A DNA stretch of 64,000 bases from NCBI RefSeq assembly GCF_900142465.1, contig NZ_FRAX01000014.1, positions 1 through 64,000 of the forward strand, in the 5' to 3' direction. Both the position numbers and the translations under genes were made by a program. The notes below the pieces were generated by a model. That model did not search any database and was not told where the DNA came from. It worked only from the letters and a program-made list of their open reading frames with translations. Numbering within the stretch: the stretch's first letter is position 1; every line of letters starts with the position of its first letter. This stretch comes from Fibrobacter sp. UWH6. Its GTDB lineage: Bacteria; Fibrobacterota; Fibrobacteria; Fibrobacterales; Fibrobacteraceae. Positions 1-64,000 of the stretch are shown here, one piece after another.

Positions 1-2
1 TG

Positions 3-80
3 AACAATAGACCAAGAAAAAGGCTTGACTACCTAACACCAAATGAGTATCTTTTGAAAAAGTTCAACATTATGCGTTAG
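3..80 (+). pseudogene. IS30-like transposase, C-terminal end only
   Basis: The frame opening at base 3 reads NNRPRKRLDYLTPNEYLLKK and stops at 78-80. The RPRKxLxYxTPxE pattern is the usual last segment of the integrase-fold transposase of IS30-type elements. The rest of the element lies before the window. A DUF1016 coding frame resumes directly after the stop, so the right end of the insertion is near base 81-96. The family call rests on a short motif; another DDE element with the same tail is possible. Confidence 0.6.
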
Positions 81-329
81 CGATTAGAAATCGCCAACTA
101 TTATCTTTCATTGCTTGACCGCCTGGAGCGCGGGGAGGGTGAAAATCGTTCGGTCGGTATTATTCTTTGTGCAACAAAAGATAATGTTGAAGTTGAACTT
201 TCGCTCGATGGTATTGGCAAGCCAATTGGAGTTGCTGATTATCAATTGCTGTTGCCAAAGGAAGAACTGCAGAAAGTTCTGGCTGACGAAATCAAGTCTT
301 TCAAAGAAGTTAAACATTTAACGCATTAA
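81..329 (+). pseudogene. DUF1016 (YhcG-type) nuclease, 3' fragment
   Basis: An open frame without its own start runs from the IS-like end to the stop at 327-329. It includes NYYLSLLDRLERGEGENRSV, then GIILC and the KPIGVADYQL segment, which match the last ~80 residues of the DUF1016 PD-(D/E)XK family. In that family this part follows the catalytic D-E-K core, which is absent here. The gene appears cut by the mobile element that ends at base 80. A complete but divergent paralogue lies at 2085-3221, so the fragment is not needed for that function. I infer it is not translated. Confidence 0.7.
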
Positions 330-371
330 GACCTTAGTTTTTTTGATGGAGAGTAGATTCCCGGTAATCGT

Positions 372-420
372 ACCCACCACGCGATCTTAGCAATAAGAGC
401 GGACCACGGTGGGTCTTTTT
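372..420 (+). terminator. Rho-independent terminator after the DUF1016 fragment
   Basis: acccacc (372-378) can pair with ggtgggt (408-414), followed by cttttttat. The loop is long, about 29 nt, with weaker inner pairing. The right half of this structure recurs after rhuM (1528-1549) without its left arm. Confidence 0.55.
393..414 (+). repeat. 22-bp direct repeat, copy 1 (before rhuM)
   Basis: Starts ataagagcggaccacg and is identical over 22 bp to 1528-1549. Here it forms the right part of a terminator stem-loop. The two copies bracket rhuM and its promoter. Confidence 0.85.
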
Positions 421-435
421 TATTTGCGCAGCTTC

Positions 436-464
436 TTGACATTTTTCAATCATTAGTGTATATT
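436..464 (+). promoter_or_regulatory. Promoter of the rhuM gene
   Basis: TTGACA (436-441), a 17-bp spacer, then TATATT (459-464), a near-consensus housekeeping promoter. The -10 region also reads TATATTTG, a TAnnTTTG box of the Bacteroidetes type. Transcription should begin near 471. The leader then forms a hairpin, ccgtag (479-484) with ctacgg (497-502), directly before the ribosome site aaaggaga (503-510). Confidence 0.65.
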
Positions 465-514
465 TGTGCAGTAAACATCCGTAGTTATACGCTTGTCTAC
501 GGAAAGGAGAAGTG

Positions 515-1531
515 ATGGCTAGTAGTATTCAAAAACAGTTGCAGTTCCTTATGTACAGCACACCTGACGAAGATGTCAAGGTGAACGCCTTGGTGAAGGA
601 TGAAACTATTTGGCTTACGCAAAAGGCCATGGGGGAACTGTTTGGCTGTTCTTCAGACAATGTTGGATTGCATCTGAAGAATGTGTATGAAGATGGGGAA
701 CTTTCGAAGGATTCAACTACCGAGGAAATCTCGGTAGTTCAGCAAGAAGGTGCGAGATCTGTCAAAAGAAAAATAGCGTTCTACAACCTCGATGCCATCA
801 TTTCTGTAGGTTATCGCATCAGTTCTGCTCGCGCAACGCAGTTCCGCATTTGGGCGACTGGCATTCTCAAGGAATACATCCGCAAGGGTTTTGTCTTGGA
901 TGATGAACGCCTGAAGCAGGGTGAAAACGCTTTTGGCGCAGACTATTTCCGTGAATTGCTGGAACGAGTGCGTTCGATCCGAGCAAGCGAACGCAGAATT
1001 TGGCAGCAGATTACCGATATTTTTGCTGAATGCAGTTTTGATTACAATAAGGATTCCGAGGTTACCCAGGAATTCTATGCGACTGTACAGAACAAGTTCC
1101 ACTTTGCGATTACTGGGCAGACCGCTGCAGAAATTGTCGCTGCTAACGCCGATGCATCCAAGGAACATATGGGACTCCAGACATGGAAAAACTCACCTGA
1201 CGGTCGCGTGTTGAAAAGCGATGTCGCTATAGCCAAGAACTATCTGACCGAAAAGGAGATCAGAAGGTTGGAACGTCTTGTGAGCGGCTTTTTTGATTAT
1301 GTGGAAGATTTGATTGAAAGAGAAATCCCGTTTACCATGCAACAGTTTGCTGGTGCTGTAAATGAGTTCCTGGAGTTCCGTAAGTATCAGGTTCTCGAAG
1401 GTAAGGGAAAAATTTCTCACGAGCAGGCGGAACACAAGGCCTTTGCTGAATATGATGTATTCAACAAGACGCAAAAGATTGAATCGGACTTTGACAAACT
1501 CGTGAAAAAAACGAATAAAAGACTGCGATAA
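515..1531 (+). CDS. RhuM family protein
   Basis: 338 residues. The N-terminal half matches the RhuM family (named after a Salmonella pathogenicity island 3 gene): a segment with WLTQKAMGELFGCSSDNV resembling a phage-antirepressor-like DNA-binding domain, then ISVGYRISSARATQFRIWAT, the family's most conserved stretch. The C-terminal half is charged and helical. No signal peptide or membrane segment is seen, so it should be cytoplasmic. ATG 515 is preferred over GTG 512 because aaaggaga at 503-510 is well spaced for it. RhuM genes usually sit in genomic islands near defence genes, as here, but their biochemical role is not established. The gene has its own promoter and is bracketed by a 22-bp direct repeat, which suggests acquisition as a unit. 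Confidence 0.85.
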   Translation: MASSIQKQLQFLMYSTPDEDVKVNALVKDETIWLTQKAMGELFGCSSDNVGLHLKNVYEDGELSKDSTTEEISVVQQEGARSVKRKIAFYNLDAIISVGYRISSARATQFRIWATGILKEYIRKGFVLDDERLKQGENAFGADYFRELLERVRSIRASERRIWQQITDIFAECSFDYNKDSEVTQEFYATVQNKFHFAITGQTAAEIVAANADASKEHMGLQTWKNSPDGRVLKSDVAIAKNYLTEKEIRRLERLVSGFFDYVEDLIEREIPFTMQQFAGAVNEFLEFRKYQVLEGKGKISHEQAEHKAFAEYDVFNKTQKIESDFDKLVKKTNKRLR

Positions 1532-1549
1532 GAGCGGACCACGGTGGGT
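1528..1549 (+). repeat. 22-bp direct repeat, copy 2 (overlaps the rhuM stop)
   Basis: Identical to 393-414. It begins at the last codons of rhuM, so the stop codon (1529-1531) lies inside the repeat. The left arm of the terminator found at copy 1 is missing. Confidence 0.85.
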
Positions 1550-1569
1550 GTTTTCCCAATTGCCTCCCT

Positions 1570-1950
1570 TTAAATAAGTCTGAAGGAAAATTGTCGAAAA
1601 AGATTTTGCTCGTAAAAACTCATTAATTTCGGATGATTTTCACATTCCAGAAATACGATGGTACCGCCCACAAGGTTCTGGGCTTGTCTTATAGAGGCGA
1701 TTGCATGTTCCAGAAGTTTACGGCCAGATATTCTTTTTTCCATTGGCAGGTTAATCAATAACTTTTCTTGCGTTATTGCTTAAAAAAGAACTTTTAAAAG
1801 TTACAGGCTTTATTGTGAGTGCGTAATAGCCAACGATTTCGTGCACATCATTCAAAACACAGTAAGTGACCGATTGTTTCTTTTTGGTGAATTCAATGGC
1901 ATTCTTTTTTGCCTGTGCAAGGGGTGGGCATTGATGATTGCGGCGGGTCT
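1570..1950 (-). pseudogene. Broken GNAT-family acetyltransferase
   Basis: On the minus strand one frame (about 1950 down to 1757) encodes a segment with AQAKKNAIEFTKKKQSVTYC followed by EIVGYYALTIKPV, the N-terminal half of a short GNAT enzyme of the toxin-like TacT type. It then stops. A second frame continues with MEKRISGRKLLEHAI, VGGTIVFLECENHPK and LMSFYEQNLFRQF, the acetyl-CoA-binding and C-terminal half. The two halves meet at a frameshift near 1755-1760. No start codon or antitoxin-like gene is visible upstream on this strand. I infer a dead gene. A sequencing error at one base is the alternative. Confidence 0.65.
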
Positions 1951-2041
1951 TGATATTTTACGTATAAATTACAAAACGACCCTTGCCAGCGTTTTATAAA
2001 TAGCTAACATTCTGCCTGACGTACGAAAAGTATCTCTATGA

Positions 2042-2069
2042 CATCTGTGAAAAACAGGTGTTTTTTTTA
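2042..2069 (+). terminator. Terminator-like hairpin in the leader of the DUF1016 gene
   Basis: catctg and caggtg pair across tgaaaaa and are followed by eight T. The structure ends 15 bp before the ATG at 2085 and just before the ribosome site aaaggaga (2073-2080). It either ends upstream transcripts or attenuates transcription of the nuclease gene. Confidence 0.5.
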
Positions 2070-2084
2070 TCCAAAGGAGATACT

Positions 2085-3221
2085 ATGCCCAGAGAGAACT
2101 TGGCTTTGAAAAAGTCTGACGACAAGTTGTTCGTCAAGGATTTAGGAACCATCGTTTCCACCGCTCGCGACATGAGTTTCCGTGCGGCGAACCTTATGCA
2201 GGTGGCGTGCAACTGGCTTATCGGCTGGCGCATTGTGGAGCAGGAGCAGCAGGGAAAGGCCCGCGCGGGTTACGGCAAGCATGTGATTCAGTTGGCGTCG
2301 GAGTCGCTGACCGAAAAATTCGGGAAGGGGTATTCGGAAACCGTTATTCGCAATTTCAGGAAATTTTACCTGATGTTTCCGAATTTGCAAGTCCTTCAGA
2401 TTCTGCCGAACGAATTTGTGGAAGTGGTGGACCAAATTCAGCAACCAATGGTTGCTAAATTGAACGACGAGGGAAGTGCTATACTCCCTCAATTATCGTG
2501 GATGCATTATGAAAACTTAATGCGTGTCGCCGACGAAAAGGCTCGTCACTGGTATATGCAGGAAGCAGCCTCAGAGCAGTGGGATTACCGCACTTTGAAA
2601 CGAAATATCGCCTCGCAGTATTATTATCGTTTGGTGCAGACTCCTAAGAACAAAAAAGCCGTTGTGGTTAGGGAAATGAAATCCCTTACAGCGGATTACC
2701 AAAAAGAAAAATCTCAGTTCATTAAAAATCCCATGATCGTGGAATTTCTTGGTTTGAATCAAGATGCTGCATTTACAGAGACAACACTTGAGAATGCCAT
2801 TTTGAACCATCTGCAAAAATTCCTCATGGAAATGGGCAAGGGCTACGCGCTGGTAAGTCGCCAGCAGCATATTCATACAGAAGAAGACGACTATTATATA
2901 GATCTGGTGTTTTATAACTACATGCTCAAATGCTTTGTGCTTGTAGATCTCAAGACCCGCAAGGTTTGTTACGAAGATGTTGGGCAGATGGATATGTACT
3001 TGAAACTTTATGACACCCACAAGCGTTCCGAAGGTGACAACCCTACCATTGGCGTTATTCTTTGTTCCGAAACGAACGGGGATGTGGCGAAATTCTCCAC
3101 ATTGGCGACGAATAAAAGAATGTATGCCGCCAAGTACTTGACCTACATGCCGTCTAAAGAGGTCCTTGCCCGCGAAATAGAAATGCAAAAGGATATCTTT
3201 GAAAAATCGCAAAGATCCTAA
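2085..3221 (+). CDS. DUF1016 / YhcG-family PD-(D/E)XK nuclease
   Basis: 378 residues, close to the usual length. The N-terminal DUF1016_N domain (about 1-165) contains LIGWRIVEQEQQGKARAGYG and the SETVIRNFRKFY segment typical of the family. The C-terminal domain (about 195-370) carries a PD-(D/E)XK-like core: DDYYIDLVFYN, then CFVLVDLKTRK, giving the D and D-x-K residues. Members occur near restriction and toxin genes and are thought to cleave nucleic acid. Their substrate is not settled. ATG 2085 has aaaggaga at the right distance; the frame is open further upstream but has no ribosome site. Its 3' end overlaps the start of a decayed restriction gene. Confidence 0.85.
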   Translation: MPRENLALKKSDDKLFVKDLGTIVSTARDMSFRAANLMQVACNWLIGWRIVEQEQQGKARAGYGKHVIQLASESLTEKFGKGYSETVIRNFRKFYLMFPNLQVLQILPNEFVEVVDQIQQPMVAKLNDEGSAILPQLSWMHYENLMRVADEKARHWYMQEAASEQWDYRTLKRNIASQYYYRLVQTPKNKKAVVVREMKSLTADYQKEKSQFIKNPMIVEFLGLNQDAAFTETTLENAILNHLQKFLMEMGKGYALVSRQQHIHTEEDDYYIDLVFYNYMLKCFVLVDLKTRKVCYEDVGQMDMYLKLYDTHKRSEGDNPTIGVILCSETNGDVAKFSTLATNKRMYAAKYLTYMPSKEVLAREIEMQKDIFEKSQRS

Positions 3222-3655
3222 AATAGAACTGATATGCCAAAGACGCCGAAATCAGCCTTCGGCTCTTAAGCGTTCCGGTGTTGCCAAGGCTGTCAATAGG
3301 AAAACTTTCGACTTGGATCAACTCACTGAAGAAAGCGAAGTTATTTCCGAAGATATTACCGAAAATTCCGACATAGCCTACGTAATAAAGTACGTGGGTG
3401 TGGTGTATACGAAAAATTGCGTTCTGAAATGCTATCCCAAGTATATCAACAATTGTTCCCTATTACGAGAATGGAATCTACACCAACTACCAAGAAGTTA
3501 TAGAGACCAATGGTGAAGGCGAAATTGACTGGGACCGAACTATCAACGAGACTTTTGCATACCTCAAGGAAACGTTGATTCCTGATATTGTTTGCAAGGC
3601 TTCGGATAATACATTCTGTATTCTTGATGGGAAATACTATTTGAAGACTTATTGA
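3199..3655 (+). pseudogene. Decayed LlaJI-like restriction endonuclease
   Basis: One frame (3199-3516) contains DIAYVIKYVGVVYTKNCVLK then CYPKYI, resembling the N-terminal part of LlaJI-family restriction enzymes. It is followed, in another frame, by NGIYTNYQEVI, a segment with GEIDWDRTINETF, and CILDGKYY, which looks like the catalytic D-x-K strand of the same family. The second frame ends at 3653-3655. The total coding length of about 150 residues is far below the family's usual size, so one frameshift plus internal deletions are needed to explain it. The family assignment comes from motif recall. What is certain is that two related frames are joined out of phase. Confidence 0.5.
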
Positions 3656-3687
3656 CGTTCTTAATACCAAATTCTACAACCATAAAT

Positions 3688-3714
3688 AAAAAAAGACCAG
3701 GAAAAATCCTGGTC
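3688..3714 (-). terminator. Terminator of tRNA-Gly
   Basis: gaccagga (3695-3702) pairs with tcctggtc (3707-3714) across a four-base loop. Read on the minus strand it is followed by seven T, so it ends the tRNA-Gly transcript. It could also work weakly on the plus strand (ccttttg). Confidence 0.75.
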
Positions 3715-3727
3715 CTTTTGATTTAGA

Positions 3728-3799
3728 GCGGAAAAAGGGTCTCGAACCCTCGACATCGACCTTGGGAAGGTCGCGCTCTACCAACTGAGCTACTTCCGC
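3728..3799 (-). tRNA. tRNA-Gly (anticodon CCC)
   Basis: The minus strand folds into a standard 72-nt cloverleaf: acceptor GCGGAAG with TTTCCGC, D arm with AGTTGGTA, anticodon stem CGACC/GGTCG around TTCCCAA (anticodon CCC), and T arm GAGGG-TTCGAGA-CCCTT. No 3' CCA is encoded. It reads GGG codons. It sits at the border between the accessory strip (1-3655) and ordinary chromosome, a common position for integration. Confidence 0.9.
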
Positions 3800-3857
3800 G
3801 TTGTCTTGTAATGTAGTAATTTTCTATCATTGTGTCATCTCGTATTGGGGATTATTT

Positions 3858-4358
3858 ATGTCAAATCGTATTGTTGTCGGCGTTTTTGCGGGTGTTTTGT
3901 TCGTTGTGGGTTCTGCTTTCGCAGAAAAGTCCATGTGGGACAAGTTTAAGGATTTCTTTAGCCCTACGGAGTCTTTTGACTGCCAGGGGCCCATTTGCGA
4001 CGAGATTCATGGTCTGGAGTCCAAGATCAGCAAGGTGGAGGGGAAGTATTCCCGCGAACGCCGTCCGGCGAACAAGGAACGGTACAAGAAGGAGCTGGTG
4101 GCCCTGGGCGCCTCCCGCGATTCCCTGATTGCGGTGTACAAGAGCCAGCCTGCGGCAAGCCCGAGTTCGTCTGCGGCGATTCCGACGCAGCTTGCGGCAC
4201 CTCCGAAATCATCGGCGGCAGTTTTGAGTTCTTCTTCTGCGGATCTGGCCTGCAGGGCCGATACGGTCTATGTGCGCGACACGGTGGTGGTCCACGATAC
4301 CTTGTATGTGGTGGTGACGAACAAGCCTGCGGTACCTGTTGCAGAACCCAACCCTTAG
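3858..4358 (+). CDS. Secreted hypothetical protein with Ser/Ala/Pro linker
   Basis: 166 residues. ATG 3858 gives a clean signal peptide (basic start, hydrophobic run, cleavage likely after SAFA). The mature part has a short basic helical region (about 25-95) with two cysteines (DCQGPICDE), likely a disulfide pair. A low-complexity Ser-Ala-Pro linker follows, then a Thr/Val-rich tail with RDTVVVHDTLYVVV that would form beta strands. I do not recognise a family. Export to the periplasm or surface is likely. It ends 14 bp before sfsA on the same strand and may share its transcript. Confidence 0.7.
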   Translation: MSNRIVVGVFAGVLFVVGSAFAEKSMWDKFKDFFSPTESFDCQGPICDEIHGLESKISKVEGKYSRERRPANKERYKKELVALGASRDSLIAVYKSQPAASPSSSAAIPTQLAAPPKSSAAVLSSSSADLACRADTVYVRDTVVVHDTLYVVVTNKPAVPVAEPNP

Positions 4359-4372
4359 GTTGTATATAAAGT

Positions 4373-5080
4373 ATGCGTTATTCCACCGTCGTCCCCGCCA
4401 AATTTATTAGCCGTCCTAACCGGTTTATTGCCCATGTAGAGTTGGGTGGGGTCGATACGGTTGTCCATGTCAAGAACACGGGGCGTTGCAAGGAGCTTCT
4501 GGTTCCCGGTTGCACCGTTTATCTTGAGAAGTCGGAGAATCCGGCCCGCAAGACTCCCTACGACTTGATCGCTGTCGAAAAGGGGGACCTGCTGATCAAT
4601 ATGGATAGCCAGGCGCCCAACAAGGTGGCTGCCGAGTGGATCCGCGCCCACGGAGAGATTTTCCCGGGTATCACCTTGCTCCGGCCGGAATTTACTTATG
4701 GCAAGTCCCGTTTCGATTTTTATGTGGAGTTCAGCGGCCGAAAGATGTTCGTGGAGGTGAAGGGCTGCACCCTGGAATCCGGGGGCCACGCCAAGTTCCC
4801 CGACGCCCCTACGGAACGGGGGGTAAAGCACTTGACGGAGCTGGCGGATATTCTTCGCCATGGGCATCGTGCCGAAGATGGTACCCCTTACGAATGTGGC
4901 ATCCTGTTCTTGATTCAGATGAAGGGTTGCCGCAAGTTTTCGCCTAACGTAGAGACTCACCCTCAATTTGGAATAGCCTTGAAGGCCGCCCGGGATGCCG
5001 GCGTCAAGATTTTTGTGTATGATTGTAAGGTAACGCCGGATACTCTCGTACACGACGCTCCTGTGCCACTGGAAATCTAG
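4373..5080 (+). CDS. sfsA: SfsA family protein
   Basis: 235 residues, the normal size for SfsA (sugar fermentation stimulation protein A). The N-terminal OB-like part has FIAHVELGG and VHVKNTGRCKELL. The C-terminal nuclease-like domain has SRFDFYVE and MFVEVKGCTLE, the D...E-x-K arrangement conserved in the family. In E. coli SfsA was linked to maltose metabolism and DNA binding; a nuclease-like fold is known, but the cellular role is unclear. Cytoplasmic. The stop codon overlaps the ribosome site of the next gene, so the two are probably co-transcribed. Confidence 0.93.
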   Translation: MRYSTVVPAKFISRPNRFIAHVELGGVDTVVHVKNTGRCKELLVPGCTVYLEKSENPARKTPYDLIAVEKGDLLINMDSQAPNKVAAEWIRAHGEIFPGITLLRPEFTYGKSRFDFYVEFSGRKMFVEVKGCTLESGGHAKFPDAPTERGVKHLTELADILRHGHRAEDGTPYECGILFLIQMKGCRKFSPNVETHPQFGIALKAARDAGVKIFVYDCKVTPDTLVHDAPVPLEI

Positions 5081-5090
5081 GAGGTTCACC

Positions 5091-5528
5091 ATGAATCCGT
5101 TTATGAAAATCGCCATCGACGAGGCCCGCGTGGGTATCGAGCATAAGCATGGCGGCCCTTTCGGGGCTGTTGTTGTCAAGGATGGCAAGGTGGTGGGTGC
5201 CGGCCACAATCAGGTGCTCAAGAATGCCGACCCTACTTGCCATGGCGAGATGATGGCCATTCGCGACGCCTGCAAGAACCTTGGGACTTTCGACCTGACG
5301 GGTTGCGAGATTTATACCACGGGGTACCCTTGCCCTATGTGCATGGGGGCCATTCAGTGGTCTAACATGACCAAGTGCTATTATGCCTGCAACCTGGAAG
5401 ATACCGAAAAGATCGGGTTCCGCGACGACCAATTCTACAATAATCCCCTGAAGCCCGAGGAGTGCGACCGCGCCGAGGGTCTGGTGCTTTACGAGGAATA
5501 TGTCAAGAGTACGGATGTCCGTTACTAG
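5091..5528 (+). CDS. Nucleoside/guanine deaminase (CDA fold)
   Basis: 145 residues. It has the zinc-binding motifs of the cytidine-deaminase superfamily: CHGEMMAIRDA, supplying the histidine ligand and catalytic glutamate, and PCPMCMGAIQW, supplying two cysteine ligands. The GGPFGAVVVKDG start and the overall length resemble bacterial guanine deaminase GuaD, which turns guanine into xanthine. The family-typical HAE is HGE here. Substrate is not proven; a tRNA adenosine deaminase is less likely given the GPFGAVVV motif and short C-terminus. A strong ribosome site (taggaggttcacc) overlaps the sfsA stop, pointing to translational coupling. Confidence 0.8.
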   Translation: MNPFMKIAIDEARVGIEHKHGGPFGAVVVKDGKVVGAGHNQVLKNADPTCHGEMMAIRDACKNLGTFDLTGCEIYTTGYPCPMCMGAIQWSNMTKCYYACNLEDTEKIGFRDDQFYNNPLKPEECDRAEGLVLYEEYVKSTDVRY

Positions 5529-5554
5529 GCTAAATTGGGGGCTTTTGTAGGCGG

Positions 5555-5580
5555 GGCGGTTTGACACCGCCTTTTTTTTT
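5555..5580 (+). terminator. Terminator after the deaminase
   Basis: ggcggt pairs with accgcc across a five-base loop and is followed by nine T. It separates the sfsA-deaminase pair from the hybrid kinase gene. Confidence 0.85.
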
Positions 5581-5600
5581 GACTATTGTTTTTTGATGCA

Positions 5601-8399
5601 ATGAAAAAGTATGTTTTCTGTTTGGTTTTGTTGAGTTTCTGCCTTTCTGCGTTTGCAGAGAAGGTGGTGCGCGTGGGGTGTTTCGACTCCCGTTTTTGCC
5701 ACAGGGATGAATTCGGGCGACTTTCCGGCTATGCGTATGAATTCCAGCGGGATATCGCCACTTACACGGGCTGGCGTTATGAGTATGTAGAGGATAGCTG
5801 GCCCAACTTGTTCCAGATGCTCAAGGAGGGCAAGATTGACCTTCTGTCGGATGTGTCCTTTACGGAGGACCGCACCCGCAGCATTCTTTTTTCGTCTTAT
5901 GCCATGGGTGTAGAAAAGTACCTGCTTTATGCACCCCTGGCGGCGGGGGCCTCCTTTGCCGATGTAAGGAATCTTGAGGGCAAGATTGTGGGGGTCAACA
6001 AGGGGAGCGTGCAGGTCGGGATTTTCAAGAAGTGGGAATCCCAGATGGGAATCAAGGCAAAGATTGTGGAACTGGTCGACGACGAGTCGGTGCAGGCGGC
6101 CATGCTCAATAGCGGCAAGCTGGATGCCATTGTCAGTGGCGATGCCTATGAGACGGTTGAGCAGATGGTACCTCAGACGGAAATTGGTTCATCTGATATT
6201 TTCTTTGGCGTCAACAAGAAACGCCCTGACCTTTTAGAAGAACTGAACCGTGCCATGGCGGCGGTGTTCAGGACCAACGGCTATTACACCCAGGATCTTT
6301 ACAAGAAGTATGTTGACAATCTCAGGAACAACAAGTTCCTGGACGCAAACGAGCTGGAATGGCTCAAGAAGCGTAGGACCATCAAGGTGGGCTACCGCGA
6401 CAACTACATGGCCTTTTGCGCCAAGGATGAAAAGACGGGGGAGCTTAAGGGGGCGCTCAGCGATTATCTGAAGATGATGTCTTCGGTGTTCAAGAATGCC
6501 TCTATAAAGTTCGAACCGGTGGCTTTTGTTTCGACCCAGGCTTCGCTGGATGCCTTGAAGCGCGGCGACGTGGATTGCGTGTTCCCCATCAACCTGGATC
6601 CGTACGATTCCGAAAAGGCGGGGGTCCTTTCTACGAAGTCTTTTGCCGGTACCGACATGTATGCGATTGTCCACAAGGATAACTACAAGAATTTCTCTGT
6701 GGTGAACGAGAATGTGGTGGCGGTCAACAAGGATAATCCCAATTACGAAAGTTTCTTGCAGGTACACTTCCCCAAGTGGAAGCCGGTCATTGTGGCGACT
6801 ACTGACGATGCCTTGAGGTATGTTTCCCAGAAGAAGGCCACGACGCTTCTGGTCAGCAACTTCCGCATCAAGCATTTTGAGCGCAAGCTGGACGAACTCA
6901 ACTTGTTCGGGATCGCCACCAGCCATATCATGAAGCTTTCTTTTGCGGTTAGGAACGACGACCTGATCCTCTACTCTATTTTGAACCGCTGCATTTCGCT
7001 GATTCCCAGGGAGGAACTGGATGCGGCCCTTACCAGCAGCGCCCTGCAGGATTACAATACTTCGTTCCTCGACGTGATCAAGCAGAACTATCTGACTTTC
7101 ATGATTGTGGGTGGTTCTGTTCTGTTTGTGATCGTGGTTCTTTTGGTTCGTACTTTCAGGTCTGAGATGAAGTACAAGAAGGCTAACCGTCAGCTAGAAA
7201 GTAGTTATGACCATCTGAAGATTGCGTTGGCCGCAGCCCAGGAAGCAAGCCGCGCGAAGACCACCTTCTTGAACAGCATGAGCCATGATATCCGTACGCC
7301 CATGAACGGCATTATCGGTATGACGGCCATTGCGACGGCCCACCTGGATGACCCTGAAAAGCTGAAGGATTGCCTCAAGAAGATTTCGGGGGCCAGCGAC
7401 CACCTGCTTTCGCTGATCAACGACGTGCTGGATGTTTCTCGAATCGAGTCGGGCAGAACCACCTTGAACAGGGAAGAATTCGCCATCGACAAGATGTTCA
7501 TCGACATTACCAATATGGCCCAGTCCCTGGCTAGCCAGAAGCATCACAACTTCGTGGTGGACTACAGCGGCCTGCGGAACATGAATGCCGTGGGCGATCC
7601 CCTTCGCCTGCGCCAGGTGATTCTGAATATTCTTTCTAATGCAATCAAGTATACACCCGAGGGCGGAACCATCAAGGCCACGCTTTCGGAACTCCCGTCT
7701 TCGACGATCGGCTTTGCAGATTACTTGTTTGTCTGTGAAGACAACGGCCTGGGCATGGATCCGAAGTATCTGGAAAAGATTTTCGAACCTTTCTCCCGCG
7801 ACGAGCTCGACGAAAACAAGAGGGCTATCCAGGGGACCGGCCTGGGGATGTCTATTGCCCGAAGCCTTGCCCGCATGATGGATGGCGATATCAGGGTCGA
7901 TAGCGTTCTGGGCAAGGGCTCCAGGATTGAAGTTCCCTTCAAGCTGATGGTCGGAAAGGAACAGTCCACCGGCTCTGTCGACGACGTTTCGCTGGATCAG
8001 CTCCTGCAGAAGGATTTCTCGGACAAGCGAATTCTTATTGTAGAAGACAACGAACTGAACATGGAAATCGCCAAGGAATTCTTTGCGACGACGAAGATCA
8101 ACTTCGAGACCGCCTGGAACGGCAAGGAAGCCTTCTCGATGTACGAGGAGCACGACGCGGGATATTACGACATGATCTTCATGGATATCCAGATGCCTAT
8201 GATGGATGGACATCAGGCCACACGCGCTATCCGTAGTTCCGGAAAGCCTGATGCGACCACGATTCCTATTGTGGCCATGAGTGCCAATGCCTTTACCGAA
8301 GATATGGAAACTTCCAAGCGTTCGGGCATGAACGACCATATTGCAAAGCCCATCAACGTGTCCAGGTTGGTGATGCTGATGGAAAAGTACCTACGATAA
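5601..8399 (+). CDS. Hybrid sensor histidine kinase with two solute-binding domains (BvgS/EvgS-like)
   Basis: 932 residues. A signal peptide (about 1-19) is followed by two tandem periplasmic type-3 solute-binding (Venus flytrap) domains, roughly 22-245 and 255-480. One membrane helix (about 499-518) leads to the kinase core: the phospho-accepting His562 in SMSHDIRTPMNG, the N box NILSNAIKYTPEGG, and the G boxes DNGLGMD and GTGLGMS. A receiver domain follows, with Asp862 (FMDIQMPMMDG) and Lys916 (HIAKPIN). Unlike BvgS it has no C-terminal HPt domain, so a separate phosphotransfer protein or response regulator is expected elsewhere. The ligand is unknown; amino acids or other small molecules are typical for this fold. 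It is a single-gene unit between two terminators, with no good ribosome site before ATG 5601. Confidence 0.92.
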   Translation: MKKYVFCLVLLSFCLSAFAEKVVRVGCFDSRFCHRDEFGRLSGYAYEFQRDIATYTGWRYEYVEDSWPNLFQMLKEGKIDLLSDVSFTEDRTRSILFSSYAMGVEKYLLYAPLAAGASFADVRNLEGKIVGVNKGSVQVGIFKKWESQMGIKAKIVELVDDESVQAAMLNSGKLDAIVSGDAYETVEQMVPQTEIGSSDIFFGVNKKRPDLLEELNRAMAAVFRTNGYYTQDLYKKYVDNLRNNKFLDANELEWLKKRRTIKVGYRDNYMAFCAKDEKTGELKGALSDYLKMMSSVFKNASIKFEPVAFVSTQASLDALKRGDVDCVFPINLDPYDSEKAGVLSTKSFAGTDMYAIVHKDNYKNFSVVNENVVAVNKDNPNYESFLQVHFPKWKPVIVATTDDALRYVSQKKATTLLVSNFRIKHFERKLDELNLFGIATSHIMKLSFAVRNDDLILYSILNRCISLIPREELDAALTSSALQDYNTSFLDVIKQNYLTFMIVGGSVLFVIVVLLVRTFRSEMKYKKANRQLESSYDHLKIALAAAQEASRAKTTFLNSMSHDIRTPMNGIIGMTAIATAHLDDPEKLKDCLKKISGASDHLLSLINDVLDVSRIESGRTTLNREEFAIDKMFIDITNMAQSLASQKHHNFVVDYSGLRNMNAVGDPLRLRQVILNILSNAIKYTPEGGTIKATLSELPSSTIGFADYLFVCEDNGLGMDPKYLEKIFEPFSRDELDENKRAIQGTGLGMSIARSLARMMDGDIRVDSVLGKGSRIEVPFKLMVGKEQSTGSVDDVSLDQLLQKDFSDKRILIVEDNELNMEIAKEFFATTKINFETAWNGKEAFSMYEEHDAGYYDMIFMDIQMPMMDGHQATRAIRSSGKPDATTIPIVAMSANAFTEDMETSKRSGMNDHIAKPINVSRLVMLMEKYLR

Positions 8400-8401
8400 A
8401 A

Positions 8402-8421
8402 CCCCGATTTTCTCGGGGCTT
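8402..8421 (+). terminator. Terminator after the hybrid kinase
   Basis: ccccga (8402-8407) pairs with tcgggg (8413-8418) around tttc and adjacent bases, then cttta. The stem starts directly after the stop codon. The T tract is short. Confidence 0.6.
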
Positions 8422-8464
8422 TAGGTTTAAGCTTTTTAGGGCTGCGGCTCTAGGGGTTGTTGCT

Positions 8465-9280
8465 CTAGGGGTTGTTGCGGAAATCTTCGATGAGGCAACA
8501 GCTGATGCTTACGTCTGTCTCGTAAGGGGGGATGTCTTCTCTCTTGACCCACATGGCTTCTGAAAGTTCTTCGGCCTGCATGTGGATGGTATCGTCGCCA
8601 TCTAGTTCTGCGGTCCAGCCGGCGATCAGCGAATCGCTGAAGGGCCAGGGCTGACTTCCAAAGTACTTCAGGTTCTTGATTTTGACGCCGGCCTCTTCCA
8701 TGACTTCGCGGTGGGCGGCCTGCTCCAGGGATTCGCCGATTTCTACAAAGCCAGAGATCAGGAACAGTCTGGGGTTGGGATTGTCGATGTTGTGGGCCAT
8801 CAACAGCTTGTCGCCGTTACGGACCGCAACGATAACCACCGGCGAGATTCGCGGGTAAACCGTGTTGCCGCACTTGGGGCAGATAATGCTGCGTTCCCTG
8901 TCGCCGCGGATGGTGACGTTGCCGCACTTGCCGCAGAACTTGTTCAGGGATTCCCAGTGGGCGATGTGGGCTGCCGTGGCGCCACCCATGCGTTCCAGGG
9001 GGCTCATGGTTCTAAAGCTGCGGTTGCCCATGAACTCGAAGCCTTCGGGGGCTTCGTAGTCTTCGGCCACCTGCTGCGTAAAGTAGGCGCGACCGTCGAT
9101 GTTCAGCAGGTAATGTCCCTCGAAATCGGGAATCTCGCTGACGGTGGGAATGGCGTAGCCCGAGGCGGTCTTTTTCAGAAGGCTCTTGCTTCCGTTATAA
9201 AGTATGCAGTAATCGTCTGCTTTCGGATCCTGGATCTTAAACTGGTTGTCGAGAACGTGGGGGGCGATTTCGTGGATCAT
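8465..9280 (-). CDS. nudC: NAD+ diphosphatase / mRNA decapping Nudix hydrolase NudC
   Basis: 271 residues. The order of parts is that of NudC: an N-terminal domain, a zinc ribbon with Cys116, Cys119, Cys134 and Cys137 (CGKC, CPKC), the Nudix box (about 177-199, GFVEIGES then REVMEEAG), and the NudC signature SQPWPFSDS (209-217) that selects NAD(H). The family hydrolyses NAD(H) to NMN(H) and AMP and removes NAD caps from RNA. The start lies one base after the stop of the diguanylate cyclase gene, so it is likely translated from the same mRNA. Confidence 0.93.
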   Translation of the reverse strand: MIHEIAPHVLDNQFKIQDPKADDYCILYNGSKSLLKKTASGYAIPTVSEIPDFEGHYLLNIDGRAYFTQQVAEDYEAPEGFEFMGNRSFRTMSPLERMGGATAAHIAHWESLNKFCGKCGNVTIRGDRERSIICPKCGNTVYPRISPVVIVAVRNGDKLLMAHNIDNPNPRLFLISGFVEIGESLEQAAHREVMEEAGVKIKNLKYFGSQPWPFSDSLIAGWTAELDGDDTIHMQAEELSEAMWVKREDIPPYETDVSISCCLIEDFRNNP

Positions 9281-9281
9281 T

Positions 9282-10355
9282 CTAGTATTTACCGATAATC
9301 TGATTGCGTCCGTTAGACTTTGCCGTGTAGAGTCGTTCGTCTACGACGGTCAGTATCTTGTCGTAGTTGGTAAAGTTCGGGTTATAGCAGTCGATAAAGC
9401 CGCCGCTGATGTTGATGCTTACGTTGGGCTGGTCTTCGAACTTTATGGCCGATACCCTCTTGCGGAAATCTTCGGCCTTGGCCATGGCGCTGGTGTAGTT
9501 GTCTTCGCAAATCAGCAAGATGAATTCTTCGCCGCCGTAGCGCACTGCCATTTCGCCTTCTCTGTTGCAAATGTTCTTGGCCAGCTGGCCGATGCTTTCG
9601 AGAACCTGGTCGCCGAACAGGTGGCCGTAAGTGTCATTGATCTGCTTGAAGTAATCGATGTCGAACATGAGCAGATAATATCCGGCAGGGCTAGAGAGCA
9701 CCTGGTTGCGGATGCGCTCGATAAAGATGCGTCGGTTGTAAAGCCCGGTAAGGGGGTCGTGGGTCGAAAGGTAATCCAGCTTGGCGATGACTTCGTCTTT
9801 CTTCTGGCGTTCCAGGTGGTACGCCTTCAGCAGGTAAGACACCGTGGTAAAAATCAGCAGGGCCATGAAAACGAAGGAGACCACCTGATCCAGGATGGTG
9901 TCGAAGGGTTCCAGGGGCGGCGAAAGTTCAGGATTGTACCAGTCGTAGAACAGTATGGACGTGTAGAGAATCAGGGAATAAATGGCCATGATTACACGGG
10001 TCCTGAAATTTGAAATCAGCGACGTGATCAGCAGACTGGTAATACAGTAAAAGGGCATGCCGCTGTTCAGGCCGCCGCAGATAAAGAACATGGGCGGCAG
10101 AATCAGGGTGTTCAGGGCGAAGCACATGGCCGAATAGCAGGCCTGGTGTTTCTTGGTCATCTGGGCCACGATGGCCAGGATCACGAAGTAGAAGGTGATG
10201 AAGGCTGTGTAGATGGCGGCGACTTTACCCAGGTCTTCCATGGCCGTAAAGATGGCTGAAGCGATGGAGGCCATAAAACAAAAAAACAGCACGCCCCAGA
10301 AGGTCACGCTTTCGAATGTCTCGTGGATAAAAGTCTTTTTGATGAACTGAAGCAT
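9282..10355 (-). CDS. Membrane diguanylate cyclase (GGDEF domain)
   Basis: 357 residues. The first ~185 residues hold several hydrophobic helices, about six, that form an unrecognised membrane sensor region. The C-terminal GGDEF domain carries GGEEF at 274-278, an active-site version, so it should make cyclic-di-GMP from two GTP. The product-inhibition I-site five residues upstream reads REGE rather than RxxD, so feedback inhibition may be weak. A short helix (about 175-190) links membrane and catalytic parts. First gene of a two-gene unit with nudC. Confidence 0.9.
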   Translation of the reverse strand: MLQFIKKTFIHETFESVTFWGVLFFCFMASIASAIFTAMEDLGKVAAIYTAFITFYFVILAIVAQMTKKHQACYSAMCFALNTLILPPMFFICGGLNSGMPFYCITSLLITSLISNFRTRVIMAIYSLILYTSILFYDWYNPELSPPLEPFDTILDQVVSFVFMALLIFTTVSYLLKAYHLERQKKDEVIAKLDYLSTHDPLTGLYNRRIFIERIRNQVLSSPAGYYLLMFDIDYFKQINDTYGHLFGDQVLESIGQLAKNICNREGEMAVRYGGEEFILLICEDNYTSAMAKAEDFRKRVSAIKFEDQPNVSINISGGFIDCYNPNFTNYDKILTVVDERLYTAKSNGRNQIIGKY

Positions 10356-10381
10356 CTACCCAAATATAAAAGTTTGGGCCC

Positions 10382-10417
10382 CGAAAAAAAAGAAAGCCTC
10401 GTCACAAGACGGGGCTT
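10382..10417 (-). terminator. Terminator of speA
   Basis: aagcctcgtc (10394-10403) pairs with gacggggctt (10408-10417) across acaa. On the minus strand it is followed by a T-rich run. It lies between speA and the downstream diguanylate cyclase gene. Confidence 0.8.
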
Positions 10418-10451
10418 CTTATAGTCTAACGTGGAACTATTTAACGGTTCA

Positions 10452-12350
10452 CTATTCCAGGTAGGTGTAGCCGTAAAGGCCGGAACGGTAGATGTTCAGG
10501 AATTCCTTGCCTTCCTTCACAGAGATCTTGCCTTCCTTCACGGAACCGGTCACCCAGTTTTCCATGGTCTTCACCAGGGCCTTGTCGCTGAAGTTCACGT
10601 AGTCCAGCACATCTTCAACAGATTCGCCGTCGATGATCTTGTCGATCTCGTAGCCGCCCTTGTTGTCGCAGACAATGTGGACGGCGTTGGTGTCGCCGAA
10701 GAGGTTGTGCATGTCGCCGAGAATTTCCTGGTAGGCACCGACGAGGTAAACGGCGATGTAATAGGGATCGTCCTTCTTCAGCTTATGCAGGGGAAGAGTG
10801 CGGGCCACGTCACCACCGCGAACGAACATGCCGATCTTACCATCAGAGTCGCAAGTCACGTCCTGGATGGTGGTTTCGACAGTAGGTTCTTCGTTCAGGC
10901 GCTGGATGGGCATCACCGGGAAAATCTGGTCGATAGCCCAGCTGTCGGGCAGGCTCTGGAACAAGCTGAAGTTGCCGAAGTACTTTTCGGCCAGCAGGCG
11001 GGGGAGTTCTGCCAGTTCGTACGGAGCATGGCGCAGTTCGCTTGCGATCTGGTTCACTTCGCGGGCGATGCTCCAGAACAGTCGTTCGCTCATGGCGCGG
11101 GTAGGCAAGTCGTAGTCGCCCACCTTGAAGCCGTTCAGAACGTCATCGTTCAGCTGCATGGCGTCGTGCCAGCTTTCCAGCAGGTTCTTGGGAGTAAGAC
11201 CCTTATAGATGCTGTACAGGTCCTTCAGTGCGTCGGGAGCGTCGTCACCGATTTCATGTTCTTCTTCGTTGAAGAAGGCCTGACCTGCAGTTTCCAGAAT
11301 GTTGAACACCAGAATGGAGTGGTGTGCTGTAAGGGCTCGGCCAGATTCTGCAATCACGTTGGGGTGAGGCAGCTTTGCTTCCTGGCAGGCTTCGTACAGG
11401 GCGTACACCACGTCGTTGGCGTATTCCTGGATGGAGTAGTTCACGGAGCTGGCGTTGGAACTGCGAGTGCCATCGTAGTCTACGCCGAGACCGCCACCAA
11501 CGTCCACGAATTCAAGGCCCATACCCATCTTGCGAATCTGCACGTAGAACTGGGAGACTTCACGCAGGCCGCTCTTGATGTGGCGAATGTTGGTAATCTG
11601 GCTACCCAGGTGGAAATGGATCAGCTTCAGGCAGTCTTCCATTCCTTCTTCCTTGATGTAGTCCAAGGCTTCCAGGAGTTCAGAACTGTTGAGACCAAAC
11701 TTGCTGTGGTAACCACCGGATTCTTCCCACTTGCCGCTGCCGGAGCTTGCCAGCTTGATGCGGACACCGATGTTGGGGCGGATGCCGATGCGACGGGACA
11801 GTTCCACCACCAGGTGGAGCTCGTTCATCTTTTCGACCACGATAAAGATCTTCTTGCCCATCTTCTGCGCAAGGAGAGCCAGTTCGATAAAGTCTTCGTC
11901 CTTGTAACCGTTACAGATAATCAGTGCGTCCGGATTATCCATATTGGCAAGCACGGCGTGGAGTTCTGGCTTGGAACCTGCTTCAAGACCGATGTTGTAC
12001 TTCTTGCCATGACGAACAACTTCTTCCAGCACGGCGCGCTGCTGGTTCACCTTGATGGGGAACATGCCGTAGTAGGTGCCTTCGAAGCCGTATTCCTTGC
12101 GGGCGTTGTTGAAGCATTCGTTCAGCTTTTCGATACGGCTGTCCAGAATGTCGGGGAAACGCAGGAGCATGGGAGTGGAAACGTCACGGATGGACAGTTC
12201 CTGTACCAGCTCGTAAAGGTCAATTTCGCAGCCCTTGTCCTTCATGGGAGAAACAGTTGCGTGGCCCTTGTCGTTGATGTCAAAATAGTTGACGCCCCAA
12301 CCGCGAACGTTGTACAAATCGCGTGAGTCGTCGATACGCCATTTCTTCAT
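10452..12350 (-). CDS. speA: Biosynthetic arginine decarboxylase
   Basis: 632 residues, the usual size of SpeA. It is a fold-III PLP enzyme: the PLP lysine is Lys100 in GMFPIKVNQ, and GLEAGSKPEL, HFHLGSQ and FVDVGGGLGVDYDG are the expected barrel and cofactor-binding segments. The reaction is L-arginine to agmatine plus CO2, the first step of polyamine synthesis. ATG 12350 is preferred over TTG 12356 because aaagga sits eight bases upstream of it. The gene downstream of a carboxynorspermidine dehydrogenase on the same strand supports a polyamine role, although 160 bp of palindromic repeat DNA separates them. Confidence 0.95.
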   Translation of the reverse strand: MKKWRIDDSRDLYNVRGWGVNYFDINDKGHATVSPMKDKGCEIDLYELVQELSIRDVSTPMLLRFPDILDSRIEKLNECFNNARKEYGFEGTYYGMFPIKVNQQRAVLEEVVRHGKKYNIGLEAGSKPELHAVLANMDNPDALIICNGYKDEDFIELALLAQKMGKKIFIVVEKMNELHLVVELSRRIGIRPNIGVRIKLASSGSGKWEESGGYHSKFGLNSSELLEALDYIKEEGMEDCLKLIHFHLGSQITNIRHIKSGLREVSQFYVQIRKMGMGLEFVDVGGGLGVDYDGTRSSNASSVNYSIQEYANDVVYALYEACQEAKLPHPNVIAESGRALTAHHSILVFNILETAGQAFFNEEEHEIGDDAPDALKDLYSIYKGLTPKNLLESWHDAMQLNDDVLNGFKVGDYDLPTRAMSERLFWSIAREVNQIASELRHAPYELAELPRLLAEKYFGNFSLFQSLPDSWAIDQIFPVMPIQRLNEEPTVETTIQDVTCDSDGKIGMFVRGGDVARTLPLHKLKKDDPYYIAVYLVGAYQEILGDMHNLFGDTNAVHIVCDNKGGYEIDKIIDGESVEDVLDYVNFSDKALVKTMENWVTGSVKEGKISVKEGKEFLNIYRSGLYGYTYLE

Positions 12351-12361
12351 GATCAAAATCC

Positions 12362-12512
12362 TTTGGATTTTGAGGTTTGAGGTTTGAGGTCGTTCGCTTC
12401 GCTCTCTTTGAGGTCGGGAGCTTCGCTCCCTTTCAGTTAGATAATCGCGCCTTTGGCGCCTAATTATACCTCATACCTGAGAGCGGGCGTCGCCCGCGTC
12501 CTCATACCTCAT
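12362..12512 (-). repeat. Intergenic block of short palindromic and heptamer repeats
   Basis: The gap between speA and its upstream neighbour holds four tgaggt-type heptamers at one end and two cctcatacc copies at the other. Between them are several small hairpins: ttcgcttcgct, gggagcttcgctccc, gcgcctttggcgcc and gggcgtcgcccgc. No coding frame fits. Similar blocks occur near 49.5, 56.25 and 61.6 kb. Confidence 0.7.
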
Positions 12513-12514
12513 AC

Positions 12515-13789
12515 CTAATCAACGAGAACCGGGTTGAAGTCTTCCTGCCAGGGGAGGCCGTACTTGTTCAGTGCGTCCATGTACGGATCCGGATCGAATT
12601 CTTCAACAGTATGAACACCCGGGGTAGTCCACTTGCCGGTGAGCATCATGAGTGCGCCGCACATAGCGGGAACGCCGGTGGTGTAGGCGATTGCCTGGCT
12701 GCCCAGTTCCTTGTAGCATTCCTGGTGGTCGCAAACGTTGAACAGGTAGTAAGTCTTGGGCTTGCCGTCCTTGGTGCCCTTGAAAATACAGCCGATGTTG
12801 GTCTTGCCCACAGTGCGGGGGCCGAGGCTTGCCGGATCCGGAAGGAGTGCCTTCAGGAACTGGATAGGAACGATTTCCTGACCGTTGAACATGATAGGAT
12901 CGGTACGCAGCATGCCCACGTCTTCCAGGCAGCGCATGTGGTCCAGGTAGCTCTGGCCGAAAGTCATGAAGAAGCGGATGCGCTTCACGCCCGGAATGTT
13001 CTTTGCCAGAGATTCAATTTCTTCGTGGTGCAGGAGGTACATGTCCTTCTGGCCCACTTCCTTGAAGTTGTATTCGCGCTTGATGCTCATGGCCGGAATT
13101 TCAACCCAGTGGCCCTTGCCGTTAGCGTCGGTGTCCCAGTAGCTGCCCGGAGCGGAAACTTCGCGGAGGTTGATTTCCGGGTTGAAGTTGGTGGCGAACT
13201 TGTAGCCGTGATCACCGCCGTTGCAATCCAGGATATCGATTTCTTCGATAGTGTCGAACTGGTGCTTCAGGGCGTAGGCGCAGTAAGCCTGGGTAACACC
13301 CGGGTCAAAGCCAGAACCGAGAAGTGCGGTAAGGCCCTTTTCTTCAAACTTCTTGGCGTATGCCCACTGCCAGCTGTAATCGAAGTAGGCGCTGAAGCCT
13401 GCTTCCTTGCAGCGCTTGTCGTAAACCTTGCGCCATTCCGGATCGTCGATGTTTTCCGGTTCGTAGTTGGCGGTATCCATGTAGTTTACGCCGCATTCAA
13501 GACATGCGTCCATGATGGCAAGATCCTGGTAGGGGAGTGCGATGTTCATCACCAGATCAGGCTTGTATTCCTTGATCAGCTTCACCACGTTTTCGGCCTT
13601 GTCGGCGTCAACGGCAGCGGTGGTAATCACCGTCTTGGAGTTCGGACGAATCTGTTCGGCCAGCTTTTCGCAGTTTTCGCGATGGCGGCTTGCAATGCAG
13701 ATTTCAGAGAAAACTTCGCTGACGGTGCAGCACTTCTTGATAGCGACGGTGGCAACGGCGCCACAACCGATAATCAGAGCTCTTGCCAT
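12515..13789 (-). CDS. Carboxynorspermidine dehydrogenase (saccharopine-dehydrogenase fold)
   Basis: 424 residues. A Rossmann nucleotide site lies at the N-terminus (IIGCGAVA, about 6-13), followed by the saccharopine dehydrogenase-like catalytic domain with LLGSGFDPGVTQAY. The closest family by overall pattern is carboxynorspermidine/carboxyspermidine dehydrogenase (CASDH), which condenses a diamine with aspartate semialdehyde and reduces the product with NADPH in the alternative spermidine pathway. Its partner decarboxylase (NspC type) is not in the window. Adjacency to arginine decarboxylase fits that pathway. Lysine-forming saccharopine dehydrogenase is the alternative reading, less likely from the context. 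Confidence 0.85.
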   Translation of the reverse strand: MARALIIGCGAVATVAIKKCCTVSEVFSEICIASRHRENCEKLAEQIRPNSKTVITTAAVDADKAENVVKLIKEYKPDLVMNIALPYQDLAIMDACLECGVNYMDTANYEPENIDDPEWRKVYDKRCKEAGFSAYFDYSWQWAYAKKFEEKGLTALLGSGFDPGVTQAYCAYALKHQFDTIEEIDILDCNGGDHGYKFATNFNPEINLREVSAPGSYWDTDANGKGHWVEIPAMSIKREYNFKEVGQKDMYLLHHEEIESLAKNIPGVKRIRFFMTFGQSYLDHMRCLEDVGMLRTDPIMFNGQEIVPIQFLKALLPDPASLGPRTVGKTNIGCIFKGTKDGKPKTYYLFNVCDHQECYKELGSQAIAYTTGVPAMCGALMMLTGKWTTPGVHTVEEFDPDPYMDALNKYGLPWQEDFNPVLVD

Positions 13790-13950
13790 TTTTTTGTTTT
13801 TCCTTTTTGAAAAAATGAACGTGCAGGGGCGGCGACCCCTGAAGAAAAATAAGTGCTAGTAAATATAGAAAGCGGGGGAGGAGTCTTTAGAAATGGGAGT
13901 AAAGATGGGGTAAAAATTGCCTGAATTTAGGAGATGAAATTACTGGTTTT

Positions 13951-14012
13951 AAAATTGGCTTATTTTTTAGGCCAATATTGCTTAAAATTGGCCTGTTATT
14001 TGAGCCAATTTT
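13951..14012 (+). promoter_or_regulatory. Two tandem inverted repeats upstream of the DUF4143 ATPase gene
   Basis: Dyad 1 is aaaattggc (13951-13959), an 11-nt spacer, then gccaatatt (13971-13979). Dyad 2 is aaaattggc (13984-13992), an 11-nt spacer, then gccaatttt (14004-14012), with perfect 9-bp arms. The copies start exactly 33 bp apart, about three helical turns, and end 34 bp before the ATG. They look like paired operator sites. A TATATT-like box (14034-14039) follows. Confidence 0.7.
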
Positions 14013-14046
14013 GCAACGCAATTGAAAATTATGTATATTGCAAGCT

Positions 14047-15345
14047 ATGAAGAATGCAATTGCCGAAATTATGCGTGAATTTTACGAGGAAGGCCTTCCC
14101 GAAAAAATTCACCCCCGTGTTGTTGAATACTACGAAAAGGCGCGTAATGCGACCTCCATTATCGGCATGCGTCGTGTGGGCAAGACCTATGTGGCGTTTC
14201 ATCGAATACAGGAATTGCTTAGCGATGGTATTCCATTAGAACGGATTGTTTATATCAACTTTGACGATGAGCGCTTGCGAGGTGTTTCGGCAAACGACTT
14301 GAAGCTCATTGGGGAAATTCATGCAGCCATGTACCCCGAGGCCGCAAAGGAAAAATGTTGGTATTTTCTGGATGAACTCCAGGATGTTGAAGGCTGGGAA
14401 TTGTTTGCCCGTCGGTTGGTAGATTCCAATCGCGTTCAGCTTTGCCTGACTGGATCTTCTGCGAAACTTCTTTCATCAGAAGTTGCCACGCAGTTGCGAG
14501 GCCGTTCTCTCGATGTTGAGATTTTCCCGCTTTCTTTTTCGGAATTTCTGACTTTTAATGGTCTTGTAAAGACTGTACCGCAGGCACCGTTTTCTCCGAG
14601 AACGGCGGGCTTGCTGCGAAACGCCATGATCCGTTATCTTGAAGAAGGCGGCTTCCCCGATATTCAAGGCGAAGATTTGCGAATCCGCAACAAACTGCTT
14701 CAGGAATATGTGAATGCCGTAGTTTATCGCGATGTGATTGAACGCCATGAAATTTCAAGCACTCAGGCTTTGCGCTATACTTTGGATTACATCATCCACA
14801 ACTACGCTCGCAAAATTTCTACACGAGCCATCTCCGGTGCGCTCCGTGCCGTAGGTGCTTCCGACAATCGCGAACGCATTTCTGAATACCTGCAATATTT
14901 TGTCAATGCATACTTGATTTATCCGGTTTCTATAAGGACTGATTCTCTGGCTGTTCGCCGCACGAATCCAGACAAGTTCTACATCGTCGATACCGGCCTT
15001 ATCCGCGCCATGACCCCAAAGAATGATGCGGAACGAGGCTGGCTGCTTGAAAACCTGGTGTTTATGCACCTGCGTCGCGGCAACAATAAAATCGAGTATT
15101 ACATCAGCAAATCTGGCGGCGAAGTTGACTTTTTGGTGACTGACCAAAATTCAAAATCACGGCAGCTAATCCAAGTCGCCTGGAACATGGAAAAATCCGA
15201 AACATCTGATCGCGAACTGTCGGCCTTGTGCCTTGCCCGCGATGAAATAAAAGTCAAGGACTGTTTTGTTGTCACTTGGGATTCTGAAGTTGTTCTGGAT
15301 AACGGAATTAAAGTTGTTCCCGTTTGGAAATGGTGCTTGGGGTAA
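14047..15345 (+). CDS. AAA ATPase with DUF4143 nuclease-like C-terminal domain
   Basis: 432 residues. The N-terminal AAA_14-type ATPase has Walker A GMRRVGKT (40-47) and Walker B YFLDELQDV near residue 110, with sensor-like CLTGSSAKLL after it. The C-terminal DUF4143 domain has YIVDTGLIRA and GGEVDFLV, the latter resembling the D-x-x core of PD-(D/E)XK folds. These proteins are common, often horizontally transferred, and their task is unknown. Cytoplasmic. ATG 14047 is chosen because the in-frame TTG at 14038 has no ribosome site. The tandem dyads just upstream suggest specific, possibly autoregulated, expression. Confidence 0.85.
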   Translation: MKNAIAEIMREFYEEGLPEKIHPRVVEYYEKARNATSIIGMRRVGKTYVAFHRIQELLSDGIPLERIVYINFDDERLRGVSANDLKLIGEIHAAMYPEAAKEKCWYFLDELQDVEGWELFARRLVDSNRVQLCLTGSSAKLLSSEVATQLRGRSLDVEIFPLSFSEFLTFNGLVKTVPQAPFSPRTAGLLRNAMIRYLEEGGFPDIQGEDLRIRNKLLQEYVNAVVYRDVIERHEISSTQALRYTLDYIIHNYARKISTRAISGALRAVGASDNRERISEYLQYFVNAYLIYPVSIRTDSLAVRRTNPDKFYIVDTGLIRAMTPKNDAERGWLLENLVFMHLRRGNNKIEYYISKSGGEVDFLVTDQNSKSRQLIQVAWNMEKSETSDRELSALCLARDEIKVKDCFVVTWDSEVVLDNGIKVVPVWKWCLG

Positions 15346-15440
15346 AGCTTTGATAAATGATTCCTGGCCCTTGCATTGTTAAAACAGTTTGTTTAAATTT
15401 ATGCCATTCTCATCCGGCTTACGAGCCGGTCGTATAATTC

Positions 15441-15594
15441 TCTGCTTGCTGTTCGCGGCACAGTTTATTTAACTGCACAAAGCCGCAGGGTACCTGGATA
15501 AGCGCTATCTGGACACGTAACGTAGGGCACCAAAAGGAATCCTTAAAACTTTTGCATGTTCTGGTTTTGCCGCATTTGGCAAAGCCTTGTTTTA
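15441..15594 (+). ncRNA. Candidate structured small RNA (6S-like ends, unassigned)
   Basis: The 292-bp gap between the ATPase and rpn has no coding frame but shows signs of an RNA gene. A TATAAT box lies at 15433-15438 after the hairpin ccggct-tacg-agccgg. gcttgc (15444-15449) and gcggca (15455-15460) can pair with gcaaagc (15579-15585) and tgccgc (15568-15573), closing a ~140-nt molecule with a bubble after the end stem, as in 6S RNA. An alternative local hairpin pairs gcggc with gccgc (15482-15486) around cagtt/aactg. The 3' end is a terminator: ggttttgcc (15563-15571), ggcaaagcc (15578-15586), then ttgtttta. Family assignment is tentative, and no good -35 element is seen. Confidence 0.35.
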
Positions 15595-15637
15595 CCACAT
15601 AAAATTTAACGCGCTCTTTTTGGACGCAGAGGAAATA

Positions 15638-16570
15638 ATGAATATTTCATTGTTACATGATCCCTTCTGTAGGGATGTTTTATCTGACGTATCTACATTT
15701 CTTGAATTTGTGGAATACTTGACTACTCGTGATGAAGAACTGAAGTCTGTTGTTGATTTACTGGACCGAGAATCGTTTGAACGAATTCCTGGCGACTATA
15801 GTGATACGAAAAGTCACGGCTATGCGGACTTAGCGTTTCTGGCCAAGGTAAAGAAGGAATGTCTGTCTAAAAAGAAGATTCCTGTCCAGGTTTGTGTGGG
15901 ATTCTTGCTGGAACACAAGTCGTGGCCTGATGATGGTGTCGTAGATCAGTTGATTAGGTATCACTATCACTTGATGGTAGAAAAGCTGAAAAAGAATGCG
16001 GACAAAGGCATTCCCTCGGTGGCAATTATTTTGTACAACGGAACAGAATCTTGGAATCCTCTTGACGAAACATATTCTGATTATCCCAAGGCGTTGCAGA
16101 GTATTCTGCTTCCCTTCAAGTGTGTCTTTCTGGATGTTTCGACAGTTCCCGATGACAAGTGTCTGAATGATTTCAGTCCCCGGCTGGGGGCGTTCATTGG
16201 TGCTCTGAAATACGCACGTAATCCAGAGAACCATAGCGATTTCCTGGCGCAGATGGTAAAAAAGGTTAAAACGTCATTGACTGGAAACGAGGCCCTTGAC
16301 TTACTTACGTCTATGGATGTATATTTTCGCTACTGGATTTCGGAAAACTTCAAGGAGGCATTCAACATGGATTTCGTAAGACCGCCATACAGGACGATTC
16401 ATGACGCTGAAGTCGAAGAAGCCGTTGAAAAGGCTGTGGAAAAGACGGAAGACCGTGTTGCTGTCCAGACGGCACTCAAGATGCTGTCTGATAGTAAACC
16501 TATGGACGAAATTGTTCGTTATTCAGGCTTGTCCGAAGAACGAATCCGCTCGTTGCAGCAATCGAAATAA
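15638..16570 (+). CDS. Rpn family recombination-promoting nuclease/putative transposase
   Basis: 310 residues. The N-terminal PD-(D/E)XK domain has YADLAFLAKV followed by VGFLLEHKSWPD, giving the D and E-x-K residues of the Rpn/YhgA-like family, and LIRYHYHLM and VAIILYNGTESW are typical next segments. The C-terminal 60 residues hold acidic repeats (EVEEAVEKAVEKTED) and a short helix-turn-helix-like end. Rpn proteins cut DNA and stimulate RecA-independent recombination in E. coli; some act as defence factors. ATG 15638 has agaggaaata before it and fits the family start; upstream in-frame codons run into the small RNA terminator. Confidence 0.85.
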   Translation: MNISLLHDPFCRDVLSDVSTFLEFVEYLTTRDEELKSVVDLLDRESFERIPGDYSDTKSHGYADLAFLAKVKKECLSKKKIPVQVCVGFLLEHKSWPDDGVVDQLIRYHYHLMVEKLKKNADKGIPSVAIILYNGTESWNPLDETYSDYPKALQSILLPFKCVFLDVSTVPDDKCLNDFSPRLGAFIGALKYARNPENHSDFLAQMVKKVKTSLTGNEALDLLTSMDVYFRYWISENFKEAFNMDFVRPPYRTIHDAEVEEAVEKAVEKTEDRVAVQTALKMLSDSKPMDEIVRYSGLSEERIRSLQQSK

Positions 16571-16605
16571 TCAGTTTTAAGAACTGCAAACGGTTTCATT
16601 AAAAA

Positions 16606-16634
16606 TCCCGAAGGTTCTGCGAGAATCTTCGGGA
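16606..16634. terminator. Bidirectional terminator between rpn and hsdR
   Basis: tcccgaag pairs with cttcggga, and inner gttct/agaat bases also pair. A run of A precedes it and a run of T follows, so it can serve both converging genes. Confidence 0.85.
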
Positions 16635-16640
16635 AATTTT

Positions 16641-18983
16641 TTACGCATACAGAACTTTCTGGAAATCCACAAAGATTCTGTTTAGAGTTTTTGCGTCCAC
16701 GTTCATTTTGTTGCAAGCGTCTTTTACGGTTCCGTATTGGAGCTTGACGAGTTCTGGCAACTGTTTAAGAGCGAGCGAATCAACTCCGTTTTCCACATAT
16801 TGCTTCAAAACAAATTCTACGAAAGATATTTGCTTATCTGTCAGTTCCTGAATAATGCTGTCGTGCATCAGCTGGACGCGTGCGACGCGTTCCATTGGCG
16901 TGCTTTGGTATGCGATATATTCAAGTACATCTAGCAAATCGCATTTTTCGTTGGCGGTAAGTGTCTGCACTTGGCGAAGGCGCTCTCTGCTGAAACCTCC
17001 GTCGGCGAGGCGTTGCAAAAGTTCTTCGCGAGTTTTCGGGTCGGACCATTTTGTGCGAAGGTCTTTTTCGTTCTTGAAAAAGCTTGGAATTTTACCGAAG
17101 AGAATTTTAATGAACTGCTCGATGGTAATGAGTTCGCCATCAAACATGAAGCGTTCTGTCCATTCGGTCGTCAGCTGGATTTTATGGCCTGGCGAAAGTT
17201 CAATAACCACCTTCTTCTTTTTCTGATCTTGTACTGGACAGGTGCAAGGCAAGTTACCGCATACTTTACAAGGCTTGGGCTTTACGGGAGGCTTGTTGCC
17301 GCCTCCGCGTTTTCCGCATGTGCAGGGAAAATTGCCGCACTTTTCGCAAATCGGGTCACCGTCCCAGTCGGGGTCGGTAAAGTTCTTGCTGGCACCGACA
17401 AAGTCATAGACGGTAAAGAAGTACTTTCCATCAAATAGACGGGTGCCGCGTCCAATAATTTGCTTGAATTCAATGATGTTGTTGACCGGGCGCATCAAAA
17501 CGATGTTGCGAACATTCTTTGCGTCAACACCTGTAGAAAGTTTCTGCGACGTGGTGAGAATGGTGGGCAGCAATTTTTCATTATCCTGGAACGCCCTGAG
17601 ATCCTTTTCGCCCTTGTCGCCGTCGTCGCTGGTGACGCGCTTGCAGTAATCGACATTTGGCTTTTTGGAATTTTGATTGATTAAGTCTCGCAGAATGGCG
17701 GCGTGAGCCTGAGTGGCGCCAAATACGATTGTCTTTTCGTCGGGATCGATTTGATCCAGAAATTCCTTGACGCGGTGTTCGTCGCGGGCGCGGATTTCAA
17801 TGTTTCCCTGATAGAAATCATTTTCGTTGTAAATGCGGTTGGGGTCCACTTCGCCACTTTCCACATCGTCGTCTTCGTCATAGGCGTATGTGTCGATGTT
17901 TGATTTAGAAATGCGGACGCGGTATGGAGTAAGGAAACCATCTTCGATGCCCTGCTTCAAGGAATATTCATAGACGGGCTTTCCGAAGTATTTATAAGTG
18001 TTGGCGTTTTCCTTTCGCTTCGGTGTGGCGGTAAGGCCTAGATGGTAAGCTTTCTGAAAATATTCAAGAATGCCTCGCCAGCGGCTTTCGTCGTTGGCTG
18101 CACCACGGTGACATTCGTCGATAATCACTAGGTCAAAAAAGTCTTCGGGATAGGCTTTGAATAAGGCTTTTCCCTTATGCTCTGTCATGAAGGTCTGGAA
18201 GATGCTGAAGTAGATGCTGCGGCTTGTGGAAACATCGCCTTTTGCCTTGCGGATGTTTTCGGGAGTGATTCTGCACATGGCATCTTCGGGGAATTGTCCA
18301 AAATCGTTCAACGCCTGATTAGAAAGAATGTTTCTGTCGGAAAGAAACAGTATTCGAGGCTGGCGACTTGTGCCGCTAACATTCCAGCGGGCCTGAGTTA
18401 ATTTCCAGCAGATTTGGAATGCGATATAGGTTTTGCCGGTTCCTGTTGCAAGAGTCAAGAGAACGCGGTCCTGCTTGCGGGAAAAGGCGTCCATTACGGC
18501 ATTGACTGCGTTTTCCTGATAGTAGCGGGGTGACTTGCCGCCGTCGCGATTGAACGGAACTGCATTTAACTTGTCACGGAGAGGATTGTTGACGGGGAAC
18601 TGTGTTGCCCATAGTTCATCGGGAGATGGGAATGCATTGACAAGACCTTCCTTGCCTGTTTTCATGTCGATGGCCCAGATCTTGTCCCCGTTGCAGGAAT
18701 AGGTAAAGCGGATGCTCATGCGCTTGGCGTATTCCTTGGCCTGGGCCACGCCTTCGCTAACATCCACTTCGTCTTTTTTGGCTTCGACGATGGCGATTTT
18801 GATGCCCTTGTAAACCAGCAGATAGTCGATTTTCTTGGGATTGCGCTCGTGATTGGCGATGCGGCCCGGCGCGATTTCATAGGCGGACTGTTCCGTAAAG
18901 ATTTCACTTTCCGGAATCACTTCCCAACCCGCTTCTTTCAGCTTCGGGTCAATCTTCTTTCGTCTGGTATCGGACTCGTTCAT
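16641..18983 (-). CDS. hsdR: Type I restriction enzyme, R (helicase-nuclease) subunit
   Basis: 780 residues, the size of EcoEI-type HsdR. The N-terminal nuclease domain has IDYLLVYKGIKIAIVEAKK (D and E-x-K). The SF2 helicase part has Walker A ATGTGKT and a DECH box (IIDECHRG), then TATPKR and IIGRGTRLFD (motif VI). After the helicase come two cysteine clusters, CEKCGNFPCTCG and CKVCGNLPCTCP, which look like small zinc-binding knuckles, then the C-terminal EcoEI_R_C domain. It translocates and cuts unmethylated DNA with HsdM and HsdS. Last of the three minus-strand hsd genes; a 102-bp gap with a dispersed repeat separates it from hsdS. Confidence 0.95.
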   Translation of the reverse strand: MNESDTRRKKIDPKLKEAGWEVIPESEIFTEQSAYEIAPGRIANHERNPKKIDYLLVYKGIKIAIVEAKKDEVDVSEGVAQAKEYAKRMSIRFTYSCNGDKIWAIDMKTGKEGLVNAFPSPDELWATQFPVNNPLRDKLNAVPFNRDGGKSPRYYQENAVNAVMDAFSRKQDRVLLTLATGTGKTYIAFQICWKLTQARWNVSGTSRQPRILFLSDRNILSNQALNDFGQFPEDAMCRITPENIRKAKGDVSTSRSIYFSIFQTFMTEHKGKALFKAYPEDFFDLVIIDECHRGAANDESRWRGILEYFQKAYHLGLTATPKRKENANTYKYFGKPVYEYSLKQGIEDGFLTPYRVRISKSNIDTYAYDEDDDVESGEVDPNRIYNENDFYQGNIEIRARDEHRVKEFLDQIDPDEKTIVFGATQAHAAILRDLINQNSKKPNVDYCKRVTSDDGDKGEKDLRAFQDNEKLLPTILTTSQKLSTGVDAKNVRNIVLMRPVNNIIEFKQIIGRGTRLFDGKYFFTVYDFVGASKNFTDPDWDGDPICEKCGNFPCTCGKRGGGNKPPVKPKPCKVCGNLPCTCPVQDQKKKKVVIELSPGHKIQLTTEWTERFMFDGELITIEQFIKILFGKIPSFFKNEKDLRTKWSDPKTREELLQRLADGGFSRERLRQVQTLTANEKCDLLDVLEYIAYQSTPMERVARVQLMHDSIIQELTDKQISFVEFVLKQYVENGVDSLALKQLPELVKLQYGTVKDACNKMNVDAKTLNRIFVDFQKVLYA

Positions 18984-19052
18984 AATCTAGTAAGCAGTGG
19001 TTAGTGGCTAGTGTTCAGTAAATGAATTGATGCAAGAAGTTCTTTCCTATAG

Positions 19053-19090
19053 TGTCATTGCGAGGAGCGAAAGCGACGTGGCAATCTAGA
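19053..19090. repeat. REP-like dispersed repeat at the hsdS 3' end
   Basis: Contains gtcattgcgaggagcg and gcgacgtggcaatc, a hairpin-forming sequence of the kind scattered between genes in unrelated bacteria. Its last bases run into the hsdS stop codon. The rest of the hsdR-hsdS gap (18984-19052) shows only short gtta/ctag-like repeats. Confidence 0.6.
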
Positions 19091-20273
19091 GCATTCCTTC
19101 AAACGCTTGTTTGAGAAGAGCTTTCTTCAGTTCGTCGCAGTCGGCTAGGACTTGCTTGTAGTTTGATTCTAGTTGTTTGACTTTTTCGGAAAGGGTATCC
19201 AGTTTGGCTACAATTTGCTTTTGGACGGGAAGAGGTGGGAGAGGTAAATAAAATTGTTTTATGTCACCAACATTAACATGACCAACTCCACAACCTTTGT
19301 TCTTAGCTTTTGCTTGGTTATACACAATTGGCGAAATAATCATGTTTAGCATGAATTTAGGGCTAATTTTTGATTTGTCAGGCCTTAAAAGCATGGTTCT
19401 TTGACCAAGACTAAAAAAATGAGTATTGGGTAATAATACTGCGTCTCCAAAGGTTCCTTCACGTCCGTATACAATGTCGTTGTATTCAGGCTTCAAACGA
19501 GATATTCGTTTTAAATATTCAGATTCATCTAGATATTGCATTGATTCCCAGTAAATTCTGCCATTGCGTAATTCTGATGTTCTGATACAGGGATATTGCG
19601 TTTTTCGTTGAGCTTTTTTAGGTGTACTATGAGGACAATCAACAATATGTGTGCAACAATTCTCTAACGATTCTTCTACCCATCCCTGCTTGATTTTTTC
19701 ATCGGTGATGGAGAGTTCGTTGGCAAGAGTTGTTTGGAAAAGGTCTTTGGCGTTTTGAAGGTTGGTTTCGACGGTGGTTTTGATGGTGTCAATTTTTTCA
19801 AAGGCGTCGTCTAAAACCTTGACAATCCGCTCCTGCTCATCCAGCGGCGGAATGGGAATTTCAAAATTTATGATATCGTTTCGGCTAATTGAATCAAAGA
19901 CTGCTCCGGTTTTACTTGTCATATTTGATTCGTTATAAACGAGAAATAGATACAGATATTTTTTATCAATATGCTTTGCTCTAATAGCAGCGAGACCTCG
20001 TCCAATACACAGTTGTCGATCGGTGAAATTAACGGGACCAACGGGTGCTCTCACCGAAATGAGAATGTCTTCGGGGCTCGCGATTTTGGTAATCTCTGAA
20101 GTCCATACACCAGAAGACTCAATAATGGTCTTACCGAAGGATTTCTTTCCTTGGTGAAATTCCATTCCTTCTTCATTGTTATTGTAAGAAGAACCTTTTG
20201 GTGATTGACCTGCAATTACTTCGCAAACATCCCCAAGTTTCTTCCATTCCCATTCAACATTCTTCTTACTCAT
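19086..20273 (-). CDS. hsdS: Type I restriction-modification specificity subunit S
   Basis: 395 residues with the usual two-fold plan: target-recognition domain 1 (about 5-140), a conserved helical region with IPIPPLDEQERIVKVLDDAF, target-recognition domain 2 (about 205-335), and a second helical region with LPLPPLPVQKQIVAKLDTL. It selects the DNA sequence for both methylation and cleavage. The recognition sequence cannot be predicted from this reading. The domains are AT-richer than hsdM, as expected for exchangeable recognition domains. It lies between hsdM and hsdR on one strand. Confidence 0.95.
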   Translation of the reverse strand: MSKKNVEWEWKKLGDVCEVIAGQSPKGSSYNNNEEGMEFHQGKKSFGKTIIESSGVWTSEITKIASPEDILISVRAPVGPVNFTDRQLCIGRGLAAIRAKHIDKKYLYLFLVYNESNMTSKTGAVFDSISRNDIINFEIPIPPLDEQERIVKVLDDAFEKIDTIKTTVETNLQNAKDLFQTTLANELSITDEKIKQGWVEESLENCCTHIVDCPHSTPKKAQRKTQYPCIRTSELRNGRIYWESMQYLDESEYLKRISRLKPEYNDIVYGREGTFGDAVLLPNTHFFSLGQRTMLLRPDKSKISPKFMLNMIISPIVYNQAKAKNKGCGVGHVNVGDIKQFYLPLPPLPVQKQIVAKLDTLSEKVKQLESNYKQVLADCDELKKALLKQAFEGML

Positions 20274-20288
20274 ATAAACCTTTTTGTT

Positions 20289-20360
20289 CTAGATCCTTCG
20301 CTACGCTCAGGATGACACTCGCATTGCTAGATTCCCGGTCAAGCCGGGAATGACGATGGC
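20289..20360. repeat. Dispersed palindromic repeats between hsdS and hsdM
   Basis: Two units occupy the gap: ccttcgctacgctcaggatg, and a hairpin ttcccgg-tcaag-ccgggaa followed by tgacga. Both are of the REP-like type found between genes in many genomes. No coding potential. Confidence 0.6.
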
Positions 20361-20363
20361 AAA

Positions 20364-21815
20364 CTACTTCACGCTTTTAACGAGTTCTTTCAGGAGTTGT
20401 TCACTTTCCTTGTTGAGGCGTTGCATTTCGTCGATAATTTCGGAAGGTTCGCGGAGCTCCACTTCGGTTTTGCGATTGGGATTCTTTACGGAAAGATCGT
20501 AGTTCTCATTCAAATCCGAGACCTTGATGGTCCAGGAATTTTCACTGTCGGTCTTTTTCTTTTGTAGCTGAACAAATTCAGCAAGGTCCTCTTCACTCAG
20601 GGGATTTGTCTTGCCCAGGTTTCTGCCGAAGTTGGGCTGGTAATACCAAATCTTGTCGGTGGGCTTGCCCTTTTCAAAGAACAGCACCACGGTCTTTACA
20701 CCGGCGCCGGTAAACACGCCGCTGGGCAAATCCAGGATGGTGTGGAGGTTGCAATTTTCAAGGAGACTTTTACGCAAGGCAATGGATGCGTTATCCGTAT
20801 TGCTCAGCACTGTGTTCTTGATGACAACGCCAGCCCTGCCGCCGGCTTTCAGCATCTTCATAAAGTGCTGCATAAACAGGTAGGCGGTTTCGCTGGTCTT
20901 GATTTCAAAGTTCTGCTGGACTTCGGCGCGTTCCTTGCCACCGAAGGGCGGGTTCGCCAGGATTACATTCTTGCGGTCTTTTTCTTCTACCGCGGCCATG
21001 TTCTCGGTTAGGGTGTTGGTGTGCAGAATGTTGGGCGCACTTACGCCATGGAGAATCATGTTCATGATGCCGATGATGTAGGCCAGCCCTTTCTTTTCCT
21101 TGCCGTAGTAGGTTCTGGTCTGCAAGGTTTCCTTTTGGGAAACGTTCTTCACCTTTTCCTTCATGTAGGCGTATGCTTCGCAAAGGAACCCTGCGCTTCC
21201 GCAGGCGGCGTCGTAAACTGTTTCGCCAATTTTGGGGTCCACCACTTTCACGATGGTTCGAATTAGGGGGCGGGGCGTGTAATACTCGCCGCCGTTTCGG
21301 CCTGCGTTACCCATACGGTGAATCTTGTCTTCGTATAGGTGGCTCATTTCGTGCTTTTCTTCGCTACTCTGGAAGCTGAGCTTGTCGGCATACCAGAGAA
21401 TTTCACGGAGGTTGTAGCCGCTGGTAATCTTGTTTTTCAGTTCCCCGAAAATTTCACCGATCTTGTATTCCAAGGATGCCGCGGTGGAAGCCTTTTCCTT
21501 GAACTTCTTCAGGTGGGGGAAAAGTTTTTCGTTCACGAAATCAATAAGGTCGTCGCCGGTCATGGCCTTGTTGTGGTCCGGTTCGCCCTTGGAAGTTTTG
21601 GGTGCCGCCCAGGTTTCCCAGCGGAATTTCTTTTCGATGATCCGTTCGTAATCTTCGCCACGGAGAGCCGCTTCGTCTTCCCGTTCGCTTTCCAGGTTGT
21701 CCAGGTACTTGAGGAAAAGGATCCAGGAAGTCTGTTCCACGTAATCCAATTCGTTGCTGCAGCCACCCTCTTTCCAAAGGATGTCGTCGATATTCTTGAA
21801 AACCTGTTCGAACAT
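20364..21815 (-). CDS. hsdM: Type I restriction-modification DNA methyltransferase M
   Basis: 483 residues. The N-terminal helical domain (about 1-150) is followed by the N6-adenine methylase core: SAM motif I DAACGSAGFL and catalytic motif IV NPPF (LANPPFGGK). FMQHFMKMLKAGGRAGVVI and LPSGVFTGAGVKTVVLFF are the expected later segments. With HsdS it forms the methylase; with HsdR the restriction enzyme. ATG 21815 is chosen because gaggagcc precedes it and homology starts at MFEQVFKNIDD; the frame is open for 31 more codons upstream but that stretch folds as a structured leader. First gene of the operon. Confidence 0.95.
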   Translation of the reverse strand: MFEQVFKNIDDILWKEGGCSNELDYVEQTSWILFLKYLDNLESEREDEAALRGEDYERIIEKKFRWETWAAPKTSKGEPDHNKAMTGDDLIDFVNEKLFPHLKKFKEKASTAASLEYKIGEIFGELKNKITSGYNLREILWYADKLSFQSSEEKHEMSHLYEDKIHRMGNAGRNGGEYYTPRPLIRTIVKVVDPKIGETVYDAACGSAGFLCEAYAYMKEKVKNVSQKETLQTRTYYGKEKKGLAYIIGIMNMILHGVSAPNILHTNTLTENMAAVEEKDRKNVILANPPFGGKERAEVQQNFEIKTSETAYLFMQHFMKMLKAGGRAGVVIKNTVLSNTDNASIALRKSLLENCNLHTILDLPSGVFTGAGVKTVVLFFEKGKPTDKIWYYQPNFGRNLGKTNPLSEEDLAEFVQLQKKKTDSENSWTIKVSDLNENYDLSVKNPNRKTEVELREPSEIIDEMQRLNKESEQLLKELVKSVK

Positions 21816-21860
21816 GTGGGCTCCTCTTTTGAGGTTAGCCCTGTGCAGGTGATTTTTGTG

Positions 21861-21964
21861 CCACGCCCTTTGCAAAAAGCAAATAAAAAAGCGTGGGCTC
21901 GAATGCACCTATTTAGTCAGAGGCTCGGCAAAGCCATACCACAATAAGCACAAACGACCCACGC
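21861..21964 (-). promoter_or_regulatory. Attenuator-like leader of hsdM
   Basis: Read on the minus strand, GCGTGGGTCG (21964-21955) can pair with CGAGCCCACGC (21901-21891) followed by six T, a terminator with a large loop. The same CCACGC plus the T tract can instead pair with AAAGGGCGTGG (21871-21861), an 11-bp stem with two G-T pairs that would hide the terminator. The hsdM ribosome region repeats GAGCCCAC, so GCGTGGG could also mask it. No sensing ligand is evident. Confidence 0.45.
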
Positions 21965-22030
21965 CCATTTCTGGACGTGAGTGTCCGCCTTATCCTTTGT
22001 GGTTTTGAAATTTTGCCGATTTCTGACTAA
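21913..22030. repeat. 118-bp imperfect palindrome in the hsdM leader
   Basis: The left end ttagtcagaggctcggcaaa is mirrored by ttttgccgatttctgactaa at the right, with further matches (accacaataag against cttatcctttgtggt) inside. The ends resemble terminal inverted repeats of a miniature element; flanking target duplications are not obvious. As RNA it would fold into one long hairpin. Confidence 0.6.
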
Positions 22031-22114
22031 CGGATAAGAGCTAACTCTACGTTAAATTTTGCGTCCTTCGTCACTTGCGCAGCGGAGAACTATGTCAAGG
22101 AGAATATAATTAAA

Positions 22115-22153
22115 AAGCAAAAGAAAAAGGTTGGCAGCTCAAAGCAGCCAACC
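22115..22153 (-). terminator. Terminator of the higBA operon
   Basis: ggttggc (22129-22135) pairs with gccaacc (22147-22153); on the minus strand a long T-rich tract follows. It isolates the toxin-antitoxin operon from hsdM. Confidence 0.85.
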
Positions 22154-22204
22154 ATAAAGTCGTTACTTATTCAAGATAATTGAACGCAATCCTCCCCGTC
22201 AATC

Positions 22205-23227
22205 CTAGCCATCCACAAATCCCGCCTCCGCCATGCATTTTTGTGCGAAGCAATTGGCTTCTTCTTCCTTTTCGGGATGGTGGTGGGTAATATCGACATT
22301 TTGCAGACAGATTCCTTTTTTGCCGTGGTATAGAACGTGGGCGAGTTCATGGAAGAACGTGTGCCACATGGCTTCGCGGCTCTTGAAGCGGTCGTGTAGC
22401 TGAATTGTGGGGACGTCCTTGTACCAGCGGTACATTCCATGGACGGGTGCTGTCTTGAAGTTCTGTACAAAAAGAATGCGAATTCCGATTTTGCGGCAAA
22501 GCTCTGCAAGCCCGGTCATGCAATCGTCAACTACGTCGGCTTCGGGAGTGTTGTAGGTAATGTCCTTTGCGCTTTCGGGAAGGGCTTTGTTTGCCGCTGC
22601 AAAATCAATAATTTCGGGAAGATGCTGCTTTAGTTTCTTGCGAACAGCCTTGTGGTCTTGCGGTTCCATGGGGTCTTCGTCAGAAAGGATTTCTCCCCGG
22701 CGAATCCACATGGACATGGCGTAAGGGTCTTTCACCTCTGCCAGGGAAATCCTGAAGGCGACTTTTAGACGTGCGTCCTTGTAATAGCGGTCCCAGGCCT
22801 GCGGGGTTCCCACTGCAAAAAACTTTAGTAGCGTGTGGACTTCGTTGGCGGTGGTTTCGGTTTTGGATTTGCCCTCGGGAGCTTTTTCGATCCAGTTTCT
22901 CGCGCATGCTTCTGCCGGGAAGGATTTTTTCCAAAGGGGCTGGTTTCCGAGGCTTGCCTTGACTTTTTCGCGAATGAGGTATTCGTCGTAACTGACTTGT
23001 CGACGAAGCCAATAGCTGGAGGGAATGTTGGTCACCATTTCCAAGAGAAATGCGACTTCGGAGACGATGCGGACGTTCCCTTGTAAAATGTCGTTCACCG
23101 CCTTGGGCGTGTAGCCCATGCGAGCGGCCAGGTCGTTTGCGTCCATTCCCATTTCTTGAATTTTTTCTGCTAGATCGCGTCCTGGAGGGAAAATTACAGC
23201 AAGTTCGCCACAATGATATACGTTCAT
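22205..23227 (-). CDS. HigA-type antitoxin fused to an ImmA/IrrE metallopeptidase
   Basis: 340 residues. Residues about 15-75 form a HigA/XRE helix-turn-helix (ILQGNVRIVSEVAFLLE is a HigA hallmark). A long middle region is followed by an ImmA/IrrE-type zinc peptidase domain with HELAH (293-297). HigA represses its own operon and neutralises HigB; ImmA-type proteases cleave repressors in mobile elements. The fusion suggests an antitoxin that can cleave itself or another regulator. It starts eight bases after the higB stop, so it is co-translated with the toxin. Ordinary HigA proteins are only about 100 residues, which makes this a long variant. Confidence 0.85.
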   Translation of the reverse strand: MNVYHCGELAVIFPPGRDLAEKIQEMGMDANDLAARMGYTPKAVNDILQGNVRIVSEVAFLLEMVTNIPSSYWLRRQVSYDEYLIREKVKASLGNQPLWKKSFPAEACARNWIEKAPEGKSKTETTANEVHTLLKFFAVGTPQAWDRYYKDARLKVAFRISLAEVKDPYAMSMWIRRGEILSDEDPMEPQDHKAVRKKLKQHLPEIIDFAAANKALPESAKDITYNTPEADVVDDCMTGLAELCRKIGIRILFVQNFKTAPVHGMYRWYKDVPTIQLHDRFKSREAMWHTFFHELAHVLYHGKKGICLQNVDITHHHPEKEEEANCFAQKCMAEAGFVDG

Positions 23228-23235
23228 ATAAAATC

Positions 23236-23559
23236 CTACTTATGGTAATCAACAATTTCCATGATTGAGACCGTTTGCTCTACAATTAAACCGACGATAT
23301 TTCCTTCGTTGTTGATTAATGGTTTGAAAATAAGCCTATAAGGGTGGTCCAAATCGCAAGCCCATTGCCCTGCGCGATTTCCTGTCAGTTCGTGAAAACG
23401 GCCGGGCATATTCTTTAATTCTCCCAAATCGCAAGCTTGTTTAAGAGTTTCAAGTCTAGCCCAGTAAACGTTCGCTCGACGCTGGCCTAGTTTTTTTACC
23501 GCGAATGATTTGTCGCCGGCGCATGTTGCCAACTCTTTAGTGGCGTAGACGATTTGCAT
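23236..23559 (-). CDS. HigB/RelE-like toxin
   Basis: 107 residues, the size of HigB-type mRNA interferases. Signals are ETLKQACDLGELKNMPGRFH, the following HELTGNRAGQWACDLDHPYR and RLIFKPL, the pattern of plasmid-maintenance killer proteins. It would cleave mRNA on the ribosome and stop growth when HigA is lost. The catalytic residues are not strictly conserved in this subfamily, so activity is inferred. First gene of the operon, followed at once by the HigA-ImmA gene. The upstream 200 bp carry its promoter region but no clear operator. Confidence 0.85.
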   Translation of the reverse strand: MQIVYATKELATCAGDKSFAVKKLGQRRANVYWARLETLKQACDLGELKNMPGRFHELTGNRAGQWACDLDHPYRLIFKPLINNEGNIVGLIVEQTVSIMEIVDYHK

Positions 23560-23762
23560 TTCATATCCTCATGTTCTCCTTTTTTTTGATTAACCTAAAA
23601 TATAAATTAAAATTCTAGTTTAAGTGTTTGGTTTATTAAAAATTCTTTAATTGGGTGTGCTGTCCGCAATTTTCGTCTGCAAAAGAAGAACTTATTTACG
23701 TCACGGTTTCTTCTAGAACCATTTTTTTTACTATATTACACCCCAACGTCGCAAGGCGTACC

Positions 23763-23836
<74 letters not shown>

Positions 23837-23844
23837 CTAAAAAA

Positions 23845-23873
23845 GACAGGTCGTATGGCCTGTCTTTTTTTTA
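23845..23873 (+). terminator. Terminator of tRNA-Met
   Basis: gacagg (23845-23850) pairs with cctgtc (23859-23864), followed by eight T. Confidence 0.85.
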
Positions 23874-23962
23874 TGTAAAGGGAGGGGCTTTCCCCTCCCT
23901 CTAGACTCCTTTCCCTTTTGCTCGGGAAACAAACTTCTGCTTTACGTTTAAGAATTTGTTCT

Positions 23963-25408
23963 TTATGCCTTGGGCTGCAGTCCAAGTTCGCCAAGGATCA
24001 GCAGGTACTTGGAGATGGTTCTGCACCATTCGTAGTGGAATCCGCTGTAGGCGTTCACGACGCACTTGTCCCAGTCGGCGGTCTCGGTCTTGTAGACGTT
24101 CTCGGCGTCCTTGACGCAGCGCAGCATCTGGTGGGGTGCGTTGGCGTCGTCAACCAGGAAGGCGTTGGCTTCGCCTGCAGTCTCGAGGCTGTAGGTGGTC
24201 AGCATGGTAGAAACGCCTACGGTGCGTCCGGTCAGGGGGAGTGTTCCCGCGGCCATGGCTTTCAAGATGATCGAAGAAGAGGGTTCTCTCAGGTTGGCGG
24301 CGAACAGGACGTCGGAACCGGCCAGCGTGTCGCGGAGCCTTGTGGCGTCACCCATGAATTTATCCAAATCCAGCAGGTACATGACGTCGGGGTACTGCGT
24401 GGCGAATTCCTTGTAGTAGTTCCAGTCGGCGTTGTTCCTGGACGAAGTTCCGACGATAAGGAATACGTCGAGGTGTGCCACGTCCGAAAGGATGGTGGCC
24501 AAGGTCTCGGAAGTGTTGCCCGCTTCGGAATCCAGGTGGACGTAGATAACCATCTTGTCTTTAAAGACGATGCCCAACTGCTGCTGCAGGTTGGCCCTGG
24601 CTCTGCGCTTTGCTTCCTTGATGGGGAGGCAGTCCTGGTCGTTGAAATCCCATACCTGGTAGCTTACACCGAACTGCACGCCAATCAGCTTGTCGGCGTT
24701 GCGGTTCAGGAATCCGCTAAGACCGCCGGGCAGGTTGGTGTTCAGCATGGCGTCGCGGTAACCCGGCGAGGGGAACAATACCTTGGTGGCATACAGGATG
24801 CCGGCCTTCAACAGGCTCACCTTGCCCCAGAACTCGTAGCCGTCCATGTTGTAGTCTTCGCGGGGGAGGCCGATCTTCTCGATTTCGCTGGAGGATACGT
24901 GGAAGTCGTAGGTGATGTTATGGATGTTGAAGAAGAAGGGGATGTCGGCGGCGTAGCTGGTGTACAGAGTCCTTGCCAGGGTGCCGGCAAGGGCGCCGCC
25001 CCATTCGTGACCCATGATGGCCTGGCAGGCGAAGTTGGAGGCTTCGGCGTAGGCTAGCGCTGCGGAGGCCAAAAAGGCGAAACGCAGGTGGTTGTCGGTG
25101 TAGGGGCGCTCGTCGGGAGGGCCGTACACGTGGGGTCTGTCAAAAAATTCCTGGTTGTATATGTAGGTGTGGAGGGGGTCCTTTTCGGATACCCAGATCT
25201 CGTAGGGCTTGTTCTGAAGTTTTTCGGTTCCTGTAAAGATGCACTTGTAGGAATCTACATCGACCATCAGCTCCTTGTAGAACGGGGAGCAGGTCAAAAC
25301 CTTGGCACCGGCACATGCGAATGCGTCTGTCATGCGGTTGACTGCGGTTGCCAGGGGGCTCGTGCGCCTCCAATTGCCTGCTTCCGGGCTTACGACAAGA
25401 ATGTTCAT
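23963..25408 (-). CDS. Glycogen/starch-synthase-like glycosyltransferase (GT5), divergent
   Basis: 481 residues. The start MNILVVSPEAG, the IMGHEWGG segment and NIHNITYDF resemble glycogen synthase GlgA (HCHDW and HN-x-AYQG), and the C-terminal half follows the GT-B plan, with IYVHLDSEAGN and ALAGSDVLFAANLREPSSS-type donor-site segments. The KTGGL motif that binds ADP-glucose in GlgA is replaced by RRTSPLA, and other donor contacts differ. It may use another donor, act as a regulator, or have lost activity. Fibrobacter stores glycogen, and a GlgE-type gene lies at 41.2 kb. The gene appears to be a single unit with its own upstream region. Confidence 0.7.
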   Translation of the reverse strand: MNILVVSPEAGNWRRTSPLATAVNRMTDAFACAGAKVLTCSPFYKELMVDVDSYKCIFTGTEKLQNKPYEIWVSEKDPLHTYIYNQEFFDRPHVYGPPDERPYTDNHLRFAFLASAALAYAEASNFACQAIMGHEWGGALAGTLARTLYTSYAADIPFFFNIHNITYDFHVSSSEIEKIGLPREDYNMDGYEFWGKVSLLKAGILYATKVLFPSPGYRDAMLNTNLPGGLSGFLNRNADKLIGVQFGVSYQVWDFNDQDCLPIKEAKRRARANLQQQLGIVFKDKMVIYVHLDSEAGNTSETLATILSDVAHLDVFLIVGTSSRNNADWNYYKEFATQYPDVMYLLDLDKFMGDATRLRDTLAGSDVLFAANLREPSSSIILKAMAAGTLPLTGRTVGVSTMLTTYSLETAGEANAFLVDDANAPHQMLRCVKDAENVYKTETADWDKCVVNAYSGFHYEWCRTISKYLLILGELGLQPKA

Positions 25409-25562
25409 GCCTAAGAGATTACTCCTAATAAAATTTTACTTATACCCAAAGGTTGGTATAAATTTATTTAATTATTTTTAAGAAGTATACGCCCAAATTC
25501 AAATTTTTGGTGCAAAAGCTTATAAAACACTTACAAAGCCCTATTGGCTGAAGGAAAACAAA

Positions 25563-26624
25563 ATGAAGAAGATCTTTCTTGCCTCTCTGGCTGCTGCCGT
25601 CGCCTTTACGATGGTCGGTTGCAAGGGAACCAACGAAAAGCGTGGTGACGAACACCTTAAGGAAGGCCGTTATCGTAACGCCATCAACTCCTACCTGGAA
25701 GCAAAGAAGAAGGGTAGCGTGTCTGACGAATTCTACGATAACTTCACTCTCGCTCTGGTCCGTGCTGCAGAAATCGAAGCCAAGAAGGATCTTAACAGCG
25801 ATTTGATCAGCGGCTACTTTGACAAGGCTGGCGTCAACATGCCCGAAGTCAAGAACGCCGAAGTTGTTGAAGAATACGTCACCAAGATGGCTACTGTCGG
25901 TAAGCAGCAGGCTACTCAGGACGGTGTGGACTTCAACACCATCATCAACGCTTTTGCACGTATCGATACCGCCCTGGTCTATGCAAAGTCCAAGGGTGTC
26001 GGCGAAGGTTCTGTAAAGACCCTCCGTAACGAAGCAGAAAACGCCGTCGTTGCCAAGGCTCTCCCCGAAATCAAGGATGAATCTGATCCGGTGGTTTCTG
26101 AATTCGGCCTGCTCCGCCTCGAATACGTCGCACCCGAAAATGCAGAGGTCAAGGCAGCTCTTAACAAGAACCGCAAGACCACTCGTGGCTACTTCCTGAT
26201 CTTCGGTGAAAACATCGCCGACGCTGCTGGCAAGCGCTTTGTTGACAAGTGGGGCTACGTCATGGCTCTGCCCACCATCAAGATGGCTCCGGGCTCTCTC
26301 AACGGCGAGCTCCAGTTCTGGGCCTCTACCGGTAACAACACCGAACTGGATCCCGAAAAGATCAAGGTCGTTTCTACCGACGGTAAGGAAGCAATTGCTA
26401 AGGTCAGCGGTGGCTGGTGCGAAGCTGAAGTCCTCGTTGGCAAGAAGGGCGACGAAAAGATCGAAAAGAAGAAGCAGCCCATCAAGAAGGGCACTAAGGG
26501 TAAGTTGATGAACGAATTCCTGTGCTCCGTGAACGTCTCCTTCACCTATGCTAAGGACTTCGTTCCTGACTACGTCGAATACAAGGACGAATTCGGTATC
26601 GGCCGCAAGTACCTCGGTCAGTAA
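25563..26624 (+). CDS. Abundant-type lipoprotein with helical repeats
   Basis: 353 residues. The signal ends in a lipobox (FTMVGC), giving a lipid-modified cysteine at residue 20. The next ~130 residues are charged helices resembling a tetratricopeptide-type pair (RGDEHLKEGRYRNAINSYLE fits a TPR helix pair). The second half is richer in beta strands (TTRGYFLIFGENIAD, KWGYVMALPTIK). Codon choice is strongly biased, as in highly expressed genes such as pgk here. I do not recognise a family for the C-terminal half. It stands alone between an AT-rich 150-bp upstream region and a strong terminator, so it is probably expressed on its own. Confidence 0.75.
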   Translation: MKKIFLASLAAAVAFTMVGCKGTNEKRGDEHLKEGRYRNAINSYLEAKKKGSVSDEFYDNFTLALVRAAEIEAKKDLNSDLISGYFDKAGVNMPEVKNAEVVEEYVTKMATVGKQQATQDGVDFNTIINAFARIDTALVYAKSKGVGEGSVKTLRNEAENAVVAKALPEIKDESDPVVSEFGLLRLEYVAPENAEVKAALNKNRKTTRGYFLIFGENIADAAGKRFVDKWGYVMALPTIKMAPGSLNGELQFWASTGNNTELDPEKIKVVSTDGKEAIAKVSGGWCEAEVLVGKKGDEKIEKKKQPIKKGTKGKLMNEFLCSVNVSFTYAKDFVPDYVEYKDEFGIGRKYLGQ

Positions 26625-26668
26625 TAGTCCAAGACTGATTTAGTCTGAAGCAGATTTAAAATCAACAG

Positions 26669-26700
26669 GAGCCTCGGTGAAAACCGGGGCTCTTTGCTTT
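26669..26700 (+). terminator. Terminator after the lipoprotein
   Basis: gagcctcggt pairs with accggggctc across gaaa, then tttgctttt. Confidence 0.85.
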
Positions 26701-26751
26701 TGTGGCGGGCATTTGCGTTCGCCTTGTTTGCGGGGCGCTTGATGGTTCGCC

Positions 26752-27786
26752 TTATTTTTGGCGGGGTTCTCGGATCTTTGCCAGGAGCCACAGCAGTAGG
26801 CATGCGGCAATGGGGGCGGCTATGTTCCATGGTTCGTGGTAACGGATGCTGCCGGGGGTGGCAAGCCAGATGTAGACCAGGACGATGTGTGCCGTAAAGA
26901 CGTCTAGACTGTGGCGCCCGATGACGTTGGTAACCTTGAAGTCCAGTGCGCTGGGGAAGCGGCGGACAATCCAGCTGACCAGGGAGACGAACACCATGAA
27001 GTTGACGAATCGTAACGGCCCGATTGCGGCCTTGCTTATCCAGAACTTGGAGGGCTGCTGCAGGGGGATGTATTCGTGCCTCCAGAGGAACAGGAAGACA
27101 AGGATAATGAATAATAGCGGGATAAGGCGGTCAAATTTTTTGAAGAATGTAGGGGTAAAGACCTGGGAACGTTTCCAGCAGGCGGCAATGGCCGCCCCCG
27201 TCACATAAAGGAACTGCCAGCAAAGCGGGTCGAAAAAGCCGTGGTTTATCCATCTGGGGAACAGGCTGTTGAGGGTGTCCCGCAGGCCGTACTGCCCCGC
27301 AATCCAGAGGGCGACGCTTGCGCACCAGATGGCGAGAATGTTCCCTCGGATCATCTGGGGGAACAGCGCAGAACCGATTAGCAGAAAGACCACGTAAAGG
27401 GGCAGGACGTCAAGGTAATCCGGCGTGTTCACCATGGGTATGGACCACAGGCTAACTAGCACCGGGTGTTCCGGGAAGTTGCTGAAGTATTCGCGGATCG
27501 GGGTCAGGATGGTGCAGGCGGCAATGGCGACCGCTGCCAGCGTAATGCTGTGGTACTTCCAGATCTTGAATGCGCGGGAGCGCATCCAGGTTTGCTTTGG
27601 ATCCTTGGCAGACTTGCTGAAGGCTGCCAAGGCGCCTACAAAACCCGATAAGAAAAAAAAGCCTTCGGCTGCACTGAAGAAGCCGAAGCACTGATATAGG
27701 TAATGAGAAATGGGCTTTCCGAAGTGATCCAGGGTCATCTGCAGCAGCAGGATGCCACGGATTGAATCCAGAGCCTTGATTCGCAT
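26752..27786 (-). CDS. OpgC-like integral membrane acyltransferase
   Basis: 344 residues with about ten hydrophobic helices. The start RIKALDSIRGILLLQMTLDH and the FLSGFVGAL segment match the OpgC family (OpgC_C), membrane acyltransferase-like proteins that in proteobacteria add succinyl groups to periplasmic glucans. The conserved histidine at the end of helix 1 (LDHFG) is present. The substrate in this organism is unknown; some surface or periplasmic glycan is likely. It is followed downstream by an intergenic region and faces the terminator at 26.67 kb. Confidence 0.75.
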   Translation of the reverse strand: MRIKALDSIRGILLLQMTLDHFGKPISHYLYQCFGFFSAAEGFFFLSGFVGALAAFSKSAKDPKQTWMRSRAFKIWKYHSITLAAVAIAACTILTPIREYFSNFPEHPVLVSLWSIPMVNTPDYLDVLPLYVVFLLIGSALFPQMIRGNILAIWCASVALWIAGQYGLRDTLNSLFPRWINHGFFDPLCWQFLYVTGAAIAACWKRSQVFTPTFFKKFDRLIPLLFIILVFLFLWRHEYIPLQQPSKFWISKAAIGPLRFVNFMVFVSLVSWIVRRFPSALDFKVTNVIGRHSLDVFTAHIVLVYIWLATPGSIRYHEPWNIAAPIAACLLLWLLAKIREPRQK

Positions 27787-27807
27787 AGGGAGCGAAGCTA
27801 GCTGAAC

Positions 27808-28926
27808 TTAGAAGTTTGCCTTGCCGCTGAAGCCCAGGGAGAACTTGGAATCTCCGAAGGGACCGCTCTTGGTGCCAAAGTTGTAGCCGTACCAGAATAC
27901 CAGTTCGGTCTTCATGGTGGGATACAGGTAATGGTTCATGCCCAGGAAGTGGAAGCTGTCGCCGCTGGTTTCGGTGTCAGGGTCATGGAGTTCGTAGCTG
28001 AAGCCCATGGTGTACTTCTTGTGGAGGTTAAAGCTGGGTTCGATTGCGAAGAGCTTCTGGTCGTCGGTGGACAGCTGGGGAGCGGTTTCGTATTCGCTAT
28101 TGGTAATGGCGTAGAAGTAGGTCATGGCCAGGTTGAATACGCCGTAGTTCATGCTGGGTTCCAGCAAGAAGGAGTGTACGCCCTTGCCCTTGTACGGGTG
28201 GAGACCCCAGACGGCGTAGATGCCGTAGTTGAACTTGTCGTAGCTCTTGGAGTAGTCCACTTCGGTGCCCAGGGAGTAGGTGTTGGGGCGGCCGATGTTT
28301 TCGCCGAATACCCAGTCAAGGCTGGGGGTAAGGATCAAGTGTTCGTCGGGGTGGTTCAGCATGGGGAATGCATAGGTGACGAACAAGTCCATGGTATGGT
28401 CGGTGTTGTCGGAGGCGCCGAAGTAGAATGCGCCGTGGCCGTACTTGTCGTTGCCGAATTCAGCACCGAAACCGCGGAGGCTTTCTTCGCGGATGATTAC
28501 GGCGTAGCGGGAGGCATCGCGCCAGAAGTAGTAGTTGAATGCACCTGCGCTGTAGGTCATGTCGCCAAAGACCAGGCTTACGTCGTGGCTAACGTCCCAG
28601 CGGAGCTGTACGCCGTCGAATTCGAAGGAATTGTGGCGGCCTTCTTCGCCCATGGCGGTTGCGCGGGCCTTGCCGTGGCGGACTTCAGAGTCTTCTTCGG
28701 TGGCGCCGAGGGTGCTGTGGGTGGTTCCGCTAACGACGACAGACACGTTTTCATCGAGATTTGCCTTTACGGAAAGGTCAATATCCTGGTTGCCGGCGTT
28801 GACCGGGTCAAAATCCTCGTCAAAATAGCTGGCGTAGTCAAAATTCACGTCGCCGTGGACTTCGATGTCGGCGGCAGTTGCAAATGCGGCGGTCATTGCG
28901 ACCATGGGCAAAATCATTTTGCGCAT
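27808..28926 (-). CDS. Outer-membrane beta-barrel protein (porin-like)
   Basis: 372 residues. A signal peptide ends near AFATAA. The mature protein is a series of alternating amphipathic strands with tight turns (DIEVHGDVNFDYASYF, VQLRWDVSHDVSLVFGD, FNYGIYAVWGL) and ends in Phe (LGFSGKANF), as barrels recognised by BamA do. Its size fits a 14-16-strand pore. Substrate unknown. It ends 22 bp before the start of the OpgC-like gene's upstream side on the same strand, so the barrel gene is probably transcribed ahead of it. Confidence 0.75.
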   Translation of the reverse strand: MRKMILPMVAMTAAFATAADIEVHGDVNFDYASYFDEDFDPVNAGNQDIDLSVKANLDENVSVVVSGTTHSTLGATEEDSEVRHGKARATAMGEEGRHNSFEFDGVQLRWDVSHDVSLVFGDMTYSAGAFNYYFWRDASRYAVIIREESLRGFGAEFGNDKYGHGAFYFGASDNTDHTMDLFVTYAFPMLNHPDEHLILTPSLDWVFGENIGRPNTYSLGTEVDYSKSYDKFNYGIYAVWGLHPYKGKGVHSFLLEPSMNYGVFNLAMTYFYAITNSEYETAPQLSTDDQKLFAIEPSFNLHKKYTMGFSYELHDPDTETSGDSFHFLGMNHYLYPTMKTELVFWYGYNFGTKSGPFGDSKFSLGFSGKANF

Positions 28927-29006
28927 ACAGTGATTCCAATACTGGGTGTTAAATTTTCACGCCTAAAGATAGCAATATCCAATGTCGTAGACCAACATAA
29001 AAACAA

Positions 29007-29037
29007 TTTGAAATACAAATTATGGGGGGTATTTTTG
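29007..29037 (+). promoter_or_regulatory. Bacteroidetes-type promoter of the LolA-PorV-recF cluster
   Basis: TTTG at 29007-29010, 19 bp, then TATTTTTG at 29030-29037. This is the TTTG-N19-TAnnTTTG arrangement known for Bacteroidetes housekeeping promoters. The start would fall close to ATG 29053, leaving a very short leader. Confidence 0.55.
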
Positions 29038-29052
29038 TAAATTTTGATAACT

Positions 29053-29697
29053 ATGATAAGAAAATGTTCCTTTAGACCCCAATTCCTGGTGGCTATTCTT
29101 TTGGTGTTGGCCCAGGTGACTTTTGCCCTGACTGCAAGTCAGGCCATGGAAAAATCCAAGGCCTGGTTCAAGTCCGGTAAGGCCTGGAGCCTGGATTTTA
29201 AACTGCAGGTGTTTTATGCGGATTCGCCGGATATCGCATCGCAGATGGGTAGCCTCAAGGTGGCCGAAGGCGATAAGTTTGTTCTTGATATCGCCGGCAT
29301 CAAGTTCTATAGCGACGGTGTCGACATGTGGCAATACAATGTGGAGCAGAAGCAGGTCCTGATCAAGGCCGTGGAGGATCTTTCCAGTCAGCTGCACCCT
29401 TCCGAGCTTCTATTTAAATACCTGAACTGCAACGCCAAGGAAATGACCGAAGGCAATTTCGGTGGCCAGAAGTTGTGGGTACTGAAACTGGACCCTTCGA
29501 AGTATGCGGGGCAATTCACCCAGATGGAAGTGTGGCTGTCTCAAAAGGATTTTTCTCCGGTGCGCCTGTTTACCATGGACCCTTCTGGAAACGGTTCCTG
29601 GTATAACATCGTTAACCTGAAGGTCATGAAGAAAGTTTCCGACAGCGATTTTAGATACAAGGCCATTCCCGGTGTCGATGAAATCGATATGAGATAG
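29053..29697 (+). CDS. LolA-like outer-membrane lipoprotein carrier protein
   Basis: 214 residues with a signal peptide (cleavage after VTFA). The mature part follows the LolA/LolB half-barrel pattern: a helical start (QAMEKSKAWFKSG), then antiparallel strands such as WSLDFKLQVFY, GDKFVLDIAGIKFYSDGVDM and QYNVEQKQVLI, and LSQKDFSPVRLFTMD near the end. LolA shuttles lipoproteins from the inner to the outer membrane. ATG 29053 is preferred over TTG 29044. It leads a gene set whose next members are a surface protein and a PorV-like barrel, so it may serve that set rather than general lipoprotein sorting. Confidence 0.7.
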   Translation: MIRKCSFRPQFLVAILLVLAQVTFALTASQAMEKSKAWFKSGKAWSLDFKLQVFYADSPDIASQMGSLKVAEGDKFVLDIAGIKFYSDGVDMWQYNVEQKQVLIKAVEDLSSQLHPSELLFKYLNCNAKEMTEGNFGGQKLWVLKLDPSKYAGQFTQMEVWLSQKDFSPVRLFTMDPSGNGSWYNIVNLKVMKKVSDSDFRYKAIPGVDEIDMR

Positions 29698-29717
29698 CAG
29701 AAAAGGGACGTTATATT

Positions 29718-31340
29718 ATGAAATGGACTGAAGGTATTTTAAGGTTAAAAGGCTTGGTGGCTGCAGGCCTGGTGCTTGCCGGTTCCGCCCTGGCCGCCGA
29801 AACTCTTTTCAGTAACTACACGCTGAATGTCAACGCTTCGGCCGAAACGGGTAAGCTGTGGGTGTTTTCCCGTGGCGATATTTATAGCGGTGTTACCCTT
29901 CTGACTTTGAATGTGGCTGGCGACGGAACGGTTCGCCTGGCTGAATCTTCTCAGGGGCAGATGGATGATTCCCTGACCGCAGTCCACGACAGCATTTTCT
30001 GGGACGATATGGCTGAACGTCGTCGCACCCCTTCTATTCTTGCTGGTAAGTTGGGCTATGTCCTCCCGATGGTGGGAATGAATGACGATGAATCCTACCT
30101 GCAGCCCAGGGGATTCTTCTCGGTTCGCGGTGTAGATGAAATTTACGGGACGCCCCTTGCGGTTCCCGAAAAGTTAGAGGATACCGATTCTTCGGCCATG
30201 TCTTATGCCTCCAGCGGATTTGCCTACGATTCTTCTGCCAAGGCGATGTGGATTGCCCGCGGTTCCGCCGGCCTCGCCCTTTACGATGTTTCTGGAAACA
30301 GCGCGAAGAAGAGTTTTTATGCCTTGAATCTCGAAACGAAAACTCTTGATTCTGCCAAGTCCAGCTATTCCTTTAACAGCAAGAAGAACCCCGACATTTT
30401 TGCGGTGGCTCTGCACCCCGAAACAGGTGACCTGTGGATGGCTACTTCCAAGGGGCTGTGGAAACGTTCTTCTGACGGATCTGTGAAGAAGGCCTCTTCT
30501 GCCCTGGATTCTTCCCGCGTGACGGGTGTCTGGATTGGCGGGGAACCTCTGCAGATTATCGCAGAAACTTCTTACAGAAAGAGCGGCTCCATTAAGGGTG
30601 GGCTGTGGCGCCTGAAAAAGGATGCCAAGGATTTTGCGAAGGTGGCCTTCTTGGATACGGCAGGAAAGACCGTAAAGAAGGAAGTGTATGATGAAGGCGA
30701 TTATACCGTAAGCGGGATCGCATTCCTTGGAAAGACTGCTTTTATCGCTGTGGGTGCCTCTGCGACTTCTGTGAGCGGCTACTTCAAGCTGGATTCTGCT
30801 GGTGTCCGCGCCTGGGAACAGGATGATGACGGCAGGAACACCTGGCTTTACGGCTATGGAACCGGAGCCACGGACCGCGACGCCATTATCACTTCTATTT
30901 GTGCATTCCCCCTGACAAAGAACAGCACAGGCCTGGCTCTGTCCACCTACGGAAACGGCGTTTCTGTTTCGGCTGATTCCGGCAAGACCTGGAACACCAT
31001 CTTGAATCGTGCCAAGCTGGGCGACAACCTGGGTTCTGTCCGCATGGTGCCCTCGGTGATTACCGCTGGCGATCAGGCCCTGGTGTCTTACAAGGTTAGC
31101 CAGGATTCCAAGATTACCATTGACGTGTTCAGCTACGACATGCGCAAGGTTCGCACTATCGTAAAGGATGCCCCCCGCAATGCCGACAATTCCCGCAGCA
31201 CCAACCCCAAGGTGGATTTCTGGGATGGTTACGACAAGGCTGGGCGCCCCTGCACCATGGGTGTCTACTATGTACGCGTAAAGGACAACCACGATAACGT
31301 GGGCTGGGGCAAGGTCATGACTTTGGGAGGGCGCAAGTAA
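29718..31340 (+). CDS. Secreted propeller-like protein with FlgD-Ig / T9SS-type C-terminal domain
   Basis: 540 residues. A signal peptide (to about residue 27) precedes a long region of repeated strand motifs with SGFAYDSSAKAMWIARGS, ALHPETGDLWMATSKGLW and GVSVSADSGKTWN, which read like beta-propeller blades. The last ~80 residues, with FWDGYDKAGRPCTMGVYYVR and GWGKVMTLGGRK, match the FlgD Ig-like domain often found at the C-terminus of type IX-secreted proteins. I infer a surface or exported protein. Its function is unknown. It is 20 bp after the LolA-like gene, and its stop overlaps the next start by one base. Confidence 0.75.
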   Translation: MKWTEGILRLKGLVAAGLVLAGSALAAETLFSNYTLNVNASAETGKLWVFSRGDIYSGVTLLTLNVAGDGTVRLAESSQGQMDDSLTAVHDSIFWDDMAERRRTPSILAGKLGYVLPMVGMNDDESYLQPRGFFSVRGVDEIYGTPLAVPEKLEDTDSSAMSYASSGFAYDSSAKAMWIARGSAGLALYDVSGNSAKKSFYALNLETKTLDSAKSSYSFNSKKNPDIFAVALHPETGDLWMATSKGLWKRSSDGSVKKASSALDSSRVTGVWIGGEPLQIIAETSYRKSGSIKGGLWRLKKDAKDFAKVAFLDTAGKTVKKEVYDEGDYTVSGIAFLGKTAFIAVGASATSVSGYFKLDSAGVRAWEQDDDGRNTWLYGYGTGATDRDAIITSICAFPLTKNSTGLALSTYGNGVSVSADSGKTWNTILNRAKLGDNLGSVRMVPSVITAGDQALVSYKVSQDSKITIDVFSYDMRKVRTIVKDAPRNADNSRSTNPKVDFWDGYDKAGRPCTMGVYYVRVKDNHDNVGWGKVMTLGGRK

Positions 31341-32413
31341 TGAGAAGAGAAAACGCTTCGCTGCAGACGAGAGATGAAAGAATGCACTCTTGGTTGCTGG
31401 TCCTCTTGTTGTGTGTCTTTTGCGCAATGCCTGCTTTTGCGGGCAAGAAGGCTACACTTGGAAGTTTTGACGGTTTTGTAGAACGTATGGGTGCCGGTAC
31501 CCGCGAACTGGGCCGTGGTAATACAGGTTCTGCCGATACGGCTTCTATGCCTGCGGCTTACTGGAATCCGGCCATCCTGGGTTTCCGTGAGAATTTCAAT
31601 TACAACTTGAATGCCGAAAAGCGCGACCTGGATCGTGCCGGTGGTTCTCTGGGCCTCGAAACGAAAATCGGCAAGCGTATGGGTGTGGGTTTTGCCATGC
31701 TTTATCGCGGTGACCTGAACTTCGACGTGATTAACGAAGATGATGAAACCGTTGGAACCGCTTCGCCCTATTTTACCATGATGTACTTGGGTCTTGCCTA
31801 CCGTGCCACCCGCCGAGATGCCTTCGGTCTTTCTCTTTCCATGAGCTATGACAACATGGGAATTTCTGAATATTTCGAAGGCGTTGAACTGGTGGATGAT
31901 TACCGCAGCCCCATGACCTTGAACTTGAGCTGGTTGCGTCAGTGGAATGAGAAGTGGTCGACTTCCGTAGTGATCCGCAACTTGAGCTTTAGCGAAAATC
32001 TTTCTGCCAAGTGGTCCAAGAACACCAGCACCGATAACTCTGTGGCCAGTTCCGATGGCGTTCGCCCCAAGGTGCTGCAGATTGGTGTGGGGTACCGTTC
32101 CCACATCATGGGCAAGCCGGTGTATGCCTGGATGGAAGCCATTGACTATCAGGTGGCGGATACCTTGCTGGCTTTTGACCCGGATCTTCATGTGTGGACT
32201 GGCCGCGTGGGCTTTGAATGCGAAATCATTCCCGATGGTACTTTGCGCCTGGGTATGGATGACCTGGACTGGACTGTTGGCGCGGGCTACAAGTTCCGCA
32301 TCCGCATTGGCAAGAAGAAGTACCTCTTCGACGTGAACTACGCCTTGATCTATGAATCCGAGGCGGACCTCTGGACTCCTCTTAGCTTTGGCCTGAGGGG
32401 CTTCATTCCGTGA
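31340..32413 (+). CDS. PorV/UPF0164-type outer-membrane protein
   Basis: 357 residues. After a signal peptide it has GTRELGRGNTGSADTASMPA and YWNPAIL, the signature start of FadL-like PorV/PorQ barrels, and amphipathic strands to the end. PorV carries type IX secretion substrates to the surface, and its pairing with a FlgD-Ig protein supports that idea. ATG 31340 overlaps the preceding stop (TAATG) and has gggagg upstream. ATG 31382 would give a tidier signal peptide and is the alternative start. The gene is translationally coupled on both sides: recF begins in its last codons. Confidence 0.75.
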   Translation: MRRENASLQTRDERMHSWLLVLLLCVFCAMPAFAGKKATLGSFDGFVERMGAGTRELGRGNTGSADTASMPAAYWNPAILGFRENFNYNLNAEKRDLDRAGGSLGLETKIGKRMGVGFAMLYRGDLNFDVINEDDETVGTASPYFTMMYLGLAYRATRRDAFGLSLSMSYDNMGISEYFEGVELVDDYRSPMTLNLSWLRQWNEKWSTSVVIRNLSFSENLSAKWSKNTSTDNSVASSDGVRPKVLQIGVGYRSHIMGKPVYAWMEAIDYQVADTLLAFDPDLHVWTGRVGFECEIIPDGTLRLGMDDLDWTVGAGYKFRIRIGKKKYLFDVNYALIYESEADLWTPLSFGLRGFIP

Positions 32414-33606
32414 TTGATTTTGTATCCGTTAACTGTATGCGGAGCTTGTCCGGGTTCGAGCAGAAGCTTGGATCCGGCATTACTGTCGTTTACGGACCTA
32501 ACGGATGCGGCAAGACTACGATCCTCGAGGCGATCCACCTGCTGGCCCAAGGATTCTCCTTTAGGGCGAAGGACCTGAAGGAAGCGATTTCCTGGAAGTG
32601 CGACGAAATGATCCTGCGGGGGCATTTTGAAGATAATGGCATGGAAAGGAATCGGGGAATCCGCGTGCATAGGCGGGGTGCCGAAGTCCGTGAAAATGGC
32701 GAAAGCCTGAAATCCGCTGCGGCACTTTTTGGAAGTTGCCCGGCGGTGATTATGCAGCCTTCCGACATTGAACTTTTGCGCGGGGCGCCTGATGTGCGTC
32801 GCCATTGGCTCGATGAAATTCTGTGCTACCGGTCGGCGGCCAATGGGGCGGTGCTTCGCCGCTACAAGCGTGTCCTGCAACAGCGCAACCAGTGGCTTAA
32901 ACAGTATAAGAAGGCCGCTCAGGACCGAAGGAATGGATTGTCTGCTGCGGAAGTGGTGGGCGGCGAGGATCTGTTCAAAATTCTGACGGAGCAACTTATA
33001 GATTTGGGGGCAAAACTCTGGTCGGCTCGTCTAACCTTGACCGAAGAAATGTCTCCGATTATTACGGGCTATTACCGCAAGCTTTCGGGTGGCGTCGACG
33101 AAATTACCTGCGCCTACAAGAGTTCCATTCTCAAGGAATTGGATGCATTGGATGGTGCCGAGTTTTTGGACGGCGAAGAACTTGATGAAGTATCTCCTGC
33201 GGAACCGCAAGACGAAATAGTGTCCGAGGAATCCTTGCGGGAGGCTTTTGCCCGCAAGCTGGCAGGCCTTGAATATGTCGAGAAACTGCAGGGGATGACT
33301 ATGGCCGGCCCTCATCGCGATGACCTGGCGGTTTGCATTGGCGGTTACGAAATGCGTTCTGTAGGAAGTCAGGGGCAGTGCCGTTCTGCGGCTCTTGCCA
33401 TGCGGTTCGCCGCTGTGGATGTGGCTTCCCGCTATCTGAGCAAGCCCATACTTTTGCTGGACGATATCTTTGCGGAACTGGACGTAAATCGTCGAAACGC
33501 CGTGGCGGACTTGATCCGCGAAAAGGAATGCCAGGTGGTGATCGCCACTCCGCAAAAAGAAGACTTGCCTTTTACGGCTGATGCGGAAGTCCAACTGAGT
33601 TTATAG
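32410..33606 (+). CDS. recF: DNA replication and repair protein RecF
   Basis: 398 residues, slightly longer than the usual ~360. Walker A is YGPNGCGKTTILEAIHLLA, followed by AVIMQPSDIELLRGAPDVRR typical of RecF. The ABC signature is in VGSQGQCRSAALAMRFA and the Walker B in LLLDDIFAELD. RecF loads RecA at single-strand gaps. An acidic insertion (about residues 255-275) accounts for the extra length. The GTG start overlaps the PorV-like stop by four bases (GTGA), so recF is translated from the surface-protein mRNA instead of near dnaA/dnaN as in many bacteria. Confidence 0.93.
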   Translation: MIDFVSVNCMRSLSGFEQKLGSGITVVYGPNGCGKTTILEAIHLLAQGFSFRAKDLKEAISWKCDEMILRGHFEDNGMERNRGIRVHRRGAEVRENGESLKSAAALFGSCPAVIMQPSDIELLRGAPDVRRHWLDEILCYRSAANGAVLRRYKRVLQQRNQWLKQYKKAAQDRRNGLSAAEVVGGEDLFKILTEQLIDLGAKLWSARLTLTEEMSPIITGYYRKLSGGVDEITCAYKSSILKELDALDGAEFLDGEELDEVSPAEPQDEIVSEESLREAFARKLAGLEYVEKLQGMTMAGPHRDDLAVCIGGYEMRSVGSQGQCRSAALAMRFAAVDVASRYLSKPILLLDDIFAELDVNRRNAVADLIREKECQVVIATPQKEDLPFTADAEVQLSL

Positions 33607-33629
33607 CGGAACTTCCTATAACGAAAAAA

Positions 33630-33651
33630 GACTGTGGTTTGAACCACAGTC
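33630..33651. terminator. Bidirectional terminator between recF and mscL
   Basis: gactgtggtt pairs with aaccacagtc around tg, with A-rich and T-rich flanks, serving the two converging genes. Confidence 0.9.
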
Positions 33652-33708
33652 TTTTTCATAGTTAGCGCTTGTGAATCGCGGACCAAAATCAAATTGATTG
33701 TTGGACTA

Positions 33709-34158
33709 TTACTTCTTGAGAAGGTCGCGGATTTCGGTGAGCAGCTTTTCTTCTGCAGACGGTTCAGGAGGAGCCGGCGGTGCAGGAGGTTCGGCGGGCT
33801 TTTCTTCAGCCTTGCGCATGTTCTGCATGAAGCCCAGGAACTTCTTCATGACGAGGAAGACCACGATGGCCACGATGAGGAAGTCGACGATGCCGCCGAT
33901 GAAGTTACCGTAGGGGATAGCGACGCCAGCTTCGGTAGTGTAGGTGAGGGACTTGAGGCCTTCGCCTGCGTCCTTGGCACCACCCATGGCGATGAGAGCG
34001 GTAACGCCCGGCATCACGATGTCGTTAACGAAAGAAGTGACGATCTTACCGAATGCACCACCGATGATCACACCGATAGCCATGTCGACGATGTTGCCCT
34101 TGAATGCGAAGGCCTTGAATTCTTCGATCAGGGATGTTGCTTTTCCTTTGATACCCAT
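33709..34158 (-). CDS. mscL: Large-conductance mechanosensitive channel
   Basis: 149 residues. The N-terminal helix (IEEFKAFAFKGNIVDMAIGV) and first membrane helix, with IGGAFGKIVTSFVNDIVMP, are the strongly conserved pore part of MscL. The second membrane helix is IVDFLIVAIVVFLVMKK. The cytoplasmic tail has a Pro-Ala-rich linker and a final helix (EEKLLTEIRDLL). It opens under membrane tension to release solutes on osmotic downshock. A good ribosome site (aaaaggagcc) precedes ATG. Single gene. Confidence 0.97.
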   Translation of the reverse strand: MGIKGKATSLIEEFKAFAFKGNIVDMAIGVIIGGAFGKIVTSFVNDIVMPGVTALIAMGGAKDAGEGLKSLTYTTEAGVAIPYGNFIGGIVDFLIVAIVVFLVMKKFLGFMQNMRKAEEKPAEPPAPPAPPEPSAEEKLLTEIRDLLKK

Positions 34159-34242
34159 GTGGGGCTCCTTTTATGTTAAGATTATCTTAAAAATAGTTTA
34201 AACCTTGGGGTTTTCAAGTGGGATTTCTACATTGTGTGCGTT

Positions 34243-35112
34243 ATGTCATGGTTGATTTTGGCCCTCGCCTCGGCCATTTTTTTAGGATTTTACGACCTGG
34301 CCAAGAAAAAGTCGGTCCAGGGGAATGCTGTACGGCCCGTGCTCTTCATGTGCAGCGCATTTTATGCCTTGCTCATGCTTCCGGTTCTTTTTACGGGAAA
34401 TTGTCAGAGTCTTCCCTGGCAGAGTCATCTTTTTTTGGCGGGTAAGGCCATGATTGTGGGCGGAAGCTGGATTCTGACTTACAACGCCCTGGCCCATTTG
34501 CCTCTTTCTATTGCAACGACGATTCGCGCGCTGGCGCCTGTCTTTACCATCTTCCTGGCGGTGACCTTGATGGGGGAACGCCCCTTTGCCATGCAGTGGG
34601 CCGGTGTGGCGGTGTGCCTTTGCAGCTATGTGGCGCTGAGCCTGGCTGGCCGAAAGGAAATGGGACATTTCTTTAGCAACGGCTGGGTGATCTGCATGGT
34701 CCTGGGCACAATGCTTGCGGCTTGCAGTGGCGCCTACGACAAGTTTATCTTGCAGCGTATGGATTTCGAGCCGACGACGGTGCAGGTGTGGTTCAGCATC
34801 TACATGCTTCTGTGGCAATTTGCAGTTTGCGCCATTACCTGGTTCCCCAAGCGCAAGACCACCACGCCTTTCAAGTTCCGCTGGACATTCCTTCTGGTGG
34901 CGGTTCTGTTGACGGTAGCTGACCGCTGTTATTTCTTGGCGGTGAGCAACCCCGATGCCTTGATTTCGTTGATTACGGTGTTCCGCCGTTCCAGCGTGCT
35001 TATTGGTTTCGTGGCGGGTCTCGTGCTGTTCAAGGAACGCAAGAGTCCGCTGAAGTGGGCCGCCCTCTTCGGCATCATCACGGGTCTTTGCATGATTGCC
35101 TTGGGCAAGTAG
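34243..35112 (+). CDS. EamA/DMT-family transporter
   Basis: 289 residues with ten predicted membrane helices in two EamA repeats (first repeat with ATTIRALAPVFTIFLAV, second with LISLITVFRRSSVLIGFVA). The DMT superfamily exports or imports small metabolites; the substrate cannot be read from sequence. ATG 34243 is chosen over GTG 34234 because the first helix then starts right after the initiator; there is no clear ribosome site for either. The gene precedes coaE by 22 bp and may lie in one unit with it. Confidence 0.85.
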   Translation: MSWLILALASAIFLGFYDLAKKKSVQGNAVRPVLFMCSAFYALLMLPVLFTGNCQSLPWQSHLFLAGKAMIVGGSWILTYNALAHLPLSIATTIRALAPVFTIFLAVTLMGERPFAMQWAGVAVCLCSYVALSLAGRKEMGHFFSNGWVICMVLGTMLAACSGAYDKFILQRMDFEPTTVQVWFSIYMLLWQFAVCAITWFPKRKTTTPFKFRWTFLLVAVLLTVADRCYFLAVSNPDALISLITVFRRSSVLIGFVAGLVLFKERKSPLKWAALFGIITGLCMIALGK

Positions 35113-35134
35113 CCCTTGATTTTTAGCGGTAATT

Positions 35135-35686
35135 ATGATCGGTATAACAGGTCAGATTGGTGCAGGAAAATCCTTCGTAGGACACAAGCTCCGCGAACGT
35201 AAAATCCGTGTAATCGATGCAGACCTGGCCGTGCATCAGCTGTACCGCGACCATGGTGAATTGCGCTCAGCCATCGCCAACGAATTCGGCCCGGAATCGC
35301 TGACGGAATCCGGCGTGAACCGCAATTTTTTTGCCGACCTGATTTTTAGGGATGCGGGCGCCCGACTCCGCCTAGAAAATCTGGTCTATCCGGTTTTGAC
35401 TTCCTACCTCATCAAGGAAAATCCCGACTTTGTGGAGGCCGCCCTTTTCGAGAATGTCCCTGAGCTGGTGGAACATCTGTCTGAAATCTGGGTGGTCATG
35501 GCCTCGCCAGAAGTGCGTCTCCAGCGCCTTACCAAGAACCGCAATATGAACGAGGCCGATGCCTTGCGCCGCATGGAACTGCAGAAGGACAAGGATTCCG
35601 AAGAGGCCTGGCGCAAATTATTCCCGAACAAGCCTCTGCGGTTTATCGACAACTCCTCGGTTGACATACTTCCTAATCTGTTTTAG
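35135..35686 (+). CDS. coaE: Dephospho-CoA kinase
   Basis: 183 residues. P-loop GITGQIGAGKS (3-13), VIDADLAVHQLY with the conserved aspartate, a segment with AALFENVPELVEH in place of the usual LLFE, and VVMASPEVRLQRL followed by RNMNEADALRRM fit CoaE. It adds the 3'-phosphate to dephospho-CoA, the last step of coenzyme A synthesis. It is shorter than most CoaE proteins (about 200) but has all key parts. The stop codon is inside a small hairpin whose right arm is the ribosome site of the next gene. Confidence 0.9.
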   Translation: MIGITGQIGAGKSFVGHKLRERKIRVIDADLAVHQLYRDHGELRSAIANEFGPESLTESGVNRNFFADLIFRDAGARLRLENLVYPVLTSYLIKENPDFVEAALFENVPELVEHLSEIWVVMASPEVRLQRLTKNRNMNEADALRRMELQKDKDSEEAWRKLFPNKPLRFIDNSSVDILPNLF

Positions 35687-35692
35687 ATTAGG
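35672..35692 (+). promoter_or_regulatory. Hairpin spanning the coaE stop and the next ribosome site
   Basis: cctaatc (35672-35678) pairs with gattagg (35686-35692) around tgtttta. The coaE stop (35684-35686) ends in the loop, and the right arm holds the purine-rich site for ATG 35696. A ribosome finishing coaE would open it, which would couple the two genes. Confidence 0.45.
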
Positions 35693-35695
35693 GGC

Positions 35696-36019
35696 ATGAA
35701 TCACTACATCCACGAGTTTGCAGGCTTTCTCAGATTCCACATGGATTCTATTTCGGTGGGTATCATCGCCACGCTTCTAATGATTTATGGCGCATCCATC
35801 AATGGCTACTTCAAGAAGATTACCAGGAGCGTGCCCTTTGTGGGCCGTTTCGCCTTGTTCGTGATCCTGTGTTCTGCTGGTTATGCTTTCATCAGTTCAC
35901 AGGCGGTTAAACTTTTCAAGATGTTCCTGATGAACCAGGCCGACTTGCCCTTGATCGGAATCATCGCAGGGAGTTTTGTGGTGCTGGCCATTATGGCTTA
36001 CCGCGGTAAGGATGTTTGA
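35696..36019 (+). CDS. Small membrane protein (DUF3392-like)
   Basis: 107 residues with three hydrophobic helices: SVGIIATLLMIYGASIN, FALFVILCSAGYAFI and LIGIIAGSFVVLAIMA. Size, spacing and the GASINGYFKK turn resemble the DUF3392 family of gammaproteobacterial membrane proteins; I am only moderately sure. The role is unknown. It follows coaE by nine bases and precedes a 56-residue protein and an NhaC antiporter, all on one strand, so a membrane-transport-related operon is likely. Confidence 0.65.
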   Translation: MNHYIHEFAGFLRFHMDSISVGIIATLLMIYGASINGYFKKITRSVPFVGRFALFVILCSAGYAFISSQAVKLFKMFLMNQADLPLIGIIAGSFVVLAIMAYRGKDV

Positions 36020-36048
36020 TTTTTAAGACTTCGTTCAAAGGAGATTGT

Positions 36049-36219
36049 ATGAGCGAAAAAAAGATGGATAACGTAAGGGCCATAATGGCCCTGAATGATA
36101 TGAAGGTGTACGCCAATTCAAGGGCACTAGATGCCTTGAACTACGCAATTGCCGTCCTTGAAAAGCTGGAAGAATCTGGCATCAAGCAACCCCTCGCCAG
36201 TTTAGAAAAGGAACCTTAA
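36049..36219 (+). CDS. 56-residue protein upstream of nhaC
   Basis: A strong ribosome site (aaaggagattgt) and ATG 36049 give MSEKKMDNVRAIMALNDM followed by an amphipathic helix (LDALNYAIAVLEKLEESG). It is soluble, charged and helical, with no known family. The stop lies one base before the NhaC start, so the two are co-translated. A regulator or partner of the transporter is a possibility from position only. Confidence 0.7.
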   Translation: MSEKKMDNVRAIMALNDMKVYANSRALDALNYAIAVLEKLEESGIKQPLASLEKEP

Positions 36220-36220
36220 T

Positions 36221-37723
36221 ATGGAACAGTGGATTTTTGCTAGCGGAACTTTCTGGGCTCTGGTTCCCCCGATTGTGGCTATTGCCCTTGCCTTGCTGAC
36301 AAAGGAAGTCTATTCTTCGCTTTTTGCCGGTGTGGTGATTGGCGCCCTTTTCATTAGCCAGGGTAGCTTTCCGACTTTTTTGGATTCCATTTTCAAGAAT
36401 GGCCTTGTAGCCAAGGTCTCTGATCCCTGGAACGTAGGCATCCTCCTGTTCCTAGTCATTCTTGGAACCATGGTCGCCCTCATGAATCGTGTGGGTGGTT
36501 CGGCAGCCTTTGGTGAGTGGGCCAAGAAGCGCATCAAGACAAAGACGGGAGCCCAGCTGGCCACGATCTGTCTTGGCATCCTGATTTTTATTGACGATTA
36601 TTTTAACTGCCTTACGGTGGGTAGCGTTATGCGCCCCATTACCGACAAGTACAAGGTCAGTCACGAAAAGCTTTCTTACCTTATCGATTCTACTGCGGCC
36701 CCGGTCTGCATTATTGCCCCCATCAGTTCCTGGGCTGCCGCTGTGTCGGGCTTTGTGGAAGGCGAAGATGGACTGGGACTTTTCATCAAGGCGATTCCCT
36801 TTAATTTTTACGCCCTGTTTACCTTGCTTGCCATTTTCCTGGTTGTTTTTTGGAAAATCGATTTCGGTGCCATGAAGAAGTTTGAGTCCGCCGTTGAAAT
36901 CGCTGCTGCGAAAAGGGAAGAACCTGTCGTTCCTGAAGGTCGTGGCAAGGTGATGGACCTGGTGCTCCCCATTGTGCTGCTCATTGTCTTTTGTACCATC
37001 GGTATGATTTATACAGGTGGATTCTTTGCCAGTGGTAAGGAGGCCAAGGGCTTTGTGGATGCGTTCGGTGCAAGCGATGCTTCTATCGGTCTTGTGTTGG
37101 GTTCCTTCGCTGCTCTTGTACTGACTGTTATTTTGTATGTGTCTCGCGGTGTACTTCGCTTTGGCAAGTGCATGGAATGTCTGCCGGCTGGTTTCAAGGC
37201 CATGGTTCCTGCCATTCTTATTCTGAGTCTCGCCTGGACCTTGAAGGGCGTAACAGATACTCTTGGTGCAAAGGAATTTGTTGCCGGTGTCGTAAGCGGC
37301 AGTGCGGCGAGTTTCATGAATTTCATGCCCGCCATCATCTTTGTCATTGCGGCATTCCTGGCTTTTGCGACGGGAACATCCTGGGGGACTTTCGGCATCC
37401 TGATTCCTATCGTGGTGGCAGCCTTTGGCGGTGTTGACTACAGCCTCATGGTGATTTCTATTTCTGCATGTATGGCTGGTGCCGTTTGCGGAGACCATTG
37501 CTCTCCCATTTCGGATACGACCATCATGGCCAGCGCCGGCGCTCAGTGCGAACATGTGAACCATGTGAATACGCAGCTGCCCTACGTACTTTACGTGGCC
37601 AGCGTTTCCTTCGTGACCTTTATTATTGCGGGCTTTACCCGCAGTGCTGTTATCTCGTTGATCCTGGGTGCTTCCATGATTGTGGGTGGTCTGTTCCTGA
37701 TCAAGAAGAGAATGCGGAAGTAA
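36221..37723 (+). CDS. Na+/H+ antiporter, NhaC family
   Basis: 500 residues and about twelve membrane helices. Hallmarks are LIFIDDYFNCLTVGSVMRPI with the buried acidic pair, LIDSTAAPVCIIAPISSWA, GTSWGTFGILIPIV and GDHCSPISDTTIMASAGA, which together define the NhaC transporter fold (also used by some amino-acid and malate-lactate antiporters). It most likely exchanges sodium for protons at the inner membrane, although other substrates in the family are possible. Last gene of the coaE-DUF3392-small-protein series, with a terminator after it. Confidence 0.88.
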   Translation: MEQWIFASGTFWALVPPIVAIALALLTKEVYSSLFAGVVIGALFISQGSFPTFLDSIFKNGLVAKVSDPWNVGILLFLVILGTMVALMNRVGGSAAFGEWAKKRIKTKTGAQLATICLGILIFIDDYFNCLTVGSVMRPITDKYKVSHEKLSYLIDSTAAPVCIIAPISSWAAAVSGFVEGEDGLGLFIKAIPFNFYALFTLLAIFLVVFWKIDFGAMKKFESAVEIAAAKREEPVVPEGRGKVMDLVLPIVLLIVFCTIGMIYTGGFFASGKEAKGFVDAFGASDASIGLVLGSFAALVLTVILYVSRGVLRFGKCMECLPAGFKAMVPAILILSLAWTLKGVTDTLGAKEFVAGVVSGSAASFMNFMPAIIFVIAAFLAFATGTSWGTFGILIPIVVAAFGGVDYSLMVISISACMAGAVCGDHCSPISDTTIMASAGAQCEHVNHVNTQLPYVLYVASVSFVTFIIAGFTRSAVISLILGASMIVGGLFLIKKRMRK

Positions 37724-37778
37724 GACGGTCGCGCCTAAATATGAAATTTTAACGGCGAAAATTGTAAAAAAAAGTTAA

Positions 37779-37822
37779 GCATCCCGTGGTTTTGATATAG
37801 TTCACACCCGGGATGTCTTTTT
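37779..37822 (+). terminator. Terminator after nhaC
   Basis: gcatcccg (37779-37786) pairs with cgggatgt (37809-37816) around a 22-nt loop, then ctttttgtg. Confidence 0.65.
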
Positions 37823-37899
37823 GTGATTATCTTCTTACATTCGTTGTTTTCCTGAAATTGACTTTGTATTTTCTCATTCGTAGAACTTGAGGAACCAAT

Positions 37900-37983
37900 A
37901 TGAAGTCACATGAACTTTTCATTGTCAAACAGATTGTCGTTCTTTCCGTGATTGCAGCTGTTCTAGGTTACGTTTACGGTTAA
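37900..37983 (+). CDS. 27-residue hydrophobic small protein
   Basis: A short frame starts at ATG 37900 with gagga seven bases before it and reads MKSHELFIVKQIVVLSVIAA then VLGYVYG. It is one membrane helix with a short charged N-terminus. It lies between the nhaC terminator and its own strong terminator (38005-38037) with no other gene in the interval, so the transcript seems to exist for this peptide. No family is known to me. A small membrane regulator or a toxin-like peptide are guesses. Confidence 0.55.
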   Translation: MKSHELFIVKQIVVLSVIAAVLGYVYG

Positions 37984-38004
37984 GTTTAACACTGAGAGAG
38001 AAAG

Positions 38005-38037
38005 GTCGGTGCGGTATATCTGCGCCGGCTTTTTTTT
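38005..38037 (+). terminator. Terminator after the 27-residue gene
   Basis: gtcggtgc (38005-38012) pairs with gcgccggc (38022-38029), two G-T pairs included, then eight T. Confidence 0.88.
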
Positions 38038-38078
38038 ATACGGTGGAATGCCGGGTGGTGAGTTTCTAACTTTAAGGC

Positions 38079-38702
38079 ATGGATTCTTTTGAGGAACATT
38101 TTTCCGAGGTGTTTGAAACCGCGAACCTGAAGGGGGCGCGGGTAACGCTTGTTGGCCTGCGGGAACTGGACGAGGCGGCGTCTGACGCGCTGTACCAAAA
38201 GATTTGCGGTTCCCGGGAATTTCTTCTGGAACACTTACCCTGGATTGCGGAAACGTCTCCTGCGGATCTTAGAAAGAGGGCCCGCTCCTGGTGTCTGCAG
38301 GCTCACTTGTCCCAGGGCGGCTGTTGGCAGATCTTCGAAACGGCAGAAGGCGGCTCGAACTCCATTGCGAACGTTGCCGAAAACTCCGTCGGGAACCTGG
38401 CAGGCTTCCTGATGATGGACGTGAACATGGGGAACCATTCTGCCACCTTGAGTTATTGGCTGTTCAGGGAATTTACCGGTCGCGGTCTCATGACGGAATC
38501 CCTGGAGTGCCTTTGTAGGTTTGCCCTTGACACTCTGCGGTTAAACCGATTGGAACTTTTCGCCTCGGTGGAAAATCCCAAAAGTCAGGGGGTGGCTCGC
38601 CGCTGTGGGTTCCGCGAAGAGGGTATATGTCGCGATTTTGAGCTAAAAAACGGGATTTTCGTGGATCATGTCCGTTTTTCAAGGCTTGCCCGCGATGGTT
38701 AG
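38079..38702 (+). CDS. GNAT acetyltransferase, RimJ/RimL type
   Basis: 207 residues. The beginning (GARVTLVGLRELDEAAS) and middle (GFLMMDVNMGNHSATLSYWL) follow the ribosomal-protein-alanine acetyltransferase group. The acetyl-CoA site is GRGLMTESLECLCRFAL, and LNRLELFASVENPKSQGVAR then RCGFREEGICRD complete the fold. The acceptor may be a ribosomal protein N-terminus or a small molecule. The start at ATG 38079 lacks a clear ribosome site. It stands alone upstream of the first TIGR02147 module. Confidence 0.85.
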   Translation: MDSFEEHFSEVFETANLKGARVTLVGLRELDEAASDALYQKICGSREFLLEHLPWIAETSPADLRKRARSWCLQAHLSQGGCWQIFETAEGGSNSIANVAENSVGNLAGFLMMDVNMGNHSATLSYWLFREFTGRGLMTESLECLCRFALDTLRLNRLELFASVENPKSQGVARRCGFREEGICRDFELKNGIFVDHVRFSRLARDG

Positions 38703-38725
38703 GAATTGTTTTTCTGGTTACAGAA

Positions 38726-38743
38726 TGTTTACTCGAGTAAACA
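38726..38743 (+). promoter_or_regulatory. Operator-like palindrome before the first TIGR02147 gene
   Basis: TGTTTACTCGAGTAAACA is a perfect 18-bp palindrome 54 bp before ATG 38798. A promoter-like TATCTTTC (38785-38792) lies between it and the start, leaving little or no leader. The site is placed where an activator or autoregulator would bind. Confidence 0.6.
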
Positions 38744-38797
38744 ACAAAAAGAGATTATTTTTTCAATATTGAGGCGCACTCTTCTATCTTTCTAAGT

Positions 38798-39646
38798 ATG
38801 GAAAATGGGAAAGAAAATATCCTCGTAGAACCTGATGTTCTGCAGTACACCAATTACAGGGTGTACCTTAGGGACTATTACGAGTATAAGAAGAAGACCA
38901 CTGCGGCCTTCAGTTTGCGTTTTTTTGCCGAAAAGGCCGGGCTTTCTAGTCATGCTCATCTGAAACTTGCCATCGACGGCAAGCGTAACATCACAAAGAA
39001 CACTGCTACCAAGCTTATCCACGGTCTCGGTCTCGAGAATCAACGTGCCGCATATTTTGAAAGTCTGGTTTTCTTTAACCAGGCGACAACTGACGAAGAC
39101 AAGAAAATCTACTACGCCCAGTTGATCAAGGCAAGCCCTCGCTCCAAGCTGCACAAGATGGACAAGGCTCAGCTTCGAATTTTTAAGGAATGGCATCATT
39201 CCGCAATTCTGGAAATGGTGGGACTCAAGGATTTCCGTCCTATCCCCGACCAGATTTCCAAGCGTCTCCGTGGCTTGATTACCCCGGCGCAGGTGACTGA
39301 ATCCCTGAACTTGCTGTTGGAGTTGGGTCTGCTGGTAAAGACCGCTAACGGTTATAGACAGAGTAATCCGCTGATTACGACCGACGACGAAGTCCAGGAT
39401 GTTGTGGTCAAGATGTACCACAACCAGATGCTTAGCCTTTCAAACAAGATGCTGAACGACCTTCCGGGTGCCGAAAGGGACGTTTCCGCCTTGACTTTTG
39501 GAATTAAGCGCTCTGATTTCGTTAATTTGAAGAAACATTTGCAACTTATGCGAAAAGAACTACTAGATTTCTCTGCAAAAGCCGGAGAAGCTGAAGAGGT
39601 TGTACAAATCAACATTCAGCTGTTCCCGCTGACTCGAGGAGTGTGA
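38798..39646 (+). CDS. TIGR02147 / DUF4423 family protein, copy 1
   Basis: 282 residues. The N-terminal ~75 residues (YTNYRVYLRDYYEYKKK, FFAEKAGLSSHAHLKLAIDG) look like a helix-turn-helix; KNTATKLIHGLGLENQRAAY and FESLVFFNQATTDEDKKIYY follow. The C-terminal half, ending in VQINIQLFPLT, is the TIGR02147/DUF4423 core known mostly from Fibrobacter, where there are many paralogues. Presumably a DNA-binding regulator; no target is proven. A perfect palindrome lies upstream. The last base of its stop (TGATG) is the first of the next gene's ATG, so regulator and lipoprotein are made together. A second such pair is at 52957-55484. Confidence 0.85.
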   Translation: MENGKENILVEPDVLQYTNYRVYLRDYYEYKKKTTAAFSLRFFAEKAGLSSHAHLKLAIDGKRNITKNTATKLIHGLGLENQRAAYFESLVFFNQATTDEDKKIYYAQLIKASPRSKLHKMDKAQLRIFKEWHHSAILEMVGLKDFRPIPDQISKRLRGLITPAQVTESLNLLLELGLLVKTANGYRQSNPLITTDDEVQDVVVKMYHNQMLSLSNKMLNDLPGAERDVSALTFGIKRSDFVNLKKHLQLMRKELLDFSAKAGEAEEVVQINIQLFPLTRGV

Positions 39647-41049
39647 TGCGTTTCTTTTTGTCCATAGCCGCTTTCGCCAGCTTGATGCTAACTGGTTTGT
39701 CGTTGGTCGCCTGTGCCGATGACAAGTCTGTCGCTGGTATAGAAATTGGCAACCCGTCCCTGGATAATCCTATCGCCGATGGGGATACCACGGGACAGGA
39801 TTCTATTCCCGTGATTACTCCGGATGATTCCATTCTTCCGGAACCGGAAGAACCTGTGTCCCTGCCGCTTACCGCTAGCTTTGTTGTGGATTACGATAAG
39901 GGTACTGCCGCCCGTGCGCTTACAAAGGCTTCCTCCAGCGATAGTGCTGTGATTCTGGATACCTTTGCACTGGAACTGACGAATGTCCGTACATACAACA
40001 GCATTTACGTCAGTGTGACGGACACCATATTGACCCGCGGTCTGACGGTCTGGCCCTACGAAGGGTCCGACGTGGAAACCATGCCTATTTCCTTTACGGA
40101 ACAGTCCTTTGTTGAAGAAGATTTCAGCAAGATCGACCTGTTGCCTGAATCGGACTTCTACCTGAAGGAAATTGGTGTTTCCTTCAAGCCCCATAAGGCC
40201 GGCAAGGTTTATGGCCGAGTGCTGCGCGATGGTAAGTATGTTCCCTTTATCTTTAGCCTGTCTCACTTCCAGGCTTTGCAGTTGCGCTATCATTATTCCC
40301 AGATTGAAATCGATTCCGCGAAGAATGTGGCAAACCTGCAGGTGGAGTTCCGCGTCAAGAAGTTCGCTGACGGTCTTGACTTCTCCAAGGCTGATTTGTC
40401 TGACGGCGTTATCCTCATCGACGAAAAGAATAACGCGGCCCTTTGGGATTCTCTGAATAACCGCTTCATTCCTAGCTTCCAGCCGCTGCGCTATAAGTAC
40501 CTGGAAGTTGGCGAAGCTGATACGGCCGGTGTCGAAAATGTGGAACGCATGGACTACGTGAACGACATCTGGAAGAATATCGCTGCAGGTCTTGGCGAGA
40601 ACACCTTGATCAATGGAAACTTCAAGTCTCCCTTTACCACCGATTGGATCTTCAAGACCCAGCTTGGCGGCAAGGCCGACACCGCTATCGTTACCGAAAG
40701 GAGTGGCGACCGTATCATGAAGGTGAACGTGACCAAGGGTGGCAACTACTCCTACAGCGTTCAGCTCATGCAGGAGAATGTGGCTCTCATTGCCGGTGTC
40801 AAGTACAAGTGTATCTTTACCATCTGGTCTGAAGTGGAAGGTGAGATTACGGTTAGAATCGGTTCCTACTCCACTTACGAAGCGGTTGGCTTCTCGGAAC
40901 ACAAGGAAGTGGCACAGACCGGTCAGTCTATCGAGATTGAATTTACTCCCGAAGTGAACGATCCCTTTGCCCGCTTTGAACTGAATCTGGGCAAGACGGA
41001 AAGAGTCCTCCGAATCAAGGAAGCCCAGGTCCTTCGTTTGAGTAAGTAA
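39646..41049 (+). CDS. Large lipoprotein with C-terminal CBM4/9-like domain
   Basis: 467 residues. The signal ends in LSLVACADD (lipidated Cys near residue 22). A Pro/Asp-rich spacer leads to a beta-rich domain (about 75-290) with TFALELTNVRTYNSIYVSVT, which resembles a DUF4382-like fold. The last ~140 residues (LINGNFKSPFTTDW, GGNYSYSVQLMQENV, VKYKCIFTIWSE) match carbohydrate-binding module family 4/9. It is therefore probably an envelope protein that binds sugar chains. It is translated together with the TIGR02147 regulator just upstream; a terminator follows. Confidence 0.75.
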   Translation: MRFFLSIAAFASLMLTGLSLVACADDKSVAGIEIGNPSLDNPIADGDTTGQDSIPVITPDDSILPEPEEPVSLPLTASFVVDYDKGTAARALTKASSSDSAVILDTFALELTNVRTYNSIYVSVTDTILTRGLTVWPYEGSDVETMPISFTEQSFVEEDFSKIDLLPESDFYLKEIGVSFKPHKAGKVYGRVLRDGKYVPFIFSLSHFQALQLRYHYSQIEIDSAKNVANLQVEFRVKKFADGLDFSKADLSDGVILIDEKNNAALWDSLNNRFIPSFQPLRYKYLEVGEADTAGVENVERMDYVNDIWKNIAAGLGENTLINGNFKSPFTTDWIFKTQLGGKADTAIVTERSGDRIMKVNVTKGGNYSYSVQLMQENVALIAGVKYKCIFTIWSEVEGEITVRIGSYSTYEAVGFSEHKEVAQTGQSIEIEFTPEVNDPFARFELNLGKTERVLRIKEAQVLRLSK

Positions 41050-41072
41050 GATCGCAAGGAAACAACGCAGAC

Positions 41073-41103
41073 TTTTAAAGGCATCCTGGTGGGTGCCTTT
41101 TTT
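41073..41103 (+). terminator. Terminator after module 1
   Basis: aaaggca (41073-41079) pairs with tgccttt (41090-41096), with further pairing of cc and gg inside, then a T run. Confidence 0.8.
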
Positions 41104-41164
41104 CTATAACTTTGATGGAACGTCTATAACCATTATCCTTTAACCTTTCTAATTTTATAGCACT

Positions 41165-42943
41165 ATGGCAATGATTCCTACTTTAAAAGACAATCTCGTT
41201 ATCGAGAATATCCGCCCGAACATCGAGGGCGGCCGTTTCATGATCAAGCGCGAACCGGGTGATTCCGTGACCGTGCAGGCAGACATTTTCCGCCACAGCC
41301 ACGAGAAGTATGACGCCGCAATTTTTTACCGACATGTCCCCGTAGAAGGCAAGGCCAAGAAGACCGCCAAGGCCGCAGCAAAGCCTGCCGCCGTCAAGTG
41401 GGAACAGGCTCCCATGCATTTCGTTGACAACGACCTCTGGGAAGGTTCCTTTACCGTCAACAACATCGGCTATTACGAATACAAGGTTTGCGCCTGGACC
41501 ATCGAGCCCAAGGACAAGCCCACCGAAAGCCCGGTGATGAAGCTCCGCGTTGACCCGGCTTATGCACGTACCGGTACTTGGTACGAAATGTGGCCCAAGT
41601 CCCAGGGTACCGACGCCACCAAGAGCGCTACCTGGAAGGACTGCGAAAAGCAGCTGGACTACATCGCTGACCTCGGCTTCGATACAGTTTACCTGGTTCC
41701 CATTCACCCCATTGGTGTCACCAACCGTAAGGGTGCCAACAACGCCCTCCACGCCAAGACCGACAAGAAGGGTAAGCCCCTGGAACCGGGTTGCCCCTAC
41801 GCAGTGGGTAATAAGTTCGGCGGCCACTATGCTACCGACCCTGAACTGGGCTCCATGAAGGACTTTGAACATTTTGCCAAGGCTGCACGCTCCAAGGGTT
41901 TGCGCCTGGCTCTGGACATCGCCTTGAACTGCTCCCCGGATCACCCCTACGTTAAGGAACATCCGGAATGGTTCTACCACGAACCTGATGGCTCCATCAA
42001 GTTTGCTGAAAACCCGCCCAAGAAGTACGAAGACATTTACCCCTTCGACTACTACAACAAGAACTACAAGGAACTCTGGCAGGAAATCGAAAACATCATC
42101 CTGTTCTGGGCCGACAAGGGCGTGGAAATCTTCCGTATCGATAACCCGCACACCAAGCCCTTCCCGTTCTGGGAATGGCTCATCGCCGACGTCAAGGAAA
42201 AGCGTCCGGAACTGGTGTTCCTGGCAGAAGCCTTCACCCGTCCCAAGATGATGCATCGCCTGGCCAAGGCTGGCTTCGACATGAGCTACACCTACTTCGC
42301 ATGGCGTAGCGCCAAGTGGGAATTCGAACAGTACCTGAAGGAACTGACCCAGTCCGACGCCAAGGAATACATGCGCGGCATCTTCTTCCCGACCACACCG
42401 GACATCTTCCCCAAGTATCTGGCTTACAAGGGTGCAAATGCCTTCAAGCAGCGCTACTTCCTGGCTGGTACCCTTTCCAGCCTTACCGGTATGTATAACG
42501 GTTACGAACTCTGCGAAAACATTCCGTCTCCCATCAAGGAAGAACTGCAGGATTCCGAAAAGTACCAGTACAAGGTTCACAACTGGGCCGGCCCCGGCAT
42601 CCAGGACTTCGTCCGCCGCGTGAACACTGCCCGCCTTGAACATCCGGCTCTCCAGGAATACGACAACCTGGACTTCCACTACTGCGCCAACGACCAGCTC
42701 ATGGTTTACTCCAAGAAGTCTGGCGAAGACGTTCTCCTGTTCGTCTGCAACATGGACATGGACAACGCCCAGGAAGGCATGGTGGAACTGGATATGTCTA
42801 AGCTCGGCCTGAACGAAGATTCCTTCTTCTTCCTGAAGGACTTGCTCACCGACGAATCCTTCGTCTGGCGCGGCAACAAGAACTTCGTCCGTCTGGATCC
42901 CAACAAGGCTCCTGGCCATCTCTTGGTTCTTAAAAAGATCTAA
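41165..42943 (+). CDS. glgE: Alpha-1,4-glucan:maltose-1-phosphate maltosyltransferase (GlgE)
   Basis: 592 residues. The N-terminal beta domain begins with VIENIRPNIEGGRFMIKREPG, typical of GlgE. The GH13 barrel has VYLVPIHPIG, GGHYATDPELG and, with the nucleophile Asp326, the FRIDNPHTKPFPFWEW segment, then general acid Glu355 in FLAEAFTRP. The N-terminal Asp-rich and Ala-Lys-rich insert (about 58-75) differs from actinobacterial enzymes, and the protein is somewhat shorter (about 660 there). It extends glycogen-like glucans from maltose-1-phosphate. Partner genes (treS, pep2, glgB) are not in the window. Strong codon bias suggests high expression. Single gene with its own terminator. Confidence 0.88.
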   Translation: MAMIPTLKDNLVIENIRPNIEGGRFMIKREPGDSVTVQADIFRHSHEKYDAAIFYRHVPVEGKAKKTAKAAAKPAAVKWEQAPMHFVDNDLWEGSFTVNNIGYYEYKVCAWTIEPKDKPTESPVMKLRVDPAYARTGTWYEMWPKSQGTDATKSATWKDCEKQLDYIADLGFDTVYLVPIHPIGVTNRKGANNALHAKTDKKGKPLEPGCPYAVGNKFGGHYATDPELGSMKDFEHFAKAARSKGLRLALDIALNCSPDHPYVKEHPEWFYHEPDGSIKFAENPPKKYEDIYPFDYYNKNYKELWQEIENIILFWADKGVEIFRIDNPHTKPFPFWEWLIADVKEKRPELVFLAEAFTRPKMMHRLAKAGFDMSYTYFAWRSAKWEFEQYLKELTQSDAKEYMRGIFFPTTPDIFPKYLAYKGANAFKQRYFLAGTLSSLTGMYNGYELCENIPSPIKEELQDSEKYQYKVHNWAGPGIQDFVRRVNTARLEHPALQEYDNLDFHYCANDQLMVYSKKSGEDVLLFVCNMDMDNAQEGMVELDMSKLGLNEDSFFFLKDLLTDESFVWRGNKNFVRLDPNKAPGHLLVLKKI

Positions 42944-42983
42944 GAGTTGAACGTCGCGGCCTCGCGAACGAAACTTTTTCAGG

Positions 42984-43016
42984 AAGTACCGACATTTTTG
43001 CCGGTACTTTTTCTTT
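42984..43016 (+). terminator. Terminator after glgE
   Basis: aagtaccg pairs with ccggtactt around acatttttg, then a T run. The rest of the gap before the next gene has two cttcact-type heptamers (43046-43063). Confidence 0.85.
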
Positions 43017-43067
43017 TTTGCATATATATTAATCAAGTAAACTATTCACTCTTCACTCTTCACTGCC

Positions 43068-43823
43068 ATGATTGATATTTATTCTCTCGCAAAAAATCCC
43101 CTTGTTTTTCAGAAGCCCCGTACCGTTACGTCGGCTTATATTGACGTGTCCGGGAAAATGGGCGTGGCCCAGACGGTTCTTATGGTCCAGGATAACCTCT
43201 GTGAAAATCTGGGGAAACTCAAACAGGATAATTTTTTCGTAAAGGAAAAGGGCGGCTATTGGGTTATTTCCAAGGCCAAACTGAAATTTTTCCAGCGCCC
43301 GTTCTGGGGTGATAAGGTGGTGACGACTTCATACCCTACAAGTAACAGCCTGATTCGAACTTATGAAAGTACCGCCATTACCACAACCGAGGGCGAACCC
43401 ATTGTGTTGGCCGTACAGGAGGCCTGCTGCCTGGATTTGGTACGTCATCGTCCCATGAAACTTTCTACGGTGGGCTTTCCTACAGAGGGTTTCCCGGAAC
43501 AGGTCCTCGATGACAAGTTTACCAAGTTCGAAGTGACTCCCGATGAGTACGAAGAGATTTACCAGCAGCGGGTTCTGCCTCAGCATCTGGACATGTCTCA
43601 TCATATGAACAACATCAAGTACATCGAATTGTCGATGAACGTGTTCTCTTCTGCAGACTGGGAACTTTGTACTCCCTCCGAAATGGAAGTCCATTTTTTG
43701 GGAGAGTCCATGGAAGGAACTCTGCTGAAGATTTTCCGTGCGGACCACAAGGGCGCCACCTACATGAAGATTGAAGATGAGACAGGACGTCAGGTCTTCG
43801 AAATGAAAATCAAGATGAAATAA
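43068..43823 (+). CDS. Acyl-ACP thioesterase (double hot-dog)
   Basis: 251 residues. Two hot-dog repeats are visible. The first has TVTSAYIDVSGKMGVAQTV and AKLKFFQRPFWGD, and the second has QRVLPQHLDMSHHMNNIKYI with the conserved N-x-H-like stretch and MEVHFLGESMEGT. This plan matches FatA/FatB-like bacterial acyl-ACP thioesterases, which release fatty acids from acyl carrier protein. Chain length cannot be predicted. A weak start context and short heptamer repeats precede it. Confidence 0.8.
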   Translation: MIDIYSLAKNPLVFQKPRTVTSAYIDVSGKMGVAQTVLMVQDNLCENLGKLKQDNFFVKEKGGYWVISKAKLKFFQRPFWGDKVVTTSYPTSNSLIRTYESTAITTTEGEPIVLAVQEACCLDLVRHRPMKLSTVGFPTEGFPEQVLDDKFTKFEVTPDEYEEIYQQRVLPQHLDMSHHMNNIKYIELSMNVFSSADWELCTPSEMEVHFLGESMEGTLLKIFRADHKGATYMKIEDETGRQVFEMKIKMK

Positions 43824-43827
43824 AAAA

Positions 43828-43846
43828 CGCGGCAGTAATCGCCGCG
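43828..43846. terminator. Terminator between thioesterase and CBM9-like gene
   Basis: cgcggc pairs with gccgcg across agtaatc. The T tract is better on the minus strand (tttttta), so it mainly ends the CBM9-like gene; the plus strand has cacttt. Confidence 0.7.
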
Positions 43847-43850
43847 CACT

Positions 43851-44402
43851 TTATACAAATTCTCTGAAGAATTCGGGCCGGTGAAAATCCGGCTTTTCTG
43901 TTTCTACGGGGAAGGCGCTCAGATAGTGGGGCGACTGGGACTTGTCGCCGCATTTATAGAGGTTGCCACGAAGAGACTTTCCGACAAATGAATTCAGCCC
44001 GAAGAGGCTGGCGGGAATCTGTACGGTCATTCCCCAGCAGACCAGGTTCCCGGCGACGCTGGCCACTTGCTTTGTGCGGATGACCTTGTTGATGTCTTCC
44101 TGGGACAGGGTGGTACGGTTGTTGCGATCTGGCCCGTGGGCTGCCAGCAGGAAACCTCGGCTTGTCGTTTCGAAGTTGAAGTACTCGCTGGGGTTTGCTG
44201 GGTTCTGCAGGAAAATTTCTACGCAGGAATCTTCCCAACTGCGGCCGTTGTCTTCTTGCACTTCGGCACGGAAGCAGGTGTCGGGTTCCTCGATGGTAAA
44301 GCTGACGGTAAAATAGTCGGCGCTGATTTCTACGTCGGCAAGGACTGAGGGGAGAACTTTTCCCTGATTCTGAGGCCAGTTTAGATTTGCATTAAGAAGC
44401 AT
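43851..44402 (-). CDS. Carbohydrate-binding family 9-like protein
   Basis: 183 residues. The core ISADYFTVSFTIEEPDTCFR, WEDSCVEIFLQNPANPSEY and YFNFETTSRGFLLAAHG is the beta-sandwich plan of CBM9-like proteins. No signal peptide is visible when starting at ATG 44402 (MLLNANLNW), so it may be cytoplasmic or the true start may be unusual. The frame is open seven codons further but only with ATT. Ligand unknown. It is divergent from spoVG and shares the 200-bp control region with a palindrome at 44420-44437. Confidence 0.7.
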   Translation of the reverse strand: MLLNANLNWPQNQGKVLPSVLADVEISADYFTVSFTIEEPDTCFRAEVQEDNGRSWEDSCVEIFLQNPANPSEYFNFETTSRGFLLAAHGPDRNNRTTLSQEDINKVIRTKQVASVAGNLVCWGMTVQIPASLFGLNSFVGKSLRGNLYKCGDKSQSPHYLSAFPVETEKPDFHRPEFFREFV

Positions 44403-44419
44403 GGCTATAAGATAGATAA

Positions 44420-44437
44420 TCACTGATTAATCAGTGA
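44420..44437 (+). promoter_or_regulatory. 18-bp palindrome upstream of the sigma-54 promoter
   Basis: TCACTGATTAATCAGTGA is a perfect palindrome, about 72 bp before the -24 element of the spoVG promoter. The distance and symmetry suit an enhancer-binding-protein site. A second partial tgattaatc unit follows it. Confidence 0.5.
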
Positions 44438-44508
44438 TTAATCGCTGCTTAATTTAGAATGAAAAAATGGGAATGCCTTTTTTTGATGAAAAAGGGCGTT
44501 TTTGTATT

Positions 44509-44524
44509 TGGCATGGCTTTTGCA
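44509..44524 (+). promoter_or_regulatory. Sigma-54 promoter of spoVG
   Basis: TGGCATGGCTTTTGCA has GG and GC separated by ten bases, the defining -24/-12 spacing of sigma-54 promoters. The transcript would start near 44535, about 70 bp before the spoVG ATG. No competing housekeeping promoter is seen between it and the gene. Confidence 0.65.
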
Positions 44525-44603
44525 TTAAGGGGGGCGTCATCGGACGGTTCTGGTAAACCGTTAGATGTTGGATAAGTTAACGCCAATGACTTAGGAGGTC
44601 TTT

Positions 44604-44930
44604 ATGGCAGAACAGATAAAAGAAAGTGAAGTCAAACAGGCAACAAGTCAGTTTGATTGTCTTGCAGTCACCAGTGTCCAGGTTTTCCCTTTTAAGGAAG
44701 GACCTAGCATGGGACATATTAAGGGGCTTGCCACCGTAGTCCTGAATGACCAGATGTTGATTCGTGGTCTTCGTGTGATGGATGGTGAAAACGGTATGTT
44801 TGTGGGCTATCCGAACGATCCTTTCTATAAGGGCGAGGAATTCCGCACCATTTGCTCTCCCGTTACCCGCCAGCTCCGTGAGCACATCGAAAACTGTGTT
44901 CTTGAACGCTATCAGGCCGCCATGGCCTAG
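44604..44930 (+). CDS. spoVG: SpoVG family RNA-binding protein
   Basis: 108 residues. After a 20-residue charged start the SpoVG core appears: VTSVQVFPFKEGPSMGHIKG, LNDQMLIRGLRVMDGENGMF and YKGEEFRTICSPVTRQLREH. SpoVG proteins bind RNA or DNA and adjust cell division, metabolism or virulence in other bacteria; their job here is unknown. A good ribosome site (aggagg, eight bases before ATG) is present. It is driven by a sigma-54 promoter, so expression should need an enhancer-binding protein. The ComM-like gene begins ten bases after its stop. Confidence 0.92.
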   Translation: MAEQIKESEVKQATSQFDCLAVTSVQVFPFKEGPSMGHIKGLATVVLNDQMLIRGLRVMDGENGMFVGYPNDPFYKGEEFRTICSPVTRQLREHIENCVLERYQAAMA

Positions 44931-44940
44931 GAAGGTTCTC

Positions 44941-46500
44941 TTGTTCCATAGAATCCGTTCTTACTGCCTGTTTGGAATAAAGGCTGTTCCCGTAAGCGTC
45001 GAGGTCGACGCCTCTCAGGGGCTGCCGGGTTTTACTTTGGTTGGATTACCTGACAATGCGGTAAGGGAATCTAGGGAACGAGTGGTCTCGGCCATCCGTT
45101 CCATAGATAAGGTGGTGACAGGTTTCCGAACGACGGTGAACTTGTCGCCCGCGGATTTGCGGAAGGAGGGCAGTGCCCTTGACCTGCCGTTGGCTATCGG
45201 TCTTCTTGTGGCTACCGGCGAAATTGAAGTTCCTGATTTGGAACGGTTGGTGTTTGTGGGGGAACTTTCCCTAGATGGTTTGCTGAAGCCTGTTCGTGGA
45301 GTCCTTTCGGTGGCCATGAGTCTCCCTGATCGCAAGAGAGACGTTCTTGTGGTGCCTCGGGGGAACGAACGGGAGGTGCGTCTTGTAGAAGGTGTGCGGT
45401 ACGTGTGTGCGGATTCCCTAAGGGAATGCGTTGGTGTGTTAGAAAAGGGGGCTGTGTCTAAGGCTGTTTCGGCGGCGGGACTGGCTGCCGCGCATGGAGC
45501 GGAGAGGGGCGCTGGACAGGGGTATGCCTGCATACAGGGAATACCAGACTTTAAGAATGTCATCGGGATGGAAGGGGTCAAAAGAGCTCTTGAGGTGGCT
45601 GCTGCCGGAGCCCATAATTTCCTGTTGGTTGGTTCTCCCGGTGCGGGAAAATCATTATGTGCCAAATGCCTTCCGGGAATCCTCCCCGAAATGACGGATG
45701 AGGAAATTCTCGAGACGACCCGCATACATTCCTGCGCAAGGGCTGCAGGGGATATGGAATGCTTTAAGCCGGTAATGGTTCGTCCTATCCGGACGCCACA
45801 CCATTCGGCGTCTATGGTGTCTCTTGTTGGGGGCGGCGTGCATTTGCGGCCTGGGGAGGCTAGCATGGCTCATAATGGCGTTTTGTTTCTTGATGAACTC
45901 CCCGAATTCAACCGCAGTGTCCTGGAGGCTTTGCGAGAACCGATGGAAGAGGGACTCATTTCGGTGAGCCGGGCTAGCGGAACGGTCGTGTGGCCTGCTC
46001 GTTTTATGATGGGGGCTGCCATGAATCCTTGCCCCTGTGGCTATGCCATGGATGCAAAACGGAGCTGTACGTGCCTGCCGGAAGCCCGCAAGCGGTATCA
46101 GGAAAAAATTTCGGGACCGCTGCTGGATCGTATCGATATCCAGGTCAGTGTGCCCTCTGTGGAGGCATCCCAGTTTGCCAGCGGGGCCACTATATCTGAG
46201 ACTTCTGCAGACATTCGCAAGCGGGTCTGTGAGGCTAGGGCCTTGCAGAGGGATCGCTTTAAGAATCTCCCTTTCAAGACCAATGCGGAAATGTCGTCCG
46301 AAGCGGCGAAATCGTTCTGCAGGTTGTCTGCAGCTACCGAGCGTTTTGCCATATCTGCCGCCGACAAGATGGGCTTGAGTGCACGAGGCTACTTCAGGCT
46401 CCTGAAGGTGGGACGGACCATAGCTGACCTTCGCGGGGCTCCTGCCGTCGAAATTCTGGACCTGTCCGAGGCGCTTCGCTATCGTTCCTTTCGCTCCTGA
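44941..46500 (+). CDS. ComM/YifB-family Mg-chelatase-like ATPase
   Basis: 519 residues. The N-terminal lobe (VEVDASQGLPGFTLVGLPDN, AVRESRERV) is the Lon-protease-like ChlI fold of YifB. It is followed by the AAA ATPase with Walker A GSPGAGKS, Walker B LFLDELPEF and the MNPCPCG loop. ComM drives branch migration during integration of transformed DNA. No ATG fits, so I place the start at TTG 44941, with aggaagg (44929-44935) at the right distance; the frame also stays open upstream through spoVG. It is probably co-transcribed with spoVG from the sigma-54 promoter. Confidence 0.88.
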   Translation: MFHRIRSYCLFGIKAVPVSVEVDASQGLPGFTLVGLPDNAVRESRERVVSAIRSIDKVVTGFRTTVNLSPADLRKEGSALDLPLAIGLLVATGEIEVPDLERLVFVGELSLDGLLKPVRGVLSVAMSLPDRKRDVLVVPRGNEREVRLVEGVRYVCADSLRECVGVLEKGAVSKAVSAAGLAAAHGAERGAGQGYACIQGIPDFKNVIGMEGVKRALEVAAAGAHNFLLVGSPGAGKSLCAKCLPGILPEMTDEEILETTRIHSCARAAGDMECFKPVMVRPIRTPHHSASMVSLVGGGVHLRPGEASMAHNGVLFLDELPEFNRSVLEALREPMEEGLISVSRASGTVVWPARFMMGAAMNPCPCGYAMDAKRSCTCLPEARKRYQEKISGPLLDRIDIQVSVPSVEASQFASGATISETSADIRKRVCEARALQRDRFKNLPFKTNAEMSSEAAKSFCRLSAATERFAISAADKMGLSARGYFRLLKVGRTIADLRGAPAVEILDLSEALRYRSFRS

Positions 46501-46547
46501 TTGAACGTTGTAAAAGAACTTTCTCCTTCGTCCCCTCATCACAAGCA

Positions 46548-46575
46548 AAGCGCCTCTCCTAACGGAGGGGCGCTT
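46548..46575. terminator. Bidirectional terminator between comM-like gene and folB
   Basis: aagcgcctctcc pairs with ggaggggcgctt across ctaac-type loop bases; A-rich and T-containing flanks fit both converging genes. Confidence 0.85.
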
Positions 46576-46604
46576 CTTGCTTAATCTCTTGTTTTATCTC
46601 TAGC

Positions 46605-46970
46605 TTAGCGTCGCATCCTAATGGATGATTCTGCCCCGACGCAATCAGGGATGGCGCACGGCTTTCTGACGGAAACCTCGACGGCCTGAGCCTTGGGATA
46701 ATTCCCGAGAATGCGTTCGGCGCAGCGGTACACCAGGGTTTCTTCCAGCTGGAAACAAGAAAGGCGGATAAACCCTTTCAGGTCTTCCGCCAGTTGTGCA
46801 TAGTCTATGGAGTGTGCCAGGTCTTCGTTTCTGGCAGCGAGGGTAAAATCAGACCAGACGGTCACGTTCAGTACGATCGGCTGTTCGTTTTCGCGTTCAT
46901 AGGGAAGGGTCCCGATGATGCAGTCGAAAGTAAGGTCCCGAAGGCTGATTTTACCGAGTTCTGTTACCAT
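46605..46970 (-). CDS. folB: Dihydroneopterin aldolase
   Basis: 121 residues, the family length. ISLRDLTFDCIIGTLPYERE is the FolB start (IIG.LP.ER), IVLNVTVWSDF is its second strand and LEETLVYRCAERIL contains the conserved glutamate. It cleaves dihydroneopterin in folate synthesis. The ATG lies inside the last codons of the upstream secreted-protein gene (7-bp overlap), an odd partner for a folate gene. Confidence 0.88.
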   Translation of the reverse strand: MVTELGKISLRDLTFDCIIGTLPYERENEQPIVLNVTVWSDFTLAARNEDLAHSIDYAQLAEDLKGFIRLSCFQLEETLVYRCAERILGNYPKAQAVEVSVRKPCAIPDCVGAESSIRMRR

Positions 46971-47992
46971 ACGTAGAGAACGACTGCGCCTGCGATAGAT
47001 GCGCCTGCTACGCCGAACCAGATGTTACGGGCAGAAGCATAGGAATCGTGGGTCTTCTTGTTTTCGTTCATACGGTTCTGGAGGCTCTGCATGGTCCAGT
47101 AGACGGGGCCTTCTTCGGTGGTTCTAAGCACGTACTCGCCCTTGGAAATCATCACTTCTTCACAGCTGGGGTTGCCGTTACAGGCGCGGAGGAGGTTGCC
47201 CTTAAGTTCGTCCAGGTTGTCGTAGGCGCTCTGGGCCTTGTTGGCTTCCTTCTGCTGGAGGATGCCCATGACGATGCTTGCTGCGGCCAGGGCGGTGAGA
47301 CCCACTGCGCTCCAGAAGCGGACTTCGTCAGCGATACCGAAACGGTCGCCTACGTTGCCTGCTGCGTCGCTGGCTGCCTGGTCACGGCTGTCGGCTGCAG
47401 AGTTGTCTATCGGAGCGGTAGTCTTGTACTGGAAGACATCATCATCGTCTTCACAATCTTCATCGTCGTCGCAGTATTCGTCACTGCTGGTTGCAGCGGC
47501 AGCGGTTTCGGCGACAGGTTCGTCGGCGCCTTCGCCCTTGAGGGTCACGGGGCTGCCGTCAATGAAGACGATTGCAGAGGAAAGGCCGTCGGCGAAGACG
47601 GACTTGCCATCGAAGTATACCTTTTCGACGTCCTTGTCGGCGTCCATGCCGCGCTTGGAGTAAACCTTGGCGGTCAGGAGCTTGGAGTAGTCGACGCCGT
47701 CAGCGGTCATGGCGGTCATGGAGGACAGGTCGCCTGCGGAGCCCTGGTAGAGCTGGTAGGTCGCGTCGTTGTCGCCGAACGGGTCTACAAACTTCTGACG
47801 GACGACCAGACGGCCATCCTGGAGGGATTCCACTTCGTCTGCCGGGATGGTCTTCAGTTCGCCACCGAATTCGGCAGAGATGTATTCGTCGGGAGTACCG
47901 GCGTCCTTAGCATCAAATTCATTGATATCGTACGGACCGGCAAAAGCGGACACGACAGAAAGGCACAGGGCCCACAAAATTGAACGTTTCAT
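46964..47992 (-). CDS. Envelope protein with acidic Cys-containing segment and two membrane helices
   Basis: 342 residues. A signal peptide ends after VSAFA. The first ~150 residues are beta-rich, with AEFGGELKTIPADEVESL, VKLTGEG-like strands and VFIDGSPVTLKG. A very acidic stretch with YCDDDEDCEDDDD (about 170-185) follows and may bind metal. Two hydrophobic helices lie at about 225-245 (VGLTALAAASIVMGILQ) and at the C-terminus (WFGVAGASIAGAVVLYVW), with a Cys pair (ACNGNPSCEE) between. I recognise no family. It shares a promoter region with pgk (divergent) and overlaps folB by seven bases downstream. Confidence 0.7.
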   Translation of the reverse strand: MKRSILWALCLSVVSAFAGPYDINEFDAKDAGTPDEYISAEFGGELKTIPADEVESLQDGRLVVRQKFVDPFGDNDATYQLYQGSAGDLSSMTAMTADGVDYSKLLTAKVYSKRGMDADKDVEKVYFDGKSVFADGLSSAIVFIDGSPVTLKGEGADEPVAETAAAATSSDEYCDDDEDCEDDDDVFQYKTTAPIDNSAADSRDQAASDAAGNVGDRFGIADEVRFWSAVGLTALAAASIVMGILQQKEANKAQSAYDNLDELKGNLLRACNGNPSCEEVMISKGEYVLRTTEEGPVYWTMQSLQNRMNENKKTHDSYASARNIWFGVAGASIAGAVVLYVW

Positions 47993-48244
47993 TTGATAAC
48001 TCCAATATGGACTATTTTTCGTGAAATATATAAAAAAAAGATTGAAAATTCACAAAGGAAAGTTTTTTGCAGTATACAAAGGTAAATGATTAAGGGATAG
48101 TCGGATAGATGATACAAATTATATAAAGAAAAGTTTACAAAAGTGTGCTTTGCATAGTTGATTTGTGCATTTGACCATGTTTTTTTGCCCCCTTTTACTA
48201 TATTTTAGTCCGTAAATTTTAACTCTAACCAGAAGGTGCTAATC

Positions 48245-49489
48245 ATGGCAAAGCTTTCTATTGAAGATCTCGAACTCGCTGGCAAGCGCGTGTTCATCCG
48301 TGTCGACTTCAACGTTCCCCAGGACAAGGTCACCGGCGAAATCACCAACACCAAGCGTATCGAAGCTGCTCTCCCCACTATCCAGTGCGCTCTCGATAAG
48401 GGTGCTGCTGTTATCCTCGCTTCTCACCTGGGCCGCCCCAATGGCGAAGTGAACATGAAGTACACTCTCGCTCCCGTTGCCAAGAAGCTCGAAGAACTCA
48501 TCAAGAAGCCGGTGAAGTTCCTCTCTGACTGTGCAGGTGCAGAAGTTGAAGCTGCTTGCGCCGCTATCAAGCCGGGTGAAATCATCCTCCTCGAAAACCT
48601 CCGCTTCCACATCGAAGAAGAAGGCAAGAAGAAGGACGCCGAAGGCAACAAGGTTAAGGCTGACAAGGAAGCTGTCAAGGCATTCCGCGCTTCCCTCACC
48701 AAGCTCGCTGACGTTTATGTTAACGACGCATTCGGTACCGCTCACCGCGACCACTCTTCCATGACTGGTGTTGAACTGCCGCAGCGCGCTGCTGGCTTCC
48801 TCATGAACAAGGAACTCAAGGCATTCGACGCAGTTCTCAACAACCCCCCGCGTCCGTTCCTCGCAATCCTCGGCGGTGCTAAGGTTGCCGACAAGATCCA
48901 GCTCATCAACAACCTCCTGGACAAGGCTGACAAGATCATCATCGGCGGCGGCATGGCATTCACCTTCAAGAAGGTGATCGACAATATCGAAATCGGTTCT
49001 TCTCTGTTCGACGAAGAAGGCGCAAAGCTGGTTCCGGAACTGATGGCTAAGGCTAAGGCTGCTGGCAAGGAAATCATCCTCCCGGTTGACTACATCGCTG
49101 CTGACAAGTTCGCTGCTGACGCTGCTACCAAGGCTGTTTCTGACGCTGAAGGTATCCCCGCTGGCTGGATGGGTCTGGACGTTGGTGCAGAATCCACCAA
49201 GAAGTTCGTTGAAGCTATCAAGTCCTCCAAGACCATCGTTTGGAACGGTCCTGCAGGCGTGTTCGAATTCGAAGCTTTCGAAAAGGCTACCAAGGCTATG
49301 GCTGACGCAATCGTCGAAGCTACCGCAGCTGGTGCAATCACCGTGATCGGTGGTGGCGATACCGCTACTGCAGCTAAGAAGTACGGCGCAGACAAGAAGG
49401 TCACCCACACCTCTACCGGTGGTGGCGCTTCTCTCGAACTCCTGGAAGGCAAGGTCCTGCCGGGCGTCGCAGCCCTGACCGACAAGTAA
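48245..49489 (+). CDS. pgk: Phosphoglycerate kinase
   Basis: 414 residues. [22 protein letters not shown] and a segment ending [12 protein letters not shown] belong to the N-domain; [16 protein letters not shown] is the PGK hinge; and [13 protein letters not shown] plus [14 protein letters not shown] form the nucleotide site. It makes ATP in glycolysis from 1,3-bisphosphoglycerate. ATG 48245 is used rather than GTG 48236. Codon use is very biased, the sign of a top-expressed gene. Upstream, ttttactatattttag carries a TATATT box. A repeat block and a terminator follow. Confidence 0.97.
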
Positions 49490-49494
49490 CTTGC

Positions 49495-49600
49495 GATGAT
49501 AAGCGGCGCATTGCCGCGTTGCTCGCCCCCTCACGTACGAAAGTACGCTACGGGGGTTCGCGCCTTGCACTGCTTGCTTCTAATCGCAAATTACATTTGC
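49495..49600 (+). repeat. Palindromic repeat block after pgk
   Basis: Small hairpins follow each other: gcggcgcattgccgc, ccccctcacgtacg against cgtacgctacggggg-type arms around aaagta, and gcgattag/ctaatcgc at the edges (ttgcgatgat...ctaatcgcaa). The block as a whole is a large imperfect palindrome. It resembles the blocks at 12.4 and 61.6 kb in style. Confidence 0.6.
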
Positions 49601-49624
49601 GTTTTAGAGAAATTGTGAATTGAA

Positions 49625-49655
49625 AAAATCCCGATGGAAGTCGGGATTTTTTTTG
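49625..49655 (+). terminator. Terminator of pgk
   Basis: aaaatcccga pairs with tcgggatttt across tggaag, then a long T run. Confidence 0.9.
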
Positions 49656-49742
49656 TATTTGGGGGAGGTGGGCTTGCGCCTTGCGGACCACTACGGTTGA
49701 ATTGAACGGAAATGACTTTGATAACCGTAGTCAAGCTCTAAG

Positions 49743-49895
49743 TCATTGCTGGCTGGCGTCGGGGTTGACGGTTTCGTCGTGCTCCTCGAATTGGCTCACT
49801 TTCTTGAACCAGTAGTCTTCACTGTTGATGGAGCTCATGTTGTTGATGATGGCGTCCAGATCCAATTCTTCATTGTTGTTGTTTTCGTTAGGCAT
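49743..49895 (-). CDS. 50-residue acidic small protein
   Basis: A minus-strand frame from ATG 49895 to TGA 49743 reads MPNENNNNEELDLDAIINNM and SSINSEDYWFKKVSQFEEHD, ending in a polar tail. It is acidic and helical, with no membrane segment. An actatatt box (TACTATATT, as before pgk and tRNA-Met) lies about 10 bp upstream; the ribosome site is poor. It is divergent from a secreted-protein gene. Family unknown. The composition and intact frame, in a region with no other gene, support it being real. Confidence 0.5.
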   Translation of the reverse strand: MPNENNNNEELDLDAIINNMSSINSEDYWFKKVSQFEEHDETVNPDASQQ

Positions 49896-49940
49896 GTACT
49901 GAATATAGTATTATCTGTTAAATTTTGTATTTTTGCAGTC

Positions 49941-50351
49941 ATGAACAAATTGATTTGGGGGTTAGTTTTGTTGATTTCTGTAGGGGCGGCTCAGGCTCAG
50001 CTTGTTCCCAAGGGTATGGCTATCTACGGCAGTGTGGACGGGACTGATGTTGTGCCGCAGGAGGAGTCTTCCTATGGGTCGGAAAATTCTGTGCCTGATT
50101 CGTTGCTGAACTGGAACGAAGACCGTGCCGTTTTTGCAGATAGTGTGTCCATTTACATGAAGGATTACAACTGCAATATTGGCAAGGCTAAGCAGTTTGC
50201 CCGCTATGGTGGGATTTGTGGTTGGGCTGGGCTTGGTATCGCCCTTATCGGTATTGATATGCTGTCCGCGGGACTTGCCATGGACAAACGCAGTTTTGAT
50301 AATGCGCTCAGTTATGGCGGTGTTGCAATGATTACGGGCGGAATTCTTTAA
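49941..50351 (+). CDS. Small secreted/membrane protein
   Basis: 136 residues. A signal peptide (MNKLIWGLVLLISVGAAQA) is followed by a polar region (YGSVDGTDVVPQEESSYG) and a hydrophobic Gly-rich helix pair near the end (WAGLGIALIGIDMLSAGLAM, ALSYGGVAMITGGIL). The family is not recognised. TATTTTTG (49928-49935) is a TAnnTTTG promoter box so close to ATG 49941 that the mRNA may be nearly leaderless. The open frame extends upstream but only as the shadow of the minus-strand small gene. Confidence 0.65.
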   Translation: MNKLIWGLVLLISVGAAQAQLVPKGMAIYGSVDGTDVVPQEESSYGSENSVPDSLLNWNEDRAVFADSVSIYMKDYNCNIGKAKQFARYGGICGWAGLGIALIGIDMLSAGLAMDKRSFDNALSYGGVAMITGGIL

Positions 50352-50423
50352 GCAGAAAAAGATTGATTACCAGCGGAGACATTCCGTTTTGCAGACAAGT
50401 GACTATTAAAACGTGAGGTTTTT

Positions 50424-50774
50424 ATGGCAGAAAAGATTTCTGAAATTTCAAAGGTGTATCACAAGGAACACGGCAACTGCGCTGTGTCTGTGACTTATGG
50501 TTATTGGCGTGCCCAGGGCAAGTCTGAAGCGGAAGCTCTGGAACTGGCCATGGCTGTAAAGCAGTTCAGTGGCGGTCGTGCTCCGGAGGGAACTTGCGGC
50601 GCCTTACATGCGGCAAAGCTGTTGGCTCCTGCCCAGTCTGATGCCATTGTGGAGTTCTTCAAGAACGGTGCCAAGGGCTGCACCCTGTGTAGTGAAATTC
50701 GCCCCAATGGGGTGATTCCCTGCAACCGCTGTGTGGAATTGGCGGGCGAGGCGCTGGACTCCTTGAATAAATAG
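50424..50774 (+). CDS. C_GCAxxG_C_C family redox protein
   Basis: 116 residues. The cysteine pattern is that of the C_GCAxxG_C_C family: GNCAVSVTYGY, GGRAPEGTCGALHAAKLL, then GCTLCSEI and PCNRCVELA. Family members are thought to be redox-active or metal-binding; no reaction is established. Cytoplasmic. gaggtttttATG gives a moderate ribosome site. Single gene. Confidence 0.8.
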   Translation: MAEKISEISKVYHKEHGNCAVSVTYGYWRAQGKSEAEALELAMAVKQFSGGRAPEGTCGALHAAKLLAPAQSDAIVEFFKNGAKGCTLCSEIRPNGVIPCNRCVELAGEALDSLNK

Positions 50775-50809
50775 GGCGGTCTGGGGTTTTATTTTGCGAT
50801 TCCATTAAG

Positions 50810-50817
50810 TATCTTTG
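50810..50817 (+). promoter_or_regulatory. TAnnTTTG-type promoter box
   Basis: TATCTTTG, with tttt 19 bases upstream (50787-50790), precedes the lipoprotein gene at 50853 by the distance expected for a short leader with an aaaggag ribosome site. Confidence 0.45.
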
Positions 50818-50852
50818 TGTCGGTGTTCGGGTATTTAGGAAAAGGAGACTTG

Positions 50853-52109
50853 ATGAAGAATCGTTTTGGACTTTTGGCCCTTACGCTTTTTGTGGCGGGT
50901 TGCAGTTTTTTCGTGGCATGTGGCGAGTCTGCCTCTGAAGCAGAAAATTCGGATCCGGTTCCTCAGGCGGAATCTAGTTCTGCCATGGGAACGGCTGACC
51001 CCGCTGAAGTTTTTTCGTCGGCTGTAGTAGAAGTCCCCCAGACTTTGCCCTGCGCTCCCGAGGAGGAGGGCGGTTTTGTGTGGATCGAAACGGGTAAGAG
51101 TTATTACCGTTGCGAGTCCGGTTTGTGGACTGCGTATGACGTGGCGCCTCATAAGAGAGGTTTCGATCCGTGCCAGTTTAATTTTGGTGCGGCCTGGAGT
51201 ACCGACAAGGAACGCGATTCTACGAATTACGCCGGCCTGGACTATATTGCGGTCTGGCTTGGTGATAACGATTTCTATAACGGCTTTGAAGAACGTATGG
51301 TAAAGATGAGCGTGGAAATTGGCGCGACTCCCATGATTTACGCTTACGTGATTGCCGAGTTCGACAAGGATCATGGAATTGACGACTGCAATATTTCCAA
51401 GGCAGAAAAGACCCATTGCTCCCATGGGGCCCAGATGATTCGCGAATATTTTGCGGACTCCATTTTGTATCGTTATGCGGCTTATGCCAACGGTATGCGT
51501 GAACAGCTGATTTACCGTCTGGAGGTGGATGCGGATACTTATGAATCCATCTGGCTGATTGAACCGGATTTTTATCAGTATTCCGAAACGGCTTCAAGGC
51601 AGAAGGAAAGATACGATGGAACTGTCCAGGAAGGAGGCGGCATTCCCGATTCCCTTATGGGCGTGTACTTCAAGCAGATCGTGGATACCATTCGTGCCTA
51701 CTTGCCTGCGGCAAAGATTGCCATCGATATTTCACCCTGGATTGGCGATAAGGATACGGCCCTGTTTGCCCAGTGGTATTCCAACTTTGACATGAGTATC
51801 GTGGATTTTGCGGGAACTTCCGGCGGTTCGTCCCTGGCGACATCCGAGAAGATTGTGGCTGCCAATTCTGCCACCTGGGCGAAGATTCATGAGGTGACGG
51901 GCAAGCCCATTCTTGCGGATGCGGGCTATGGTGCCGGTGGCGCAAGTAACGGCCACAAGAAGCCTTGGGATGATGTCCAGAACATCAAGGCCAGAATGGC
52001 CAACGGTGTTGTGGGTATTATGCAGATGAATGCCGCTAACGATTTCCCGGTAAGGGCTGATACCATCAGGCCGCAGCTGAATTATACGTTCCCCTGGTGC
52101 AATAACTAG
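50853..52109 (+). CDS. Lipoprotein with TIM-barrel glycosidase-like domain
   Basis: 418 residues. The signal ends in a lipobox (LFVAGCS, second Cys in FFVACGE nearby). A Ser/Ala-rich spacer is followed by a short Trp/Cys-containing region (FVWIETGKSYYRCESGLW), then a ~310-residue domain with barrel-like strands: LDYIAVWLGDND, ATPMIYAYVIAEF, IWLIEPDF, AKIAIDISPWIG, SIVDFAGTSGGSS and KPILADAGYGAGG. Acidic residues at strand ends (EPDF, DISPW) could be catalytic, so I suspect a glycoside hydrolase acting on plant polysaccharides. I cannot name the family. ATG 50853 has aaaggag before it. Confidence 0.6.
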   Translation: MKNRFGLLALTLFVAGCSFFVACGESASEAENSDPVPQAESSSAMGTADPAEVFSSAVVEVPQTLPCAPEEEGGFVWIETGKSYYRCESGLWTAYDVAPHKRGFDPCQFNFGAAWSTDKERDSTNYAGLDYIAVWLGDNDFYNGFEERMVKMSVEIGATPMIYAYVIAEFDKDHGIDDCNISKAEKTHCSHGAQMIREYFADSILYRYAAYANGMREQLIYRLEVDADTYESIWLIEPDFYQYSETASRQKERYDGTVQEGGGIPDSLMGVYFKQIVDTIRAYLPAAKIAIDISPWIGDKDTALFAQWYSNFDMSIVDFAGTSGGSSLATSEKIVAANSATWAKIHEVTGKPILADAGYGAGGASNGHKKPWDDVQNIKARMANGVVGIMQMNAANDFPVRADTIRPQLNYTFPWCNN

Positions 52110-52141
52110 GGCGGCACTTCGGCGGTTTTAATCTTTTTTTC

Positions 52142-52149
52142 TATCTTTG
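52142..52149 (+). promoter_or_regulatory. TAnnTTTG-type promoter box of hisH
   Basis: TATCTTTG directly upstream of hisH, leaving a leader of about 15-20 nt that contains the acgagg ribosome site. No good -33 TTTG is present. Confidence 0.45.
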
Positions 52150-52171
52150 CGGTTGTAAAAACGAGGTTTCT

Positions 52172-52786
52172 ATGTCTATTATCGTAGTTGACTACAACGC
52201 TGGCAACTTGACGTCTGTGATGAACGCTTTGGAACACATCGGTGCCGATGCTGTTTCTAGTCGCGATCCCGAAGTGATTGCCAAGGCTGATCGCCTGATT
52301 TTCCCTGGCGTTGGCGCTGCGGCTTCGGCTATGGAAACCTTGACTAGGACCGGAATCGGTGAGGCCATCAAGACGGTAGTGAAGGCCGGCAATCCTGTGC
52401 TTGGTATTTGTATCGGTTGCCAGATCATTCTGGAAGAATCCGAAGAAGATGGCGGTGTCAAGACTTTGGGTCTGATTCCCGGCAAGGCTGTGCGCTTTAA
52501 GGATGAACCGGGCCTGAAGATCCCTCACATGGGTTGGAACCAGGTGGAATTTACCCGCGAACACCCCATTATGAAGGGCATCGCCAGCGGTAGCGATTTC
52601 TACTACGTTCATTCCTATCACCCGGTGGTGCCTGCGGAGTATAGCTTTGCTGAAACTACTTACGGCACCCAGACCTTCCAGGGCCTTATTGGCAAGGATA
52701 ACCTGATTGCTTCCCAGTTCCATCAGGAAAAGAGTGGTGATGTGGGGCTTGCCATGCTGAAGAACTTCTGCGACTGGAAAGTTTAA
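52172..52786 (+). CDS. hisH: Imidazole glycerol phosphate synthase, glutaminase subunit
   Basis: 204 residues. VVDYNAGNLTSVMNALEHIG and LIFPGVGAAASAM are the HisH start. The nucleophile is the first cysteine of GICIGCQII, and VHSYHPV plus ASQFHQEKSGDVGLAML supply the histidine and glutamate of the triad. With HisF it makes imidazole glycerol phosphate and AICAR in histidine synthesis. hisF and other his genes are not adjacent, so the pathway is dispersed. The second Cys in the nucleophile loop replaces the usual Met. Confidence 0.95.
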   Translation: MSIIVVDYNAGNLTSVMNALEHIGADAVSSRDPEVIAKADRLIFPGVGAAASAMETLTRTGIGEAIKTVVKAGNPVLGICIGCQIILEESEEDGGVKTLGLIPGKAVRFKDEPGLKIPHMGWNQVEFTREHPIMKGIASGSDFYYVHSYHPVVPAEYSFAETTYGTQTFQGLIGKDNLIASQFHQEKSGDVGLAMLKNFCDWKV

Positions 52787-52817
52787 TTCGCCTTAGCCAA
52801 TTTTTTACTTTATAGTT

Positions 52818-52846
52818 AGACCGTGTTAATCCGCGGTCTTTTTTTA
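52818..52846 (+). terminator. Terminator of hisH
   Basis: agaccg (52818-52823) pairs with cggtct (52834-52839), then seven T. Confidence 0.85.
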
Positions 52847-52913
52847 TAATAAAAAAATATGGATTCTTGGTTAAGAGTCTGGTAGTTTACGTCTATTTTT
52901 ATTGATAAAATAA

Positions 52914-52951
52914 ATTTTGTATCATTGGTTTATTGACGAATGATACAAAAT
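52914..52951 (+). promoter_or_regulatory. Operator-like inverted repeat before the second TIGR02147 gene
   Basis: attttgtatcatt (52914-52926) is repeated as aatgatacaaaat (52939-52951) around a 12-nt spacer, perfect 13-bp arms. It ends five bases before ATG 52957, so a bound protein would block or position transcription of the module. TTGACG lies in the spacer. Confidence 0.7.
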
Positions 52952-52956
52952 AAATT

Positions 52957-53805
52957 ATGTTTGCCTTCGCCGTCAAGGCAGGTAAATTTTTGAAGCCCAT
53001 AACCGATTATCAAAGCTATCGCTGCTATATGCAGGAGTTTTATGAGGAGCGTAAGCGAACGGATTCGTTTACGTGGCGAGAATATGCCCGTCTGGCAGGG
53101 TTTTCTTCGCCTACCTACCTGAAGTTGGTTTGCGAGGGTAAAAGTAGCCTTAGCGAGGCGGGAATCGGCAAGGTGGCCGACGCCATGGGGCTGAAGGGTT
53201 TTGATTACGTCTATTTCCGTTACCTGGTGCAGTTTAACCAGGCTAAAGATGACGAGTCCCGCAAGAAGGCGTTCGGTGCCATGCAGGAAGTGGCCAAGTC
53301 AAAAAAGATCCGCGTGCTGGATGGCGACGCCTACGCTTATTTTGAGTCCTGGAAGAATCCGGTGCTGCGTGAATTAGTGACCATGATGCCGGGTGCCACT
53401 CCCGAGGCTATGGCAGCCATGTGCTGGCAGCCGGTAAGTGCCGACGAAGTCTGCGCTTCGCTTGATTTGATGGTAAAGTTGGGTTTGTTACAGAAGAAGG
53501 GCCGTAATGTTTATGTGCAGACGGATAAGGCTCTCGTGGGGAATTCCGATGCGATTCCCGTGGCTGTACGGACGATGCATCGGGAAATGGCTGCGCTTGC
53601 TCAAAAATCTATAGATGCGTTTGATGTGAATGATCGAAATATTATGGGTGTTACAATGAGTGTTGATCGTGAAGCTTACGAACAAATTGTGGAGGAACTG
53701 CTTTCGTGCCGACGAAAAATAGCCTCCATTGCCAATGCCAGCAGAAAGCCGGATCAGGTATATCGTTTGAACTTACAATTGTTTCCTTTGACAAAGAAAA
53801 TCTAG
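52957..53805 (+). CDS. TIGR02147 / DUF4423 family protein, copy 2
   Basis: 282 residues, the same length as copy 1. It shares the pattern YQSYRCYMQEFYEERKRTD, YARLAGFSSPTYLKLVCEG and KVADAMGLKGFDYVYFRYLV at the N-terminus (helix-turn-helix-like) and ends in QVYRLNLQLFPLTKK, the family's closing motif. Sequence identity with copy 1 is low outside these blocks, so the duplication is old. Presumed DNA-binding regulator. It begins right after a 13-bp inverted repeat and is followed after 23 bp by a large lipoprotein gene, repeating the layout at 38.7-41.0 kb. Confidence 0.85.
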   Translation: MFAFAVKAGKFLKPITDYQSYRCYMQEFYEERKRTDSFTWREYARLAGFSSPTYLKLVCEGKSSLSEAGIGKVADAMGLKGFDYVYFRYLVQFNQAKDDESRKKAFGAMQEVAKSKKIRVLDGDAYAYFESWKNPVLRELVTMMPGATPEAMAAMCWQPVSADEVCASLDLMVKLGLLQKKGRNVYVQTDKALVGNSDAIPVAVRTMHREMAALAQKSIDAFDVNDRNIMGVTMSVDREAYEQIVEELLSCRRKIASIANASRKPDQVYRLNLQLFPLTKKI

Positions 53806-53828
53806 AAAGCTGATTTGGGACGGCTAGG

Positions 53829-55484
53829 ATGACTAAAAAAAATATTGCATTCTCTATTGTTTTAACTAACGCGTTTTTACTGGGTGGTTGCGGATCGGAC
53901 CGCCACATGGTTTTTGACGAAGGATCCACCGAAGAAAACAATGCTTCTGTTGAAGTGGTCCACATTGAAGATGTAAACGTGGTGGACGTACCCGGAACAT
54001 GGTCTATGTTGGATGGCGGTGAAGGGTCTGAAATTAAATGGGACGTTGACGGTGATAAAGTCTTTTCAAGGACTTGGCTGAAATCGGCTCAAAAGAAATG
54101 TGGCGGTTTCTGCGGAACGGTTGTTCTTGGAAAGAGCTCGTCTGACAAGGTGGCTTCCGTTGGGTTTAATCTGGATCTTTCCAAGGAACGGAATGATACG
54201 CTGGTTTTGGCGGATGTTTCGTCTTGGGGACAGTTGTGCGTGGAATATGCTTCTGGCCTGGATGTTCGCGTCGACCTGGAATCAATGGATTCGACAGGTG
54301 TTGTCGTTGAGGATTCTCCGACAGCCTTGTATAAAAAGACGTCTGGCGATTCGGTCAAAGTTCGTTGTGTTGGCTGGGAAAAGTTCAAACCGAAAAAGTC
54401 CGGTAAAATTCCGGGTCTTGAAGCGGTGAAACGTCTGGTTTCCCTTTCGTTCTACTTTGAGGGGTCTCCTGGGATGAGTGGCTATTTTAACATCCGGAAG
54501 CTGGGGGCCCTGGTGGTCGGTAGTTTCAAGGAGACTCAAGAAGAAAAAATTGATGACCCTCCAGCAGATTCTCTAGCAGATTCACCAGTGGATGATTCTG
54601 TAAATGTTCTTGTAGATTCTTCTGGTGGAGATACGTTGCTTATTACGTCGGCGGAATCTAGCTCGGGAGAAATAGCGTCTTCGGCGGAGTCCAGCTCCGG
54701 AGAGATTGACTCATCAGCGGAAACTAGTTCGGCGGAATCGACCTCTTCGGCGGAATCAAGTTCGTCAGCGGACACAACCTCGTCAGCGGATTCAACTACG
54801 TCGTCGGAATCTAGTGCGGATACGTTGATCACTCCTGCGAAACGGACGATTGATACAAATGATTTGGTGGAGTTATGGGATGGATCAATAAGTTATGAGG
54901 TAAAAACAGAATTTTGGGAAATGGATGAATACGGAGCTCCCTGGTATGCTTTTGATGATCATGTTTATGAAGGTTCTTCTACGATTACGTGGCCGGTCTC
55001 GTTAGGAGGCGGCTTTGATTCGGGATCTTTAGATGAAGTCATCGAAGAATGTCTGGGTATTTGTGGTACGATTGAATTTGGCGATGTGGCTAAAGGAAAA
55101 CCACCGTTTGTGGGGGTTGTCTTTGACGTGAAGGGATCTTCTGATTTAATTGCGACGGCTAGGCCTGTTGATGTGACTCCCAAATGGGATGGCGTGTGCG
55201 TCGTGTACAAGTCCGACATGAGCGGAGCTATCGTTCTGGACCCGGGATTAGAAAAGGCGGGAACGATGAGCTTCCAATTGCCTGAGGCGGTTTTTGAAAG
55301 CTCTTCTGAAATTGTCCGTAAATGTGCTTTGTGGAGTGATTTTACCAAACCCGATTCAAAAGAACCTTCCGACGAAAACGTGGAAGAATCTTTGGCGTCC
55401 GTTAGAATCAAGTTTGACGGAAGCTCGGGTAGTGGTGGATCTTTCGCAGTCTATCGAGTGGAAGCTGTCAAAGTCACTGAATAA
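53829..55484 (+). CDS. Lipoprotein with two copies of a Cys-containing beta domain
   Basis: 551 residues. Lipobox LLGGCGS. Domain A (about 55-235) and domain B (about 340-550) are divergent copies: CGGFCGTVVLG matches CLGICGTIEFG, QLCVEYAS matches GVCVVYKS, RCVGWEKFKP matches KCALWSDFTKP, and GYFNIRKLGAL matches GSFAVYRVEAV. Four cysteines at equal places suggest two disulfides per domain. A Ser/Ala/Glu linker of repeated SSAES-type units (about 275-335) joins them. The fold looks like a carbohydrate-binding jelly roll, family unnamed. Partner of the TIGR02147 gene upstream. It ends one base before rph, which is transcribed toward it. Confidence 0.75.
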   Translation: MTKKNIAFSIVLTNAFLLGGCGSDRHMVFDEGSTEENNASVEVVHIEDVNVVDVPGTWSMLDGGEGSEIKWDVDGDKVFSRTWLKSAQKKCGGFCGTVVLGKSSSDKVASVGFNLDLSKERNDTLVLADVSSWGQLCVEYASGLDVRVDLESMDSTGVVVEDSPTALYKKTSGDSVKVRCVGWEKFKPKKSGKIPGLEAVKRLVSLSFYFEGSPGMSGYFNIRKLGALVVGSFKETQEEKIDDPPADSLADSPVDDSVNVLVDSSGGDTLLITSAESSSGEIASSAESSSGEIDSSAETSSAESTSSAESSSSADTTSSADSTTSSESSADTLITPAKRTIDTNDLVELWDGSISYEVKTEFWEMDEYGAPWYAFDDHVYEGSSTITWPVSLGGGFDSGSLDEVIEECLGICGTIEFGDVAKGKPPFVGVVFDVKGSSDLIATARPVDVTPKWDGVCVVYKSDMSGAIVLDPGLEKAGTMSFQLPEAVFESSSEIVRKCALWSDFTKPDSKEPSDENVEESLASVRIKFDGSSGSGGSFAVYRVEAVKVTE

Positions 55485-56210
55485 TTACGGCAGTTCACCG
55501 CCAATCAGTTCCATCTGCTTTTTATAGATGTCCTTGCAGGCGTTTTCGCCCAGGTCAAGGAGGGTGTTCAGCATGGCGCGATCGAAGCTGGCGTGTTCGC
55601 CGGTGCCCTGGACTTCGATGAAGTTCTTGGCATCCTGCATCACCACGTTCATGTCGACGTCGGCTGCGGAGTCTTCTACATAGCAGAGGTCGCAGAGGGG
55701 CTTGCCGTTTACGACGCCTACGGAGATGGCGGTAATGGCGTGCTGGAGGATCTGTTCGGTGAGGCCCAGACGTTCCTTGATTTTCTTCAGGGCGATGGCC
55801 AGGGCTACAAATCCGCCGATAATGCTTGCGGTACGGGTGCCGCCGTCGGCTTCGATGACGTCACAGTCAATCACGATGGCGTTTTCGCCAAGGGCGGCCA
55901 GGTTTGCGGCTCCGCGGAGGGAACGACCTACGAGGCGCTGGATTTCCTGGGTGCGTCCGCTGGCACCTTTACGTTCGCGTTCGACGCGCTTGCCGGTACT
56001 CTGAGGCAGCAAGCTGTATTCTGCGGTAATCCAGCCAGTGCCGCGGCCAGCCAGCCAATCCGGAACCTTGGGGAGCAGGGTGGCGTTGCAGATCACGCGG
56101 GTGCGACCCATTTCGATAAGGACGGAACCGTCGGCGGAACTGATAAAGCCGGTGGTCATTTTCAGGTTTCTGTATTCGTCAAACTTTCTGTCGGTGCGTT
56201 CGTATGCCAT
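55485..56210 (-). CDS. rph: Ribonuclease PH
   Basis: 241 residues. GSVLIEMGRTRVICNATLLP, TAEYSLLPQSTGKRVERERK, EIQRLVGRSLRGAANL and the DCDVIEADGGTRTASIIGGF block are the RNase PH core, with the phosphate-binding Arg/Thr residues of GGTRTAS. It trims tRNA 3' ends using phosphate. ATG 56210 has aaaagga upstream; TTG 56228 is rejected. The ORF is intact to the usual C-terminus and meets the lipoprotein gene tail to tail with no terminator visible between. Confidence 0.95.
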   Translation of the reverse strand: MAYERTDRKFDEYRNLKMTTGFISSADGSVLIEMGRTRVICNATLLPKVPDWLAGRGTGWITAEYSLLPQSTGKRVERERKGASGRTQEIQRLVGRSLRGAANLAALGENAIVIDCDVIEADGGTRTASIIGGFVALAIALKKIKERLGLTEQILQHAITAISVGVVNGKPLCDLCYVEDSAADVDMNVVMQDAKNFIEVQGTGEHASFDRAMLNTLLDLGENACKDIYKKQMELIGGELP

Positions 56211-56228
56211 AGAAAAATCCTTTTTCAA

Positions 56229-56317
56229 TTATGATTTATGAATTATAAATTATGAGATTTAGTTTGGCGCCTACGGCGCGATTATTAATCTCGTACCTCG
56301 TAATTTGTAATTCGTAA
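56229..56317. repeat. Short repeats between pheA and rph
   Basis: Words such as attatgattta, tgaattataaattatgag and gtaatttgtaattcgtaatt repeat around a gcgcctacggcgc hairpin. No coding frame. The style is that of the block at 12.4 kb. Confidence 0.6.
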
Positions 56318-57169
56318 TTAGAACTTAAGCGTTTCTACGACGCCTTTCTTGAAGGTGCCAAGGATGTACACGAAGCTGGTGTAGTTTTTGAGTTCTGCCA
56401 AGGCGGCCTGAGCGTTCTCGTCCTTGATGTTTGCTTCAAAGGAAACGTGGAAGATGTAACCCCAGGGTTTATCGGGGTGGGGGCGGCTTTCGCAACGGGT
56501 CAAGTTCAGACCTCGCTTGGCGAAACAGCCCAGGGCGTTGTAGAGGGCGCCTACGGCCTTGTCGTCGGCCAGTTCGAAAAGGATGGTGGTCTTGGCGTTC
56601 TCGCTTTCGGTGAAGTCTGCGGGAGTTTTCTGGATAGCGTAGAAGCGGGTGAAGTTGGTTCCCTTCAGGTTTTCGAGGCCAGCCTTCAGAATGTCCAGAT
56701 TGTAAATCTTGGCGGCGTATGCGCTGGCGATGGCGCCTTCGTCGCGGTTACCGCGGGCGGCCAGTTCTTCGGCAGAACCTGCGGTATCGAATGCAGGGAT
56801 TGCCTTGATCTGGGGGTTTTCTGCAAAGAAGTGTGAGCACTGGGCCAGAGCCTGGGGGTGGCTGTAGACGCGCTTCAAGTCTTCAACTTTTACGCCGGGC
56901 ATAACGCAAAGGGTGTGCTCGATGCGGAGCATGACTTCGCCAACGATGCGGTGACGCCACTTGTAAAGCAGGTCGTAGTTCGCTTCGATGGAACCTGCCG
57001 TAGAATTTTCGATAGGGATTGCACCGCCGTCGGCTTCACCAGTTTCAATGGCCTGGTAAATTTCTTCGAAAGTGTCCATGGGCAAAGTTTCGATGTCTTC
57101 GCCAAAAAGGTAGTGGGCTGCGCAATCGCTGTATGCGCCCTTGCGGCCTTGGAATGCAATTTTCTTCAT
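56318..57169 (-). CDS. pheA: Prephenate dehydratase
   Basis: 283 residues: a monofunctional enzyme without chorismate mutase. IAFQGRKGAYSDCAA, GAIPIENSTAGSI and the TRF motif (GTNFTRFYAI) belong to the catalytic domain, and the C-terminal ACT domain has LTRCESRPHPDKPWGYIFHV, the phenylalanine-binding ESRP site. It turns prephenate into phenylpyruvate and should be inhibited by phenylalanine. The gene begins 41 bp after the NlpC-type gene's stop region side on the opposite end of the same strand; no leader peptide is seen. Confidence 0.95.
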   Translation of the reverse strand: MKKIAFQGRKGAYSDCAAHYLFGEDIETLPMDTFEEIYQAIETGEADGGAIPIENSTAGSIEANYDLLYKWRHRIVGEVMLRIEHTLCVMPGVKVEDLKRVYSHPQALAQCSHFFAENPQIKAIPAFDTAGSAEELAARGNRDEGAIASAYAAKIYNLDILKAGLENLKGTNFTRFYAIQKTPADFTESENAKTTILFELADDKAVGALYNALGCFAKRGLNLTRCESRPHPDKPWGYIFHVSFEANIKDENAQAALAELKNYTSFVYILGTFKKGVVETLKF

Positions 57170-57210
57170 GACGTTAAGTTAGAAAATTTGCGGTTCCTGT
57201 TGCGAACCCC

Positions 57211-57861
57211 CTATTTAAAACGCTTGGCTCCCTTGTACTTGGGACTCCAGTATTTGTCGTTCATGGGGCTGATCATTACGCCCTTGCTGGTGCTGGCGTG
57301 GGTAAACCGGTCGCCGCTCATGTAGATGCCGATGTGGCTGATGCCCCAGAAGTCTCCGAAGAAGACCAGGTCTCCTTCCTTCAGGTCGCCGCGGCTCACC
57401 TTCTTGCCGCGTTCATCCTTGTAGATGCCTTCGGCGTTATGTTTGAGGGCGATGCCGTAAAGCTCCTTGTAGATGACCATGACGTAGCCGGAACAGTCGA
57501 TGCCCGATTTGCTGGTGCCGCCCAGTTTGTAGCGGGTTCCCAACCAGGGCTTGATGACCCCTTCTAGGGTGGTTGCCTTCTTGGGGGTGGCGCGTGCTAC
57601 TTCTTTCTTGTTGATGGCGGCGTGGGCCTTGGCCGAGGAATTCTGACGAGGCGGTTTTACCGTGTCTTGGGGAGTTGTTGCTGCTGTTGCGACAACTGCA
57701 GGTTCAGAGGTGGTCTGTGGGGCTGGCTGCTGAGCCTGCACTGTTCTAGCGGGCTTGTAGCCTCCAATCCGCCGATCGTATCCAGTACGAACAGGAAAGG
57801 AGCAAGCCGAAAGGAATGCCAGGGTTAAAGCAAGAAATAGAATATTTCTCAGGAGAGCCAT
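57211..57861 (-). CDS. NlpC/P60 family lipoprotein, cell-wall peptidase
   Basis: 216 residues. The lipobox is LAFLSACS (Cys about 20). A Pro/Ala/Thr-rich linker reaches residue ~95, then the NlpC/P60 domain: GIDCSGYVMV with the catalytic cysteine, GDLVFFGDFWGISHIGIYM with the first histidine, and FTHASTSKGV with the second. It should cut peptide bonds in peptidoglycan at the outer-membrane face. ATG 57861 is taken; TTG 57864 is in frame but unlikely. It precedes pheA on the minus strand. Confidence 0.9.
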   Translation of the reverse strand: MALLRNILFLALTLAFLSACSFPVRTGYDRRIGGYKPARTVQAQQPAPQTTSEPAVVATAATTPQDTVKPPRQNSSAKAHAAINKKEVARATPKKATTLEGVIKPWLGTRYKLGGTSKSGIDCSGYVMVIYKELYGIALKHNAEGIYKDERGKKVSRGDLKEGDLVFFGDFWGISHIGIYMSGDRFTHASTSKGVMISPMNDKYWSPKYKGAKRFK

Positions 57862-57885
57862 CAAGCGAAATCTAAATATTTTTCG

Positions 57886-58860
57886 CTAGTCCAGGAATCC
57901 GTGAGGTTCGAATCCGAGGCTCTTTACCAATTCGAAATCGGTGGCGCTGTTGACTCCGGCGGTGGTCAGCATGTCGTCGGTGATGGTGGCGTTGGCTCCG
58001 CTCTTGAATGCCTTTGTACCGTAATCGCCTAGAACGCCGCGGCCACCTGCCAAACGCAAATATGCCTTGGGATTGATAAAGCGATAGATGGCGACGATTC
58101 TGCAGAATTCGTCGTTGGTCATCTTGGGCAGATTTTCGAAAGGAGTTCCCGGAATGGCGTTCAACACGTTGATGGGGGTGGACTTGGCACCCAGTTCGCG
58201 GATGTCGATGCACATGTCGATGCGGTCTTCCATGGTTTCGCCAAGGCCCATGATTCCGCCGCTGCAAATTTCAAGGCCTGCGGCTACGGCATTCTGCAAC
58301 ACTCCGATTTTGTCATCGTAAGTGTGGGTGGTGCAAACGTCAGGGAAATGACGGCGGTAAGTTTCCAGATTATTATGGAAACGGGAAAGGCCCGCTGCCT
58401 TCAATTGATCAAACTGCTCGCGGTTCAGAAGACCGCTGCTGAGGCAAACGCTAAGCCTGGTTTCTTTCTTGAGGCGACGAATGGTTTCGCAAATCTGTTC
58501 TACGTCATTCTTGGTGAGAGTTCTGCCGGAGGTGACGATAGAATAGCGGGGGATGCCTGCGGCTTCCTTCTTCTTTGCGTCGGCTACGATTTCGTCGGCG
58601 CTGAGCAACTTGTATTCCGGAGCGCCGGTGTGGTAGTAGCTGGACTGTGCGCAGTACTTGCAGTTTTCGGAACAGCGACCGCTGCGGGCGTTGACGATGG
58701 AGCAGAAGTCGAAATCGTTGCCGTGGAGTTTTTCGCGGATTTCGTTGGCGGCAGCGGTCAATTCTTCCAGGTCAGCGTCAAGTAGCTTGATGGCATCTTC
58801 ACGGGTGGTAACGTAACCATCATTCAAAATCTTGTTTTTCAGTTCCTGGACGAAAGACAT
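57886..58860 (-). CDS. bioB: Biotin synthase
   Basis: 324 residues. It is a radical-SAM enzyme: ARSGRCSENCKYCAQSSYY gives the three cysteines binding the 4Fe-4S cluster, and ETYRRHFPDVCTTHTYDDKI, GGIMGLGET and PINVLNAIPGTPF are typical of BioB. YLRLAGGRG carries the conserved Arg near the second cluster. It inserts sulfur into dethiobiotin. A caagga ribosome site precedes ATG. Other bio genes are absent from the window. The following 185 bp (58861-59045) have a repeated 14-mer (tagaaaaaggcgag at 58903 and 58984) and nothing else. Confidence 0.95.
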   Translation of the reverse strand: MSFVQELKNKILNDGYVTTREDAIKLLDADLEELTAAANEIREKLHGNDFDFCSIVNARSGRCSENCKYCAQSSYYHTGAPEYKLLSADEIVADAKKKEAAGIPRYSIVTSGRTLTKNDVEQICETIRRLKKETRLSVCLSSGLLNREQFDQLKAAGLSRFHNNLETYRRHFPDVCTTHTYDDKIGVLQNAVAAGLEICSGGIMGLGETMEDRIDMCIDIRELGAKSTPINVLNAIPGTPFENLPKMTNDEFCRIVAIYRFINPKAYLRLAGGRGVLGDYGTKAFKSGANATITDDMLTTAGVNSATDFELVKSLGFEPHGFLD

Positions 58861-59045
58861 AAAAACTCCTTGGTTCGCGGCATGTCCCGACGGCTCAAAA
58901 TATAGAAAAAGGCGAGTGTCGCGACAGAAAATTTATTTTCTGGCATGACCTAGCCGCACTATATGCACTGGAAGAGTGCCATGTAGAAAAAGGCGAGCTG
59001 TGCCCGCCTATACTATTTCTAATGCACGGCGATAACCGCACTCTA

Positions 59046-59561
59046 TTAGAAAGAAATTTCCTTTACACCATCCTCGATGAGGTAAGGCATTTCTTCGTGC
59101 ATGGTGACGCCTTCTGCAATCTTGCTCATGTCCAGATGGATGTAGTTGATGTCGCCATCGGCAAGGACGGTTCCGCTCATATCCATGATGCTGGCGTGGG
59201 TGATAAAGAATAGGGGAGTGATCTTTACGATCTCGCCGCGGCCGATCAACTGTTCGCCATAGGGAACGGGTTTGCGGTACTTGGTTTCAAGGGACATGGT
59301 GACGCCCCAGATAGATTCGTCGCCGCCTTCCTTGGCCCACACGGCGCGAAGTCCCATTTCGTCTAGCATGGCGGTAATGAGGCCTCCATGAACGCGACCG
59401 GGATAACTCTGATGCTGTTCGCGATACTGGAACAGACTCATGACGCTTCCGTCTTCCATATTGTAGAACGGAGCGCGGACCCCGTATTCGTTGTCCAGTC
59501 CGCACATCATGCACATCTTGCTGTTGTGCTGCTTGCTAACCACTTTGATGATGTTACTCAT
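59046..59561 (-). CDS. PaaI-like hot-dog thioesterase
   Basis: 171 residues. PGRVHGGLITAMLDEMGLRA is the HGG(M/L) plus acidic residue signature of the 4HBT/PaaI thioesterase family, followed by strands VTMSLETKYRKPVPYGEQLI and GRGEIVKITPLFFITHASI. It hydrolyses some acyl-CoA or similar thioester; substrate unknown. A Cys pair near the start (KMCMMCG) is unusual. It shares the strand with the amidotransferase 25 bp upstream. Confidence 0.85.
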   Translation of the reverse strand: MSNIIKVVSKQHNSKMCMMCGLDNEYGVRAPFYNMEDGSVMSLFQYREQHQSYPGRVHGGLITAMLDEMGLRAVWAKEGGDESIWGVTMSLETKYRKPVPYGEQLIGRGEIVKITPLFFITHASIMDMSGTVLADGDINYIHLDMSKIAEGVTMHEEMPYLIEDGVKEISF

Positions 59562-59586
59562 TCTAAAACTCCGTATCCTGTTGCGA

Positions 59587-60264
59587 TTACTTTTTGGCCA
59601 ACATAAAATCCAGTATCTTTACCAGGGTGTCGTTGTTCTTGCCGATGTTTTCGGCGCATGTTTTTCGGATGTCCTCGACGCTCTGAACGTACTTGCAACC
59701 GGATGCCGATTCAATTTCTTCGGCCCCGTTTTTCAACATGCTTTCCATAGATTCCAAGGTGGTTTCCAGATGGAACTGCAATGCCAATGCGCTGCCCAGG
59801 CGGAATGCCTGACGGGGGCATGCTTCGCTACGGGCCAAGGCTACGGCCTGTTTGGGAATGTCAAACGTTTCGCCATGCCAATGGAATGCTGTCATAGATT
59901 CGGACATTCCGTTTTCCCATTCCACGGGGAACCAACCGATTTCCTTTTCGGGGCTTCTGCGGATGGCGGCACCGAAAGCGCTGGCAATCATCTGTGCGCC
60001 CAGACAGATGCCGAGAATGGGCTTGCCCAACTGAACCATGTCGCGACACAGTTCCTTTTCACGAACGAAATAAGGATAGTCGGCTTCGTCCAGGACGCTC
60101 ATGGGACCGCCCATCATGATGGCGAAATCCACTTCGTCTTCGTGGGGAATCCTGTCACCGGCGTAGAGACGGACTACATGAACTTTATGACCCTTGGCCT
60201 GCAAATAGGGGAGAATGGCTCCCGGGCCTTCGTATTCCACGTGCTGAAAAATATAGACGTCCAT
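59587..60264 (-). CDS. Class I glutamine amidotransferase-like protein (GMP-synthase type)
   Basis: 225 residues. FAIMMGGPMSV, then ILGICLGAQMIASAFGA with the nucleophilic cysteine, and LALQFHLETTLESM with the catalytic His and Glu, define the GATase fold. ATG 60264 fits both the family start (MDVYIFQHVE) and the aaaggt site; the frame is open 39 codons further without homology. It is not fused to or next to a synthase, so it may be a gamma-glutamyl hydrolase-like or stand-alone enzyme. Substrate unknown. Confidence 0.85.
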   Translation of the reverse strand: MDVYIFQHVEYEGPGAILPYLQAKGHKVHVVRLYAGDRIPHEDEVDFAIMMGGPMSVLDEADYPYFVREKELCRDMVQLGKPILGICLGAQMIASAFGAAIRRSPEKEIGWFPVEWENGMSESMTAFHWHGETFDIPKQAVALARSEACPRQAFRLGSALALQFHLETTLESMESMLKNGAEEIESASGCKYVQSVEDIRKTCAENIGKNNDTLVKILDFMLAKK

Positions 60265-60405
60265 AAAAATACCTTTGACCGAAATATAATAAACGCCTGT
60301 AATGTCAAAAATTAAAAGCAGGATTCCGAATAGTTCAATTGCATTTGTCTGTTGGAGGAGTAGAGCGTGTCTATGGTACAAGAACCATTGGTGGAAACAT
60401 TGACA

Positions 60406-60540
60406 TTATTTTTTTTCGGAGAGACTTGATTCGTATCTCTCCTGAATATCTTCGCAATAGTCTAAAATTGACTCTCTGATATAGCTCTTGATTTTGTTTA
60501 AGCTAAGCCCTGTTTGGAATTTCTGAATGAAAACCTGCTA
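60406..60540 (-). pseudogene. Possible C-terminal remnant of a lost gene
   Basis: In the 393-bp gap 60265-60657 the only coherent frame is a minus-strand one without a start codon. It contains FQTGLSLNKIKSYIRESILD and EDIQERYESSLSEKK before a stop at 60406. It reads like the charged end of a real protein but has no recognisable family. The rest of the gap has the thrS terminator and nothing else that I can name. Confidence 0.3.
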
Positions 60541-60578
60541 ACATGATTGACGAAGGGTAAAGGTAGTTAATGAAATGC

Positions 60579-60612
60579 AAAAAGTCCCCGAGGCGTAACC
60601 TCGAGGACTTTT
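60579..60612 (-). terminator. Terminator of the thrS fragment
   Basis: aaaaagtccccgagg pairs with cctcgaggactttt with one mismatch across cgtaa. On the minus strand it ends in a T run. Confidence 0.85.
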
Positions 60613-61170
60613 TAATGTCAGAGTCGCGACGGATGCCGCGGCTTTCACTTGCGTTGATTAGCGAACAACCTTGCGGTCGTCTTCGGTCATAGCGAGGAAT
60701 TCTGCGACGGTCATCTGACCCTTGTCACCTTCCTTACGCTTGTTCACAGAAACGACGCCTTCGTTCATTTCCTTCTCGCCAACGATGATCTTGTACGGAA
60801 CCTTCTGGAGTTCGCACTGACGGAACTTGTAGCCCAGCTTTTCGTTGGATTCGTCGATGTCGCAGCGGACGCCGGCGTTCACCAGTTCGCGTTCCACCTT
60901 GTGGGCGTATTCAGCGAACTTTTCGGAAATCGGGAGGACGCGTGCCTGGACCGGAGCGAGCCAAAGCGGGAAGTCACCCATGAATTCTTCGATGAGGATG
61001 CCCAGGAAGCGTTCGATGGAACCCACGGCTGCACGGTGCAGCATAACGGGGATGTGCTTCTGGTTGTCCTTACCCACATATTCAGCACCAAGGCGCTGGG
61101 GCAGGTTGAAGTCCACCTGGATGGTACCGCACTGCCAATCACGGCTGAGGGAATCCTTCAAGGTGAATTC

Positions 61171-61256
61171 AAGCTGGACGCCGATGGCGTCCGCTGCTGC
61201 CCTCGGTCATGCCGAAATGCAAGCATTTCGTCGCGACGCTCGGTTTGCAAGCTTTT
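61171..61256 (-). repeat. ~80-bp insertion A inside thrS
   Basis: Lies between the codons for FYGPK and the following LEF. On the minus strand it contains GAGCGTCGCGACG, TGCTTGCA, GGCATGACCGAGGGCAGC and CGGACGCCATCGGCGTCC. It is flanked by caagct copies (61170-61175, 61248-61253). It shares most of its words with insertion B. Confidence 0.75.
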
Positions 61257-61430
61257 CGGGCCGTAGAAGGCGCCTTCGCCCGGGTTCAGAATGTAGTCGA
61301 GGCCAGCAAGCTTGGTGGCTTCTTCGAGAGCGGCTTCTGCCTTGTCCCAAAGTTCGTCAGAACCAACGCGGCGTTCCGGACGGGTAGAGAACTTCACCAC
61401 GATGGAATCAAAACCGAAGTCGTGGTAGAT

Positions 61431-61509
61431 TTGACGCCTTCGGCGTCCGTGGCTGCGCTCGGTCATGCCAGTCTGCAAGCAGCCTGTCGCGACACTCGCT
61501 TGCACACTT
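61431..61509 (-). repeat. ~79-bp insertion B inside thrS
   Basis: Splits the codons for LVKE and IYHDFGF. On the minus strand it contains GAGTGTCGCGACAGG, TGCTTGCA, GGCATGACCGAGCGCAGCC and CGGACGCCGAAGGCGTC, clearly related to insertion A in order and sequence. Confidence 0.75.
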
Positions 61510-61555
61510 TTCCTTCACGAGAGCGCAGAAGTCAGCCACTTCGCTGGCGATTATT

Positions 61556-61690
61556 TTGAGCGTTCCCCACTTCGTGGGTCGGGCTATATTCTGGGGGTGA
61601 TCGGCTGCGCTTACGCTTGCCACTCACCTCCCAGAACCAAGCCTCGCTCCGCGAGTCTTGTCCCCAAGGGGTCACTATCCCTAACGCAGA
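61556..61690 (-). repeat. Palindromic repeat block upstream of the thrS fragment
   Basis: Replaces the N-terminal half of thrS. Consecutive small hairpins: cccacgaagtggg, caagcgtaagcg, gactcgcggagcgag and accccttgggg. It has an incidental open frame with no known family. Its style matches the blocks at 12.4 and 49.5 kb. Confidence 0.6.
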
Positions 61691-61711
61691 TGCCGAAATA
61701 TTTTTCTGAAT

Positions 61712-62275
61712 TTACAATTCTTCAACATAACAGAGAATATAGTATCGCTCTTTTTCTGTAAGCGGACCGTTTTTCTTCTTTACTTCTTTTATTATTGCGT
61801 TTTTGAATTTGTTGTTGAATTGTTTTAATAAGTATTCTTTGGCCTTTTTTGCCTTTTCATTACTATGAGGAATCCATATGTCTGCAATAATGACTGCATG
61901 TTTGGAATATCCTTTGGTTTCCTCATCAATATTAATATTCTTCCAGTTGTTTCTTATTCTTTTCAAATCAGATTCAACGGAATCAATTTTGTTTTTGCTG
62001 TTTATTCTTTTCGCTTCAACTAGATAAAGTTTTTTCGCTTTTCTACTTATAATTAGAGAATCAAAGTGTTCTTTCTTATTGGACTTACTATTTTCTATCG
62101 GAACTTCTTGCCATATAACTAAATCTTTTTCAGCGGCTATATTGTAGAAACAGCTGCAAAAATTAAAAGTTAGATTTCGTTCTGTAAACCCGGTAGAACC
62201 AAACGATGGATAGTAGTTATCCAATATTTTTTCATATCGTTCTACAGTCTTATTTATTACTTTGTCTAAATTCAT
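61712..62275 (-). CDS. AT-rich hypothetical protein with PD-(D/E)XK-like core
   Basis: 187 residues, lysine- and asparagine-rich, much lower in GC than its neighbours. NLTFNFCSCFYN is followed by HFDSLIISRKAKKLYLVEAK, where D and E-x-K are spaced like the catalytic residues of PD-(D/E)XK nucleases. The C-terminal third (KHAVIIADIWIPHSNEKAKK) is mixed helix and strand. I do not recognise a family. It is upstream of the thrS fragment and 23 bp after the PDZ-MORN gene on the same strand. The composition points to transfer. Confidence 0.65.
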   Translation of the reverse strand: MNLDKVINKTVERYEKILDNYYPSFGSTGFTERNLTFNFCSCFYNIAAEKDLVIWQEVPIENSKSNKKEHFDSLIISRKAKKLYLVEAKRINSKNKIDSVESDLKRIRNNWKNINIDEETKGYSKHAVIIADIWIPHSNEKAKKAKEYLLKQFNNKFKNAIIKEVKKKNGPLTEKERYYILCYVEEL

Positions 62276-62298
62276 TTTTTACTCCTTGATAATTACCA

Positions 62299-63600
62299 TT
62301 AATAGCCTTCTGTGCAGTCAATTTTTTCTGTTCCGACCCGACCATCAGTACACTTGAAATATCCGACAAGCTCTCCCTTGCGGAATTTTCCTGATCCGGC
62401 TAACTTTCCATTCTCGAAATAGACCTTGGAAACTCCGTCCATTACGCCATCTTTGTAAGTGTTTGTTCTATACAGTTTTCCTGATGAGTAATAACCTTTT
62501 TCTATTCCGCTAACCTTACCGTACTTAAAAGGCGTTTCCCAATTAAGGACTCCGTTTTCATAGTATTGCTTTTCAATGCCCTCCTGCATATCATTTTTAT
62601 AAGGCGTTTCAAAAAGCAATGAGCCACGTTGATAGAACTGTTTACCAAGACCGTCCCTTTTCCCTTTTATGAGCGGTAATGTATATTTAAGTTCCCCGGA
62701 GTCGTAAAATCCCTTTTCCACGCCAACTTTCACAGCATTCGTTCCATATTTATGTGTATATGGCGTAATTGCTTTTAGGTTTCCAGATTCATAGAACCAA
62801 TTTTCTTGTAAGGAACTGTCACTTGTAGGCGATGGATAAATCATCCGAGAACGAACTGATCCGTCGTCGTAAAATCTCTTGAGAGAATCCAATTCCCATG
62901 CAATCCTTCTCTGTACATTTATTTCACGGGTCTCGGTTTTTCCGTCTACTTGTCTGCGAACCTGCACGGTGGCGACAGAACCGATTTCGCCCATCAGCAA
63001 CCTATAAACCTCACTAAAGGCCCCCTGCGCCTTCTTTCCGTCTATGGACAGGAGTATGTCGTCATAACATAGTTTGTCTGCTTCATGTTTACATTCTTCT
63101 GGATGTATAAACCACTTGTCGTTCCATCCGCTTAACGCTCCGTCAGCTTTCTCTAAAGATTTTACTTTCCAAAAGTTTCCGTCTTTTTCGATATCGCTGG
63201 CCAAAAGGCCGTAGTTACGCGCAGAACGATATTCGTAGCGAGGAATCACGTAATTGCAATTTTTAAAGATCCGTGAATATTCCACATCGGCTCGATAATA
63301 AGAAACTCGTTGAAAAGTGCAGTTGTCTGGACTGGGAGGATATTCTAGTCTTACAATTCCGTTTAGTTCTTCGTTGGAGCATTCTGCCACGATGGCAAGA
63401 TGTTCTCCCCAATAAACTTTCAAATATTTAGCGTTTTCGGGAATATTCGTCTCCTCATCAGAAACTGTGATTCCGTTACAGACATAGACTCCTTCGCTCT
63501 CTTCTTGAACATTTTGGCATATCGTGCCAAATACAGCTCCAGACATTCCAAAAATCAACAAAGTAATTTTCGAAATGGATTTATTTAGAAAGCAACTCAC
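62299..63600 (-). CDS. Exported PDZ-like protein with MORN-type (YwqK-like) repeats
   Basis: 433 residues from GTG 63600, chosen because aaaggag sits six bases upstream; ATG 63606 would leave almost no spacing. A hydrophobic N-terminal signal (ITLLIFGMSGAVFG) directs export. The region around 175-220 (CYDDILLSIDGKKAQGAFSE, GSVATVQVRR) looks like a PDZ domain. From about 235 to the end come eight or more MORN_2-type repeats, e.g. KRFYDDGSVRSRM, KQFYQRGSLLFETPYKNDM, KGYYSSGKLYRTNTYKDG. YwqK-type repeat proteins are often toxin-antitoxin partners, but the role here is unknown. Overlaps the upstream OB-fold gene by 20 bp. Confidence 0.75.
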   Translation of the reverse strand: MSCFLNKSISKITLLIFGMSGAVFGTICQNVQEESEGVYVCNGITVSDEETNIPENAKYLKVYWGEHLAIVAECSNEELNGIVRLEYPPSPDNCTFQRVSYYRADVEYSRIFKNCNYVIPRYEYRSARNYGLLASDIEKDGNFWKVKSLEKADGALSGWNDKWFIHPEECKHEADKLCYDDILLSIDGKKAQGAFSEVYRLLMGEIGSVATVQVRRQVDGKTETREINVQRRIAWELDSLKRFYDDGSVRSRMIYPSPTSDSSLQENWFYESGNLKAITPYTHKYGTNAVKVGVEKGFYDSGELKYTLPLIKGKRDGLGKQFYQRGSLLFETPYKNDMQEGIEKQYYENGVLNWETPFKYGKVSGIEKGYYSSGKLYRTNTYKDGVMDGVSKVYFENGKLAGSGKFRKGELVGYFKCTDGRVGTEKIDCTEGY

Positions 63601-64000
63601 AATCATCTCCTTTTATGGTTGAAAAACTTCCGATATTGAACGTGTTGCATTTTATTTTAACCTTTTCACTCTTTTGTAAAGAACGTAATTTGTCTGTATT
63701 ATCAAGAGAAAATGCCCCCTCGACATAACAGCTAAACGGTTTTGAATCAGAGCTACGAAGAGTCACCAATAAATGATGACTTTGACTAGTCCAAAAATTA
63801 GATTCAACTTCTTCGACAGATTTTAGTTCTCCAAGTACAATCATTTTCTGACCTGATATTTTTTCTTTTAAGGCTAATTCATTGTTGTCAAGTTCATCGC
63901 ATAAGGTCTCTACCGAATATTTTAAAATTTGTTCAGGTTCTATACTTTGATGAACCCACTGATATAGTTCATCTTGAATGGAATCCGCAGAGGATATTCC
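63581..64000 (-). CDS. OB-fold (tRNA_anti-like) protein, N-terminus outside the window
   Basis: The frame is open to the right edge (at least 139 residues, start not seen). A helical part (DSIQDELYQWVHQSIEPEQI) precedes an OB-fold-like domain with MIVLGELKSVEEVESN, PFSCYVEGAF and KIKCNTFNIGSFST, then ending in GDDCELLSK. The pattern of strands and the closing Cys resembles tRNA_anti-like lipoproteins and cytoplasmic relatives. Substrate unknown. An internal ATG at 63844 could be mistaken for the start, but coding clearly continues upstream. Its end overlaps the PDZ-MORN gene, so the two are co-transcribed. Confidence 0.65.
   Translation of the reverse strand, partial: GISSADSIQDELYQWVHQSIEPEQILKYSVETLCDELDNNELALKEKISGQKMIVLGELKSVEEVESNFWTSQSHHLLVTLRSSDSKPFSCYVEGAFSLDNTDKLRSLQKSEKVKIKCNTFNIGSFSTIKGDDCELLSK

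Follow-up and report, generated by a model that had tools for sequence, protein, structure and literature searches.

Twice within the stretch of Fibrobacter sp. UWH6 DNA analyzed here (64,000 nucleotides; the window), a gene of the TIGR02147 family is followed directly by a gene for a lipoprotein. This raises the question of whether such a pair is a functional unit and, if so, what the first gene does for the second. Fibrobacter is a rumen fiber-degrading bacterium, a main cellulose degrader there, and these units offer an entry to how it decides on surface display. From sequence comparison, we consider it probable that every such pair works as an autoregulated switch for a single surface lipoprotein, and the units look like self-contained cell-surface switches that recur across the phylum.

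The initial annotation had described a first copy at 38726-41049, consisting of a palindrome, a TIGR02147 gene, and an overlapping gene for a CBM4/9 lipoprotein, and had noted the same gene order at 52914-55484 with a 13-bp inverted repeat and another lipoprotein. All of these elements are present (Table 1). Both regulators score far above the cutoffs of TIGR02147 (Fsuc_second; curated at 50 bits over the whole length) and DUF4423 (PF14394; gathering score of 30), with 332.9 bits (E = 1.5e-99) and 126.1 bits, respectively, for copy 1 and 301.8 bits (E = 4.5e-90) and 96.4 bits for copy 2. The two models cover one protein only, and the lipoprotein partner, its tag, and the operators lie outside the family description that the search tools give; a literature search found no mention of TIGR02147 by name. 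In copy 1, the regulator stop TGA (39644-39646) and the lipoprotein ATG at 39646 have one base in common. However, a GTG lies in frame at 39643 and most orthologues have GTG or ATG at -4, so an overlap of four bases is equally likely. The lipobox of the copy-1 lipoprotein reads LVAC.

Table 1. Coordinates in the window of the features of the two regulator-lipoprotein units.
Feature	Position	Strand	Remarks
Extra half-site GGTTAC, copy 1	38716..38721	+	Upstream of palindrome; array GGTTAC-N5-GTTTAC-N4-GTAAAC
Perfect 18-bp palindrome TGTTTACTCGAGTAAACA, copy 1	38726..38743	.	Putative operator; core GKTTAC-N4-GTAAAC conserved
Probable -10 element TCTATC, copy 1	38783..38788	+	Orthologues conserve CTATYTTT at the same spacing to the start
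TIGR02147/DUF4423 regulator, copy 1	38798..39646	+	282 aa; matches both TIGR02147 and DUF4423
Xre-type helix-turn-helix, copy 1	38909..39034 (approximate)	+	Modeled on copy 2, transferred by alignment
Lipoprotein, copy 1	39643..41049	+	468 aa; start GTG 39643 or ATG 39646
Lipidated Cys and conserved tag CADDKSVAGIEIGNP, copy 1	39712..39756	+	GIEIGNP invariant in 17/17 orthologues
CBM_4_9 carbohydrate-binding domain, copy 1	40600..40992	+	Pfam match
Putative operator, copy 2	52914..52951	.	Inverted 13-bp arms (52914-52926, 52939-52951) flank the -35 box
-35 box TTGACG, copy 2	52933..52938	+	17-bp spacer to -10
Predicted -10 element TATGTT, copy 2	52956..52961	+	Overlaps the ATG (52957) of the initial annotation
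TIGR02147/DUF4423 regulator, copy 2	52990..53805	+	271 aa; probable start TTG, from orthologue starts
Lipoprotein, copy 2	53829..55484	+	551 aa
Lipidated Cys and tag CGSDRHMVFDEGSTEENNA, copy 2	53889..53945	+	Shared tag of partner lipoproteins
Unnamed CBM11-like beta-sandwich domain, first copy, copy-2 lipoprotein	53946..54515	+	
CBM11-like domain, second copy, copy-2 lipoprotein	54855..55475	+	Modeled, pLDDT 89.5

The gene order does recur as described, but the count of two was an understatement, as about 20 such units occur in this genome. Its 3.92 Mb contain 23 TIGR02147 matches, 22 of them full-length. For 20 of these 22, a lipobox-encoding gene comes next, at a distance of -8 to +23 nt (loci oriented; lipobox assigned by pattern). 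The exceptions are C13, which has no partner, and C11b, which precedes an apparent broken remnant. Among 77 named Fibrobacter loci, an exported partner follows TIGR02147 in 75 of the 75 that are assessable; 69 passed an automatic filter, inspection showed six more to be lipoproteins, and the other two loci are truncated at a contig end. In another genus, a closed genome has a partner after 10 of its 12 TIGR02147 genes; the figures are 9 of 9 for a genome elsewhere in the phylum and 24 of 28 assessable genes for five further genomes. Thus, in these seven genomes together, 43 of 49 TIGR02147 genes precede an exported protein, almost always a lipoprotein. As a control, lipoprotein-like products were counted for 77 of 81 open reading frames downstream of TIGR02147 versus 73 of 507 others in the same stretches. 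The counts support treating the regulator and lipoprotein genes as one unit, the basis of a family of about 20 copies in this genome. The TIGR02147 family, one of the large ones of the Fibrobacterota, is present in 141 of 151 genomes sampled over the phylum, with up to 88 first-look candidates in a single genome. Two genera, g22 (family f10) and g18 (family f7), depart from this pattern: none of their sampled genomes has a TIGR02147 gene.

The partners share a second feature, a short tag within about 15 residues after the lipid-bearing cysteine, of the approximate form [VT]AG[GTVI]..E..N[AS] (e.g., GTTEEKNA, AGTDEQPNA, AGIEIGNP, and VAGGTDDHGNA). No stretch of the copy-1 lipoprotein is more constrained: GIEIGNP forms seven consecutive invariant residues in 17 orthologues with a mean identity of 54%. 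When a profile of the N terminus was run against the genome, the best 17 matches were all linked lipoproteins, most of which had helped to build the profile. One row of profile A3 is a shortened composite of a real N terminus. In two genomes outside profile building, the tag-bearing matches were linked to TIGR02147, and the unlinked ones inspected had no tag. A loose pattern separates the classes only moderately (29 of 50 linked versus 3 of 37 unlinked), and the claim for the tag therefore rests on the profile search and inspection. The tag had been considered as a general lipoprotein signal of Fibrobacter, an idea that is ruled out because unlinked lipoproteins lack it; the lipoproteins of these bacteria in general have in common only a CS-D/N-like start. 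On this sequence comparison, the tag appears nearly confined to TIGR02147-linked partners. One lipoprotein of this genome (C3:171358-171444) bears a tag (SVAGNSAETGSPE) and has no TIGR02147 neighbor; the gene before it is ATPase-like. A distant partner, L260, is predicted to be membrane anchored and not lipidated, yet it has the tag VSGGSHTGNAV.

Is there a site through which the regulator could act? The palindrome upstream of copy 1, GKTTAC-N4-GTAAAC, is retained in 28 of 30 orthologous loci, where it stands at -70 to -76 relative to the start; the remaining two have one change, and several of the orthologous promoters show a similar extra half-site. Across 21 nonredundant promoters of the copy-1 type, the information content is 1.88 bits per column in the arms and 0.28 in the flank upstream of them. 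The pattern GKTTACN4GTAAMC occurs once in the 3.92-Mb genome, and 30 of the 31 genomes from this genus contain the palindrome pattern one to six times each. Conservation and uniqueness support a role as a dedicated autoregulatory site. No clear -35 was found in the promoter upstream of 38783..38788. The center of the palindrome would lie about 61 bp upstream of the transcription start, as reckoned from the conserved -10 element CTATYTTT, a position like that of class I activator sites.

The promoter of copy 2 is built differently, and its regulator probably starts at TTG 52990 rather than at ATG 52957, the start assigned initially, because orthologues start at the former and the latter falls in the predicted -10. 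Copy-2 orthologues retain TTTTGTATCAT and ATGATACAAAA at the same positions. Here, the inverted repeat covers the -35 and the spacer, an arrangement that would suit repression at least as well as activation. Together with the close overlap of the genes and an evident duplication history, this is what would be expected if the regulator were a simple autorepressor of a housekeeping lipoprotein, with the pairing and the tag inherited by duplication and the tag acting as a sorting signal only. However, in copy 1 the palindrome is located upstream of the promoter rather than on top of it, the tag is maintained in different classes of the phylum even as the bodies diverge, and the unlinked lipoproteins are without the tag, so it is not a general sorting signal. 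We regard simple autorepression as rather unlikely. Within the switch reading, we lean toward an activator over a repressor, as a preference and not as a result.

The expectation that each paralogue has its own operator holds for copy 1 and does not hold for copy 2, as the half-site TTTTGTATCAT, just upstream of the -35, is common to at least two other paralogues. In this genome, TTTTGTATCAT sites number six, five of them before TIGR02147 genes and the sixth inside an unrelated open reading frame. Other members of the copy-2 clade have the half-site alone, in a constant layout of half-site, 5 to 7 nt, TTGACN, 17 nt, and TATATT. Because TTTTGTATCAT is common to several paralogues, operators would be specific to subfamilies and not always to single paralogues, and the regulators concerned may cross talk. 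Over 77 promoters, TTGTAT is found in 45, versus 6.3 expected and a maximum of 15 in 200 shuffles. The sites also follow the recognition helix: helix YLKLVC goes with TTGTATCAT in 33 loci, YLK[DTM]VC with ATGTAC or ATGTTC, and YMKVVC with TTGTTGCAT or TTGTAGCAT, while TTGTTCTAT sites are found with the common YLKLVC helix as well. This covariation in small clades supports direct binding of regulator to site, although it is confounded by descent and involves few independent lineages.

The idea that an upstream palindrome is a general rule for TIGR02147 genes was rejected: a significant dyad (P ≤ 0.05) precedes 7 of 22, compared to 15 of 90 control promoters. As these controls indicate, AT-rich intergenic DNA often yields imperfect dyads, and the modules might for that reason be put down to chance or to an annotation artifact. 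This explanation has a negligible probability and is refuted by the fact that dozens of genomes conserve the operator, the order, and the tag. Of the 22 TIGR02147 genes, 14 have a -10-like hexamer 10 to 17 nt before the start, compared with 25 of 149 other genes, whose start codons are uncurated. In TIGR02147 promoters of this genome (e.g., L139, L166, and L131), the start codon often follows the end of the -10 box by about 7 nt, and leaderless mRNAs are therefore predicted.

Structure prediction agrees with the description of the first gene as encoding a DNA-binding protein. AlphaFold2 modeling of the copy-2 regulator with 36 relatives gave a mean pLDDT of 76.7, with about 91 in the helix-turn-helix (HTH) region and less confidence in the second half. 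The N-terminal part matches C.BclI, C.AhdI, and SinR in Foldseek at a probability of 0.98 to 1.0, with E above 0.1; the C-terminal half, the region of lower model confidence, matches MarR at a probability of 0.90 to 0.96, with E of 0.04 to 0.07. In a search of PDB sequences, the regulator profile matched Xre-type proteins weakly and the MarR family not at all, and a search of a viral fold library gave nothing useful. TIGR02147 proteins are thus predicted to fuse an N-terminal Xre-type HTH to a MarR-like winged helix (DUF4423). The C proteins of restriction-modification systems, to which C.BclI and C.AhdI belong, have the Xre HTH fold in common with them and act at sites in their own promoters around or upstream of the -35. 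They differ in that TIGR02147 has an extra putative MarR-like domain, a lipoprotein partner, and no restriction system. MarR-family regulators, in turn, would correspond to the predicted C-terminal winged helix (fold probability up to 0.96) and lack the additional N-terminal Xre HTH, and there is no match at the sequence level.

We infer that the first gene encodes a one-component transcription factor that would bind its own operon at the core promoter or directly upstream of this, at the palindrome in copy 1 and at the inverted repeat around the -35 in copy 2. It would sense a signal in the cytoplasm and, probably mainly as an activator, set the expression level of its own gene and of the lipoprotein gene, which follows closely, often overlaps it, and is probably cotranslated with it. 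In the lipoprotein, presumably exposed at the surface, the tag may be a docking or sorting element specific to the partners, attached to a variable and often carbohydrate-binding body. An Xre HTH gene that precedes a gene for a secreted lipoprotein also recalls pheromone-type Xre regulators, which sense a peptide cut from a lipoprotein signal sequence, and there are weak matches to the ComR fold (probability, 0.18 to 0.28). However, such peptide sensing is very improbable here, as modules resemble each other less in the signal peptide (mean similarity, 0.10) than in the region that follows the cysteine (0.17), the predicted C-terminal fold resembles MarR and not TPR, and there is no evidence of an importer.

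The description of the second protein as being of a sugar-binding type is supported for both partners in the window, at the level of profile matches and models. In the copy-1 lipoprotein, CBM_4_9 spans residues 320 to 450 (E = 9.8e-6; Pfam score, 26.4, with a threshold of 25.9) and is matched in 17 of 17 orthologues (best E = 4.6e-12). The copy-2 lipoprotein has no Pfam hit, and its repeated domain has no match in Pfam, NCBIfam, or PDB sequences; the domain was modeled with a pTM of 0.88. Foldseek matches this model to the CBM11 fold (E = 2e-5; probability, 1.0; TM, 0.44 to 0.49) and also to the CBM30, CBM29, and CBM4 folds. Both lipoproteins thus appear to have CBM-type folds, that is, predicted domains of a sugar-binding type. 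A GH5 cellulase and secreted proteins of the same genome, one of them encoded beside a GH18 gene, have the CBM11-like domain as well. The cellulase and a 1,336-aa lipoprotein that has several copies and no Pfam domain map to C2:185500-191000 and C7:117000-123500. Other partners have CarboxypepD_reg, Laminin_G_3, or Fib_succ_major domains. By global similarity, 97% of partner-body pairs appear unrelated; a statement that the bodies are unrelated has been withdrawn, as most clade members have a common repeated domain in local searches.

Carbohydrate-binding bodies also invite comparison with the SigI-RsgI systems of Clostridium thermocellum, which are paralogous two-gene units, cotranscribed from autoregulated promoters (PMC4711584). 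These are the closest functional parallel, with several paralogous units in which the regulator gene precedes one for an envelope protein whose carbohydrate-binding body varies. The likeness is at most one of outline, as two defining features that were tested are absent: the regulator here is a one-component HTH protein with a winged helix and not a sigma factor, and the partner is a lipoprotein, with the lipobox straight after a short signal peptide and without the transmembrane and cytoplasmic anti-sigma parts.

By analogy to RsgI, the lipoprotein could be the sensor, its body detecting a polysaccharide and altering the regulator through the tag and an envelope partner. This would account for the gene order, the carbohydrate-binding body, the multiple paralogues, and promoters that resemble autoregulated ones. 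It would also give meaning to a tag that is nearly specific to TIGR02147-linked lipoproteins, highly constrained in copy 1, and kept without lipidation in the membrane-anchored L260. However, apart from the signal peptide, no part of the lipoproteins is transmembrane or cytoplasmic, which would make a third component necessary, and none was found; moreover, the copy-1 site occurs once in this genome, and signaling would reach its own operon only. On balance, a sensor role for the lipoprotein is doubtful, if a credible minority reading. Its extension to the phylum, in which the tag would let lipoproteins report carbohydrate binding to their own regulators via a shared envelope partner, as sensing without a membrane-spanning transducer, is quite unlikely.

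The link between TIGR02147 and the tagged lipoproteins, with their bodies of a carbohydrate-binding type, gives both families a testable role. The tag, the copy number, the CBM-type fold of both partners, and the copy-2 start are new relative to the initial annotation, and the tag provides a simple sequence handle to find partners in unannotated genomes. A proteome study of F. succinogenes S85 reports that, of 49 putative lipoproteins quantified, 40 were lower on cellulose than on glucose (PMC6851124). The coupling of regulator to exported protein may also be older than the phylum, as a single case in Bdellovibrio suggests. On plasmid pBdHAGR1 (L309:3489-5041), the stop of a DUF4423 gene (25% identity) overlaps the next gene by four bases, and the product of that gene has a signal peptide, no lipobox, and the sequence NAKVIGNGGNEIA after the signal peptide. 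The regulator relative matches DUF4423, plus HTH_3 at 1.1e-4, just below the cutoff.

The units show signs of turnover, such as the apparently broken lipoprotein gene downstream of C11b and a TIGR02147 fragment with internal stops (C21:35302-35553). In some units, a second lipoprotein gene directly follows the first (C11:21954, C18:29653, and L163:3101-4703).
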